Assembly: GCA_944321885.1 (NCBI GenBank)
Contig: CALUNB010000017.1
Span: 1 to 44,872 of the forward strand
DNA: 44,872 nt
Direction of reading: 5' to 3'
Source: an uncultured Bacteroidales bacterium
GTDB taxonomy: Bacteria; Bacteroidota; Bacteroidia; Bacteroidales; P3
Shown: positions 1-44,872 of the stretch, in pieces
Layout: each line of letters starts with the position of its first letter
Numbering within the stretch: position 1 is the first letter of the stretch
The notes under the pieces: model-generated
The model's database searches: none
Seen by the model: the letters and a program-made list of their open reading frames with translations, nothing else
What the model was told of the DNA's origin: nothing
Program-made: the position numbers and the translations under genes

Positions 1-380
1 CGGGCAAGATGCCCGAAAGCCTCACTTTCCCAATCAAAAACGGACTCGGCGTGTCTAATGACCGATTTGGGTTTATGTGCGGGCATATCTTTTTTGACGG
101 AGGCTTGCCGCGCTGCCGTACCGCTTTTCTATGGATTTCCATACAAAAAAAACATCGAAAACGCAATACCTGAAAGTTGGCATTTTTTTTATAAATTTGA
201 ATCTTTGATTGGAAAAGGTTTTCTTTTTTCTGTTGAATGCAAGGAAATGAAGCAAATGTTTGGTAGGATTCTCAAGTTTGGAGGCAACAGGCCCGATGTT
301 CTCCTGTTTTGTTTACTTCGGCAGCTGGTTTCCCGGCAGATAGTGTACGACAAGTTTTAAAATCATACAATATTATTACT
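1..380. other. AT-rich non-coding leader upstream of hydrogenase operon
   Basis: No convincing gene is seen here. Bases 1-15 form a small hairpin (CGGGC, 5-base loop, GCCCG) that may belong to the end of an upstream unit. The stretch from about 140 to 300 is much richer in A and T than the genes around it, as expected for a promoter and leader region. A TAnnTTTG-like octamer, TAAATTTG, lies at 192-199 and could be the -7 box of the hydrogenase operon, but it sits in AT-rich DNA and no matching -33 element is clear. The open frames across this stretch translate to sequence without recognisable features. Confidence 0.5.
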
Positions 381-2288
381 ATGAAAATTTTGACTGTCCA
401 GGATTTGGAACGGATCCGGAAAACAGCCAAGGAGGTGCTTGCCTTGCGGGAGGAAAGCAACCGTCATGTGGAGGCCCAGACCTGCGGTCTGGCCACTGGC
501 TGTCCCCACCTGCAAGTGCTCATTTGCGGAGGAACCGGGTGCAAGGCATCGTCCAGTGCCAAGATTGCCGAGAATTTCAAGAAGGAAATTGCCAAGCAGC
601 AAATCGGGGAAAAAATCGACATCGTGACGACCGGATGTTTCGGCTTCTGCGAGAAAGGCCCGATTGTGAAAATCATCCCTGACAACACCTTTTACATCCA
701 TGTCACGCCCGAAGACGTGCCGGAAATCGTGCAGGAACACTTGATCGGGGGCAGGAAGCTGGAAAGGCTCCTTTACCAGGATCCCGTTTCAGGACAGCAT
801 GTGAGCGATTCCAAACACATGGACTTTTACCGGAAGCAGATGCGTATCGCCTTGCGGAACTGCGGGTTCATCGATCCGGAAAACATCCATGAATACATAG
901 CCCGGGACGGTTACCAGGCTTTGGCCGACTGTCTGATGAAATACGGACGGGAAGAAGTCATCGACAAAATCAAACAGTCCGGTTTGCGGGGCCGGGGCGG
1001 TGGTGGTTTCCCCACGGGGCTCAAATGGGAGTTCACCGCCAAGCAGGAAGCCGATCAGAAATATGTGGTCTGCAATGCCGACGAAGGGGACCCGGGGGCG
1101 TTCATGGACCGTTCCATCATGGAAGGAGACCCGCATTCGGTCATTGAAGCCATGGCCATTTGCGGTTATGCGGTAGGAGCGAACAAGGGGCTGGTATATA
1201 TCCGTGCTGAATATCCCTTGGCCATCCAGCGCTTGCGGGTCGCTATCCAGCAAGCCACCGAAATGGGCATGTTGGGACCTTGCATCCTGGGTTCGGATTT
1301 CGGTTTCGAAATAGAAATACGTTACGGGGCCGGGGCTTTCGTCTGCGGGGAGGAAACGGCTTTGATCCATTCGATGGAAGGGAAACGTGGGGAACCCACG
1401 CTCAAACCTCCATTCCCGGCGGAGAGCGGTTACATGGGCAAGCCCACCAATGTGAACAATGTGGAAACCTTGGCCAATGTTCCCGTCATCTTGACCAAGG
1501 GGCCGGAATGGTTCGCTTCCATCGGAACGGAGAAATCCAAAGGTACCAAGGTGTTCGCTTTGGCCGGGAAAATCAATAACGTGGGCTTGATTGAAGTGCC
1601 GATGGGCACGACCTTGCGCGAGGTGATTTACGAAATCGGGGGCGGTATCAAGAACGGCAAGAAATTCAAGGCCGTGCAGACAGGGGGACCTTCGGGCGGA
1701 TGCTTGACCGAGAAGCACCTCGATACCCCGATTGATTTCGATAACCTTCTGGCAGCCGGTTCCATGATGGGTTCGGGCGGCATGATTGTGATGGACGAAG
1801 ACGATTGCATGGTGTCGGTGGCCCGTTTCTATTTGGATTTCACGGTGGAAGAATCCTGTGGCAAATGTACGCCCTGCCGTATCGGCAACAAACGGTTGTT
1901 GGAAACGCTCAACAAGATTACCGAAGGCAAGGGGACGGAAAAGGATTTGCAGCAATTGGCTGTTTTGGGTCGCCAAATCAAGGATACGGCTCTTTGCGGT
2001 TTGGGGCAGACTTCGCCCAACCCGGTTTTGTCCACCCTGGACAATTTCTATGACGAATATTTGGAACATGTGCGCGACCATACCTGCCGGGCTAAACAGT
2101 GCAAGGCTTTGCTGACCTACACGATTAACCCGGAAGTCTGCATCGGTTGTACGCTTTGCGCCCGCAACTGTCCGGCCGATGCCATCACCGGGTTCCCGAG
2201 GAAGCCGCATATCATCCTGCCGGAAAAGTGCATCAAGTGTGGCATGTGCATGGCCCGCTGCAAGTTCCACGCCATTTCGGTATGTTAA
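381..2288 (+). CDS. hydB: NADH-binding NuoF-like subunit of trimeric [FeFe] hydrogenase (HydB)
   Basis: Flavin- and NADH-binding subunit of a cytoplasmic, multimeric (group A3 type) [FeFe] hydrogenase that exchanges electrons between NADH, ferredoxin and H2. The 635-residue protein has an N-terminal thioredoxin-like [2Fe-2S] segment (CGGTGCKASSS near residue 48, second cysteine pair in TTGCFGFCEKGP), a NuoF core with the FMN/NADH loop GRGGGGFPTG near 203 and ADEGDPGAF, an SLBB region, the [4Fe-4S] motif ESCGKCTPC near 491, and a C-terminal two-cluster ferredoxin (CIGCTLCARNC near 587, CIKCGMCMARC near 617). This order is that of HydB in bifurcating hydrogenases. The ATG at 381 was chosen because the in-frame extension to 309 adds 24 residues unlike the family. 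It is the first gene of a three-gene operon; hydA follows within 40 bases. No hydE/F/G maturation genes are in the window. Confidence 0.95.
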   Translation: MKILTVQDLERIRKTAKEVLALREESNRHVEAQTCGLATGCPHLQVLICGGTGCKASSSAKIAENFKKEIAKQQIGEKIDIVTTGCFGFCEKGPIVKIIPDNTFYIHVTPEDVPEIVQEHLIGGRKLERLLYQDPVSGQHVSDSKHMDFYRKQMRIALRNCGFIDPENIHEYIARDGYQALADCLMKYGREEVIDKIKQSGLRGRGGGGFPTGLKWEFTAKQEADQKYVVCNADEGDPGAFMDRSIMEGDPHSVIEAMAICGYAVGANKGLVYIRAEYPLAIQRLRVAIQQATEMGMLGPCILGSDFGFEIEIRYGAGAFVCGEETALIHSMEGKRGEPTLKPPFPAESGYMGKPTNVNNVETLANVPVILTKGPEWFASIGTEKSKGTKVFALAGKINNVGLIEVPMGTTLREVIYEIGGGIKNGKKFKAVQTGGPSGGCLTEKHLDTPIDFDNLLAAGSMMGSGGMIVMDEDDCMVSVARFYLDFTVEESCGKCTPCRIGNKRLLETLNKITEGKGTEKDLQQLAVLGRQIKDTALCGLGQTSPNPVLSTLDNFYDEYLEHVRDHTCRAKQCKALLTYTINPEVCIGCTLCARNCPADAITGFPRKPHIILPEKCIKCGMCMARCKFHAISVC

Positions 2289-2324
2289 CCGGACAAGCCT
2301 TAGATGGATTTAACGAAAACAAAA

Positions 2325-4088
2325 ATGGAAAAGAAAGAAATAACACTTCAAATAGACCGTCATACCGTCCGCGTTCCGGAGGGTACCATGATTTTGGAAG
2401 CCGCCCGTCAGGTGGGAATCAACATTCCTACGCTTTGCCATATCAACCTGGAGGGGACCTGTATCAAGAGTACGCCCGCTTCCTGCCGTATCTGCGTGGT
2501 GGAAGTGGAGGGCCGCAAAAACCTCGCCCCGGCTTGCGCTACGCGCTGCACCGATGGTATGGTGGTCAAGACCAGTACTTTACGGGTTATGAACGCGCGC
2601 AAGGTCATTGCCGAATTGATTTTGTCCGATCATCCCAACGATTGCCTCACTTGCCCCAAGTCGGGCAATTGCGAGTTGCAAGCCTTGGCCTTGCGCTTCA
2701 ATGTGCGGGAAATGCCCTATTCGGGCGGGGAGTTATCCTTGCGCAAGAAGGAGGTGACCTCCTCGATTGTGCGTAATATGGACAAGTGCATTTTTTGCCG
2801 GCGTTGCGAAAGCGTCTGCAATGATGTGCAGACTGTGGGGGCCCTGGGGGCTGTGCGGCGGGGGTTCAATACCACGATCGCCCCGGCTTTCGACAAGAAG
2901 ATGAGCGAGAGTGAATGTACCTATTGCGGTCAGTGCGTGGCGGTTTGTCCGGTAGGGGCCTTGACCGAGCGCGATCACACCAACCGTTTGTTGGAAGATT
3001 TGGAAAACCCGGACAAGGTGGTTCTGGTCCAGACGGCTCCCGCCGTGCGTGTGGCCTTGGGCGAATCTTTCGGCATGGAACCGGGGTCTATCGTGACGGG
3101 CAAGATGGTTTCGGCCTTGAGGGAATTAGGTTTCGACTATGTGTTCGATACCGATTTCGCCGCCGACCTTACCATCATGGAAGAGGGGGCGGAGGTGCTG
3201 GACCGTCTGAGCCGTTTCCTGGACGGGGACAAGAGCGTGGCCCTGCCTATCCTGACTTCCTGCTGCCCGGCTTGGGTCAATTTCTTCGAGCATTATTTCC
3301 CCGATATGCTCAATATCCCTTCCACGGCGCGTTCGCCCCAGCAGATGTTCGGTTCGATTGCCAAGTCCTATTGGGCCGAAAAGATGAAAATCCCGCGTGA
3401 GAAATTGGTCGTGGTATCCATCATGCCTTGCCTGGCCAAGAAGTACGAGTGCGACCGGGAGGAATTCAAGGTGGACGGGAACCCGGATGTGGATTATTCG
3501 ATTTCGACCCGGGAATTGGCTACCTTGATCAAGCGGGCCAATATCGACTTTGCCAGCTTGCCTGATTCGGATTTCGACATGCCTTTGGGGGCTTCGACGG
3601 GGGCCGGGGTCATTTTCGGGACCACCGGCGGGGTCATGGAAGCCGCTTTGCGTTCGGTCTATGAAATTTACACGGGGAAGACTTTGGAGAAAATCGATTT
3701 TGAAAGTGTCAGGGGCATGGAGGGGTTCCGTAAGGCTTCCGTCGATTTGGGCGGTTTCGAACTCAAGGTGGGCATCGCCCATGGTCTGGGGAACGCCCGC
3801 AAGCTCTTGGAAGAAATCCGCCAGCAACGTTGCGAATACCATGTGATTGAGATTATGGCTTGCCCGGGCGGCTGTATCGGAGGAGGCGGACAGCCCTTGC
3901 ATCATGGCCATTCGAACGTGTTGCGGGCAAGGGCCGAGGCGCTTTACCGCGAGGATTCGGGCAAGGAAATCCGCAAATCGCACGAGAATCCGTACATACA
4001 GCAGCTGTACGAGGAGTATTTAGGTAAACCTTTGAGCGAGAAGGCGCATCATTTGCTGCATACGCATTATTTCAACAAGTCCTTGTAG
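2325..4088 (+). CDS. hydA: [FeFe] hydrogenase catalytic subunit (HydA)
   Basis: Catalytic subunit that makes or oxidises H2 at the H-cluster. In order: N-terminal plant-type [2Fe-2S] domain (CHINLEGTCIKSTPASCRIC), the His-Cys cluster (HPNDCLTCPKSGNC), two [4Fe-4S] clusters (CIFCRRCESVC, CTYCGQCVAVCP), then the three H-cluster signatures: TSCCPAW near residue 310, MPCLAKKYE near 367 and MACPGGCIGGGGQP near 511. A C-terminal small-subunit-like tail with NPYIQQLYEEYLGKP follows. All cluster ligands look intact. The ATG at 2325 begins just before the ferredoxin fold and follows an A-rich stretch; another in-frame ATG at 2304 would add 7 residues. The gene lies between hydB and hydC with short gaps, so the three are almost certainly one transcript. 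The domain layout matches group A3 trimeric NAD-dependent enzymes; whether it bifurcates electrons is inferred from that similarity. Confidence 0.95.
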   Translation: MEKKEITLQIDRHTVRVPEGTMILEAARQVGINIPTLCHINLEGTCIKSTPASCRICVVEVEGRKNLAPACATRCTDGMVVKTSTLRVMNARKVIAELILSDHPNDCLTCPKSGNCELQALALRFNVREMPYSGGELSLRKKEVTSSIVRNMDKCIFCRRCESVCNDVQTVGALGAVRRGFNTTIAPAFDKKMSESECTYCGQCVAVCPVGALTERDHTNRLLEDLENPDKVVLVQTAPAVRVALGESFGMEPGSIVTGKMVSALRELGFDYVFDTDFAADLTIMEEGAEVLDRLSRFLDGDKSVALPILTSCCPAWVNFFEHYFPDMLNIPSTARSPQQMFGSIAKSYWAEKMKIPREKLVVVSIMPCLAKKYECDREEFKVDGNPDVDYSISTRELATLIKRANIDFASLPDSDFDMPLGASTGAGVIFGTTGGVMEAALRSVYEIYTGKTLEKIDFESVRGMEGFRKASVDLGGFELKVGIAHGLGNARKLLEEIRQQRCEYHVIEIMACPGGCIGGGGQPLHHGHSNVLRARAEALYREDSGKEIRKSHENPYIQQLYEEYLGKPLSEKAHHLLHTHYFNKSL

Positions 4089-4119
4089 GCTTTATGTGGA
4101 ACCAGAAAAAAGAAAAATC

Positions 4120-4596
4120 ATGTCAGAAATAAAATTGGCTTGCGCCGTGGTGGAACAAGTCCAGGCCATTTGCGACAAGCATGGGAACGATCCGGGCGAA
4201 TTGATTAACATCTTGCATGAATGCCAGCATTTGCACGGGTATCTTCCCGAGGATATGCAACGGGTCATTGCCCGGAAATTGAATATCCCGGTCTCGAAAG
4301 TGTACGGGGTAGTCACGTTCTACACCTTTTTCACAATGACCCCGCGTGGGAAGTACCCGGTTTCGGTCTGCATGGGGACGGCTTGCTATGTGCGCGGTGC
4401 CGAAAAGCTTTTGGAAGAGTTCAAGCGGGTCTTGGGCATCGAGGTGGGTGAAACCACACCCGATGGCAAGTTTTCTTTGGACTGCCTGCGTTGCGTGGGG
4501 GCTTGCGGTCTGGCACCGGTGGTGATGATCGGGGATAAGGTGTACGGGCGTCTGATGCCGGTGGAGGTGAAGAAGATTATCGAGGAGCTCGAATAA
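4120..4596 (+). CDS. hydC: NuoE-like [2Fe-2S] subunit of [FeFe] hydrogenase (HydC)
   Basis: A 158-residue NuoE/24-kDa type protein with a thioredoxin-like [2Fe-2S] domain. It begins with a helical segment (VSKVYGVVTFYTFF) and then shows the four ligand cysteines in two pairs, CMGTACYVRG and CLRCVGACG, in the usual family spacing. In trimeric hydrogenases this subunit carries electrons with the NuoF-like subunit. It is the last gene of the operon, 31 bases after hydA, and is followed by a strong intrinsic terminator. The ATG at 4120 was chosen; an in-frame GTG at 4096 would add 8 lysine-rich residues and is less likely. The gene order NuoF-HydA-NuoE differs from complex I, where nuoE precedes nuoF. 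Confidence 0.93.
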   Translation: MSEIKLACAVVEQVQAICDKHGNDPGELINILHECQHLHGYLPEDMQRVIARKLNIPVSKVYGVVTFYTFFTMTPRGKYPVSVCMGTACYVRGAEKLLEEFKRVLGIEVGETTPDGKFSLDCLRCVGACGLAPVVMIGDKVYGRLMPVEVKKIIEELE

Positions 4597-4633
4597 TCAA
4601 GTTGAACCTTGGACCTTGGATTCCAAGATGTGG

Positions 4634-4674
4634 GCCGGAAGGAGCGGTGGAAGCCGTTTCCTTCCGGCTTTTTT
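4634..4674 (+). terminator. Intrinsic terminator after hydrogenase operon
   Basis: A perfect 10-bp stem, GCCGGAAGGA (4634-4643) with TCCTTCCGGC (4659-4668), is followed by six T residues (4669-4674). It lies 38 bases after the hydC stop and should end the hydrogenase transcript. Confidence 0.9.
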
Positions 4675-4685
4675 ATGTTTTCGGA

Positions 4686-5021
4686 TTATTTCCTTTTCGA
4701 AGAGGAGACCGTTTTTTTGAGCGCTTTGTTTTTGGGAACCGGTTCCCCGAAAAGGTCCCTTGCGCAGAACAGGTCCAGCTGGTTTTCAGCTTCCTTGGGC
4801 AAATCTTCCAGCTCCGACTGTTCGTAATACGCTTTCAAAGCCTTTTTCACCATGCGTTTGAAACCCGTTTTTTCATGACGGCACAGGCGTTCGTAACGTT
4901 GTTTCTCCTTGTCGGTGAGGGCGAACTCGAAACGGTGGAATTTACGTTGGGGCTTGTTCCTTGCCTGTTTTTTGTGGTCTTTCTTTTCCCCACGGACACG
5001 GGGGGGCCTTTCCAAGGGCAT
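4686..5021 (-). CDS. Small basic hypothetical protein
   Basis: A 111-residue protein of unknown function, rich in Lys and Arg at both ends. The central part (FALTDKEKQRYERLCR, then GFKRMVKKALKAYYEQ) looks like two amphipathic helices, and the C-terminal third is acidic and then basic again. This could be a nucleic-acid-binding or relaxase-accessory-like fold, but no family was recognised. It begins only 5 bases after the stop codon of the DUF4831 gene, so the two are probably co-transcribed. It ends close to the hydrogenase terminator and the two operons converge there. Its reality rests on compact spacing and sensible amino-acid composition. Confidence 0.6.
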   Translation of the reverse strand: MPLERPPRVRGEKKDHKKQARNKPQRKFHRFEFALTDKEKQRYERLCRHEKTGFKRMVKKALKAYYEQSELEDLPKEAENQLDLFCARDLFGEPVPKNKALKKTVSSSKRK

Positions 5022-5026
5022 GTCGT

Positions 5027-6370
5027 TTATTTTTTAGGCTTTTTGGCTTTCGGGTCGGGTTGGGGGAGTTCCTGGTAAAATTCCAGACCGCCGGTTTTGG
5101 CATCCAAGCGGAGGATGCAGGGTGTTCCGGGCAAGATTCCTGTCTGTCCCCATTGGGCGATGGGCAGGTCTTTGCGGCCCAAAGTTTCCCCGTTGTACTG
5201 TAGGCTGGCTTCGACTTTGAGCGGAATCCGGTAGTGGAATCCTTCTGGGGCCGGTTGGCCGGGTTCCTGCCGGATTGCGTGTGGACCTGTTTCCTGTTTT
5301 CCCGGGCGTGGCTCCTTTTCCGGGACGCCTATCGAGGGCAGGGGGTGGAGCCGGAGCACGAGCAGGTCTTCTTCAGATTCGAAGCTTGAAGCTTGTTCTT
5401 CCTTTTCCAAGAGTTCGAGGCCGGTTTCAGGACTGAAAAATCCAATATAATACGTTTCTTGTCCTTTTTGGGGCAGGATGCGTATTTCGTATTCGAGGAT
5501 TTCGGTGTGCCAGGTGCCGGTGAAGCATTCCAAAATCCGCTGTTTGGTTTCGTCCAATTTTTTGTACATGAATCTGATGGTACCCGCAGGATAAGCCACT
5601 TCTTGAAGCCCGGTCAAAAGGTCGTTTTGGTCGGCTTGGATTTGGAAAACCTTCTCGGCCATCTTGCGGGCTTGTTCGGCGGTGCTTCGTTCATCCATGA
5701 CCGGATAGAGTACCTTTTCGATGACAAGGGCGGTATCGGTCTGGAAATAAGACGTGGTGGTGTCGAACCTCCGGGTCACGTTCAAGTCGGCCACCGGGGC
5801 GAAACCTGTTTGCCAGTACCCGTTGGCCCGATTCGGAGCGGGAGCATAAGATGAAGGCCTTCCAGCTTTGTCCCCGGGGCTTCTGTCCAGGCGGGTTTGT
5901 CCTGGTTCATCTTGCGGGGGCTGGTTCCCTTTTGCTTCCGGGCCCCGGAACCGGGGGGCTAGGCCGGGTGTTTTTTCCATTTCGTGCAGGTTGACACCCC
6001 GCAGGATTCCATCGGGACTCAGCATCAGGGCTGGTACCGGATTCCCTGCCACGGAATAGGTTTGTTGGGGGTCGGGGAAGGACTCGGTCCGGAATTCGAC
6101 ATCCAGGATCCGATAGGACTCCTTGTCGTTCCGGATGGCGGGCAGTTTGAGCATCTGTTCCGCGTAATTGCTGTAGATTCCTCTTTTTTGTACGGTTTTT
6201 TCAAGGGTGATTTTGAGGCGGATGCCGTTTTGCGGCAAACAATAGCATATTCTTTGGACCGGTTTTACGTCTTGTCCGCTGCCGGCCGGACTTACCGTGT
6301 GTTGGGCCGGCACTTGGTTCAAGGAAGCAAGCAGGCAGGCCAAAGCCAAGAAAAGGTTCTTCTGTTTCAT
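5027..6370 (-). CDS. DUF4831 family exported protein
   Basis: A 447-residue exported protein. A signal peptide (MKQKNLFLALACLLASLNQVPAQ) is followed by a segment resembling the start of DUF4831 proteins (YCLPQNGIRLKITLEKT, then YSNYAEQMLKL), which are typical of Bacteroidota and have no known activity. The C-terminal part has the beta-rich pattern of the family, ending with a segment about an initial value and LRLDAKTGGLEFYQEL. Between residues about 135 and 185 is a proline-, glycine- and charge-rich stretch that looks like a disordered insertion. The ATG at 6370 was chosen because it starts exactly at the signal peptide; the frame remains open to 6421. A good Bacteroidota -7 box lies 50 bases upstream. 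The downstream small basic protein is likely in the same operon. Confidence 0.8.
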   Translation of the reverse strand: MKQKNLFLALACLLASLNQVPAQHTVSPAGSGQDVKPVQRICYCLPQNGIRLKITLEKTVQKRGIYSNYAEQMLKLPAIRNDKESYRILDVEFRTESFPDPQQTYSVAGNPVPALMLSPDGILRGVNLHEMEKTPGLAPRFRGPEAKGNQPPQDEPGQTRLDRSPGDKAGRPSSYAPAPNRANGYWQTGFAPVADLNVTRRFDTTTSYFQTDTALVIEKVLYPVMDERSTAEQARKMAEKVFQIQADQNDLLTGLQEVAYPAGTIRFMYKKLDETKQRILECFTGTWHTEILEYEIRILPQKGQETYYIGFFSPETGLELLEKEEQASSFESEEDLLVLRLHPLPSIGVPEKEPRPGKQETGPHAIRQEPGQPAPEGFHYRIPLKVEASLQYNGETLGRKDLPIAQWGQTGILPGTPCILRLDAKTGGLEFYQELPQPDPKAKKPKK

Positions 6371-6420
6371 GTAAGTTCGTTTTACCGGTGCCGGGAACGG
6401 ATGTCCGGCACTGCAAGTCA

Positions 6421-6428
6421 CAAATGTA
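6421..6428 (-). promoter_or_regulatory. Bacteroidota -7 box for DUF4831 gene
   Basis: Read on the minus strand this is TACATTTG, a perfect TAnnTTTG box, 50 bases before the ATG at 6370. A weak -33 candidate, GTTTAC, lies at 6448-6453 about 20 bases upstream. The remaining DNA to htpG (6454-6726) shows no gene and no clear htpG promoter. Confidence 0.55.
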
Positions 6429-6726
6429 CAAACATTCTTGATTTTCTGTAAACATGAAAAATTTGCATCGCATGGAAACCTTCTTTGGGCATGGTGCCGT
6501 CGTCATAGGCGGATTTTGCGGGCTGTCTTCAACCGGGCTGCGGAACGGGAGGGGGGCAAAAGATGATTTTTCGACAAAGAATCCTCGATAGGACACATTC
6601 TAGTGGATTCTCTTTAGGAAAGCTGACTTTTGGGCCAGCCTCGGGAAAAGGGAGCATGGCGGTCAAAATGACAGTTTACCCCTTTTGGCACGTAATTGGA
6701 TAAGGTGTTCCCAAAAACATCAAGCT

Positions 6727-8778
6727 ATGGCAAAAGGTAAAATTGGCGTTTCGACGCAAGATTTGTTTCCTATCATCAAGAAGTTCCTTTATTCGGACCA
6801 CGAGATATTCCTGCGGGAGTTGGTTTCCAACGCCGTGGATGCAACCCAGAAGTTGAAGACCTTGGCTTCCTCGGGCGTTTTCAAAGGCGAAACCGGGGAT
6901 TTGCGGATAACCGTCAAGGCTGACAAAAAGGCAGGAACCTTGACTATCACCGACCAAGGTATCGGGATGACGGCCGAAGAAGTGGAAAAATACATCAACC
7001 AGATTGCGTTTTCCGGGGCCGAGGAGTTCCTCAAGAAATACAAAGATGCCGGGAATGCCATTATCGGGCATTTCGGTCTGGGCTTCTATTCGGCTTTCAT
7101 GGTCAGCAGCAAGGTGGAAATTATCACCCGTTCCTATCAGGAGGGTGCCAAGGCCGTGCATTGGAGCTGCGAGGGTACCACCGACTATGAAATGGAAGAA
7201 ACCGAACGTGCCGGAAGGGGGACGGATGTCATCCTGCATTTGACCACCGAGGACCAAGAGTTCGCCGATGAGGAAAAGATACAATACCTCTTGAAAAAAT
7301 ATTGCCGTTTCCTGCCGGTGGAAATCGTTTGCGGCAAGGAAAAGGAATGGAAGGACGGCAAGTATGTGGATACGGACAAGGATTTGATTGTCAACGACAC
7401 CCATCCGGCTTGGACCCGTAAGCCGAGCGAACTGAAGGAAGAGGACTACCTGAGCTTTTACCACGACCTTTATCCGGCCGCGCCCGATCCCCTGTTCCAT
7501 ATCCATCTGAACGTGGACTATCCGTTCACGCTGACCGGTATCCTGTACTTCCCCAAGATTTCTTCCCGTCTGGAATTGCAGAAGAACAAGATCCAGCTCT
7601 ACTGCAACCAGGTGTACGTCACCGACACGGTGGAAGGCATCGTGCCCGAATACCTGACCTTGCTGCACGGGGTCATCGATTCGCCCGACATTCCTTTGAA
7701 CGTTTCGCGTTCCTACCTGCAAAGCGACCGCAATGTCAAGAAGATTTCGAACCACATCACCAAGAAAGTGGCCGACAGCTTGGTGGACCTGTTCAAGAAC
7801 AAGCGGGCGGATTTTGAAAGCAAGTGGGACGATTTGAAGATTTTTGTCCAATACGGCATCCTGACCGACGAGAAATTCGCCGAAAGGGCCATGGAGTTCT
7901 ATTTGTTCAAGAACACCGAGGGCAAGTATTTCAGCTTGGACGAGTACAAGAAGGTGATAACCGATTTGCAGACCGACAAGGACAAGAAGTTGGTGTTCCT
8001 TTATGCTTCCAAGGTGGACAGCGAATACAGCTATATCCAAGCCGCCAAGGCCAAGGGCTACGACGTGCTGGTCATGGACGGGGCTTTCGACACGCCTTTT
8101 GTCAACTACATGGAGCAGAAGAATCCCGATTTCCGCTTCACGCGGGTGGATTCGGATGTCATCGACAAGCTGATTCCCAAGGAGGAAGCCAGGATTGTAA
8201 GCCTGAGTCAGCAGGAACAGGACGATTTGCGGGGCATTTTCAATGCGCAGCTGCCCAAGGATGGCGGCATGTATATGGTTTCGTTCGAAGCCTTGGGTGA
8301 AGAGGCTGACCCGGTCCTGATTACACGTTCCGAGTTCATGCGTCGTATGAAAGACATGGCGGAAATCAATCCCGAAATGGGTTTTTACGGCAAGATGGGC
8401 GACCAGTTCAACTTGGTGGTCAATACCGACCACCGTATTGTGAAACATTTGCTGGAGGACGAAAAGTCCGTGTTGGGCTCCCGCATGCAACCGATTTTGG
8501 ACCAGAAGGCGGATTTGCAAAAGCAGAAGGACGATATCAACGCGCTCAACAAGGATGTGAAGCCTGAGGATGTGCCGGCTTCCGACAAGGACCGCATTGC
8601 GGATTTGGACCGGCAGTTGGCCGACCTTGGCAAGCAAGAGCGGGATATCCTGGCTGGTTACGGCTCGGAAAACAAGGTGGTCGGACAGCTTATCGACCTG
8701 GCTTTGCTCAGCAACGGCCTCTTGAAAGGGGAAGCCTTGCATAAATTCTTGCAACGCAGCGTGGACTTGATAAAATAA
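6727..8778 (+). CDS. htpG: Molecular chaperone HtpG (Hsp90)
   Basis: Cytosolic Hsp90-family ATP-dependent chaperone of 683 residues, the usual length in Bacteroidota. The GHKL ATPase domain is intact: FLRELVSNAVDA near residue 27 (catalytic Glu and Mg-binding Asn), DQGIGMT near 76, the lid and GHFGLGFYSAF near 114, and GRGTDVILHL near 160. The middle domain has the conserved arginine loop region (PLNVSRSYLQSD) and the C-terminal dimerisation domain follows, with an extra charged coiled segment (about 590-650). The ATG at 6727 matches the family N terminus (MAKGKIGVSTQDLFP); the in-frame TTG at 6685 does not. It stands alone: the flanking genes are on the other strand. No CIRCE element was found upstream. 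Confidence 0.97.
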   Translation: MAKGKIGVSTQDLFPIIKKFLYSDHEIFLRELVSNAVDATQKLKTLASSGVFKGETGDLRITVKADKKAGTLTITDQGIGMTAEEVEKYINQIAFSGAEEFLKKYKDAGNAIIGHFGLGFYSAFMVSSKVEIITRSYQEGAKAVHWSCEGTTDYEMEETERAGRGTDVILHLTTEDQEFADEEKIQYLLKKYCRFLPVEIVCGKEKEWKDGKYVDTDKDLIVNDTHPAWTRKPSELKEEDYLSFYHDLYPAAPDPLFHIHLNVDYPFTLTGILYFPKISSRLELQKNKIQLYCNQVYVTDTVEGIVPEYLTLLHGVIDSPDIPLNVSRSYLQSDRNVKKISNHITKKVADSLVDLFKNKRADFESKWDDLKIFVQYGILTDEKFAERAMEFYLFKNTEGKYFSLDEYKKVITDLQTDKDKKLVFLYASKVDSEYSYIQAAKAKGYDVLVMDGAFDTPFVNYMEQKNPDFRFTRVDSDVIDKLIPKEEARIVSLSQQEQDDLRGIFNAQLPKDGGMYMVSFEALGEEADPVLITRSEFMRRMKDMAEINPEMGFYGKMGDQFNLVVNTDHRIVKHLLEDEKSVLGSRMQPILDQKADLQKQKDDINALNKDVKPEDVPASDKDRIADLDRQLADLGKQERDILAGYGSENKVVGQLIDLALLSNGLLKGEALHKFLQRSVDLIK

Positions 8779-8800
8779 GATTTGATAAAATAAAGCGATG

Positions 8801-8841
8801 CCGTGTCAAGGGCAGGGGCATGACCTTTGTCCTTGGCACGG
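8801..8841 (-). terminator. Hairpin between htpG and ATPase gene, T-rich on minus side
   Basis: An 11-bp stem with one G-T pair (8801-8811 with 8831-8841) lies between the two convergent genes. On the minus strand it is followed by a T-rich run (CTTTATTTTATC), so it can end the ATPase transcript; it may also slow transcription from htpG. Confidence 0.6.
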
Positions 8842-8871
8842 ATTGTGATGGAAACAGTCTCCAAGGATTGG

Positions 8872-10203
8872 CTACATATCCTCCAAAGTCAGGCAGCGGG
8901 GTTCGATTTTGTATTTTGACAAGACTTTGGTTCTTATCGTTTCCACTTTTTTCGCAAAATTTTCAGGGTCGAAGTTTTTCCTTTGCCGTTTCACCTCTGC
9001 CACGACGGCTGTTTCTCCATCAGCCAGTATGCCTACGATATCAATTTCGCAAGCATTTTTGCCTTTCTTTGCCTGCCACCAAGAGCCGATATTCAGATAC
9101 TTCTTGCTTTCCGCCATTTGCTGATTGAAATACATTTCCAATGTTTGTCCGGAATAAGTGTGATAATCTTTCATTATCAAATCGCCCAACAGCTTGTAAT
9201 TTTCCAATTCCACCAACGGCCTGTATTTTACAAAATACCTGAACCAGAAGCGCAGAAACAAGTCTGAGATTTCAAAACGCACGGTCTGAGTCCCCTCTTT
9301 GGCAAAGATGGGGCGCTTTTTGGCAATCAGTTCATAATCTTCCTCCAAGCGCCTTATGTGTCCGGCGATGTTTGTTTCCCCCATGCTTTTTTCCAATTCG
9401 GGAAGTGTGTTCCGACCTCCTGCAATATCGGCCAATGCAGCAAAATAGTTTCCGTATTTCTTGCCGAACTTCTGTATCAAAAGGGCATTGCCTTCGTCAA
9501 TGAAAGGCGAATCGGCTTGTACCATAAGGCTTATCATCGTCTCGACCTCTGTACATCCGTTTTGCATGAACAGATCCACGTATTTTGGGACACCGCCTGT
9601 GAATGTGTATAAGGCCAACAAGTCCTCGTTCGTGTAGTCTGGCTTGTGGTCGGCCAAAATCTCTTTCAAGACATCGGTTGTGAACGGCCTGAGTTTGATG
9701 ATACTGTCACAGCGTCCATAAAGAGGTTCACGGGCATCTCGGAATATTCGCGTCATCAGGGTGTATACGGAACCGCTTGCGATGAAGTTTATATGGGTCG
9801 AATCTTTATACCTATCCCAAATGTCTTGGATTCTGCTATACACGCTTGGGTTTATATAAAAGAATTCCTGGAACTCATCTATGACAAGATTGAACTTTTC
9901 TGTTTTTCCCGCACGCATCAATATCTCAAAAAGATCAGCAAATGATTCTGTGCTTTCAGGCACAAATACACTTTTCAAGGTCTCATTGATTGCTTTGGCA
10001 AAGACATGGCACAACATGGCCTCATTGCTGCGGCTTACAAAGAGATAAACCATCGGGGACTGCTCGCAACTCTTTTTTATCAGCATGGTTTTGCCGATTC
10101 TTCGTCTGCCGGTCAGCACGGTCATCTGCGAATGGTCGTTAAACGCCACGTTTCTTCTCCGCTCCAATAGGGCAAGCTCCTCTTTTCTATCGTAAAATTT
10201 CAT
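8872..10203 (-). CDS. AAA/STAND-type ATPase with DUF234 nuclease-like C terminus
   Basis: A 443-residue protein of the archaeal-type ATPase family (ATPase_2 followed by DUF234), common as accessory genes in gut Bacteroidales. The P-loop is GRRRIGKT at residues 32-39, the Walker B is NLVIDEFQEF near 106-115, and a sensor-like FIASGS follows. A winged-helix middle region leads to a C-terminal domain with EIDIVG, then about 11 residues later VAEVK, which is the D-x(n)-ExK pattern of PD-(D/E)xK nucleases. The biological role of this family is not established; defence or mobile-element functions have been suggested. Base composition is clearly richer in A and T than the flanking genes, consistent with horizontal gain. 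It is monocistronic, with a perfect -7 box about 118 bases upstream and paired direct repeats in its leader. Confidence 0.85.
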   Translation of the reverse strand: MKFYDRKEELALLERRRNVAFNDHSQMTVLTGRRRIGKTMLIKKSCEQSPMVYLFVSRSNEAMLCHVFAKAINETLKSVFVPESTESFADLFEILMRAGKTEKFNLVIDEFQEFFYINPSVYSRIQDIWDRYKDSTHINFIASGSVYTLMTRIFRDAREPLYGRCDSIIKLRPFTTDVLKEILADHKPDYTNEDLLALYTFTGGVPKYVDLFMQNGCTEVETMISLMVQADSPFIDEGNALLIQKFGKKYGNYFAALADIAGGRNTLPELEKSMGETNIAGHIRRLEEDYELIAKKRPIFAKEGTQTVRFEISDLFLRFWFRYFVKYRPLVELENYKLLGDLIMKDYHTYSGQTLEMYFNQQMAESKKYLNIGSWWQAKKGKNACEIDIVGILADGETAVVAEVKRQRKNFDPENFAKKVETIRTKVLSKYKIEPRCLTLEDM

Positions 10204-10285
10204 ATTGGCTTATTTTGCTGTTTATTTGGCATATTTTTTTGATTGCCATTGTCGAACCGCATATCAACCCAGAAGGAAAATATAT

Positions 10286-10309
10286 GGCTGTATAATATAC
10301 GGCTGTATA
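10286..10309. repeat. Paired direct repeats GGCTGTATA in ATPase leader
   Basis: Two exact copies of GGCTGTATA (10286-10294 and 10301-10309) are spaced 15 bases apart within an AT-rich stretch containing TATAATATA. They lie 12 bases downstream of the predicted -7 box of the ATPase gene, a position suited to an operator that blocks transcription. Confidence 0.45.
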
Positions 10310-10320
10310 TTTTGCTTCTG

Positions 10321-10328
10321 CAAAGATA
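10321..10328 (-). promoter_or_regulatory. -7 box TATCTTTG for ATPase gene
   Basis: A perfect TAnnTTTG box on the minus strand (TATCTTTG followed by C), 118 bases upstream of the ATG at 10203. No clear -33 TTG partner is seen. Confidence 0.5.
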
Positions 10329-10417
10329 GGAATAGTATTTAAATCTGTATAAAAATGCCGTTCCGGTACGGCAGAGGATGCTTTCGACCGCCTTATGGAA
10401 GTCATGTGAAGCCCGGT

Positions 10418-10441
10418 GTTTGCCCATCGGGGCCTATTTTG
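10418..10441 (-). repeat. Fragment of dispersed repeat (third copy of element core)
   Basis: Twenty-two of these 24 bases match, in the opposite orientation, the stretch 27803-27826 of the inverted-repeat element between phoU and phoB. The shared core is GTTTGCCCATCGGGG followed by CTATTT. The similarity fades on both sides, so this is a remnant or a shared structural module, and it could be chance-level if the family is not confirmed elsewhere. Confidence 0.4.
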
Positions 10442-10626
10442 AGTTTGGCCGAGGTGCCGCCTGTTTTCGGTGACACCAAAGCAACGAAGCAGATTGCTCA
10501 TTATGATACGCCGTCATCGTTTGTGTTTTTCACGCCAGATAGCTGGGCTATCCTCCTGAGAAAAAATTTCAAAATCCTACAAAATCCATCTTTGATGCTC
10601 TAAACAAAAAATAAACATTTTTTCTC

Positions 10627-10634
10627 TACCTTTG
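10627..10634 (+). promoter_or_regulatory. -7 box TACCTTTG for TonB receptor operon
   Basis: A perfect TAnnTTTG box (TACCTTTG then CC) follows an AT-rich tract and lies 70 bases before the receptor ATG at 10704. Confidence 0.6.
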
Positions 10635-10703
10635 CCGCGTTTTATTGGGGTGGAAGCCGCAATTCCTGCCGGTTTTTCCCCAAGGGGAAATTGTATTATC
10701 AGA

Positions 10704-13445
10704 ATGAAGCAGCTTTTTTTTACAGTGGTTTTGCTCGGTACGGTGTCCTTTGCTTTCGCGCAGCGGCAAGTGAGCGGCACGGTGCTCGACAAACGCAGCA
10801 AGCAACCCTTGGCAGGCGCGGAAGTCTCGATTGGCGTCGAGACCCGGCAAGTGAACCAGGATGGGACGTTCCTTTTCCAGAATGTTCCGGAAAAAGGCAA
10901 AGTGACCCTTTCGGTTTCCGCGCCCGGTTACCAAAGCCTTGTCTTGAATGTCAAGGATTTCGAAGACGCCCTGTATTATTTGGAAGAAGTGGATGAGAAC
11001 CTGCTCGACTTCGGCCTTTTTGAATTGGACGGGGACGAGGACATGGGCTATGGCGGCCAGTCGGTAGCCGGTTTGGAAACCTCTTCCGAGGACGTGTTCG
11101 ACCGCAATGCCGGTTACAACCTCAGTTTCGCGTATTTCCGTCCCCGGGGATACGACAACCAGAACAACAGCGTCTACATCAACGGGGCCTTGATGAACGA
11201 CCCGGAAAACGGCCGGGCCTCTTGGTCGGAATGGGGTGGGTTGAACGATGCCACCCGTAACAGTGAAGCCGTGAGCGGCCTGAAACCCAATAATTTCAGC
11301 TTCGGCAACGTGGGAGGGGCGGAAAACATGAACATGCGGGCTTCGGCCATGCCCCGCCAGCATAAGTTCACGTATTCCTTGAGCAACCGGACCTATACGC
11401 ACCGTTTGATGTACACCTACGGTTCAGGCTTGACTCCGAAAGGCTGGGCATTTTCTTTGAGCATTTCCCGCCGTTGGGGTAACGGCTTGGTCTATAATCA
11501 GAATACCGGGGTCCGCGTACCGCGTTTCTCGGAAAATTACGATTCCAAAGGGGTGCCGGACGGCTTGCTCTACGACAGCTGGGGCTACTACGCTTCGGTT
11601 TCGAAGAAGTTCGGTTCCACCGGCCATTCGCTAAGCTTCGTGGCTTTCGGTTCGCCCACCAAGCGGGCCATGCAAGGCGGTTCCTACCAGGAAGTCTACG
11701 ATTTGGTAGGAAGCAATTATTATAATGGGAACTGGGGATACCAGAACGGGGAAATCCGCAGCGCCCGGATCCGGCAGACCTTCTTGCCCACCTTCCAATT
11801 GGTCTGGGACTACGAAAAGGATAAGACCAAGGTCAGCACCACGGCGAGTTACCAATTCGGTCGTTACGGGACCACGGCCTTGAACTGGTACGATGCGCCC
11901 GACCCGCGTCCGGATTATTACCGTTACCTGCCTTCCTATTACGAGGATCCCGTCACGGCGGCCATGGTAGCCGATTTGTGGCGCAACGACCCGACCAAGA
12001 GTCAAATCAACTGGGACGAACTCTACCAGGTCAACTATACCCAGAACGCTTTGGGCCGTCAGGCGAAATACATGATTGAAGACCGCCGCAACGATGTGAG
12101 CGACTTCGATTTGAGTTCGGTCCTGAACCAGACTTTGAACGACAACATCCAGTTGAACGCCGGGGCGAGGGTCCGCAACAGCGTGACTTACAATTTCAAG
12201 ACTGTTTCCGACCTTTTGGGAGGGGAGTATTGGCGCGATATCGACCAGTTTGCCGAACGCGACTTTTCTTCGAGTGCTGCCGAAATCCAGAACGACTTGG
12301 ACAATCCCGACCGGATCGTGCATGAAGGGGATGTGTTCGGTTACAATTACGACATGCACCAGGTCTATGGCGAATTGTTCGCGATGGGCTTGTTCGAATA
12401 CGCCCATTGGGACTTCTACGCCGGGGCGGAATTCTCCACCACGCATTTTTGGCGTTACGGCCACATGCGCAATGGCCGGGCTCCTGAGAACTCCAAAGGC
12501 AAGGGCGATGTGCACAGCTTCTACAATTACGGTTTGAAAACCGGGGCCACTTGGAAGATAAACGGACGTAACTACATTTATGCCAACGTTTTGTGGAAGA
12601 CCCGTGCCCCCTATATCCGGAACGCGTACATTTCCCCGCGTATCAAGGACGTGGTGGCAAGCGATTTGCGCAATGAAAAGATTTTCTCCTTCGATGTCAA
12701 CTACGTGCTCAAGACCCCGGTGGTCCAAGGACGTATCACGTTCTTCCACACGATGTTCTTCGACGGCATGGAGTCTTTCAGTTTCTACCACGACGATTAC
12801 CGGACTTTTGTGAACTACACCCTGAGCAATGTGGACCAGGTACACCAAGGCGTGGAATTGGGTTTGGATGTGAAAATCCTGCCTTCCTTGAGCGCCACTT
12901 TGATCGGGACCGTGGGCAACTACCGTTACACCAGCCGTCCGGATGCCACGATTTCGGCTGAAAACGGGGCGTTCGAAGACCGGCACAACACGATTTATTA
13001 CGAAAACTACTATGTGACCGGAACGCCTCAGTTGGCCGGTTCGTTGGGGCTTAACTACCAGGCTCCATTCAATATCTATTTGAACGCCAACTTGAACTAC
13101 GTCAATTGGAACTATCTGAGCATGAACCCCGAACGCCGTTCCACGGCGGCTATCGAGGGGGTGGCGATGGAAAACGAGGATTTGTTGAACGCCATTCTCG
13201 ACGAGGAAATGCTCCAAGGTGGTTTCACCTTGGATATTTCGGTGGGCAAGGTGTTCCGTTTCAAGGGCTGGCAGTTGAACCTGAACGCTTCGGTGCAGAA
13301 CGTGACCAACAACCGCAACATCCAGACCGGCGGTTACGAGCAACGCCGTTTCGACTATGCCGAACACGATGTGGACAAGTATCCCCCGCGTTATTTCTAT
13401 GCCTACGGGACTACCTTCTTCATCAATGTGGGCGTGCGTTTTTAA
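10704..13445 (+). CDS. TonB-dependent outer-membrane receptor with carboxypeptidase-regulatory-like domain
   Basis: A 913-residue outer-membrane protein. A signal peptide (residues 1-19, ending AFA-Q) is followed by a CarboxypepD_reg-like beta-sandwich (QVSGTVLDKRSKQPLAGAEV to SVSAPGYQSLVLNV), a degenerate plug-like region (FRPRGYDNQNNSVYINGALM) and a long beta-barrel ending in an aromatic residue (INVGVRF). It is not a typical SusC: there is no SusD partner and no SusC signature was seen, and no clear TonB box was recognised. The substrate is unknown. It is the first of three genes with 24- and 16-base gaps, followed by two DUF5689 lipoproteins, so these probably form one outer-membrane system. 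The start at 10704 fits the signal peptide; the frame extends to a TTG at 10632 that overlaps the promoter. Confidence 0.88.
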   Translation: MKQLFFTVVLLGTVSFAFAQRQVSGTVLDKRSKQPLAGAEVSIGVETRQVNQDGTFLFQNVPEKGKVTLSVSAPGYQSLVLNVKDFEDALYYLEEVDENLLDFGLFELDGDEDMGYGGQSVAGLETSSEDVFDRNAGYNLSFAYFRPRGYDNQNNSVYINGALMNDPENGRASWSEWGGLNDATRNSEAVSGLKPNNFSFGNVGGAENMNMRASAMPRQHKFTYSLSNRTYTHRLMYTYGSGLTPKGWAFSLSISRRWGNGLVYNQNTGVRVPRFSENYDSKGVPDGLLYDSWGYYASVSKKFGSTGHSLSFVAFGSPTKRAMQGGSYQEVYDLVGSNYYNGNWGYQNGEIRSARIRQTFLPTFQLVWDYEKDKTKVSTTASYQFGRYGTTALNWYDAPDPRPDYYRYLPSYYEDPVTAAMVADLWRNDPTKSQINWDELYQVNYTQNALGRQAKYMIEDRRNDVSDFDLSSVLNQTLNDNIQLNAGARVRNSVTYNFKTVSDLLGGEYWRDIDQFAERDFSSSAAEIQNDLDNPDRIVHEGDVFGYNYDMHQVYGELFAMGLFEYAHWDFYAGAEFSTTHFWRYGHMRNGRAPENSKGKGDVHSFYNYGLKTGATWKINGRNYIYANVLWKTRAPYIRNAYISPRIKDVVASDLRNEKIFSFDVNYVLKTPVVQGRITFFHTMFFDGMESFSFYHDDYRTFVNYTLSNVDQVHQGVELGLDVKILPSLSATLIGTVGNYRYTSRPDATISAENGAFEDRHNTIYYENYYVTGTPQLAGSLGLNYQAPFNIYLNANLNYVNWNYLSMNPERRSTAAIEGVAMENEDLLNAILDEEMLQGGFTLDISVGKVFRFKGWQLNLNASVQNVTNNRNIQTGGYEQRRFDYAEHDVDKYPPRYFYAYGTTFFINVGVRF

Positions 13446-13469
13446 ATACCGGAAAAGAAAGGATAAGAG

Positions 13470-14309
13470 ATGAAAAACATACGATTTGCGTTTTTGTTCG
13501 CAGCGGTGGCGGCTTTGGCTTCTTGTACGGGGGAACGCGATACCCCGGAAGCACCTTGGACCGATTTGGAAGCCAACACCACGATTGCCGACCTGATTTC
13601 CAACTACGAAGGTCTGGATTACGCGGCCATCGACACGCCTTTGTACATCGAAGGCGTGGTGACGGGCAACGATATCTCGGGCAACCTCTACAAGAAGATT
13701 TTCTTGCAGGATTCCACGGTGGGAATCGATATCGAAATCGAGATGACCAACAATTATCATAAATACCCTATCGGGCAGAGATTGGTCATCGATGCCCAAG
13801 GGCTTGCTTTCGGTACCTACCGGGGTCAACCCCAGTTGGCAGCCCAGGGGGACAATGTGACGGAACGTTTGTACGAACCTGAGTGCGATGAGCATTTCCA
13901 TCGCAAGGGTTATGCTTCGGAAGTCAATGTTCCCGAACCGTTGAGTTTGAGCCTGAACGAAGTGAATTTCCGTCCTTCGCGTTACATCGGACGTTTCCTG
14001 CGTTTCGATTCCGTGCAATTCGATTCGGCTGGCTGCGTGTTCGTGGACCAGGTTGCGGCCGCAACGAGCGGGAATGCGATGAACCGGACCATCCGCGACA
14101 AGCGGAACAATTCCTTGGCAGTCCGTATCAGTGCCTATGCTTTGTTCGCGCCAGATACCATTCCCTATGGTTTGGGGACGGTGCAAGGGATTCTGGGTAT
14201 CTACGAAAGCGGGAGCAACCGGGAATTGCAGCTCTTTCCCCGGATGAAGGAAGATTTGATTGGCTTTTCCGAAACGCCGCTTGGAAACATGGGTTCGGAA
14301 AACGAATAA
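13470..14309 (+). CDS. DUF5689 surface lipoprotein (short paralogue)
   Basis: A 279-residue lipoprotein with signal peptide and lipobox ALASC (Cys 19). The body matches the DUF5689 pattern found in Bacteroidota next to TonB receptors: TTIADLISNYEG, then YIEGVVTGNDISGNLYKKI and IGQRLVIDAQGL. The function of this domain is not established; it looks like an OB-fold-like beta domain, as in secreted nucleic-acid-associated proteins, but that is inference. It shares a nearly identical block (GNDISGNLYK) with the next gene, so the two arose by duplication. It sits 24 bases after the receptor gene in the same operon. Confidence 0.82.
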   Translation: MKNIRFAFLFAAVAALASCTGERDTPEAPWTDLEANTTIADLISNYEGLDYAAIDTPLYIEGVVTGNDISGNLYKKIFLQDSTVGIDIEIEMTNNYHKYPIGQRLVIDAQGLAFGTYRGQPQLAAQGDNVTERLYEPECDEHFHRKGYASEVNVPEPLSLSLNEVNFRPSRYIGRFLRFDSVQFDSAGCVFVDQVAAATSGNAMNRTIRDKRNNSLAVRISAYALFAPDTIPYGLGTVQGILGIYESGSNRELQLFPRMKEDLIGFSETPLGNMGSENE

Positions 14310-14311
14310 TT

Positions 14312-14317
14312 AGGAGG
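14312..14317 (+). promoter_or_regulatory. Strong Shine-Dalgarno site for second DUF5689 gene
   Basis: AGGAGG lies 8 bases before the ATG at 14326. Strong Shine-Dalgarno sites are unusual in Bacteroidota, and this one fixes the start at 14326 rather than the TTG at 14320. Confidence 0.65.
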
Positions 14318-14325
14318 AATTGAAA

Positions 14326-15798
14326 ATGAACAGGCATTCGATATTCAGAAAATCGGCGCTTTTGCCGATATTGGCCCTTTTGTCGGTTTCGTGCGTCAAA
14401 TACCGGCACGACGATGCCCCGGATCGTTCCGGAGAGGTCTGGGAACCGGAGAATGCCCGGATCATGTCGGTCCAGGAGCTGAAAGGCCGTTTCCCGGGCG
14501 AGTTTGATTCGGTGGGGCAGTTCATGGAGGTGGTTTCCGTAACGGATTCGCTGACCGGCGTTTCCCGGATGGATACCGTTTACAAGGATATTTACCTGCA
14601 TGTGGTTGTCATCGGCAACGATATCTCGGGCAACCTTTACAAGAGCATGTATGTCCGGGATATCAGCGAACCGGGCATGGAAGACGTGGGTAGCCTCAGC
14701 TCCGTGGGGCAAGCCTTGAACATTGCCGTGGACAAGACCGGTCTGTATAATTTCTATCCGGTGGGCCAGGAGATTTACATCAATTGCAGCGGCCTGTATT
14801 TCGGGCGTTATGAGAACCTGCCGCAACTGGGCTACCGTTATGCGGACGATAACGGGATTGTCGGCTTGGGCCGTATTCCTGACGAGGTTTTCACCCAGCA
14901 TGTGTTCAAATCCGGCTTGCCGCCGGTGGATAGTGCGGATATGCCGCAGCCCATCGAAATCACGGATGCGGAAGACCTGGACAATACGGCGCTGTACAAC
15001 CAGTTGGTGGTCTTGCGCAATGTACAGTTCGCTGGGGACGAAGTAGGGGAAGAATTCGCTCCGGCACCTCCGGTGGGGACCAACCCGACTTCGACCAACC
15101 GCTATTTCACCATCGATGGGGAAGGTTCGGAATTGGTGTTGCGTACCAGCAGCGCTTGTCGTTTCTTCCGCGAACCGGTTCCTGCCGGGACGGGAGACAT
15201 GACTTGCATTTACGCTGTTTATGGGGATACCAAGCAGTTCTATCTGCGTTCCTATAGTGATTTGGACACGGCGAAGTTCAACGCGACCAGCGAGGAAAAT
15301 TATCCCATTTTCTATGCTTCCTTTGCCAACGGGATTTCCAAATTCCGTATCCAGAGCGTGCTTGGGGATGCCCGTTGGACCTGGGGTAATTACGGGGGCG
15401 GTTGCGCGATGGTGCAAGGTTCGCAGGATTACCGGGAAAACGAGGATTGGTTGATTTCGGATGAAATCGAGATTCCCGCCGACCGTTTCGACTTGGTGAC
15501 CTTGGCGTTCGACCAAGCTTTAAGCTACAAGTTCGACTCCCCGGATTCGTATTATACCGTGCGTATCTCGGAAAATTACGACCCGGAAACCCATGTGGAC
15601 CCGAATACGGCTGATTGGACTGTTTTGCAGATTCCCAATCCGCATCCGGGCAACAGTTTCACCTTCATGTCCAGCGGCAATATCGATTTGCGGGCCTACA
15701 AGGGCAAGACTGTCCGTATCGCCTTCGTTTACAAGAGCGATGACTCGGCTATGGCGACTTGGGAATTGAACCGGGTCCGGATTTACGGGAATAACTAG
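14326..15798 (+). CDS. DUF5689 lipoprotein with C-terminal choice-of-anchor-J-like domain
   Basis: A 490-residue lipoprotein; lipobox LSVSC with Cys 23. The N-terminal half is a DUF5689 domain with the block VVIGNDISGNLYKSMYVRD, clearly related to the preceding gene. The C-terminal part, from about residue 325 (FYASFANGISKF), resembles the beta-sandwich modules (choice-of-anchor J / MAM-like) that Bacteroidota attach to surface proteins: EDWLISDEIEI, then ISENYDP and RIAFVYKSDD. This suggests binding of a polymer or protein at the cell surface. It is the last gene of the receptor operon and is followed by a strong terminator. The specific ligand cannot be told from sequence. Confidence 0.8.
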   Translation: MNRHSIFRKSALLPILALLSVSCVKYRHDDAPDRSGEVWEPENARIMSVQELKGRFPGEFDSVGQFMEVVSVTDSLTGVSRMDTVYKDIYLHVVVIGNDISGNLYKSMYVRDISEPGMEDVGSLSSVGQALNIAVDKTGLYNFYPVGQEIYINCSGLYFGRYENLPQLGYRYADDNGIVGLGRIPDEVFTQHVFKSGLPPVDSADMPQPIEITDAEDLDNTALYNQLVVLRNVQFAGDEVGEEFAPAPPVGTNPTSTNRYFTIDGEGSELVLRTSSACRFFREPVPAGTGDMTCIYAVYGDTKQFYLRSYSDLDTAKFNATSEENYPIFYASFANGISKFRIQSVLGDARWTWGNYGGGCAMVQGSQDYRENEDWLISDEIEIPADRFDLVTLAFDQALSYKFDSPDSYYTVRISENYDPETHVDPNTADWTVLQIPNPHPGNSFTFMSSGNIDLRAYKGKTVRIAFVYKSDDSAMATWELNRVRIYGNN

Positions 15799-15824
15799 GA
15801 GATTTTTTGGACCTTTGTCGGGGA

Positions 15825-15870
15825 AACCCGGACCTGGACAGCGAGTTTGCCCGGGTCCGGGTTCTTCTTT
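15825..15870 (+). terminator. Intrinsic terminator after receptor/DUF5689 operon
   Basis: A perfect 10-bp stem AACCCGGACC (15825-15834) with GGTCCGGGTT (15854-15863) is followed by CTTCTTT. It lies 26 bases after the stop and just before recQ, so recQ needs its own promoter or readthrough. Confidence 0.8.
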
Positions 15871-15892
15871 AATCTTCAAAATTTGACGGGTT

Positions 15893-17827
15893 TTGGAAAC
15901 GAGCAAGGACATACACCGCATATTGCAGGAATATTGGGGCTACAAGCAGTTCCGCCCATTACAGCAGGATATCGTGGAATACGTGCTGCAAGGCCGGGAT
16001 GCCTTGGCACTGCTTCCCACCGGAGGCGGCAAGTCCGTTTGTTTCCAGGTACCGGCTATGGCCATGCCGGGAATCTGTATCGTCATTTCTCCTTTGATTG
16101 CCTTGATGAAAGACCAGGTGGAGAATCTCCGCAAGCGGGGGATTCCGGCGGCGAGCCTGTACAGCGGGCTTTCCCGCCAGGAAGCGGAAGCGGTGCTGAA
16201 CGGAGCGGTCCACGGACGTTACAAATTCCTCTATGTCTCTCCCGAACGTTGTCGCAACGCGATGTTCCTGGCGCATTTGCAGCGCATGAAGGTCTGCTTG
16301 CTTGCCGTGGACGAGGCCCATTGCATTTCCCAATGGGGGTATGATTTCCGACCCCCTTATTTGCAGATAGCCGATTTGCGTCCTTTGCTTCCCGGGGTTC
16401 CCCTGTTGGCTTTGACCGCCACGGCCACGCCCGAGGTGGTGGAGGATATCCTGGAAAAATTGCTGATTCGACCCAAGAAGGTTTTCCAAAAAAGCTTCAT
16501 GCGGGAGAATTTGGTGTATTATGTGATAGAGGACGAAGACAAGATGGGACGATTGGAACGGATTGTCCGGAAGGTGGGAGGTTGCGGGATTGTCTACCTC
16601 AGAAGCCGGCGGAAGACGGAAAGCCTGGCCGAAGCCTTGTGCAAACGCGGCATTTCCGCGACCTTTTACCATGCCGGTTTGGACCACGGGGAACGTTCCC
16701 GGAGGCAACAGGCCTGGGTGGAAAACCAGGTCCAGCTCATGGTGGCCACCAATGCCTTCGGGATGGGTATCGACAAGCCCGATGTGCGTTTCGTGGTCCA
16801 TTTGGATTTGCCGGACACCTTGGAAGCCTATTTCCAGGAAGCCGGCCGGGCGGGACGGGACGGGAAGAAGGCTTTCGCCTTGCTGGTCTACCATGCTTCC
16901 GACCGGGAGACGGCCTTGGAAAATTTCGAAAAATCCTATCCTCCACCGGCTTTCATCCGTCGGGTTTACGCGGCGGCGGGCAATTATTGCCAGGTGCCGC
17001 CCGGAAGCGGGGAAGGTTCTGTTTTCGCCTTCGATTTGAGGGATTTCTGCCATACTTATGCTTTGCCCGTACCCGAAACGGCTTCCGCTTTGGCATTTCT
17101 GGAAAGGGCCGGTTATTTCCGGTTTTCCGATTCGGTGGAAGAGGGCTCGAAATTGCGGTTCACGGCCAATTACGAGGAAATTTACCGGTACCAGGTCGCC
17201 TATCCCGAAAGCGGGCTTTTGTTGCAGGTTTTGCTGCGCATTTACGGAGGCCGCTTGTTTTCGGGTTATGAATCCGTTTCGGAAAAGGAGTTGGCCCGGT
17301 ATTGCAGCCGGACCGATGGCCGGGAACGGGACGAGGCTTGGGTGAAGAAACACTTGGCTGTCCTGCACGAGCGTTCCATCGTGGATTACCGGCCCTTGCC
17401 GCAAGGACCTCTTTTGACTTTTGTGGTGGAGCGATGCAAACCGGGGCTTTTCTTCCTCCCTCCGGAAGTCTACCGGGAACGCAAGGAGAATGCAAGGCGG
17501 AAATTGGATGCCGTCATCGGGTATGCCACGGAACACAGCTTGTGCCGGAGCCGTTACCTTTTGCAATATTTCGGGGAAGAGAAGAGCCAGCCTTGCGGCT
17601 TTTGCGATGTATGCCTCCACCGGCGGCATCCCGTTCCGACAAAGCAGGACCGGGATCGCCTGTTGGCTGAAATCAAACCCTTGTTGCAAGAGAATGCTGT
17701 GAGCTTGAGGGAATTGTCGGATTTGTTGCCCGAAGAAGACGAAAATCTTTTGCGTCTTGTCTGGGAAGAGCTGCTCGGGGAAGAGAGAATTGTTTCCCAA
17801 GATGGGCAAAGATTCCGTTGGACCTGA
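15893..17827 (+). CDS. recQ: ATP-dependent DNA helicase RecQ
   Basis: A 644-residue 3'-5' superfamily-2 DNA helicase for recombination repair. Motifs: FRPLQ (motif 0) near 20-24, Walker A PTGGGKS at 42-48, DEAH at 140-143, the aromatic-rich loop SQWGYDFRP, TATATP (motif III), and the second RecA domain with MGIDKPDVRFVVH and QEAGRAGRDG. The RecQ-C region carries a zinc-site pattern with CGFCDVC near residue 567. There is no HRDC domain, so this is the short form common in Bacteroidota. The start is a TTG at 15893: an in-frame stop lies three codons upstream and no ATG occurs before motif I, so the TTG is forced. It is only 23 bases from a strong terminator; no obvious promoter was identified. 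Confidence 0.93.
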   Translation: METSKDIHRILQEYWGYKQFRPLQQDIVEYVLQGRDALALLPTGGGKSVCFQVPAMAMPGICIVISPLIALMKDQVENLRKRGIPAASLYSGLSRQEAEAVLNGAVHGRYKFLYVSPERCRNAMFLAHLQRMKVCLLAVDEAHCISQWGYDFRPPYLQIADLRPLLPGVPLLALTATATPEVVEDILEKLLIRPKKVFQKSFMRENLVYYVIEDEDKMGRLERIVRKVGGCGIVYLRSRRKTESLAEALCKRGISATFYHAGLDHGERSRRQQAWVENQVQLMVATNAFGMGIDKPDVRFVVHLDLPDTLEAYFQEAGRAGRDGKKAFALLVYHASDRETALENFEKSYPPPAFIRRVYAAAGNYCQVPPGSGEGSVFAFDLRDFCHTYALPVPETASALAFLERAGYFRFSDSVEEGSKLRFTANYEEIYRYQVAYPESGLLLQVLLRIYGGRLFSGYESVSEKELARYCSRTDGRERDEAWVKKHLAVLHERSIVDYRPLPQGPLLTFVVERCKPGLFFLPPEVYRERKENARRKLDAVIGYATEHSLCRSRYLLQYFGEEKSQPCGFCDVCLHRRHPVPTKQDRDRLLAEIKPLLQENAVSLRELSDLLPEEDENLLRLVWEELLGEERIVSQDGQRFRWT

Positions 17828-17902
17828 ATCTGGAATCTGGTATCCAGCATGGGCTTCAATCCCAGCTTCAGGTTTCGGTCGTGGCTTTGCATTTCCCCGG
17901 TT

Positions 17903-19468
17903 CTAACGGCAGACGAGCGGCAGCAAGATATCCCGTTCCAGGCAGGTATTGCTGATTTGGATGACCGGCGGGGTCTGGCGGCGTTTGAATACGTTTTTGT
18001 AGAACAAATCCAGGATTCTTTTCACGCTTTTCTTGTCGAGGCCTTCGGCGGCGATTTCCTTTTCGCTCCAATGCTGTTCCAAGTGCAGGCGGAGAACCTT
18101 TTCAATCGTGTCGTAATCGGGCAAGGAGTCCGAATCCTTTTGGCCAGGATGGAGTTCGGCCGAAGGGGCCTTGGTGATGCAGTTCTCCGGGATGATTTCC
18201 TTTTTCCGGTTTATGTGGCGTGCCAAATCGTACACTTGGCTTTTATAGAGGTCGCCCAAGACGGAAAGCCCCCCGCACAAATCCCCGTACAGGGTCCCGT
18301 AGCCGCATGCGGCCTCGCTTTTGTTTGAGGTGTTGAGCAGCATGGCACCCGTCTTGTTGGCTACGGCCATCAGGAGATTGCCCCGGATACGGGCTTGGAT
18401 GTTTTCCTCGGCCAAGCCGAAAGGCGTGTTCCGGAAGATGGGGTCCAATTGTTGCAGGAAGGTCTTGTACAAGGGTTCGATGGGGATGATCTCGTAGTGG
18501 ATTTGCAGGTTCTCGGCCAATTTGACGGCATCGGATACCGAATGGTCGGTCGAGAATCGGGAGGGCATCAGGAGACCGGTCACGTTCTTCCGGCCCAAGG
18601 CTTCCACGGCCAAAGGCAGGACCACCGAGGAGTCGATTCCTCCCGAAAGGCCGAGCACGGCTTTGGTAATGCCGCACTGCTTGAAATAGTCCCGGATGCC
18701 GCAGACCAAGGCATGATGGATGCAGGCGGTCATTTTCTCTTTGGTGTCGGGGACAATCGAGGCCACGGTTTTTGTATAGGTGGCCTCCGTGTCGATTTGG
18801 ACGGATCGGGCTTCAAAATAAGGACATTGGAGACGGAGCTTCCCTCGTTGGAAATAGCAGGAGGCGCCTGTCAGGACTATGCCGTTCTGGGAACCGGCTT
18901 GGTCCACGTACACCACGTTTTCCATGCCGGTTGACAGGGATTTGATGGCTTGGTACCTCCGGCATTCGGTATCCGATGAAAAAGAATTGGCATCCAAGAC
19001 GATACAAGTGTCGATGGTTTTCATCGGAGAGAGGGACCTGGCAAAGTTCGTGTTGACCAGCAACGAGAAAGTGGTGCAAAGGACCAAATTGTCTTTGAAA
19101 TTGAAAACCAGTTCCTGGATGTCGGTTTCTTCCGTCCTGAACTGGGGTATGGCGTGCTGGATGCAACCATCGAACGCGACAAGGATTGCCGGGGAAAAGG
19201 ATCCGTCCAAGGCGAAAGGCGTGTCGAAAATCAAGGCAGTGTCCGCCTGGGTGGCACGGACGAGTCCGCGCTGCTTTTTGGTCAGCAGGTCGGCGAAATC
19301 CGGGAAATCCAGCAAATCCTCAGGAGCGAAGCCGCAAAGGGCTTCGAAAGGGACGATGGCGATATCCATCCCGGCTTCGCAGGAATCTTGGTAAAATTTG
19401 GAAATCCGCTTTGCATTTTCCTCGATATGGCTTGGCGTGAAGTTGTCTTGCAGAAATGCGATTTTCAT
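17903..19468 (-). CDS. nadE: NAD synthetase, glutamine-type, with degenerate glutaminase domain
   Basis: Final step of NAD biosynthesis: amidation of deamido-NAD. The 521-residue protein has the two-domain layout of glutamine-dependent NadE. The synthetase domain is intact, with the ATP loop LSGGIDSSVVLPLA near residues 272-285 and later NTSNKSE and YGDLCGG. The N-terminal CN-hydrolase domain is recognisable but unusual: the usual catalytic Glu (SELxxxGYPPxDL in relatives) is shifted (FEALCGFAPEDL, Glu 42), the catalytic Lys in the LLPTYxVFDE-type block is absent (QHAIPQFRTEE instead), and the nucleophile block ICEDIW reads LCTTFS with Cys 131. This suggests loss or change of glutaminase activity, so free ammonia may be used. 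It converges on recQ and follows the beta-barrel gene after a 130-base gap. Confidence 0.9.
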   Translation of the reverse strand: MKIAFLQDNFTPSHIEENAKRISKFYQDSCEAGMDIAIVPFEALCGFAPEDLLDFPDFADLLTKKQRGLVRATQADTALIFDTPFALDGSFSPAILVAFDGCIQHAIPQFRTEETDIQELVFNFKDNLVLCTTFSLLVNTNFARSLSPMKTIDTCIVLDANSFSSDTECRRYQAIKSLSTGMENVVYVDQAGSQNGIVLTGASCYFQRGKLRLQCPYFEARSVQIDTEATYTKTVASIVPDTKEKMTACIHHALVCGIRDYFKQCGITKAVLGLSGGIDSSVVLPLAVEALGRKNVTGLLMPSRFSTDHSVSDAVKLAENLQIHYEIIPIEPLYKTFLQQLDPIFRNTPFGLAEENIQARIRGNLLMAVANKTGAMLLNTSNKSEAACGYGTLYGDLCGGLSVLGDLYKSQVYDLARHINRKKEIIPENCITKAPSAELHPGQKDSDSLPDYDTIEKVLRLHLEQHWSEKEIAAEGLDKKSVKRILDLFYKNVFKRRQTPPVIQISNTCLERDILLPLVCR

Positions 19469-19598
19469 GGTTTGTCTCTTTTATGATGTTTTATCCCGGC
19501 GAAGTCATTGGAAATCCGGTTCCATGTAGGATAAAGGCTTGCCAGGCGGATGGTCCAGGTGGTAAAATCCCCTTGCCGGATCAAGGATTTCGAGGGTA

Positions 19599-20507
19599 TC
19601 AAAACATGATACCCACTACCAAGCCGATTTGCTGGTTGTTGAAATCCGGCCACTCGTTGTCGGCGTTTTCCTTGAGCGGGCGGATGAAACCGTAATGGTA
19701 TTCTATACCGACCAGCAAGTTCAAGTGTCGTCCGAACTGGTAGTTGACCCCGATTTGCCCTACGGCGGACAGGTTGGCCAATTTACGGTTTTCCTTGATT
19801 TTTCGAGGAGCGGTGATAAAGTCGCCTGTCGCGGAAATAGGGTCGGAGATGCTCAAATCCGTGTATTTGTCCGTATAGGCGTAGCGGACCCCGAAACCCA
19901 GGTTGGCTCCTGCGGAAAAAAACATCGAAGCCCGGCTTTCGGAAAAATTCCGTGTCTGGATTTTGACCCGGACGGGGATTTCCAGATAGGAAAACGAAAA
20001 AGACCGTTTGAAATCGTATTCGCCGTTGATAGCCGAGATTTTCCCACCCCAAGTATTATAAGCTACCCCTACGCCGAGATAGAAACGCCGGAAAAGCCGC
20101 ATGTCGAGCATGACGGTCGGCGTGGCCGAAAAGTTGGAACCGGTACGCTCGTAACGCCGGTCTCCGGCATCGTTCTTGTCGACCGAGCTGAGCCAGTTGA
20201 GGGTGGGTGTGACGTAGATGCCCACATGCAGGAATCCTTCGTTGGTGGAGCGGCCTCCGCCACGGGAAGACGCGGATGTTTTGGAAGAGGCACCGTTTGC
20301 CGCCTTGTTCACCGAAGCGGCCGTCTTTTCATGACGGTTTTGGCTTTGCGAGGGCGAAACAGCGGCCACAGGAGAAGGCATGTCGTCCAGATTCCCTTCT
20401 CCGGCAAGGACCCATGCCGGACTGTCTATGAATTTCGAATTGCTGCTTTGGGCCAAAAGGCAGGTGCCGAAGAGCAAGGCCAGGATGAGTGTGAGGGCGC
20501 GGTTCAT
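19599..20507 (-). CDS. PorT-like outer-membrane beta-barrel protein
   Basis: A 302-residue protein with a signal peptide (MNRALTLILALLFGTCLLAQ), a low-complexity Ser/Ala/Lys-rich linker (about residues 45-90), and a C-terminal eight-strand-like beta-barrel of the OMP_b-brl_2 type: GIYVTPTLNWLSSV, then FYLGVGVAYNTWGG, FSYLEIPVRVKI and a final strand GLVVGIMF ending in Phe. The EIPVRVKI block is characteristic of PorT-like barrels. The start at 20507 begins at the signal peptide. A perfect -7 box lies about 150 bases upstream and is back-to-back with the gldB-like gene. The function is not known; the linker suggests the barrel is tethered to or interacts with peptidoglycan or another periplasmic partner. 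Confidence 0.8.
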   Translation of the reverse strand: MNRALTLILALLFGTCLLAQSSNSKFIDSPAWVLAGEGNLDDMPSPVAAVSPSQSQNRHEKTAASVNKAANGASSKTSASSRGGGRSTNEGFLHVGIYVTPTLNWLSSVDKNDAGDRRYERTGSNFSATPTVMLDMRLFRRFYLGVGVAYNTWGGKISAINGEYDFKRSFSFSYLEIPVRVKIQTRNFSESRASMFFSAGANLGFGVRYAYTDKYTDLSISDPISATGDFITAPRKIKENRKLANLSAVGQIGVNYQFGRHLNLLVGIEYHYGFIRPLKENADNEWPDFNNQQIGLVVGIMF

Positions 20508-20651
20508 AATGCTATTTTTTCTATTTTTGGACAGTGGAAAAGAGAAGCTGCGGACGGAGGGGGACTGTTGCCTTGAGAAACTTGGAAAAGCCGGGAACAG
20601 CCCCGGCGGCGCAAACAGAACCTTGTGCAACAGGGTCCGGATACTCTTTTG

Positions 20652-20659
20652 CAAAAGTA
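20652..20659 (-). promoter_or_regulatory. -7 box TACTTTTG for beta-barrel gene
   Basis: A perfect TAnnTTTG box on the minus strand, about 145 bases before the ATG at 20507, in the divergent region shared with the GldB-like gene. Confidence 0.5.
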
Positions 20660-20756
20660 CTCAAAACATTAGCGTGGAACGGAAGCTTTTTTTCAAAGTA
20701 ATCCACAAGGCATGTGTGAGAACTTTTTTGTTTATCTTGTTGAATTTTATATAAAT

Positions 20757-21743
20757 ATGAATTTTTTAAACCGAAAAGGGAAAAAACTCGGCTTCCTTTG
20801 CATCGTGGTTTCGGGCTTTGGAATCCTCTCCGCCTGCCGTGACAAGGGGGAAAAGCTTGAACCGGTGGCCATTGGCCGCTACGACAAAGCCTTGATGGAA
20901 ATGGATACGAGCCGGATACAGGAGGATTTGGAACGCATGGCATCGGCTTTTCCTCTGTATTTCGAAGGTGCCGACTTAAGGGACACCTTCAATATTTTAC
21001 GGATAAAGGCTTTCGTCCGCGACCCGGTGGTCCGTCAACTTTATGGGCGGGTGGAGGAAACTTACGGGCAGGACCTGGAGGCCTTGGAGCAGGATTTGGG
21101 TGCCTTGTTCGGGCGGATGAAGAAGCTTTTCCCCGGCTTCCGCAATCCGGATGTCTATACCTATGTTTCTTATTTGGATTTTGAAAACCGGGTTTTGTAT
21201 ATGGATTCGGTGCTCTCTATCGCCATCGATGTCTATGCCGATGGAAACCAGGCCTTGTTTGACGAGATGGGTATTCCCCGTTACCTGAGCCGCCGTTTGA
21301 ATCCGGATTACTTGCTGCCCGATGTGGCACGGTCGATGGCTTTGGCTTGGGTTCCTGCCCGGGAAGCACATGATTTGCTGGACTACATCGTGCAGGAGGG
21401 GAAAATCATGTATGTGGTAAACCGTCTTTTACCTGATATTCCAGCATCTGTCTTGCTGGGTTACACGGACGAACAGATGGCTTGGTGCAAAGAACACGAA
21501 GGGGATGTTTGGCATTATCTGGTCCAGCAGGATTTGCTGTTTGAGACCAATCCTTTCCAGTTCCGTTATTTTGTCAACGAAGGCCCGTTCAATCCCTTGT
21601 TGCCGGGAGCTCCGGCCCGTTTGGCCCAGTTCACGGGTTGGAGGATGGTGGAATCCTATATGAAAAGGAACGGAAAGGACCAGGATGCCTTGTGGCGTGC
21701 CGGTGCCCGGGAGGTCTTGCAAGTTTCGGCCTACAAACCATGA
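20757..21743 (+). CDS. GldB-like lipoprotein
   Basis: A 328-residue lipoprotein with lipobox ILSAC (Cys 27). The body resembles GldB: a helical N-terminal region (YDKALMEMD..RIQEDLERM), the block FPGFRNPDVYTYVSYLDFENRVLY, then YLGGD-like positions with LSIAIDVYADGN and YLSRRLNPDYLLPDVARSMA. GldB was named from gliding motility in Flavobacterium; homologues in non-motile Bacteroidales have an unknown, possibly cell-envelope, role. The ATG at 20757 was chosen because it begins the signal peptide. The stop codon overlaps the start of prmC (ATGA), implying translational coupling. Confidence 0.75.
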   Translation: MNFLNRKGKKLGFLCIVVSGFGILSACRDKGEKLEPVAIGRYDKALMEMDTSRIQEDLERMASAFPLYFEGADLRDTFNILRIKAFVRDPVVRQLYGRVEETYGQDLEALEQDLGALFGRMKKLFPGFRNPDVYTYVSYLDFENRVLYMDSVLSIAIDVYADGNQALFDEMGIPRYLSRRLNPDYLLPDVARSMALAWVPAREAHDLLDYIVQEGKIMYVVNRLLPDIPASVLLGYTDEQMAWCKEHEGDVWHYLVQQDLLFETNPFQFRYFVNEGPFNPLLPGAPARLAQFTGWRMVESYMKRNGKDQDALWRAGAREVLQVSAYKP

Positions 21744-22678
21744 AAACGGACGAGAAGGAAGAGGGAATGGAAAAGGGAAGTTTCCGCCAATGGCGGGAGA
21801 TGTACCGCCGGGGATTGGCATCCCTTTACGAGGAGGCCGAGGCGGATTCCTTGTACTATTGGGTATTGGAGGAATTGTTTTCGATGTCGAGGGTGGAAGC
21901 CGTGGCGGCTTTGTCCCGGGAGCCGGATCCGGAAGGGGCCGGACGTTTGGCGGCTGTGCTGGCGCGTTTACAAACGGGCGAACCGGTCCAGTACATATTC
22001 GGGCGGTCCTATTTCGCCGGCTTGGCCTTGGAGGTGGGACCCGGGGTATTGATTCCCCGGCCCGAGACAGAGGAACTTTACCAATGGGCCTGCGAGACGA
22101 TGGACGAGTTTGCGGGGACGGGTAGTGGTCCGACAAAGGGGAAAGGCCTCCGGATCCTGGATTTTTGTACGGGTAGCGGGGCTTTGGCAGTGGCTTTGGC
22201 GCTGGCTTTCCCCGGGGCGGAGGTCTTTGCCTGCGACATTTCACCGGAAGCCTTGGCGGTGGCTCATAGGAATGCCCGGAAGCATGGAACGGATGTCCGT
22301 TTTTTCAGGCAAGATGTGTTGCGGGAAGATTTGCCGGAAAACGTGGCCTCGGCGCCTTTCCACTTGATGTTGGCCAATCCTCCCTATGTCCTGCCTTCCG
22401 AGAAGGCCCGGATGCGGTCCAACGTGTTGGACTACGAGCCTCCTTTGGCCTTGTTCGTGGATCGGGCTTCGCCTTTGCAGTTTTACGAAGCCATTGCCCG
22501 TCTGGCTGCTTCCCATCTGGAAAAGGGAGGTTTCCTGCTGGAAGAAATCAACGAAGCCTTACCCGAAGAGAACTGTCGGCTTTTGTCGGAGGCCGGATTC
22601 AGGGATGTGGAAGTCCGTCGGGATATCCGGGGCAAATTCCGGATGTTGCGGGGCCGAAGGGCCGGAACGCCCTCTTGA
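21740..22678 (+). CDS. prmC: Release factor glutamine methyltransferase PrmC
   Basis: S-adenosylmethionine-dependent enzyme that methylates the GGQ glutamine of peptide release factors. The 312-residue protein has an N-terminal helical recognition domain (residues 1-100), PVQYIFGRSYFAGL and IPRPETEEL, the SAM motif LDFCTGSGALAVALA (Cys in place of the more usual Gly or Leu), the acidic ACDISPEAL strand, and the catalytic NPPY motif within LANPPYVL. The C-terminal part is typical (LLEEINEAL). The ATG at 21740 overlaps the stop codon of the GldB-like gene; an internal ATG at 21767 is possible. It is the last gene before the phosphate locus, with a 228-base gap containing that locus's control region. 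Confidence 0.92.
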   Translation: MKTDEKEEGMEKGSFRQWREMYRRGLASLYEEAEADSLYYWVLEELFSMSRVEAVAALSREPDPEGAGRLAAVLARLQTGEPVQYIFGRSYFAGLALEVGPGVLIPRPETEELYQWACETMDEFAGTGSGPTKGKGLRILDFCTGSGALAVALALAFPGAEVFACDISPEALAVAHRNARKHGTDVRFFRQDVLREDLPENVASAPFHLMLANPPYVLPSEKARMRSNVLDYEPPLALFVDRASPLQFYEAIARLAASHLEKGGFLLEEINEALPEENCRLLSEAGFRDVEVRRDIRGKFRMLRGRRAGTPS

Positions 22679-22803
22679 GGAGCCCTTCGCTTTCCGGATG
22701 CGTATCCTTGTACCCTTGGGTTTCGATGCCCTGGATTGTCCCGGAACAGGGTGTTATCTTTTTGTTACAAGAAAGGCGATTGTAAACCAGGAGCTTCCGG
22801 AAG

Positions 22804-22836
22804 TTTAACAAAAACGAAACAAAAATGTAATAACCA
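22804..22836 (+). promoter_or_regulatory. Candidate PhoB box: three 11-base repeats upstream of pstS
   Basis: Three consecutive 11-base units lie here: TTTAACA-AAAA, CGAAACA-AAAA and TGTAATA-ACCA. The layout of a 7-base core plus a 4-base A/T spacer is that of Pho boxes bound by PhoB/PhoP-type OmpR-family dimers. The array ends 16 bases before the -7 box at 22853, so it takes the place of a -33 element, as expected for an activated promoter. A PhoB-like regulator is encoded in the same locus. Confidence 0.6.
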
Positions 22837-22852
22837 AGAAGGAAATCGGAAA

Positions 22853-22860
22853 TACTTTTG
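22853..22860 (+). promoter_or_regulatory. -7 box TACTTTTG for pst operon
   Basis: A perfect TAnnTTTG box 46 bases before the pstS ATG. No -33 TTG is seen; the 11-base repeats occupy that position. Confidence 0.65.
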
Positions 22861-22906
22861 CGGCGTATTCCTTTGACCTATACGGATACCTTAAAAACAA
22901 AATATC

Positions 22907-23956
22907 ATGAAAAAGATTTTCAGGAGCGCCGTTTGCCTTTTGGCCGGGCTTTCCATGCTTTCGTTGGTTTCCTGCGGGAAAAAAGATGCTTCCGGTTTGG
23001 TGGGAGCCGGGGCGACCTTCCCCTTGCCCTATTACAATATGGCCTTCGACACCTACAAGACCGAAACCGGGGTTTCGGTAAATTACGGTCCCCAGGGAAG
23101 CGGGGCGGGAATCCGCAGCTTGTCCGACCGTCTGGTGGATTTTGCCGGAAGCGATGCTTTCTTGAACGAAGATGAAATGAAGGCTTTACCCGAAGTCATC
23201 CATGTGCCTACCTGTTTGGGAGCCGCTGTTTTGGCTTATAATCTTCCCGGAGTTGAAAACCTGCAGCTCACACCGGCTTTGTTGAGCGATATTTATATGG
23301 GGAAAGTGACCCGTTGGTCCGACCCGGCCATCGCTGCTGTCAATCCCGGAACGGCATTGCCGGACATCGCCATCTATCCGGTTTATCGTTCGGACGGTAG
23401 CGGGACTACCTATGTGTTCAGTTATTACCTCTCGCAAGTGAGCGAAGATTGGGCCAAGACCGTGGGAGCCGGCAAATCGTTGAAATGGCCCGTGGGGATG
23501 GCGGCAAAAGGGAATCCCGGCGTGGCGGGTAATGTGAAACAGACCGAAGGAGCCATCGGCTACATCGGTTCCGAATACGCTTTTTCTGCCAAATTACCCA
23601 TGGCCAAGATGCAGAATGCCGCCGGGAACTTCGTGCTGCCGGGTACCGAAAGCATTTCAGCTGCCGCCACGGGCGATATTCCTGACGATACCCGGGTGAT
23701 GATTACCAACTCGGCTGCTGCCGATGCCTATCCGATCAGTTGTTTGACGTGGATTCTGGCTTACCGCGAACAATCCTATGACGACAGGACCATCGAACAG
23801 GCTCGTGCTTTGCAGGATTTCTTGTATTGGATGATCGGGGAGGAAGCCCAGGGTATGACGGTGAAAGTACATTATGCGCCTCTTTCCGCCGATATGGCCG
23901 CCAAAGCCAAGCAACAGATTGCTTCGATGACGTTTGGCGGGCAACCGATTCAATAG
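22907..23956 (+). CDS. pstS: Phosphate ABC transporter substrate-binding lipoprotein PstS
   Basis: Periplasmic phosphate-binding lipoprotein of 349 residues; lipobox LVSC at Cys 23. The family phosphate-ligand blocks are present: GAGATFPLPYY at the start of the mature protein, YGPQGSGAGIRSL, DFAGSDAFL and RSDGSGTTYVFSYYLS. The first gene of the pst operon, behind a PhoB-like repeat array and a -7 box. It is followed by a long stem-loop before pstC, which would favour higher PstS than membrane-subunit levels. Confidence 0.96.
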   Translation: MKKIFRSAVCLLAGLSMLSLVSCGKKDASGLVGAGATFPLPYYNMAFDTYKTETGVSVNYGPQGSGAGIRSLSDRLVDFAGSDAFLNEDEMKALPEVIHVPTCLGAAVLAYNLPGVENLQLTPALLSDIYMGKVTRWSDPAIAAVNPGTALPDIAIYPVYRSDGSGTTYVFSYYLSQVSEDWAKTVGAGKSLKWPVGMAAKGNPGVAGNVKQTEGAIGYIGSEYAFSAKLPMAKMQNAAGNFVLPGTESISAAATGDIPDDTRVMITNSAAADAYPISCLTWILAYREQSYDDRTIEQARALQDFLYWMIGEEAQGMTVKVHYAPLSADMAAKAKQQIASMTFGGQPIQ

Positions 23957-23970
23957 CCTGTTTGCAGAAG

Positions 23971-24026
23971 GCGGTGTGTGAAATGGGCAATCTGCGCCTT
24001 GCGTTTTACCCATTCTGGCACACCGC
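23971..24026 (+). promoter_or_regulatory. Intercistronic stem-loop between pstS and pstC
   Basis: GCGGTGTG (23971-23978) plus AATGGG (23982-23987) pair with CCCATT (24009-24014) plus CACACCGC (24019-24026), with a small internal loop and a 21-base apical loop. There is no T-run, so this is more likely an mRNA-stabilising or partially attenuating structure than a full terminator. Confidence 0.65.
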
Positions 24027-24091
24027 TAAAGACGTCAGCAAAAGTTTTATCCTGACACAGCTTCCTTCCTGGGTTTTCATAGGAAAAAATC

Positions 24092-24949
24092 ATGAAAGAC
24101 AAAATATTCAAAGGTTTGTTGTACGGGGCCTGCATGCTGGTCCTCTTGCTTTGCGCCGCGATGGTCTATTCGTTGGTATCCGGTTCGTGGCAGGCGTTCC
24201 GGGAATTCGGTTTCTTCCGTTTCCTGGTTTCCACCGAATGGGATCCCACGGTGGGAAAAGAACAGTACGGGGCATGGACTTTCGTGACAGGGACGTTGTA
24301 CACGGCTTTTTTGGCCTTGTTGTTCTGTATCCCGTTTTCCTTGCCGGTGGCGCTTTTCACGGGAGAATATTTCAAAAAGACCAAGATTGCTTCGGTCGTA
24401 GGGAGTATCGTTGACTTGTTGGCGGGGATTCCTTCCATCGTGTACGGTTTGTGGGGCTTTTACACGCTTTGTCCCTTGATGAAATCCTGGGGGCTTTCCG
24501 ACCAAGGGTTCGGGGTCTTGACCTCTTCTTTGGTACTGGCAATCATGATTATCCCCTATGCTTCTTCCTTGAGTTCGGAATTCATCAGTATGGTTCCCAA
24601 TGAGTTGAAGGAGGGTGCTTATAGCTTGGGGGCGACCCGTCTGGAAGTTATCCGGACGGTGGTCTTCCCGGTGGCCGGTTCGGGGATTTTTGCCGGTTAC
24701 ATCCTGGCTTTGGGCCGGGCCTTGGGGGAAACCATGGCGGTGACCATGTTGATTGGGAACACGATCCAGATACCCCATTCGTTGGGGGATACGGGCAATA
24801 CCATGGCCAGTGTGATTGCCAACCAGTTCGGGGAGGCTTCGGGATTGAAGTTGAGTTCCTTGATTGCCATCGGCTTGTTGCTTTTCATTATCACGGCTGT
24901 GATAAACTTTTTAGGTAAGTTGATTATCAACCGTCAAAAAGGAAAATAA
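24092..24949 (+). CDS. pstC: Phosphate ABC transporter permease PstC
   Basis: Inner-membrane permease of 285 residues with about six transmembrane segments. It shows the binding-protein-dependent transport signature: EGAYSLGATRLEVIRTVVFP with the EAA-loop (EGAYSLGATR), and the characteristic GIPSIVYGLWGFY and GRALGETMAVTMLIGN blocks. Together with PstA it forms the channel energised by PstB. It begins 135 bases after pstS and ends 1 base before pstA, so translation is likely coupled to pstA. Confidence 0.95.
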   Translation: MKDKIFKGLLYGACMLVLLLCAAMVYSLVSGSWQAFREFGFFRFLVSTEWDPTVGKEQYGAWTFVTGTLYTAFLALLFCIPFSLPVALFTGEYFKKTKIASVVGSIVDLLAGIPSIVYGLWGFYTLCPLMKSWGLSDQGFGVLTSSLVLAIMIIPYASSLSSEFISMVPNELKEGAYSLGATRLEVIRTVVFPVAGSGIFAGYILALGRALGETMAVTMLIGNTIQIPHSLGDTGNTMASVIANQFGEASGLKLSSLIAIGLLLFIITAVINFLGKLIINRQKGK

Positions 24950-24950
24950 G

Positions 24951-25817
24951 ATGGAAATGGGTGTCAAGAAATCGCGTTGGATCAAGGACCGGCTCTTTTT
25001 CGGGGGCGTTTGCCTTTTTTCCGGTCTCACAGCCATTCCTTTGGTGTTGATTATCTGGGAAGTCTTGAAAAAGGGTTACCGGCAGTTGAACTGGAGCTTC
25101 TTTACCGAGGCGGCTCCTAACAGTTTGGAAGCCATGATGGCGGTCAATTCGGGGGATTTGATTCCCGGCGGGGTCGCCAACGGCTTGGTCGGCTCCTTGC
25201 TGATGGTGCTTTTGGCCATCATCATTGCCGTGCCGGTCGGTATCTTTGCCGGTATCCGGCTTTCCGAGCATCCCGAATCCCGTTTTTCGGGCGTGGTCCG
25301 TTCGGTGGCCGAGTTGTTGCAGGGAACGCCTTCCATCGTGGTGGGGCTTATCATTTACGGCTGGGTGGTGAAGCCCTTGGGGTCCTATTCGGGTTTCGCG
25401 GGGGGGATTTCCTTGGCGATGTTGATGCTGCCGTTGATTATCCGCTCCACGGAGGAAACCTTGAAAATGTTGCCCGGTTCGTTGAAGGAAGCCGGATTGG
25501 CTTTGGGGGCGTCGTATTCCACGGTCATCGTCCGGGTTCTGCTGCCTTCGGCTTTCGGCGGTCTTTTCACGGGAATCCTTTTGGCCGTGTCGCGAGTCTT
25601 GGGCGAAACGGCGCCTTTGATGTTGACTGCCTTGGGGGCGACGGCCATTGAATGGAATATTTTCGAACCCATGTCGGCCTTGCCTTTGCAGATTTGGGAA
25701 TTTTACAACGACCCGAATTTGGCGGGTTTGATTTGGAGTACTTCTCTGTTCTTGTTGCTGTTGATTTTGGTGTTAAATTTGACGGCGAAGAGGATAGCAC
25801 GCAAATGGAAGATTTAA
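24951..25817 (+). CDS. pstA: Phosphate ABC transporter permease PstA
   Basis: Second permease subunit, 288 residues with six predicted membrane helices. Typical blocks: SVAELLQGTPSIVVGLIIYG, LPLIIRSTEETLKMLPGSLKEAGLALGAS with the EAA loop, and SRVLGETAPLMLTALGA. It starts 1 base after the pstC stop codon. A 259-base spacer, unusually long for a pst operon, separates it from pstB. Confidence 0.95.
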   Translation: MEMGVKKSRWIKDRLFFGGVCLFSGLTAIPLVLIIWEVLKKGYRQLNWSFFTEAAPNSLEAMMAVNSGDLIPGGVANGLVGSLLMVLLAIIIAVPVGIFAGIRLSEHPESRFSGVVRSVAELLQGTPSIVVGLIIYGWVVKPLGSYSGFAGGISLAMLMLPLIIRSTEETLKMLPGSLKEAGLALGASYSTVIVRVLLPSAFGGLFTGILLAVSRVLGETAPLMLTALGATAIEWNIFEPMSALPLQIWEFYNDPNLAGLIWSTSLFLLLLILVLNLTAKRIARKWKI

Positions 25818-26076
25818 CGTTCTTTTTCTTTCGCTTCCCCGAAAGAAAAAGGACCAAAAAGAAAATTTGCATCCCGGAAGCCCTCTATAAACCCAAGACT
25901 TGTACTCCCCAGGACTTGGGAACGAGGAATGTTGGCTCCCCGGAAAATTGTTTTGGAATCCGGGCTGGACTCCAGGACGGAAGCGATATTGTTTGTCGGG
26001 CTTCCAAGACCATCGTGTGGAATCCGGGTGGGGCAGGCAAGGATGTCGGTTCCCCCGGAATGAAAAAAGGAATATT
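25818..26076. other. Long pstA-pstB spacer with palindrome and direct repeats
   Basis: No gene is seen. Near the start, 25823-25833 and 25840-25850 form a perfect 11-bp hairpin (TTTTTCTTTCG with CGAAAGAAAAA, 6-base loop), a type of extragenic palindrome common in Bacteroidota. Two exact copies of TGGAATCCGGG lie at 25954-25964 and 26018-26028, 64 bases apart, each in a GC-rich context. A weaker CCCGGA/TCCGGG stem includes the first copy. Confidence 0.5.
25823..25850. repeat. Extragenic palindrome after pstA
   Basis: A perfect 11-bp inverted repeat with a 6-base loop starts 5 bases after the pstA stop codon. There is no T-run on the plus strand beyond it, so it could modulate pstB expression by mRNA structure rather than act as a terminator. 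Confidence 0.6.
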
Positions 26077-26868
<792 letters not shown>

Positions 26869-26992
26869 TGCCACCGTTTGGGAATGGGATATCCGGCCTC
26901 TGGAAAATGGCTTCACAGGAAAAGTGGTTCCCCTTGGGATTCCGGGCTTGCGAAAGCTTTTGAAACGTTTCCGGATGGGCATTCAAGAACCT

Positions 26993-27015
26993 GTCCGAGG
27001 GCGATTGCCCCGGAC
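26993..27015 (+). promoter_or_regulatory. Hairpin upstream of phoU start
   Basis: GTCCG-A-GGGC (26993-27002) pairs with GCCC-CGGAC (27007-27015) around a 4-base loop; the only flaw is one bulged A. It ends 16 bases before the phoU ATG, directly before a purine-rich stretch, so it could affect translation initiation. Confidence 0.5.
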
Positions 27016-27031
27016 GAAAAAAGAAAAAGAT

Positions 27032-27724
27032 ATGGAATTGATGAAATCGAAAATAGAACAGGCCATCGAGCTGATGAACGAGGATTTCAGGGTGTTTTCC
27101 ACCTTGGTCCTGAAACAGTTGGATTTGCTTAAAAAGATTTATCCTGCCAAGGACGAAATCCGGGACGAACGGATGCACGAACTGGAAATGAACGAGAAGG
27201 TTTTGGATGGCCTGGAAGTCAAGATGCGGGAGGAAATCGTCCGCAGCATCGTTTTGTACGGACCCCGGGCCAGCGATTTACGCAAAATCATGGCCTATTA
27301 CGACATGTCTTCTTATTTGGAAAGGATGGGCGATTTGACCAAGAACCTTGCCGAATATGAAGTGCAGCTTCGTTCGGTTTCCCCGGCTTTGGTGCGGATC
27401 CGGGAGCGTTTGTTCGAGTTGTTGGCCGTGTCGGAGAAAATGGCCCAAAATGCTATTTTTGCTTTTACTTGTGAAGATAATCTGTTGGCTCGCGACACGA
27501 TAGCAAAAGATAACGTGGTGGACGAGATGCAAGCCGGGATAACACGGAGCCTGATTGAAGTGCCGATGGATGAGTTAGGGCAGGACGACCTCCGTGATGT
27601 GGTGTGCATGAGCGGCATGGCTTACAACATGGAGAGGATTGCCGACCATGCCACCAACATTGCCGAGTCGGCTCTTTTTCTGATGGAGGGCCGGGATTGG
27701 AAGCACAAGGACGGTAATTTCTGA
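27032..27724 (+). CDS. phoU: Phosphate transport regulator PhoU
   Basis: Cytoplasmic negative regulator linking the Pst transporter to PhoR. The 230-residue, all-helical protein has two PhoU three-helix repeats, each with the acidic metal-binding pattern: residues about 85-115 (YYDMSSYLERMGDLTKNLAE) and about 195-215 (AYNMERIADHATNIAE). These E-x-GD and ERIADH motifs are diagnostic. The start at 27032 follows an A-rich segment and a hairpin. An inverted-repeat element begins at the base directly after its stop codon. Confidence 0.93.
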   Translation: MELMKSKIEQAIELMNEDFRVFSTLVLKQLDLLKKIYPAKDEIRDERMHELEMNEKVLDGLEVKMREEIVRSIVLYGPRASDLRKIMAYYDMSSYLERMGDLTKNLAEYEVQLRSVSPALVRIRERLFELLAVSEKMAQNAIFAFTCEDNLLARDTIAKDNVVDEMQAGITRSLIEVPMDELGQDDLRDVVCMSGMAYNMERIADHATNIAESALFLMEGRDWKHKDGNF

Positions 27725-27892
27725 GAAGCTGTTTAAATTTATTTGTTTAGGCCATCGGGAGGGGATTTGGAGGGATGGGTCGAGCATCGCTCAACCCAGA
27801 GCCGAAATAGCCCCCGATGGGCAAACAAAATCCTGAAACTGGTCCCTGAAAATTCAGCCTTTTCAGGATTGTAAGAAATTTTAAACAGCTTC
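27725..27892. mobile_element. Inverted-repeat structured element (MITE-like) between phoU and phoB
   Basis: A 168-bp element whose ends are inverted repeats: GAAGCTGTTTAAA at 27725-27737 and its exact complement at 27880-27892, extended by TTT/AAA. Inside, TTTGTTT (27742-27748) pairs with AAACAAA (27823-27829) and CCATCGGG (27752-27759) with CCCGATGG (27813-27820). GGGT-C-GAGC (27777-27785) forms a hairpin with GCTC-A-ACCC (27789-27797). The right arm holds a separate hairpin, AATCCTGAAA (27829-27838) with TTTCAGGATT (27861-27870). It codes for nothing recognisable. A 71-bp partial copy occurs at 31918-31988 with 4 mismatches. No convincing target-site duplication was seen. It could be a non-autonomous transposable element, or an extragenic repeat or RNA. 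Confidence 0.7.
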
Positions 27893-27973
27893 CGAGCAGG
27901 CATGGGGCGCTGTGCTGCCGGGAAGAAGTTTTTTTTGCAAACGGGGATCCCAGGGTTCCCAAAAAGGAAAGAA

Positions 27974-28672
27974 ATGGAAAAAGCGAAGATATTGATTGTG
28001 GATGATGAAGAGGACCTCTGCCGCATTTTGCAATTCAATCTGGAAAATGAGGGGTATCAGGTTTTTGTGGCCTATTCAGGGGAGGAGGCATTGGAGAAAT
28101 TGGATACGTCTTTCCATTTGGTGTTATTGGATGTGATGTTGGGCGGAATGAACGGCTTCGAGACGGCCAACGCTATCCGGAAGCAGAAGAAATTGGATGT
28201 CCCTATCATTTTCCTTACGGCCAAGGATACGGAAAACGATTTGCTGACCGGTTTCAGCCTCGGGGCCGACGACTATATTGCCAAACCCTTTTCCATCAAG
28301 GAGGTGAATGCGCGTGTAAAAGCCCTGTTAGGCCGGACCCGCTACCTCCACCAGGAGCCGGGGACAGGATTGTCCGCCACGTCTTGGGGCGACGGGAAGC
28401 TCAAGGTGGACTATTCACGCAAGGATGTGTTGGTGAATGGTTTGCCAATCCAGTTGACCCGTCGGGAATTCGAGCTTTTCCGGTTGTTGTTCGAAAGCCC
28501 GGACCGCGTTTTCTCCCGCGAGGAAATCCTCAAGACGGTCTGGCCCGAGGACGGCTGTGTCCTGGATCGCACCGTGGACGTGCATATCACCCGTTTGCGC
28601 AAGAAATTGCATGATTATGGAAGCCGGATCATGAACCGATCCGGTTACGGGTATTATTTTTCCACTTTGTAG
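27974..28672 (+). CDS. phoB: OmpR/PhoB-family response regulator
   Basis: A 232-residue two-component response regulator: receiver domain (ILIVDDEEDL with the acidic pair, phosphorylated Asp in LVLLDVMLGG near 53, Thr in FLTAK and Lys in AKPF) followed by an OmpR-type winged-helix DNA-binding domain (LTRREFELFRLLFESPDRVFSREEIL, then RTVDVHITRLRKKL and GYGYYF). The pst/phoU neighbours and the histidine kinase directly downstream support a PhoB role; the symbol rests on that context. Its target is probably the 11-base repeat array before pstS. The ATG at 27974 is the family start; the frame extends to 27902. Confidence 0.92.
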   Translation: MEKAKILIVDDEEDLCRILQFNLENEGYQVFVAYSGEEALEKLDTSFHLVLLDVMLGGMNGFETANAIRKQKKLDVPIIFLTAKDTENDLLTGFSLGADDYIAKPFSIKEVNARVKALLGRTRYLHQEPGTGLSATSWGDGKLKVDYSRKDVLVNGLPIQLTRREFELFRLLFESPDRVFSREEILKTVWPEDGCVLDRTVDVHITRLRKKLHDYGSRIMNRSGYGYYFSTL

Positions 28673-28753
28673 GAAAGTTTGTGGGAAGGCCGGGTGGACT
28701 TTTTCAAGGCATAGCTTCCGCTTTCCCCTTCATGAGCGCTTTGCAAGAAGAAT

Positions 28754-30496
28754 ATGAAAAGGATTACATACAAAGGAAAATTGATTATCGCCTGCGTGGC
28801 CTTGTTTTTGGTATTCGGCTTTTTGCTGAGCGGGGTCCAACTGCAAAGGGAAAAGGATCACGCCAAGGAATTGTATCGTTTCCAGTTCGCCCTTTTGTCC
28901 GATTTGGCAGCCGCATACATGGAACATTATCCCGTGGACAGCGCGGAGAAGTTCGTGGCCCATGCCAAATCGCTCGACCATGTTTTGAGCGATGTCAAGA
29001 TTTGCATCCTGAACCCGACCGGGGAGTACCGGATCGGGGATCCCCAAAGAGGGGTCATGTCCGATTATTCGGAGGAACCGGAAGTCCAGAACGCCTTGAT
29101 TACCGGGACAGGCTCGGGTATCCGGGTGCCTTTCGGTTCGGAAACCCCGCATTTCTACTATGCCCGCCAGTATGACGATTTCATGATATGGATGGACATG
29201 CCTTTCCAGTATTCCAGGACATTGTTCACTTCCAGCAACTGGTTTCCTTTGTTCTTGTTGCTGCTTTTCTTCGTCTCCTTGTGCCTGGTGCTCTTGCATG
29301 CCGACAACCTGAAGAAAGTCATGAGCCGGATTTTCGATTTTCTGGATTCGGCCGGTTCGTCCAATCTGGATTACGAGAATTTCAAATTGCCCCATACCGA
29401 AGCGGGGCTGCTGGTGCGGAAAATCGTGAGGAACTACCAGCAATTACAGCAGAGCCGGGACGAAATCAAAGTATTGCAGGATAAGTTGATACGGCACTTC
29501 CACTATGTGCAGGAGGGAATCTGCATCTTTTCGCCCCAACGGGAAAAGATTTATGCAAACGCACTTTTCGTACAGTATATCAGTAGCATCTTGGACGAAC
29601 CGACTTTCGACATGGGGCGTTTGTTTACAGCGCCCGAATTCAAGGAAATGGTGGACTTCCTTGATGCGAACCTGCCGGTACAGTCCACCGATACCAAGCT
29701 TCCTTCGTATTCGGGGCGTTTGATGAAGAACGGGAGGACATACAAGCTCCGTTTGCTGATTTTCAGTGATAACGGTTTCGAGGTCAGCCTGGACGATGTG
29801 ACCCGCTTGGAACAGAACAAGACCTTGAAGCAGGAAATGACCAACAATATCGCCCACGAGTTGAAAACGCCGGTCAGCAGCATCCGGGGATATCTCGAAA
29901 CGGTCCTGGGGAACGGGATGGACGACAAACAGCGCAAGTTCTTTTTGGAAAGGGCCTACAACCAAACCCTTCGCCTGAGCGATTTGATTCAGGACGTATC
30001 GCTCCTGAACAAGATAGAAGAAGCCTCGGATTTGTTCCAGAAGGAAAAAATCGCGGTGAAGGAAATCGTGGACGAGGTGGTGAACGACCTGCATCTGGAC
30101 TTGGCCAAGCAGGAGGTTAGGTTTGAGAACGCCTTGAGCCCGGAGGTCATCGTGAACGGGAACCGGACCTTGCTCTACACTCTTTTCAGGAACTTGGTGG
30201 AAAACTCCTTGCATTATGCCGGCAAGGGTGTGGTAATCCATATCGAGATGTACGACCAGGATTCCACGCTTTACCATTTCGACTATTACGATACCGGATG
30301 CGGGGTGGAAGACGTGCATCTTGCCCGCCTCTTCGACCGTTTTTACCGGGTAGGTGAGGGACGGACCCGTAAGGACGGCGGTTCGGGTTTGGGCTTGGCC
30401 ATCGTCAAGAATGCGGTGCAGTTCCATGGGGGCATGATTACGGCCCGCAGGTACAAGGACCACGGCTTGGAGTTCATTTTCTCCCTCTCCAAGTAG
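28754..30496 (+). CDS. phoR: Sensor histidine kinase, PhoR-like
   Basis: A 580-residue membrane sensor kinase. Transmembrane segment 1 (residues about 9-27), an extracytoplasmic sensing domain of about 130 residues, transmembrane segment 2 (about 163-182), then a PAS-like region, the phosphoacceptor NIAHELKTPVSSIRGY near 364-380, N-box LVENSLHYA, and G boxes DTGCGV and GGSGLGLAIVKNAV. The layout matches PhoR of the Bacteroidota type, with a large periplasmic domain. Its gene follows the regulator after 81 bases and ends the phosphate locus; the signal probably comes through PstSCAB-PhoU. Confidence 0.92.
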   Translation: MKRITYKGKLIIACVALFLVFGFLLSGVQLQREKDHAKELYRFQFALLSDLAAAYMEHYPVDSAEKFVAHAKSLDHVLSDVKICILNPTGEYRIGDPQRGVMSDYSEEPEVQNALITGTGSGIRVPFGSETPHFYYARQYDDFMIWMDMPFQYSRTLFTSSNWFPLFLLLLFFVSLCLVLLHADNLKKVMSRIFDFLDSAGSSNLDYENFKLPHTEAGLLVRKIVRNYQQLQQSRDEIKVLQDKLIRHFHYVQEGICIFSPQREKIYANALFVQYISSILDEPTFDMGRLFTAPEFKEMVDFLDANLPVQSTDTKLPSYSGRLMKNGRTYKLRLLIFSDNGFEVSLDDVTRLEQNKTLKQEMTNNIAHELKTPVSSIRGYLETVLGNGMDDKQRKFFLERAYNQTLRLSDLIQDVSLLNKIEEASDLFQKEKIAVKEIVDEVVNDLHLDLAKQEVRFENALSPEVIVNGNRTLLYTLFRNLVENSLHYAGKGVVIHIEMYDQDSTLYHFDYYDTGCGVEDVHLARLFDRFYRVGEGRTRKDGGSGLGLAIVKNAVQFHGGMITARRYKDHGLEFIFSLSK

Positions 30497-30654
30497 TTTT
30501 CAGAACGAAGCCGTTGCCTGTGCAAGACCGGTTTTTTGCAAACGGGACGGAGCGATGGAATCGGAATCCTGGATTTTCCTGCGGAAAGGGGATTTCCTGT
30601 AAAATCGGTAACAATACCCGTAAAAAAAGATGAACCGGAGCTGCCCGGCCTTTG

Positions 30655-30662
30655 TATCTTTG
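30655..30662 (+). promoter_or_regulatory. -7 box TATCTTTG for flavodoxin gene
   Basis: A perfect TAnnTTTG box 35 bases before the ATG at 30698. The 200-base gap after phoR otherwise holds no gene. Confidence 0.6.
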
Positions 30663-30697
30663 CCAGCTGAAGACATAACCCTTAAATTTCCAATGCG

Positions 30698-31261
30698 ATG
30701 AAAAAATTGATTTTAGTATCCGCTTTCGTGGCCGCCTTGGGAACTTTCGCCTCCGAAGGGCATGCCCAGCAAGCGAAAGATGCCAAGGTGCTGGTCGCTT
30801 ATTTTTCGTGGTCGGGCAATACCAAGGTGATTGCCGAGGAAATCCGCTCCGTTACGGGGGGAGACCTTTTCGAAATCAAGGCGCAGAATCCTTATCCTGA
30901 AGAATACCAAGCATGTACGGAAAAAGCTAAGCAGGAAAAGGAGAGCAATGCGCGTCCGGCCTTGACGGGGAAAGTTGTCAACATGGCTGATTACGATGTG
31001 GTTTTCGTGGGCTATCCCAACTGGTGGGGAACCATGCCGATGCCGGTGTTGACCTTCTTGGAATCCTACGACTTTGCCGGTAAGACCGTGGTGCCTTTCT
31101 GTACCCACGGAGGTGGCGGGGAACAAAACTGCTTCTCGGATTTCCGGAAAGTTTTCGCCAACACCAAAGCCACGGTGGGCGACGGCTTCCTGTGCAGCGG
31201 TGGTTCGGTTTCTTCGGCCAAATCCCGGGTCGCTTCTTGGATCAAGAGCTTGGGTTTGTAG
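30698..31261 (+). CDS. Exported flavodoxin family protein
   Basis: A 187-residue protein with a clear signal peptide (MKKLILVSAFVAALGTFAS, ending near HAQ-Q) followed by a flavodoxin fold: FMN phosphate loop FSWSGNTKVIAEEI, then VGYPNWWGTMPMPVLTFLES and CTHGGGGEQN, which are the FMN-binding loops of the flavodoxin_4 group. This group includes putative NAD(P)H or quinone-linked reductases. Export is unusual because flavodoxins normally act in the cytoplasm, so it may serve periplasmic electron transfer. Monocistronic, with its own -7 box, and directly upstream of the RNase P RNA gene. Confidence 0.85.
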   Translation: MKKLILVSAFVAALGTFASEGHAQQAKDAKVLVAYFSWSGNTKVIAEEIRSVTGGDLFEIKAQNPYPEEYQACTEKAKQEKESNARPALTGKVVNMADYDVVFVGYPNWWGTMPMPVLTFLESYDFAGKTVVPFCTHGGGGEQNCFSDFRKVFANTKATVGDGFLCSGGSVSSAKSRVASWIKSLGL

Positions 31262-31313
31262 TGACTTTGTCGTAAAGGAGAGTTGTTTTTACAGAGAGTG
31301 CGGCTTTTTTTCG

Positions 31314-31321
31314 TACTTTCG
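31314..31321 (+). promoter_or_regulatory. Probable -7 box TACTTTCG for RNase P RNA
   Basis: TACTTTCG differs from TAnnTTTG by one base and lies 51 bases before the mature RNA 5' end. Transcription starting a few bases beyond it would place the hairpin at 31322-31355 at the very 5' end of the precursor. Confidence 0.45.
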
Positions 31322-31355
31322 CGTTCCGGAAAGCCGGCAACGGCTTTCCGGAACG
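31322..31355 (+). promoter_or_regulatory. Perfect 15-bp hairpin with GCAA tetraloop before rnpB
   Basis: CGTTCCGGAAAGCCG (31322-31336) and its complement (31341-31355) enclose a GCAA loop of the stable GNRA type. It may be the flavodoxin terminator (only ATTTAAAA follows, no T-run) or a 5' leader structure of the RNase P RNA precursor. Confidence 0.7.
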
Positions 31356-31364
31356 ATTTAAAAG

Positions 31365-31711
31365 GGATGACCCGGGCTGTCGCTGCATGGCAGCATGCAG
31401 AGGAAAGTCCGGGCAACACTGAGCCACCATACTTCCTAACAGGAAGGCGGCCGCAAGGCTGACAGCAAGTGCCACAGAAAATAACCGCCGGTTTTCCGGT
31501 AAGGGTGAAAACGTGAGGTAAGAGCTCACGCGGGACATGGTGACATGCTTCCGGGGTAAACCTTATGGGTTGAAAGATCAAATATACCGTATGTCAAGGT
31601 GGGCTCGGCCGAAGACGGGGGGTAGATCGATAGAGCAGTCCGGTGACGGCCTGCCGAGATAAATGACAGCCGCCTCTTTGGAGGTACAGAACCCGGCTTA
31701 CAGGGTCGTCC
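31365..31711 (+). ncRNA. rnpB: RNase P RNA (bacterial type A)
   Basis: Catalytic RNA of RNase P, which trims tRNA 5' leaders. Conserved blocks are present: GAGGAAAGTCC from 31400, ACAGAAAATAACCGCC from 31474, the run of AAGGGTGAAA near 31500, the GGTAAGAGCTCACG block near 31515, GATAAATGACAGCC near 31659, and ACAGAACCCGGCTTA from 31687. The ends pair as helix P1: GGATGACCC (31365-31373) with GGGTCGTCC (31703-31711, one G-U pair), followed by five T residues. The boundaries given follow that helix and could be off by a few bases. About 347 bases, normal for this class. Confidence 0.95.
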
Positions 31712-31825
31712 TTTTTATTCTGGATTGGAAAAACCGTTGTGCTTCTTGCCTTTCCCCTATGGGAGCGTTTTCCGCGAAACATTCGGAGATCCCCAAGAAA
31801 GATGGTCTGGAGAGAAGAGCATAAT

Positions 31826-31857
31826 AAAAAAAGAGGATGGAAACATCCTCTTTTTTT
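31826..31857. terminator. Bidirectional terminator between rnpB and korB
   Basis: Seven A, then GAGGATG-GAAA-CATCCTC, then seven T: a perfect 14-bp palindrome with a GAAA tetraloop. It can stop transcription from rnpB (plus) and from korAB (minus). The DNA from 31712 to here has no gene. Confidence 0.88.
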
Positions 31858-31917
31858 ATACCCGGTTGTCCGGTGTGTTTTTCTGCCCGTTTGCCGTCCC
31901 GATTCTGGAACCGTTTC

Positions 31918-31988
31918 CAAACAAAATCCTGAAACCGGTCCCTGAAAACTCAGGCTTTTCAGGATTGCAAGAAATTTTAAACAGCTTC
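31918..31988. repeat. Partial copy of inverted-repeat element, touching korB stop
   Basis: This 71-bp stretch matches 27822-27892 with 4 differences and no gaps. It includes the terminal GAAGCTGTTTAAA (complement at 31976-31988) and the hairpin AATCCTGAAA (31925-31934) with TTTCAGGATT (31957-31966). It begins at the base after the korB stop codon (minus strand), just as the full copy begins after the phoU stop codon. Read on the minus strand the hairpin is followed by TTTTGTTTG, so it may help terminate korAB. Confidence 0.75.
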
Positions 31989-33029
31989 TTACTTGATTTC
32001 CCAAGTATCGCCGCTGTTGAGCAAATCGTCCATGCACTTGATTTTGGACTCTTTTTTCGCTTTTTCGATTTGGTCTTCCAGCAATTGGTTGTAGGTCATG
32101 GCACGGGCCGAACGGATTACACCCATGGCGACCGGGAATTCCGGCAAGTGCATTTTTGCCAGCATCAAGTGGATACCCGGATCCTGGGCGTATTGGTCGT
32201 GGACCAGGATGTTCCTTTCGGTGATACCGTCCTTGCCGATTTCAACCACTTCCAGACGGGTCCCGTTCAAACGGATACCCTTGTTGCGTTCCTTTCCGAA
32301 AATCATCGGTTTGCCGTGTTCCAGAACCAGCTGGTGGTCTTCACGCACATCCTTTCCAGTGATGGCGGCATGAGCTTTATCGTTGAAGATAACGCAGTTG
32401 TCCAAGACTTCGATGACCGCGCAACCATCGTGCATGGCGGCTTCCCGCATGGCTTGCGACATCAATTTGATGTTGTTGTCCGGTACACGGGCAAAGAACG
32501 TTCCTTGGGATCCGATGACCAATTCCCCGGGATTGAACGGATGTTCGATGGTTCCCATCGGGGAGGTCTTGGTAATGGCTCCCATCGGGGAAGTGGGCGA
32601 GTATTGTCCTTTGGTCAGGCCGTAAATCTGGTTGTTGAACAAAAGGATGTTCACGTCCATGTTCCGGCGGATGATATGGATGAAATGGTTTCCCCCGATA
32701 GCCAAGGAGTCGCCATCCCCCGTGCTGATCCAGACACTCAGGCCCGGGTTGGAAATCTTTACCCCCGTCCCGATAGCGTTGGCCCGCCCGTGGATGCCGT
32801 GGAACCCGTAGGTATTCACGTAATACGGGAAACGCGAGGAGCAACCGATACCCGAAACGTTCACGTATTTTTCCTTTTGATAGCCAATTTCGGGGAAAAT
32901 GTTCTCCATCGCGGCCAAAATGGCGTGCGAACCGCAACCGGGACACCATTTGACCATCTGGTCGCTGGCAAAATCCTGTTTGGTCAATTTGACCGATGAT
33001 TTATCTATGGCAATTTTCATTTTTTGCAT
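31989..33029 (-). CDS. korB: 2-oxoglutarate/2-oxoacid:ferredoxin oxidoreductase, beta subunit
   Basis: Thiamine-diphosphate-binding beta subunit of a cytoplasmic 2-oxoacid:ferredoxin oxidoreductase, 346 residues. It shows WCPGCGSHAIL near residue 28, SGIGCSSRFPYY, the thiamine-diphosphate/Mg motif GDGDSLAIGGNHFIH and NN (LLFNNQIYGLTKGQ), and SPTSPMG. This is the KorB type. The enzyme couples oxidative decarboxylation to reduction of ferredoxin, which can feed the hydrogenase in this window. Another start at 33020 (MKIAIDKS) is possible. It follows korA after 48 bases, so they form one operon. Confidence 0.94.
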   Translation of the reverse strand: MQKMKIAIDKSSVKLTKQDFASDQMVKWCPGCGSHAILAAMENIFPEIGYQKEKYVNVSGIGCSSRFPYYVNTYGFHGIHGRANAIGTGVKISNPGLSVWISTGDGDSLAIGGNHFIHIIRRNMDVNILLFNNQIYGLTKGQYSPTSPMGAITKTSPMGTIEHPFNPGELVIGSQGTFFARVPDNNIKLMSQAMREAAMHDGCAVIEVLDNCVIFNDKAHAAITGKDVREDHQLVLEHGKPMIFGKERNKGIRLNGTRLEVVEIGKDGITERNILVHDQYAQDPGIHLMLAKMHLPEFPVAMGVIRSARAMTYNQLLEDQIEKAKKESKIKCMDDLLNSGDTWEIK

Positions 33030-33077
33030 TTTTTATGGCAGTCCGGAACTGGAGTCCCGGACCCCGGCTTGGAACAA

Positions 33078-34922
33078 TTATTGGGCCAAAAGTTGTTTGA
33101 AATGGTCAACCAATTCCGTTACCGTGAACGGGAGGCCTTGTACCTTGTTGTACTGGGTCATGTGCAGGTGGTCGAAGCGTCCCCTGAGGTAATTCACGAA
33201 CTGGCCTTGGTTCAACTCGCAAACCACGATTTTCTTATGGCCTTCCAAAATCGACAAGGTGTTCTTGGGCAAGGGCATGATGTAGTTGAAGTGGGCATGG
33301 GCAATGCTCTTGCCTTGGTTTTGCAAGGCTTTGACCGCCGTGCTGACCACGCCTTGGGTTCCACCCCAGCTGACAACCAGCAATTCCGCATCCTTGTCCC
33401 CCTCCAGTTTCTGTTCGGGAATGAAGTCAGCCACTTTTTCCACTTTTTCCCGGCGCAAACGTGTCATCAAGGCATGGTTGAGCGGGTCGGTGGATACGTT
33501 GCCTGTGATATGTTCCTTTTCCAGACCGCCGATCCGGTGGCGCAAGCCTTCCGTGCCCGGCAAGGCCCATCCGCGTACCAAGGTCTCCGGATTGCGGAGG
33601 TAAGGCTTGAAATTGGGATCGTTGGCCGGAACGATGGGAGGCTGGATGGCCGGCATGTCCGCCATTTTCGGAATCCGGAACAATTGGGAGCCATTCCCCA
33701 ACGAACCGTCCGAAAGCAGGATACAAGGCGTCATGTGTTCCATGGCCAAACGAGCGGCTTCATAGGCGAAGTTGAAGCAGTTGGCCGGGGTCGAAGCCGC
33801 GATGACAATCAACGGGGCTTCCCCGTTACGTCCGAACAAAGCTTGGTACAAGTCCGATTGTTCGGTTTTGGTGGGAAGACCGGTCGAAGGACCGCCGCGT
33901 TGCACGTCCACCACCACGATGGGGAGTTCGGCAATGACAGCCAGACCCAAGGCTTCGCTCATCAGCGAAAGGCCCGGACCGGAAGTAGAGGTACAAGCCA
34001 GAGATCCGGCGAAGCTGGCCCCGATGGCCGAGCAGATACCGGCGATTTCGTCCTCGGCCTGGAATGCCTTGGCGCCCAAGTCGCGGCGTTTGGTGATTTC
34101 AATAAGGATGTCCGTGGCCGGCGTGATGGGGTAGGACCCGAGGAACAAAGGACGGCCCGACTTTTCGGAAGCCGCCAGCAAGCCCCAGGCGGTAGCCACG
34201 TTCCCGGTGATGTTCCGGTAGCGGCCCTTTTCCATCGGGGCGGTGCCTACATGGATGACCGATTCCACGATTTCCGCCGCTTCGGCATAATGATGCCCGG
34301 CTTCCATCACTTTCTTGTTGATGGCCACCAATTGCGGCTTCTTGGCAAACTTGGCTTCGAAGAAGTGCACGGTGGTTTCCATGCTACGGTCGAAGATATA
34401 GTAAATCATACCCAGAGCGAACATGTTCCGGGTCTTCTCGATGGTCTTATGGTCCAGGCCGTCGCTTTCCAATGCCTTGTGCGAGAGGCTAGTGATGGGT
34501 GCGGGAACCAAGTTGTAGGAAGAAAGGCTCCCGTCCGAAAGGGGATTGGACTTGTAGTCGGCCTTCATCAAAGCCTCGTCGGTGAAGGTATCGGCATCCA
34601 CGATAATCGTGGCTCCCTTCTTGGCCCATTTCAAGTTCGATTTGAGCGAAGCCGGGTTCATGGCAACCAAGACATCGCATTGGTCGCCCGAAGTGTGGAT
34701 GTTGGTTGCACCTACGTGGACTTGGAAGCCCGAAACCCCGGCAATCGTGTTATGCGGGGCCCTGATTTCGGCCGGGTAATCAGGGAATGTGGACAAGTCG
34801 TTGCCTGCCAAGGCGGCGGCGTTGGAGAACAAGGTGCCAATCAATTGCATACCGTCTCCCGAATCGCCGACAAACTTGACGACCACGTCTTGTTTGTCCA
34901 CATGTGGAATGTTCTTTGCCAT
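33078..34922 (-). CDS. korA: 2-oxoglutarate/2-oxoacid:ferredoxin oxidoreductase, fused gamma-alpha subunit
   Basis: A 614-residue fusion of the gamma domain and alpha domain, a common KorA form. The gamma part comes first (VVKFVGDSGDGMQLIG, then FPDYPAEIRAPHNTIAGVSGFQVHVG, residues about 15-185); the alpha pyrimidine-binding part follows (YPITPATDILIE, then EDEIAGICSAIGASFAGSLACTSTSGPGLSLM and GGPSTGLPTKTEQSDLYQ). The ATG at 34922 was chosen; the upstream TTG at 34952 adds 10 residues without support. A -7 box lies about 238 bases upstream. The enzyme supplies reduced ferredoxin and links the reductive or oxidative TCA branch to hydrogen and NADH balance. Confidence 0.95.
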   Translation of the reverse strand: MAKNIPHVDKQDVVVKFVGDSGDGMQLIGTLFSNAAALAGNDLSTFPDYPAEIRAPHNTIAGVSGFQVHVGATNIHTSGDQCDVLVAMNPASLKSNLKWAKKGATIIVDADTFTDEALMKADYKSNPLSDGSLSSYNLVPAPITSLSHKALESDGLDHKTIEKTRNMFALGMIYYIFDRSMETTVHFFEAKFAKKPQLVAINKKVMEAGHHYAEAAEIVESVIHVGTAPMEKGRYRNITGNVATAWGLLAASEKSGRPLFLGSYPITPATDILIEITKRRDLGAKAFQAEDEIAGICSAIGASFAGSLACTSTSGPGLSLMSEALGLAVIAELPIVVVDVQRGGPSTGLPTKTEQSDLYQALFGRNGEAPLIVIAASTPANCFNFAYEAARLAMEHMTPCILLSDGSLGNGSQLFRIPKMADMPAIQPPIVPANDPNFKPYLRNPETLVRGWALPGTEGLRHRIGGLEKEHITGNVSTDPLNHALMTRLRREKVEKVADFIPEQKLEGDKDAELLVVSWGGTQGVVSTAVKALQNQGKSIAHAHFNYIMPLPKNTLSILEGHKKIVVCELNQGQFVNYLRGRFDHLHMTQYNKVQGLPFTVTELVDHFKQLLAQ

Positions 34923-35358
34923 ATAAAGAGTATTTTTTTCTTGCTTTTTCAAAAATTATCGGCGGAAACGAAAAAAGGGGACAGTCCGGATGCTGTTAAA
35001 AACGTTCTCCTTTTTGTACCCTGCGTTCTTTTGTTCGTTGATGCCTTGTTTGTTTGCTCGCCGGCCGGTCCCGCCCCGTTCCCCGGAGCGTCCAGGAGGA
35101 TTGGAAACCGTGGTCTTGCCCGTATGGCAAGGGAATGCCGTGTACGGGCATAATGGCGGCAAAGATAGCCAATTTTCCCGAATAAAATACTGCTTTCCGG
35201 GCTTGGAATCCAAAACCCCTGCAAACGGCCTGCTGTCTTTCCGGGCAAACCGCCGCAGGGGCAGGAAAGGATAACCGGAAACAGACATCATGTCCTCGAC
35301 ATCCGTTGCCGGTTCTTCAGGATTATCGTTCCTGTCTTCATCTTCTTGAAACGGCCTG
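34923..35358. other. Intergenic region upstream of korA, downstream of efflux gene
   Basis: About 436 bases without a supported gene. It holds a -7 box for korA at 35160-35167 and AT-rich DNA directly before korA. An open frame of 155 codons spans part of it but crosses this promoter and has no recognisable features. No clear terminator for the efflux operon was found. Confidence 0.5.
35160..35167 (-). promoter_or_regulatory. -7 box TATCTTTG for korAB
   Basis: A perfect TAnnTTTG box on the minus strand, followed by GCC. It would give an unusually long leader of about 230 bases before the korA ATG. Confidence 0.5.
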
Positions 35359-38300
35359 TCATTGCCCGGCGGGTCCTTCGGAGAGGGTTTTCGGGGAATC
35401 CTGTCCGGACGTACCGGCTTCACCCGTCTTGTTCCCTTCCTTGAGGACCTTGCCTTTTTCCGGGTCGATGACCAGCTCTTCCTGGCTGTACTGCCCGGTG
35501 GCGTGCAGGTACTCCATGCGTTTGAGCATGTAGTTGGTCAGGTCGGCCGAATACTGTTCCTTGCTTTGCTGCAACAGGCTTTCGGCGTTCAGAAGTTCGG
35601 TCATCGTGGCCAAGCCCGCCTCGTAGGCATCGCGCTGCATGCGGTAGTTCTCCTCGGCGGTCCCTATCGACTCGGAAGAAAGTTGCACTTGGTCGTAGTA
35701 TTCTTCCAGTTGGTTGTAATACTGTTGCATTTGCAGCATGAGCATTTCTCCCGCATCGTCCCGGAGGTTCTCGGCCTCCTGCAAGGCAAGTTTGGCTTTC
35801 TTCATCTGCAAGCCGCCGCCCCACCATTGGCTGATGGGGATGTGGACCGCTGCCGAACCGAACCAGAAGGAACGGTCGATGTTTTCCAAGAGGTTATGGT
35901 AGGCGAATCCCCCGCCGACCACTACCGAAGGCAGGTTCTGGCCCAAGGCCAAGCGTTTTTTCAATTTGGTGGCCTCCACGTTCTTTTCGAGCATCATGAA
36001 ATTGAGGTTCCGGTGCAAGGCCTGCTGATGGTCGGCCTTGCAGGTGGCAGGGAGAGGCAGGACTTCTTCCGGCAGGGGCGCGATGGCGAAACTGTCGGCT
36101 TCCATGCCGATGTATTGTCCTAACAGCATCTTGCTCAACGCAATCCCGTTCTTGACCTGGATAAGGCCGCTTTTGGCTTGGTTCGACTTGAGTTGGACTT
36201 GCAAGTAGTCGTTCCTGTTTTTGACCCCGGCTTGCACCGCCTCGTCCACATCGGCCATCAAACTGTTCAGGAGGCTGTCCATGCTTTCCACGGTCTTTTG
36301 CTTTTCCTGCAAGCCGAGCAATTGGCGGTAGTATTTCTCCACGGTCAGCAACACCTCGTCGTGGCTCTGCTGCAATTGGTAGGTCTTGACTTGTTCGGCG
36401 ACCCGGTAAAGCTTCTGGGCGTTGGCCAATTGCCCTCCAAGGAAGACCGGCTGCACCGCCGTCACAGTTCCGGCAATCCCTTTGTCGAGAATCCCCACTT
36501 CTTTGTTTTTCAAGGCTGTCAGGTCTTGTTCCAAGGGACCGAGGATGCCTTGTTCCAATTGGAGCAGCAATTCAGGAGGCAGGTATTGGCCTAAGAAATC
36601 CCCCAGGCCGGGGGCCACTTCGGCCACCGAGGTCGGGATGGACACGAAATCCCCGATTTGGCCGCCGAGGACACCCTTGTCGGCCACGAAGCCCAGGCCG
36701 GTGGCCTGTATGGAAGGGAAGAAATGCGAGATGTTGGACTGGCGGTCGGCCTTGGCCATGTCCACCTGCAAGCGGGCATTCTTCATCTTTACATTGTGTT
36801 CCAAGGCCAGCTGCTGGCATTCGGCCAAGCTGAGTTGCCGGGGTTGGGCGGAAGCCGGGAGTATGCTGCTTGCGGCCAAGACACAGGCGAAGACGGGGGT
36901 CAGGACTTGGGATACCGTTTTGGGCCGCGGATTTGTCGGGACCCGCAATGTTTTCCCTTTCTTTTCAGCTTTTTTGTCCACGCATCGGAACACGAGCCAG
37001 TAGGCTACCGGCAGGACCGTCACAATCAGGAGCATCGAAATCAAGGAGCCGAAGCAAATCACGGTTCCCATCGGGGACCAGAGGCCGCTTCCGCCCAGAA
37101 TCATCGGGATGACCCCCATCGAAGCTGCCGCCGAGGTCAGGAAAATGGGACGCATCCGGCGTTTGGCGGCGTGCAGGGCCGCATCGCGCACGCTCAGGTG
37201 TTCTTCTTTGCGGAGTTGCTGGGCGTAATCCATCATGATGATACCGTTGCGGACCAAAATACCCATCAGCGAAACGAAACCGAGGATGGCCGTCAGACTG
37301 AAATCCTTTCCCATGACCCAAAGCCCGGAAAAGCCCCCGAACACGCACAGGACCATGGAGGTCAAAACCAACAACGCCATGTTGATTTGTTTGAAATGGA
37401 ACAAAAGGATGAAGAAAATGATGGCAATGGCAATGCAAAGCCCGCTCAGGATCCGGGGCACGTTTTCTTCATCGTTGGCGCGGGAACCGCCGTAACTCAG
37501 GCTCATGCCTTCGGGCAGGTCCATTTTGTCCAAACGGGCCGCCAAGGCTTCGGTCCGTTCGTTCACGTCGTATCCCCGGGCCACATCGGTTGAAACCGTC
37601 AAGGTCCGGACGCCGTTTTCCCGGGCGATGCAGGCCGGGGTCCAGTCCGGGCTGGTTTTGGCGATTTGCCGTACCGGGACCGGTTCCCCTCCGGGCAAGG
37701 TGGGCAGGAACCCGTTTTCCAAGCCGGTAAGGCTTTTGCCCTCTCCGGATTCCGATTTGATGACTACTTTCATCGGGTAGTCCCCCTCCCAAAGGGTGGT
37801 GATGGGAATGCCTTGGCCTGTCTGCATGGCAAGGGTCGTGGAAAGCAGGGTCTTATTGATACCCAAGCGGTTGGCTTCATCCTTGTCCACGTCCACCCTC
37901 AGGCCGGGAAGCATCCCCTCATAGGAGGTGCGGATTAGGCAAAGCCCTTCGGTATGCCGGAAAAGGCACATCACGCTGTCGGCCACCCGCTGGAGATCCT
38001 GCATATTGTTCCCGTGCAGTTCCACTTCTATCGGGTTGGCGGCCACGTTGTAGTCCATTTGTTTGAACCGGATCTGGGCCATGGGGAAGTAGTCGGTGTA
38101 AAGGTTGGCGTATTGGTCCAAGACCTCCTCGGTGGCTTCCGGGCTTACCGTATTGACGATGAACTGGGCAAAATGGCTTCCACCGGCTTGGGGCGCGTAA
38201 GTGGTATGGAAACGGGGGGAGCCGCTACCCACGAACTTGGTCACGGAAACGACCCGGGAATCCTTGGACAGGATATGTTCCAGGCTGTCGGCCACCTGGG

Positions 38301-40038
38301 CGGTGGTTTCCAAGGCCGTTCCGGCGGGCAGGTATATTTCCACGGCGAACTGGTTCCGTTCGGCGGTCGGGAAAAGCCGGTTGGGCAAGATTCCCATGAT
38401 CAGGAAACCGGCAAACACCGAAAGCACGCCCGTACCGATGACCCGGCCCGGATGCCGGAAACAGGCTTCAATCAGTTTGTCGTAGCCGGTCTGTACCCAA
38501 TCCAGGAAAGAGCGGTGCTGCTTGGGCTTTTCCGCCGCTTGTTGTTTCAGACCTTTGCGGATGAAGACATATTGCATATAGGGGACCAGCAAGACGGCCA
38601 CCAAGAGGGAAACGCCCAAGGTGATACTGATGGCCCAAGGGAAGGAGAGGATGAAGTCGAGGAAGGTTCCCTTGAAGGTGAACAGGAAGGGAATGAAGGT
38701 GATACTGATGGCCAAGGTGGCTGAAAAGATGGATTTGAAGAATTCCGTGGCGCTCGAAGCCGAGGCATACCAACGCGAATACCCCTCGTCCAAGCGTTCC
38801 GTATAGCAGTCCACGATGACCACCGAGTTGTCCACAATCATCCCCAAAGTCACCAGCAAAGCCGCCAAGGTCACGGTGTTCAACTCGATACCGCAAAGGT
38901 AAAAGAGGCCCAAGCTGATGAAAATCGTAATCGGGATCGTGGCTGCCGAAACCATGGCAACCCGGGCCGGCATCAGCAGGACCACCACGAGGATGACCGC
39001 GAGGATAGCAATCAAGAGTTCTTTCAAGAAAGTAGTAACCGATTCGTTGACCACGTGGCTCTGGTCGGTCACGCAGAAGAAACGCACGTCCGGGGGGAGT
39101 TCTTCTTGGTATCGGGCAATCACTTCCTTGGTGGCCCGTCCCATGTCCACGATATTGTAGCCTGGACGGACATCAATCGAGAGCATCACGCATTTGGTCC
39201 CGTTCGATTCGATGTAGGAGGTAGGTTCGGGGTATTCCCGCACAATCCGTGCCACATCCTTCAAACGTACCACGTTCCCTTGGGGATCGGCGTACACGAT
39301 TTGTTCCTGCAAATCCCTTTCGGCTTCGAAGGAACTGGCGATATGCACGGGAGCTACGAACTTGCCGTTCTCCACCTTGCCGCTGGCGGAAGTGAAACCT
39401 TGGGAAAACAGGCGGGCGGACAGGGTCGGCATCCCCATGCCGTAACGGGCCAGTTTGGCTTGGTCCAGATAGACCGTGATTTGTTCCTGTTGGATTCCGT
39501 ACCGGCTTATCTTGCTGATGGATTCGATATTCCGCAAGCGGGACTCCAGTTCGTCGAGGTATTGTTCCAGTTCCCGGTAGGTCTTGTCTTCCGACTCCAT
39601 GGTGTAGAGCAAGGAGGAGGTTTCCCCGAAATCGTCGATGGTCAGCAGGGCCAGCACGCCTTGGGGCAACCGGGTCTTGAAGGTTTGCAAGTCTTCCTTG
39701 AACTTGGCCCAGAAGTCGTTCTTGTCGGCGGTGTTGATGTCCTCGTCCAGATTGAGCATCATGATGGCCATTCCGTCCCGGCAGAGGGTCGAGGTCTTTT
39801 CCTTGTTCACTTCTTCGTAGGAGAACACGTAACTTTCCAGGGATTTTGCCACCTGCTCTTCCACTTGTTGCGAGCTGGCGCCTGGGTAAACCGCCACGAC
39901 CACGCCTTGGCGGATCGTGAAGACCGGGAATTCTTGTTTGGGCATCACGACCAAGGAATAGGCTCCGAAAATCATTCCCAGGACCACGATGAGGATGATG
40001 AGTTGACGGTGCCGCATGGCCCATTCTATTATTTTCAT
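35359..40038 (-). CDS. RND efflux pump fused to TolC-like outer-membrane factor
   Basis: A 1559-residue fusion. Residues 1 to about 1025 are an AcrB/HAE-type RND transporter: N-terminal helix, two large periplasmic loops, GMIVDNSVVIVD near 398-410 in helix 4, and GILVRNGIIMMDY near 930 (Arg where AcrB has Lys 940). A linker with basic residues leads to a hydrophobic segment at about 1043-1061 (VLTPVFACVLAASSILPASA) that looks like a signal peptide with an ASA-Q cleavage site. From about 1063 to 1559 it is a TolC-family outer-membrane factor (LSLAECQQLALEHNVKMKNA, long coiled-coil helices, second repeat). The pump pumps toxic compounds outward by proton flow; the substrate is unknown. The adaptor gene lies just upstream in the same operon. 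The C-terminal tail is Pro/Ser/Glu-rich. The fusion looks intact, without a frameshift. Confidence 0.93.
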   Translation of the reverse strand: MKIIEWAMRHRQLIILIVVLGMIFGAYSLVVMPKQEFPVFTIRQGVVVAVYPGASSQQVEEQVAKSLESYVFSYEEVNKEKTSTLCRDGMAIMMLNLDEDINTADKNDFWAKFKEDLQTFKTRLPQGVLALLTIDDFGETSSLLYTMESEDKTYRELEQYLDELESRLRNIESISKISRYGIQQEQITVYLDQAKLARYGMGMPTLSARLFSQGFTSASGKVENGKFVAPVHIASSFEAERDLQEQIVYADPQGNVVRLKDVARIVREYPEPTSYIESNGTKCVMLSIDVRPGYNIVDMGRATKEVIARYQEELPPDVRFFCVTDQSHVVNESVTTFLKELLIAILAVILVVVLLMPARVAMVSAATIPITIFISLGLFYLCGIELNTVTLAALLVTLGMIVDNSVVIVDCYTERLDEGYSRWYASASSATEFFKSIFSATLAISITFIPFLFTFKGTFLDFILSFPWAISITLGVSLLVAVLLVPYMQYVFIRKGLKQQAAEKPKQHRSFLDWVQTGYDKLIEACFRHPGRVIGTGVLSVFAGFLIMGILPNRLFPTAERNQFAVEIYLPAGTALETTAQVADSLEHILSKDSRVVSVTKFVGSGSPRFHTTYAPQAGGSHFAQFIVNTVSPEATEEVLDQYANLYTDYFPMAQIRFKQMDYNVAANPIEVELHGNNMQDLQRVADSVMCLFRHTEGLCLIRTSYEGMLPGLRVDVDKDEANRLGINKTLLSTTLAMQTGQGIPITTLWEGDYPMKVVIKSESGEGKSLTGLENGFLPTLPGGEPVPVRQIAKTSPDWTPACIARENGVRTLTVSTDVARGYDVNERTEALAARLDKMDLPEGMSLSYGGSRANDEENVPRILSGLCIAIAIIFFILLFHFKQINMALLVLTSMVLCVFGGFSGLWVMGKDFSLTAILGFVSLMGILVRNGIIMMDYAQQLRKEEHLSVRDAALHAAKRRMRPIFLTSAAASMGVIPMILGGSGLWSPMGTVICFGSLISMLLIVTVLPVAYWLVFRCVDKKAEKKGKTLRVPTNPRPKTVSQVLTPVFACVLAASSILPASAQPRQLSLAECQQLALEHNVKMKNARLQVDMAKADRQSNISHFFPSIQATGLGFVADKGVLGGQIGDFVSIPTSVAEVAPGLGDFLGQYLPPELLLQLEQGILGPLEQDLTALKNKEVGILDKGIAGTVTAVQPVFLGGQLANAQKLYRVAEQVKTYQLQQSHDEVLLTVEKYYRQLLGLQEKQKTVESMDSLLNSLMADVDEAVQAGVKNRNDYLQVQLKSNQAKSGLIQVKNGIALSKMLLGQYIGMEADSFAIAPLPEEVLPLPATCKADHQQALHRNLNFMMLEKNVEATKLKKRLALGQNLPSVVVGGGFAYHNLLENIDRSFWFGSAAVHIPISQWWGGGLQMKKAKLALQEAENLRDDAGEMLMLQMQQYYNQLEEYYDQVQLSSESIGTAEENYRMQRDAYEAGLATMTELLNAESLLQQSKEQYSADLTNYMLKRMEYLHATGQYSQEELVIDPEKGKVLKEGNKTGEAGTSGQDSPKTLSEGPAGQ

Positions 40039-40182
40039 TTCAAAATGTTTTTGGTTGAAAGCGATTCTTTGGAATTGTCAAGTCGGGAAGCCTTCCTTTC
40101 CGGTTCGACCTCGGTAAGGTACGGGGCGGGCACCATCGGGCCGAAGGCAAAGGAAGGGCTGCTTTAAAATTTTGAAAACGTT

Positions 40183-41211
40183 CTACTTCAGGATGAGTTT
40201 CGAACCTTCGCAGACTTTCTGGCAGCCTTCCGTGATGAGGAGTTCACCGGGTTCCAAGCCTTGGCTTACCAAGGTCCCGTTCCCGGTCAGGCCGCCGATC
40301 TTTATTTCCCGGCGTGTGGCCTTGCCGTCCTTGGCCAACCAGACGAAAGCCTGCCCCGCATAATCGATTTGCACGCAATTGTTCGGGATGACCACGCCTT
40401 GGGGGTAGTGGTTGCTGTCGGAGATGTCCACCTTGCAGACCATGCCCGGCATCAGGGCGTGGTCGGGGTTCCCGATGGAAATCTTGACAGGGTAGGTCCG
40501 GGAAACCGGGTTGGCGGTAATCCCTTTTTCAGAAACTTGTCCGTGGAAGACCCGGTTTTGGAGGGCCGGGACCTTGACCGTGGCATCCTGGCCGGGGAAG
40601 GTTTTGGAAATCTCGGTCTCCGGTACCGGGATGCCGATGTCCACGCGGTCTATGTCCACGATTTTCAGGACCGGAATCCCGGGCATCACGTTCATGCCGG
40701 CTTCGATGTCTTTGGCTGCTACCAAACCGTCCACCGGGGATTCCAGCACGGCGTTTTCCAGGTTCCTGCGGGCAATGCCTTCCATGGCCTTGGCTTGCTG
40801 CAATTTGGTTTGGACCTCCATCCACTGCAAGTCGGTCATGCTGCCTTTGCGGTGCAGGCTTTCGTAGCGCCGGTGGGCATCCTCGGCTTGTTCCAAGACT
40901 GCCTTGGCCGCGTCATAGGCATTTTGGAGTGAAACCGGGTCGAGTTCGGCCAATTTCTGACCTTTCTGCACGAATTGGCCGTCGTGTACGTAAACGGCTT
41001 TCAAGTTGCCGGCGGTCTGGAAACTGAGGGCCACCGAAAAACCGGCTTCTACCGTACCGGAATAGTTTTGTTCGTAGCGGGTTCCTTCGGCTTTGATTTC
41101 TTCTACTTTCACCGAAGTTCCTTCCGGCAGGGGGAATACCGGGGCCGCTTCCTTGCAAGCTCCCAGCAAAAGGAGAGGAAGCAGGTTGCAAATTTTGATT
41201 CTCGTATTCAT
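40183..41211 (-). CDS. RND efflux periplasmic adaptor (membrane fusion) lipoprotein
   Basis: A 342-residue periplasmic adaptor of the HlyD/AcrA type. Lipobox LLLLGAC with Cys 19 anchors it to a membrane. It has an N-terminal beta strand (YSGTVEAGFSVALSFQTAGNL), a lipoyl-like half-motif (VYVHDGQFVQKGQKLAELD), a coiled-coil hairpin (about residues 95-165), the second lipoyl half (LESPVDGLVAAKDIEAGMNV) and beta-barrel parts (PVPETEISKTFPGQ, then PVSRTYPVKI). It connects the RND pump to the outer-membrane factor, encoded together by the next gene. The ATG at 41211 fits the signal peptide; upstream in-frame codons to 41424 overlap the AraC promoter and are not supported. Confidence 0.92.
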   Translation of the reverse strand: MNTRIKICNLLPLLLLGACKEAAPVFPLPEGTSVKVEEIKAEGTRYEQNYSGTVEAGFSVALSFQTAGNLKAVYVHDGQFVQKGQKLAELDPVSLQNAYDAAKAVLEQAEDAHRRYESLHRKGSMTDLQWMEVQTKLQQAKAMEGIARRNLENAVLESPVDGLVAAKDIEAGMNVMPGIPVLKIVDIDRVDIGIPVPETEISKTFPGQDATVKVPALQNRVFHGQVSEKGITANPVSRTYPVKISIGNPDHALMPGMVCKVDISDSNHYPQGVVIPNNCVQIDYAGQAFVWLAKDGKATRREIKIGGLTGNGTLVSQGLEPGELLITEGCQKVCEGSKLILK

Positions 41212-41382
41212 GGATGTTTGATTTTCAGGTTTCAGGATGGGATTTTCCCTTCCCGTCCCGATGGCGCGGGAAGCGGCAAAATTCGCCAATCCGCCTTCTT
41301 CGGCCAAGGTTTGTTTTTCGCAAAAAATAGATAGTTTTTCCTGTCTTTTTGGAAATGTCCGGTGAGACCGGATAGAAAAGCT

Positions 41383-41390
41383 TACTTTTG
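41383..41390 (+). promoter_or_regulatory. -7 box TACTTTTG for AraC-family gene
   Basis: A perfect TAnnTTTG box 22 bases before the ATG at 41412, in the 200-base region shared with the divergent efflux operon. Confidence 0.6.
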
Positions 41391-41400
41391 CAAGAATACG

Positions 41401-41406
41401 AGGAGG
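41401..41406 (+). promoter_or_regulatory. Shine-Dalgarno site for AraC-family gene
   Basis: AGGAGG lies 5 bases before the ATG at 41412, an unusual feature in this phylum, and it fixes that start instead of the in-frame TTG at 41388. Confidence 0.6.
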
Positions 41407-41411
41407 AAAAC

Positions 41412-42341
41412 ATGCAAGACCCATCCGGGAAAGACCTTGGTGCCGCCAAGCGGAGCTTGGCGAAAGACTTGTTCCAGTTTCAGGATTTGGAAGAAAACGA
41501 TGCCAATTGGGGATTGATTGAAGAGGACATCTTGGTGGGGCGGAACCTCAAGCATGCCATCGAGGAGCATGCGGTCATCCATAGGCCCGACTTCTTGTTC
41601 ATTGCCCTCTGCACCCGGGGAAGGGTCCATTTCAAAATCGATGGGACCCTTCTCAAGGTTTCCAAGGGGAGCTTGGTCGTGGTCACACCGGGAAAGATGA
41701 TAGAAATCGAACATTTAGGGAAGGACAGCAACGGTATCGGGTTCGGGATTTCCCGGGAGTTCATCTACAATGTCATCGTGGAATACAGCAACTTGTGGTC
41801 CTTGATGCTCCAAGCCGAGAAACATCCCCATATCCGGCTCGAAGGGAAGGAGGTCAAGGCCATCGTGAACCTGCATTCCCAATTGCTCGAAGCCAGCCAT
41901 TTGCCGGAACACCCTTTCAAGACCGAGATGATCCAGAACCTGATGCGGGCCGCGATTTACCAGCTTGCCATGTTGGTGGAACCTCATATGGAAATCAACC
42001 CTTTGCGGGAAAGCCGGGATTTCGCCTTGTATTACCGTTTTTCCCAGCTGGTGGCCCAGAATTTCCGGAAAAACCGCCAAGTGGCCTTTTATGCCGGGAA
42101 ACTTTGCGTTTCGCCCAAATATTTGAGTGCGGCTATCAAAGGGGTGTCGGGCAAGACGGCCAACCGTTGGATTGACGAATATGTGACTGTCGAGGCCCGG
42201 AACTTGCTGCGCACTTCGTCCAATACCATCCGCCAGATTTCCGACTACCTGAATTTTCCGGATGCGTCCTTTTTTACCAAGTTCTTCAAGAAGAATGCCG
42301 GCATGACGCCCAAGGCGTACCGGGAGAAATACGGGCGGTAA
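41412..42341 (+). CDS. AraC-family transcriptional regulator
   Basis: A 309-residue regulator. The N-terminal part is a cupin-like sensing domain (FIALCTRGRVHFKIDGT, then KGSLVVVTPGKMIEI), a helical linker follows, and the C-terminal 100 residues are an AraC double helix-turn-helix: VAFYAGKLCVSPKYLSAAIK, then NTIRQISDYLNFPDASFFTK and FFKKNAGMTPKAYREKYGR. It is divergent from the efflux operon, which suggests control of the pump; that is inference from position. A promoter and a Shine-Dalgarno site are both close to the start. Confidence 0.9.
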   Translation: MQDPSGKDLGAAKRSLAKDLFQFQDLEENDANWGLIEEDILVGRNLKHAIEEHAVIHRPDFLFIALCTRGRVHFKIDGTLLKVSKGSLVVVTPGKMIEIEHLGKDSNGIGFGISREFIYNVIVEYSNLWSLMLQAEKHPHIRLEGKEVKAIVNLHSQLLEASHLPEHPFKTEMIQNLMRAAIYQLAMLVEPHMEINPLRESRDFALYYRFSQLVAQNFRKNRQVAFYAGKLCVSPKYLSAAIKGVSGKTANRWIDEYVTVEARNLLRTSSNTIRQISDYLNFPDASFFTKFFKKNAGMTPKAYREKYGR

Positions 42342-42350
42342 AACGGATTT

Positions 42351-42490
42351 GGTTCCTCAAGCCGTTTTGAGCCTTGCCTCCCCAGCGTACAGGGGGTACG
42401 GGCTTAGACTTGGTCCGGTTCCTCAAGCCGTCGAGCCCTGCTTCCACGGCGTACAGAGGGGAAAATACGGGGTCGGAAATACGGGGTCGG
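42351..42490. repeat. Imperfect tandem repeats in araC/deaminase convergent gap
   Basis: Two related units start at 42351 and 42417 (period 66), each with GGTTCCTCAAGCCGT followed by GAGCC and GCGTACAG. They are followed by two exact copies of AAATACGGGGTCGG (42463-42476 and 42477-42490). No coding function is seen. The region may be a remnant of a longer repeat or act as a transcription-ending structure for the two convergent genes. Confidence 0.6.
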
Positions 42491-42532
42491 ACAGCCTGTG
42501 CAAGATGGCGGCGATGTTTTGACAGATTTGCC

Positions 42533-43591
42533 TTAGCCTTGCTGGGAGTTTTGCCGGGAGTATTGCAGGATTTCGTCGTGCACGTATTGCAGTTCGATAC
42601 CCGCCATCTTGAACATTTCTTCGGATTCGGCACCGGCATGGTATTTGTACTCGGCCACCACTTTCTTGATTCCGCAATTGATAATCAGCATGGCGCAGGT
42701 GCGGCAAGGGGTCATGGTGCAGTACAGGGTGCTGCCTTCCAGCGCCACGCCCCGGCGGGCAGCCTGGCAGATGGCGTTCTGTTCGGCATGGACGGTGCGC
42801 ACGCAATGGGTCGTGATGCTGCCGTCCTCGTGCAGGGTCTTACGGAAAAGGTGTCCCACCTCGTCGCAATGGGGCAGATGGGAGGGTGATCCCACATAAC
42901 CCGTTACCAAGATTTGCTTGTCGCGGACAATGACGCAGCCGCTGCGTCCCCGGTTGCAGGTGGCCCGCAAGGCCACGCTATGGCACATGTCCATGAAGTA
43001 TTCATCCCAAGAGGGCCGTTGGTGCTTGGGCGCATCGTCCTGGAGGTTGGCCAGGAAACGGTCTATTTCCTGGTGCAGTTCCTCGAAACTGCCGTTGTTT
43101 TCCAAGCGGATGTCTGCCATGCGCATGCAGGCCTTGAGGTTCTGTTTGTTGGGGTCGGTGTTTTCCATTTCCCGTTGCTCGTTGGCAAGGAAGGTGGCGA
43201 AGTCGATATGGTCGGTTTCCGAGCCCCGTTTGCGAATCCGTTCGTAGCGGGTTTTCGGATCGGCATCCACCGCGACCAAGACGAAGGAGCCTTTCTTGCG
43301 CAAGGATTCCACTTCGCCCACGGCCCGGATGCTCTCGATGATGGCATTGCCTCCGGTTTCGGCGGCCTGCTTGTACAACTCGTCCACGATGTAGGAGGGG
43401 GAATGGTTCTGGCGCAAGTCGTTGGCTACTGCGGTCAAGGAATCCCGGTTGGGATCCAAGCCCCGTTTATGGACTTCCTCCATCAGGAATTGGCGGACTG
43501 AAAAATAGGCGAACTGCCGTTGGGTTCGCAAGTATTCCACCACGGTGCCTTTTCCGGCGCCCAAGGTGCCTGTGATGCCGATTATCAACAT
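42533..43591 (-). CDS. P-loop nucleotide kinase-like / dCMP deaminase fusion
   Basis: A 352-residue fusion. Residues 1 to about 185 are a P-loop kinase-like domain (GTLGAGKGT at 8-16, then ESIRAVGEVESLRK and VAVDADPKTRYERI); residues about 205-345 are a zinc-dependent dCMP deaminase of the ComEB type (CHSVALRATCNRGRSGCVIV, GYVGSPSHLPHC, HAEQNAI near 266, PCRTC near 293). dCMP deaminase makes dUMP for thymidylate synthesis. A kinase-like domain ahead of a deaminase is also the layout of anti-phage dCTP deaminases, so a defence role is possible; sequence alone cannot decide. It starts 11 bases after the DUF4837 gene and is probably co-transcribed. The ATG at 43591 begins the P-loop domain; upstream codons (to 43939) lie within the neighbour. 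Confidence 0.88.
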   Translation of the reverse strand: MLIIGITGTLGAGKGTVVEYLRTQRQFAYFSVRQFLMEEVHKRGLDPNRDSLTAVANDLRQNHSPSYIVDELYKQAAETGGNAIIESIRAVGEVESLRKKGSFVLVAVDADPKTRYERIRKRGSETDHIDFATFLANEQREMENTDPNKQNLKACMRMADIRLENNGSFEELHQEIDRFLANLQDDAPKHQRPSWDEYFMDMCHSVALRATCNRGRSGCVIVRDKQILVTGYVGSPSHLPHCDEVGHLFRKTLHEDGSITTHCVRTVHAEQNAICQAARRGVALEGSTLYCTMTPCRTCAMLIINCGIKKVVAEYKYHAGAESEEMFKMAGIELQYVHDEILQYSRQNSQQG

Positions 43592-43602
43592 TTGAATCGC
43601 AT

Positions 43603-44628
43603 TTATTGTCGGGTCGGAAGGTTCGCCACGCTGTCTTGGCTCGTGGCAAACTTGAAACTGCGGGCTATCGCGTCCACTTGCATCAGCAAGTCCCGTTTGG
43701 GCTTGCGGGGCGAGTAGAGGTAGGCATCGATCATGATGCTCCGTTGCCGGGCCGTGTCCACGAACACGTAGTTCACGAAGGGACCGCCCATGAAATCCCC
43801 TTCCAGGCGCCAGAGGCCCCGGGTTTCCATGGCATACATGCCGTTGAAGTTGACGGGGTTGAAAATGGGGTAGTACTCCGGGAACCGGGTTTCGGTGGTC
43901 ATGTAGGAACTGTCTGCCGGGCCGGGTACCAGCTGGCACATCCGGTTGCGCCGGGCGAGGATGTTTCCGGGTTCAAAGACTTCCAAGCCTTCGTAGGGGG
44001 CTATTGAAAAGATGATTCCTTGGCCGTAATCCTTGCTTTCCTTGCGGATCCAGGCGAAATCGGAGCGGGAGGATGCAAAGGAAAAACCTTCGGGGAAGGT
44101 CATCTCGAAACCGTAGCGTCGGCGGAGTTCCTGCAGGATATCGATTTCTTCCACCCCTTTGAAAGCCTTTTGAATCCGTTGGTATTCCTTGGCTTGGATA
44201 GCCTGCATCAGCATTTGCTTGCGGGGGCTGAACAGTTCGTAGAAGGTTTGCCGGTCCGGAACATTGAATTTGACCACGATTTGGGGGAATGCCCATAAAT
44301 CCTGCATGATTTCAACCTTGGGTTCGACCGCCGTGTCGAGCTCCACGATGAGGATGTTGCGGTGGTGCTGGAACATTTCGCTTTCGTTGAACGCCTTGGG
44401 TTGGATATTGACCAAGTCGAAATAGGGTTCGGGTTGGTTCAGTCCCGGTTGCGCCCTGGAGAAACAGTAGCGCAGGGTGTCGCCCAAGGGGCCTTCCCAT
44501 TCCGGGGCGGGGGTGACGACGATGATTTCGCAGGTCTTGCCGCCCGAACCGGGCAGCACAGGTACTTCGTATTTGCAGGAAACCAGCAGGAGCGCTGGCA
44601 ACAGCAAGAGGAAAAGGGCTCTTTTCAT
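43603..44628 (-). CDS. DUF4837 family lipoprotein
   Basis: A 341-residue lipoprotein; signal peptide MKRALFLLLLPALLLVSC with Cys 18. The body resembles DUF4837 of Bacteroidota: LPGSGGKTCEIIVVTP, then FNESEMFQHHRNILIVEL, DLWAFPQIVVKFNVPD and YPIFNPVNFNGMYAMETRGLW. The function is unknown. It is followed 11 bases later by the kinase/deaminase gene. A perfect -7 box with a matching TTG lies 63 bases upstream, and a divergent gene starts on the other strand. The ATG at 44628 is at the signal peptide; the frame remains open to 44862 without support. Confidence 0.82.
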   Translation of the reverse strand: MKRALFLLLLPALLLVSCKYEVPVLPGSGGKTCEIIVVTPAPEWEGPLGDTLRYCFSRAQPGLNQPEPYFDLVNIQPKAFNESEMFQHHRNILIVELDTAVEPKVEIMQDLWAFPQIVVKFNVPDRQTFYELFSPRKQMLMQAIQAKEYQRIQKAFKGVEEIDILQELRRRYGFEMTFPEGFSFASSRSDFAWIRKESKDYGQGIIFSIAPYEGLEVFEPGNILARRNRMCQLVPGPADSSYMTTETRFPEYYPIFNPVNFNGMYAMETRGLWRLEGDFMGGPFVNYVFVDTARQRSIMIDAYLYSPRKPKRDLLMQVDAIARSFKFATSQDSVANLPTRQ

Positions 44629-44690
44629 TATTATTTGTGGTCTTTTTCTACGGCTCTCTACGTCCGGGGCTTGGTGTCCCAGCCAATTTG

Positions 44691-44721
44691 CAAAAATAGT
44701 GCAAGCCGAGCGCAAAGCCAA
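44691..44721 (-). promoter_or_regulatory. Promoter of DUF4837/deaminase operon
   Basis: On the minus strand TATTTTTG (44698 down to 44691) is a perfect TAnnTTTG box, with a TTG at 44721-44719 spaced 20 bases upstream, as expected for a Bacteroidota -33/-7 promoter. It lies 63 bases before the ATG. Confidence 0.6.
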
Positions 44722-44798
44722 GCTTTGCTTGAGCTTTGCCGATTCTTCGTGATGAAACTCGTATTCTTGTTGTGCTATATTTTGGCATAATGTCTGCC

Positions 44799-44806
44799 TA
44801 ATTTTG
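44799..44806 (+). promoter_or_regulatory. -7 box TAATTTTG for rightmost gene
   Basis: A perfect TAnnTTTG box 18 bases before the ATG at 44824; it would give a very short leader. Confidence 0.45.
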
Positions 44807-44823
44807 CAGCCAGATTCAAAAGA

Positions 44824-44872
44824 ATGGAAAAAGATGGGAAAGACAACAATCCAATTGCTCAAATCGGCTGCG
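44824..44872 (+). CDS. Start of an unidentified gene cut by window end
   Basis: Only 16 codons are visible, beginning MEKDGKDNNPIAQIGC. A -7 box 18 bases upstream and its position divergent from the DUF4837 operon support a real start. The residues are too few to assign a family. Confidence 0.4.
   Translation, partial: MEKDGKDNNPIAQIGC

Follow-up and report, generated by a model that had tools for sequence, protein, structure and literature searches.

We found that the 168-bp element at positions 27725–27892 (+ strand) of the window, the whole 44,872-nt stretch of Bacteroidales DNA analyzed here, is very probably an inserted and shortened copy of a high-copy MITE. An IS5-family (IS1031-type) transposase acting in trans likely mobilised it, and fold prediction gives its RNA a three-way junction within what is likely a phoU-phoB transcript. 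The element, which derives from a 282-bp form by internal deletion, was defined by repeat search, fold and size-class comparison. The terminal inverted repeats, GAAGCTGTTTAAA on the left (27725–27737, + strand) and TTTAAACAGCTTC on the right (27880–27892, − strand), were exact over 13 bp, confirming what a preliminary description of the locus had reported, and a repeat finder extended them to 16 nt at 94%. That description had also drawn a closing stem, a long arm with a GGGT..GAGC-type hairpin and a second arm, and the predicted + strand fold reproduced all of these as a three-way junction. On the + strand of this RNA fold the long arm spans 27743–27828 and carries the GGGTCGAGC..GCTCAACCC hairpin, with the apical hairpin GGGTCGAGCATCGCTCAACCC at 27777–27797, and the second hairpin arm (AATCCTGAAA..TTTCAGGATT) occupies 27829–27870. 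The fold energy was -73.2 kcal/mol for the + strand (z -6.9) and -69.6 kcal/mol for the − strand (z -7.6), and for either strand none of the 200 shuffles was as stable. A gene caller based on codon usage, a script written for the present analysis, called no gene inside 27725–27892, in agreement with the earlier statement that nothing recognisable is encoded there; one mechanical 99-aa frame on the minus strand (27739–28038) overlaps the element. A covariance-model search of the 168 bp against Rfam gave no family at the gathering threshold, and a search of four loci (L242, L013, L009 and L357) at E <= 1 gave two matches, both outside the elements.

The upstream host gene is phoU (26975–27724, + strand; gene caller and the Pfam PhoU domain) and the downstream one encodes a phoB-type response regulator (27974–28672, + strand; gene caller and the Pfam domains Response_reg and Trans_reg_C). 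The left copy of the target duplication, at 27722–27724 on the + strand, is TGA, the stop codon of phoU, and the right copy, at 27893–27895 on the same strand, is CGA with one mismatch to TGA; the duplication of the window copy is therefore imperfect. At the corresponding locus of a congener (L209, CALUHO010000026.1) both phoU and phoB were present while the MITE was absent between them, and alignment with the window gave 77.4% identity for phoU and 75.8% for phoB. The window's CTGA, element and CGAGCAGGC correspond to CAGAGCAGGC at this empty site, where the triplet matching the window's CGA reads AGA. The two congeners differ in the spacing of phoU and phoB, and most of that difference is due to the MITE.

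When we searched the genome from which the window comes (the own genome) with the 168-bp element, at least 67 matching pieces were obtained from the 40 of 120 first-look candidates that were scored. The 13-base end, with at most one mismatch, occurred 93 times in forward and 93 times in reverse orientation in this 2.47-Mb genome, as compared to 1 and 3 times for a reversed-pattern control. Searches with the 18-base ends, in which two mismatches were allowed, gave 91 right and 88 left ends, two lists that share a few places, and none for the control. The preliminary description had proposed a DNA search for further copies and had named an absence of other copies, or conservation only at phoU-phoB, as evidence against its reading; both are excluded by the dozens of copies found elsewhere in the own genome and by the phoU-phoB gap at L209, which lacks the element. 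The exact 13-mer end was present in 4 of the 13 genomes of the genus. One own-genome copy had flanks 100% identical over 400 + 400 bases to CALUFR010000134.1. No match was found among viral contigs with a 23-base exact pattern of the window's MITE family, among plasmids with the window element as query, or among phages with a sister-family element as the sole query. The flanks of a seemingly nested copy of 480 bp in the own genome (C33:28554-29033; L040) share 90-93% identity with those around a 402-bp copy in congener G001, and the two copies are likely an insertion common to both species. The window itself holds a solo right half of another copy, consisting of the second arm and the right end, at 31918–31988 (+ strand). 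It adjoins the TTA at 31989–31991, the TAA stop codon of a − strand ORF (31989–33029) that carries a TPP-enzyme domain, and lies near a class A bacterial RNase P RNA at 31364–31716 (263.3 bits).

We then analyzed the target duplications of the family. An exact 3-bp duplication was found at 56 of 70 paired ends in the own genome, and it was TNA in all 56; the 70 pairs, which include 5 under 120 bp, were drawn from 76 in fetched stretches, and doubly used ends were assigned to exact duplications, which introduces a slight bias toward exactness. Duplication lengths of 1, 2 and 4-8 matched in only 0 or 1 of the 70 pairs. The target consensus of the own-genome insertions was YTNAR. In congener G002, 42 of 46 copies had exact duplications and 40 of these 42 were TNA; these copies came from 40 fetched stretches which, like the sister-genus copies described below, are selections from all the places found. 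The element is short and non-coding, with inverted ends, dispersed copies, a target duplication and an empty site in a relative, the features expected of a MITE. The MITE reading of the preliminary description was supported, since the copy number, the 3-bp duplications, the empty site at L209 and the IS5-family-like ends together identify the element as a MITE. We also observed that the 13-bp end of stretches at L239 and L253 is identical to that of the MITE while their interiors appear unrelated, suggesting that one type of end may serve several mini-elements. A second inverted repeat, AACCCAAATCGGTCATTAG.../...CTAATGACCGATTTGGGTT, was detected by eye at about 1140-1300 of L287, with pieces in L255 and L301. 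It occurs in both genera, beside or inside MITE-type elements, and is perhaps a second mobile family.

The candidate partner transposase was found in a sister genus. Locus L272 contains at 119-1036 a 918-bp IS5-type element. The left end of this element is GAAGCTGTTTAAA, the right end differs from the 13-mer at 3 positions, and TGA flanks it on both sides. Its ORF encodes a 266-aa transposase that matched the IS5 model NF033580 at 218.9 bits (cut-off 110), as well as PF13340 and PF01609. Decayed transposase pieces were present at locus L287 of congener G002, where the end GAATCTGTTTAAATTTATTT agrees with the left end of the MITE at 19 of 20 bases and adjoins a MITE copy. At one PF01609 locus of the congener (L062), a MITE-sized pair of ends lies beside the transposase, not around it. 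The preliminary description had regarded copies with a transposase inside as the proof of a MITE; such copies were not obtained, and the L272 transposase had 0 matches in the own genome, whose assembly is 98% complete. The two PF01609 pieces of the own genome have no flanking MITE ends, and searches of that genome for an autonomous parent with PF01609, PF13359 and the L272 transposase gave none flanked by such ends. Some known MITEs have lost their partner IS, and the missing partner therefore weakens only the claim of mobilisation within the same genome. Elements of the IS1031 group are described as generating 3-bp TNA duplications, and one of them has ends starting GAACCTGTC.. (in the part of PMC12016507 consulted). 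Since the L272 transposase has no match and the PF01609 pieces are unflanked in the own genome, we infer mobilisation in trans: an IS5-family transposase, of IS1031 type by its target and ends and not by a transposase tree, would be the likely mobiliser, and it may be gone from the own genome.

The unique copies of the window's family fell mainly into classes of about 204 and 282 bp, with one copy each of 168 and 169. A 282-nt copy was predicted to form a multi-arm fold (z -9.2), and a 204-nt copy had a z of -9.1. The shorter size classes correspond to the 282 form without whole predicted hairpin arms. In the window copy, 114 nt of the 282-bp consensus are missing internally, and the junction of this deletion lies at 27778–27779 (+ strand), which is position 54/55 or 55/56 of the element. 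We ranked the deletion placements by fold energy for the 45 of 61 shortened copies that could be covered; the other 16 fitted no single deletion within 30 mismatches. The 114-nt deletion of the window copy tied for the best energy (rank 4 of 141 placements, four being equal) and that of the main 204-nt class (31 copies) ranked 4 of 177, while a third class of 3 copies ranked only 21 of 176. Two-sided changes were found in 7 of 61 predicted pairs of the 204 class (50 copies), with 20 two-sided cells as compared to 4.1 in shuffles and 0-8 when the structure was slid, and in 2 of 85 pairs of the 282 class (28 copies). The copies have a mean column identity of 93%, and the covariation test has little power because they are so similar. 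An excess of G-U over A-C was absent in both classes, with events of 13:7 in the 204 class and 8:14 in the 282 class, and the corresponding cells were 4:9 in a small third class. The + strand was the more stable one in 49 of 50 copies of the 204 class and 26 of 28 of the 282 class, and composition explains little of this.

A sister genus of the same family harbors elements with identical ends and TNA duplications but a different interior. Among 68 extracted copies, the duplication was exact in 50 (all 50 TNA) and the length was exactly 162 nt in 48. Setting aside 6 duplicates and 8 copies outside 150-168 nt left 54 unique copies, 53 of which were aligned, with L294 left out. In this alignment 97.2% of the cells pair, and two-sided changes occurred in 27 of 52 predicted pairs, 14 of them in one internal helix; there were 166 two-sided cells, as compared to 44 in shuffles and 16-32 with the structure slid. 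We also examined a set of 10 pairs chosen with G-U forbidden, in which the departures were 9 G-U cells against 1 A-C cell and the parsimony events were 15 WC-to-WC, 7 WC-to-GU and 1 WC-to-AC. The consensus fold was -29.7 for the + strand and -10.8 for the − strand. The + strand was more stable in all 54 unique copies, by 21.8 kcal/mol on average, of which about 10.6 came from composition. The covariation, the G-U bias and the strand stability suggest that selection has acted on the RNA of one strand. The structured-RNA reading of the preliminary description was backed by covariation in the sister family and only weakly in the window's own (7 of 61 pairs). A model of the sister family, R1, matched the window element only weakly (E 0.0084), a match that may rest on the common ends. 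When 8 long sister variants were compared on both strands with the 282-nt interior, one local alignment was unreached by 300 shuffles. Four sister-genus variants of 207-265 nt (L240, L241, L247 and L318) contain extra hairpin-like internal sequence that recalls the modular arms found in the window's family.

These observations led us to weigh several explanations of the fold and of the position of the element. Bacterial MITE hairpins are often regarded as incidental, and deletions bounded by hairpins are a known form of mutation. The fold could be a side effect of inverted repeats and palindrome-prone replication, arising by hairpin-bounded deletions and correction between arms, with RNA selection playing no part in the window's family. 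The window's family has few covarying pairs and shows no excess of G-U over A-C, both strands fold well, and hairpin-bounded deletion would give the observed junctions too, just as hairpin-bounded slippage could also yield the best-folding ones. The sister family speaks against it by its strong covariation, its 9 G-U against 1 A-C and its 15 WC-to-WC events, as does the preference for the + strand in nearly every copy of both families, and we give this explanation somewhat less than an even chance. With slightly more doubt, we suggest only tentatively that Bacteroidales MITEs of this type may be vehicles of strand-specific structured RNA, which would spread as DNA by IS5-type transposition while selection would act on the fold at the RNA level, so that only deletions preserving the fold would amplify.

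The remaining alternatives concern effects on the host. In the stop-codon test we used exact-duplication copies only, with solo ends excluded and with copies inside called genes (4 of 56 in the own genome and 3 of 42 in G002) set aside. A dedicated stop-codon-targeting element would account for the left duplication being the phoU stop and for the solo half at 31988 adjoining another, and there was a mild excess of copies on stop codons, with 11 of 52 in the own genome as compared to 5.8 expected (P 0.016) and 4 of 39 in G002 as compared to 1.4 (P 0.040; 1.2 expected and P 0.018 when weighted). When weighted for target preference, however, the own-genome expectation rose to 7.3 and the P value to 0.060; moreover, among the non-genic copies 41 of 52 and 35 of 39 were off called stop codons, and TAA and TGA are already among the TNA targets, which makes such an element quite improbable. 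An ERIC-, Correia- or BIME-type processing or attenuation element, kept for its effect on co-transcribed genes, is unlikely, though slightly less so: such effects have been described for other folded small repeats (in the parts consulted of PMC3049150 and PMC2229807) and the window copy likely lies within the phoU-phoB transcript, but copies occurred in all four neighbor-strand arrangements and the orientation bias relative to tandem neighbors was not significant (29 sense, 19 antisense). The position between both genes and the stable fold would also suit a cis-regulatory RNA of the phosphate locus, a riboswitch or attenuator specific to phoU-phoB. Many copies lie on other contigs, the L209 gap is without the element, no Rfam match was found, and sigma-70-type promoter and terminator scans each gave 0 sites, so that we regard this as hardly credible; a locus-specific phosphate riboswitch was ruled out by the copy number and the empty site. 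In 340 bases scanned with a Bacteroidetes -7 motif there were 5 matches at one mismatch, and TTG lay upstream of none of them. A secondary effect of the element on phoB expression is possible.

Most likely the element is selfish, and the folding of its RNA on itself would make insertions within transcripts tolerable. A transposase acting on the ends would have inserted the element into the TGA stop of phoU, and the target duplication would have preserved that stop codon intact. Since copies can land inside transcripts, lineages with a self-folding RNA would be tolerated and could amplify, and deletions or substitutions would survive if they left the fold intact. A family with rigid length, compensatory stems and a one-strand G-U bias would allow a test of RNA-fold selection on mini-transposons, and the dozens of insertions in one genome could be compared with expression data.

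The element belongs to a known kind, the MITEs, and behaves as such, and our literature search found no published title on the window's MITE family. Pneumococcal BOX and RUP reside in hosts of another phylum than that of the window. Set against the window element by description and not by sequence, BOX and RUP are MITE-like with extensive predicted RNA structure, BOX having modular variants (in the part of PMC3049150 consulted), while Caulobacter CIR and Neisseria Correia/NEMIS are short repeats with folding transcripts; CIR is two-armed like the window element, but unlike it CIR is without terminal inverted repeats and Correia/NEMIS have TA termini (in the part of PMC2229807 consulted). The IS1031 group of IS5 shares with the window element the 3-bp TNA duplication and ends that start GAA.CTGT (from the same part of PMC12016507), whereas the window element has no transposase and its partner was found only in the sister genus and, in decayed form, in a congener. 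BrickBuilt, 464/PgRS, MITE293 and MITE700 of Porphyromonas gingivalis are also Bacteroidales MITEs with IS5-family terminal repeats and predicted stem-loops, and covariation is not mentioned for them in the text consulted (PMC4596501). BrickBuilt is described there as having GAGACCTTTGCA-like ends, duplications of variable length and a minisatellite inside, whereas the window element is distinguished by a uniform 3-bp TNA duplication and an interior with a branched fold.
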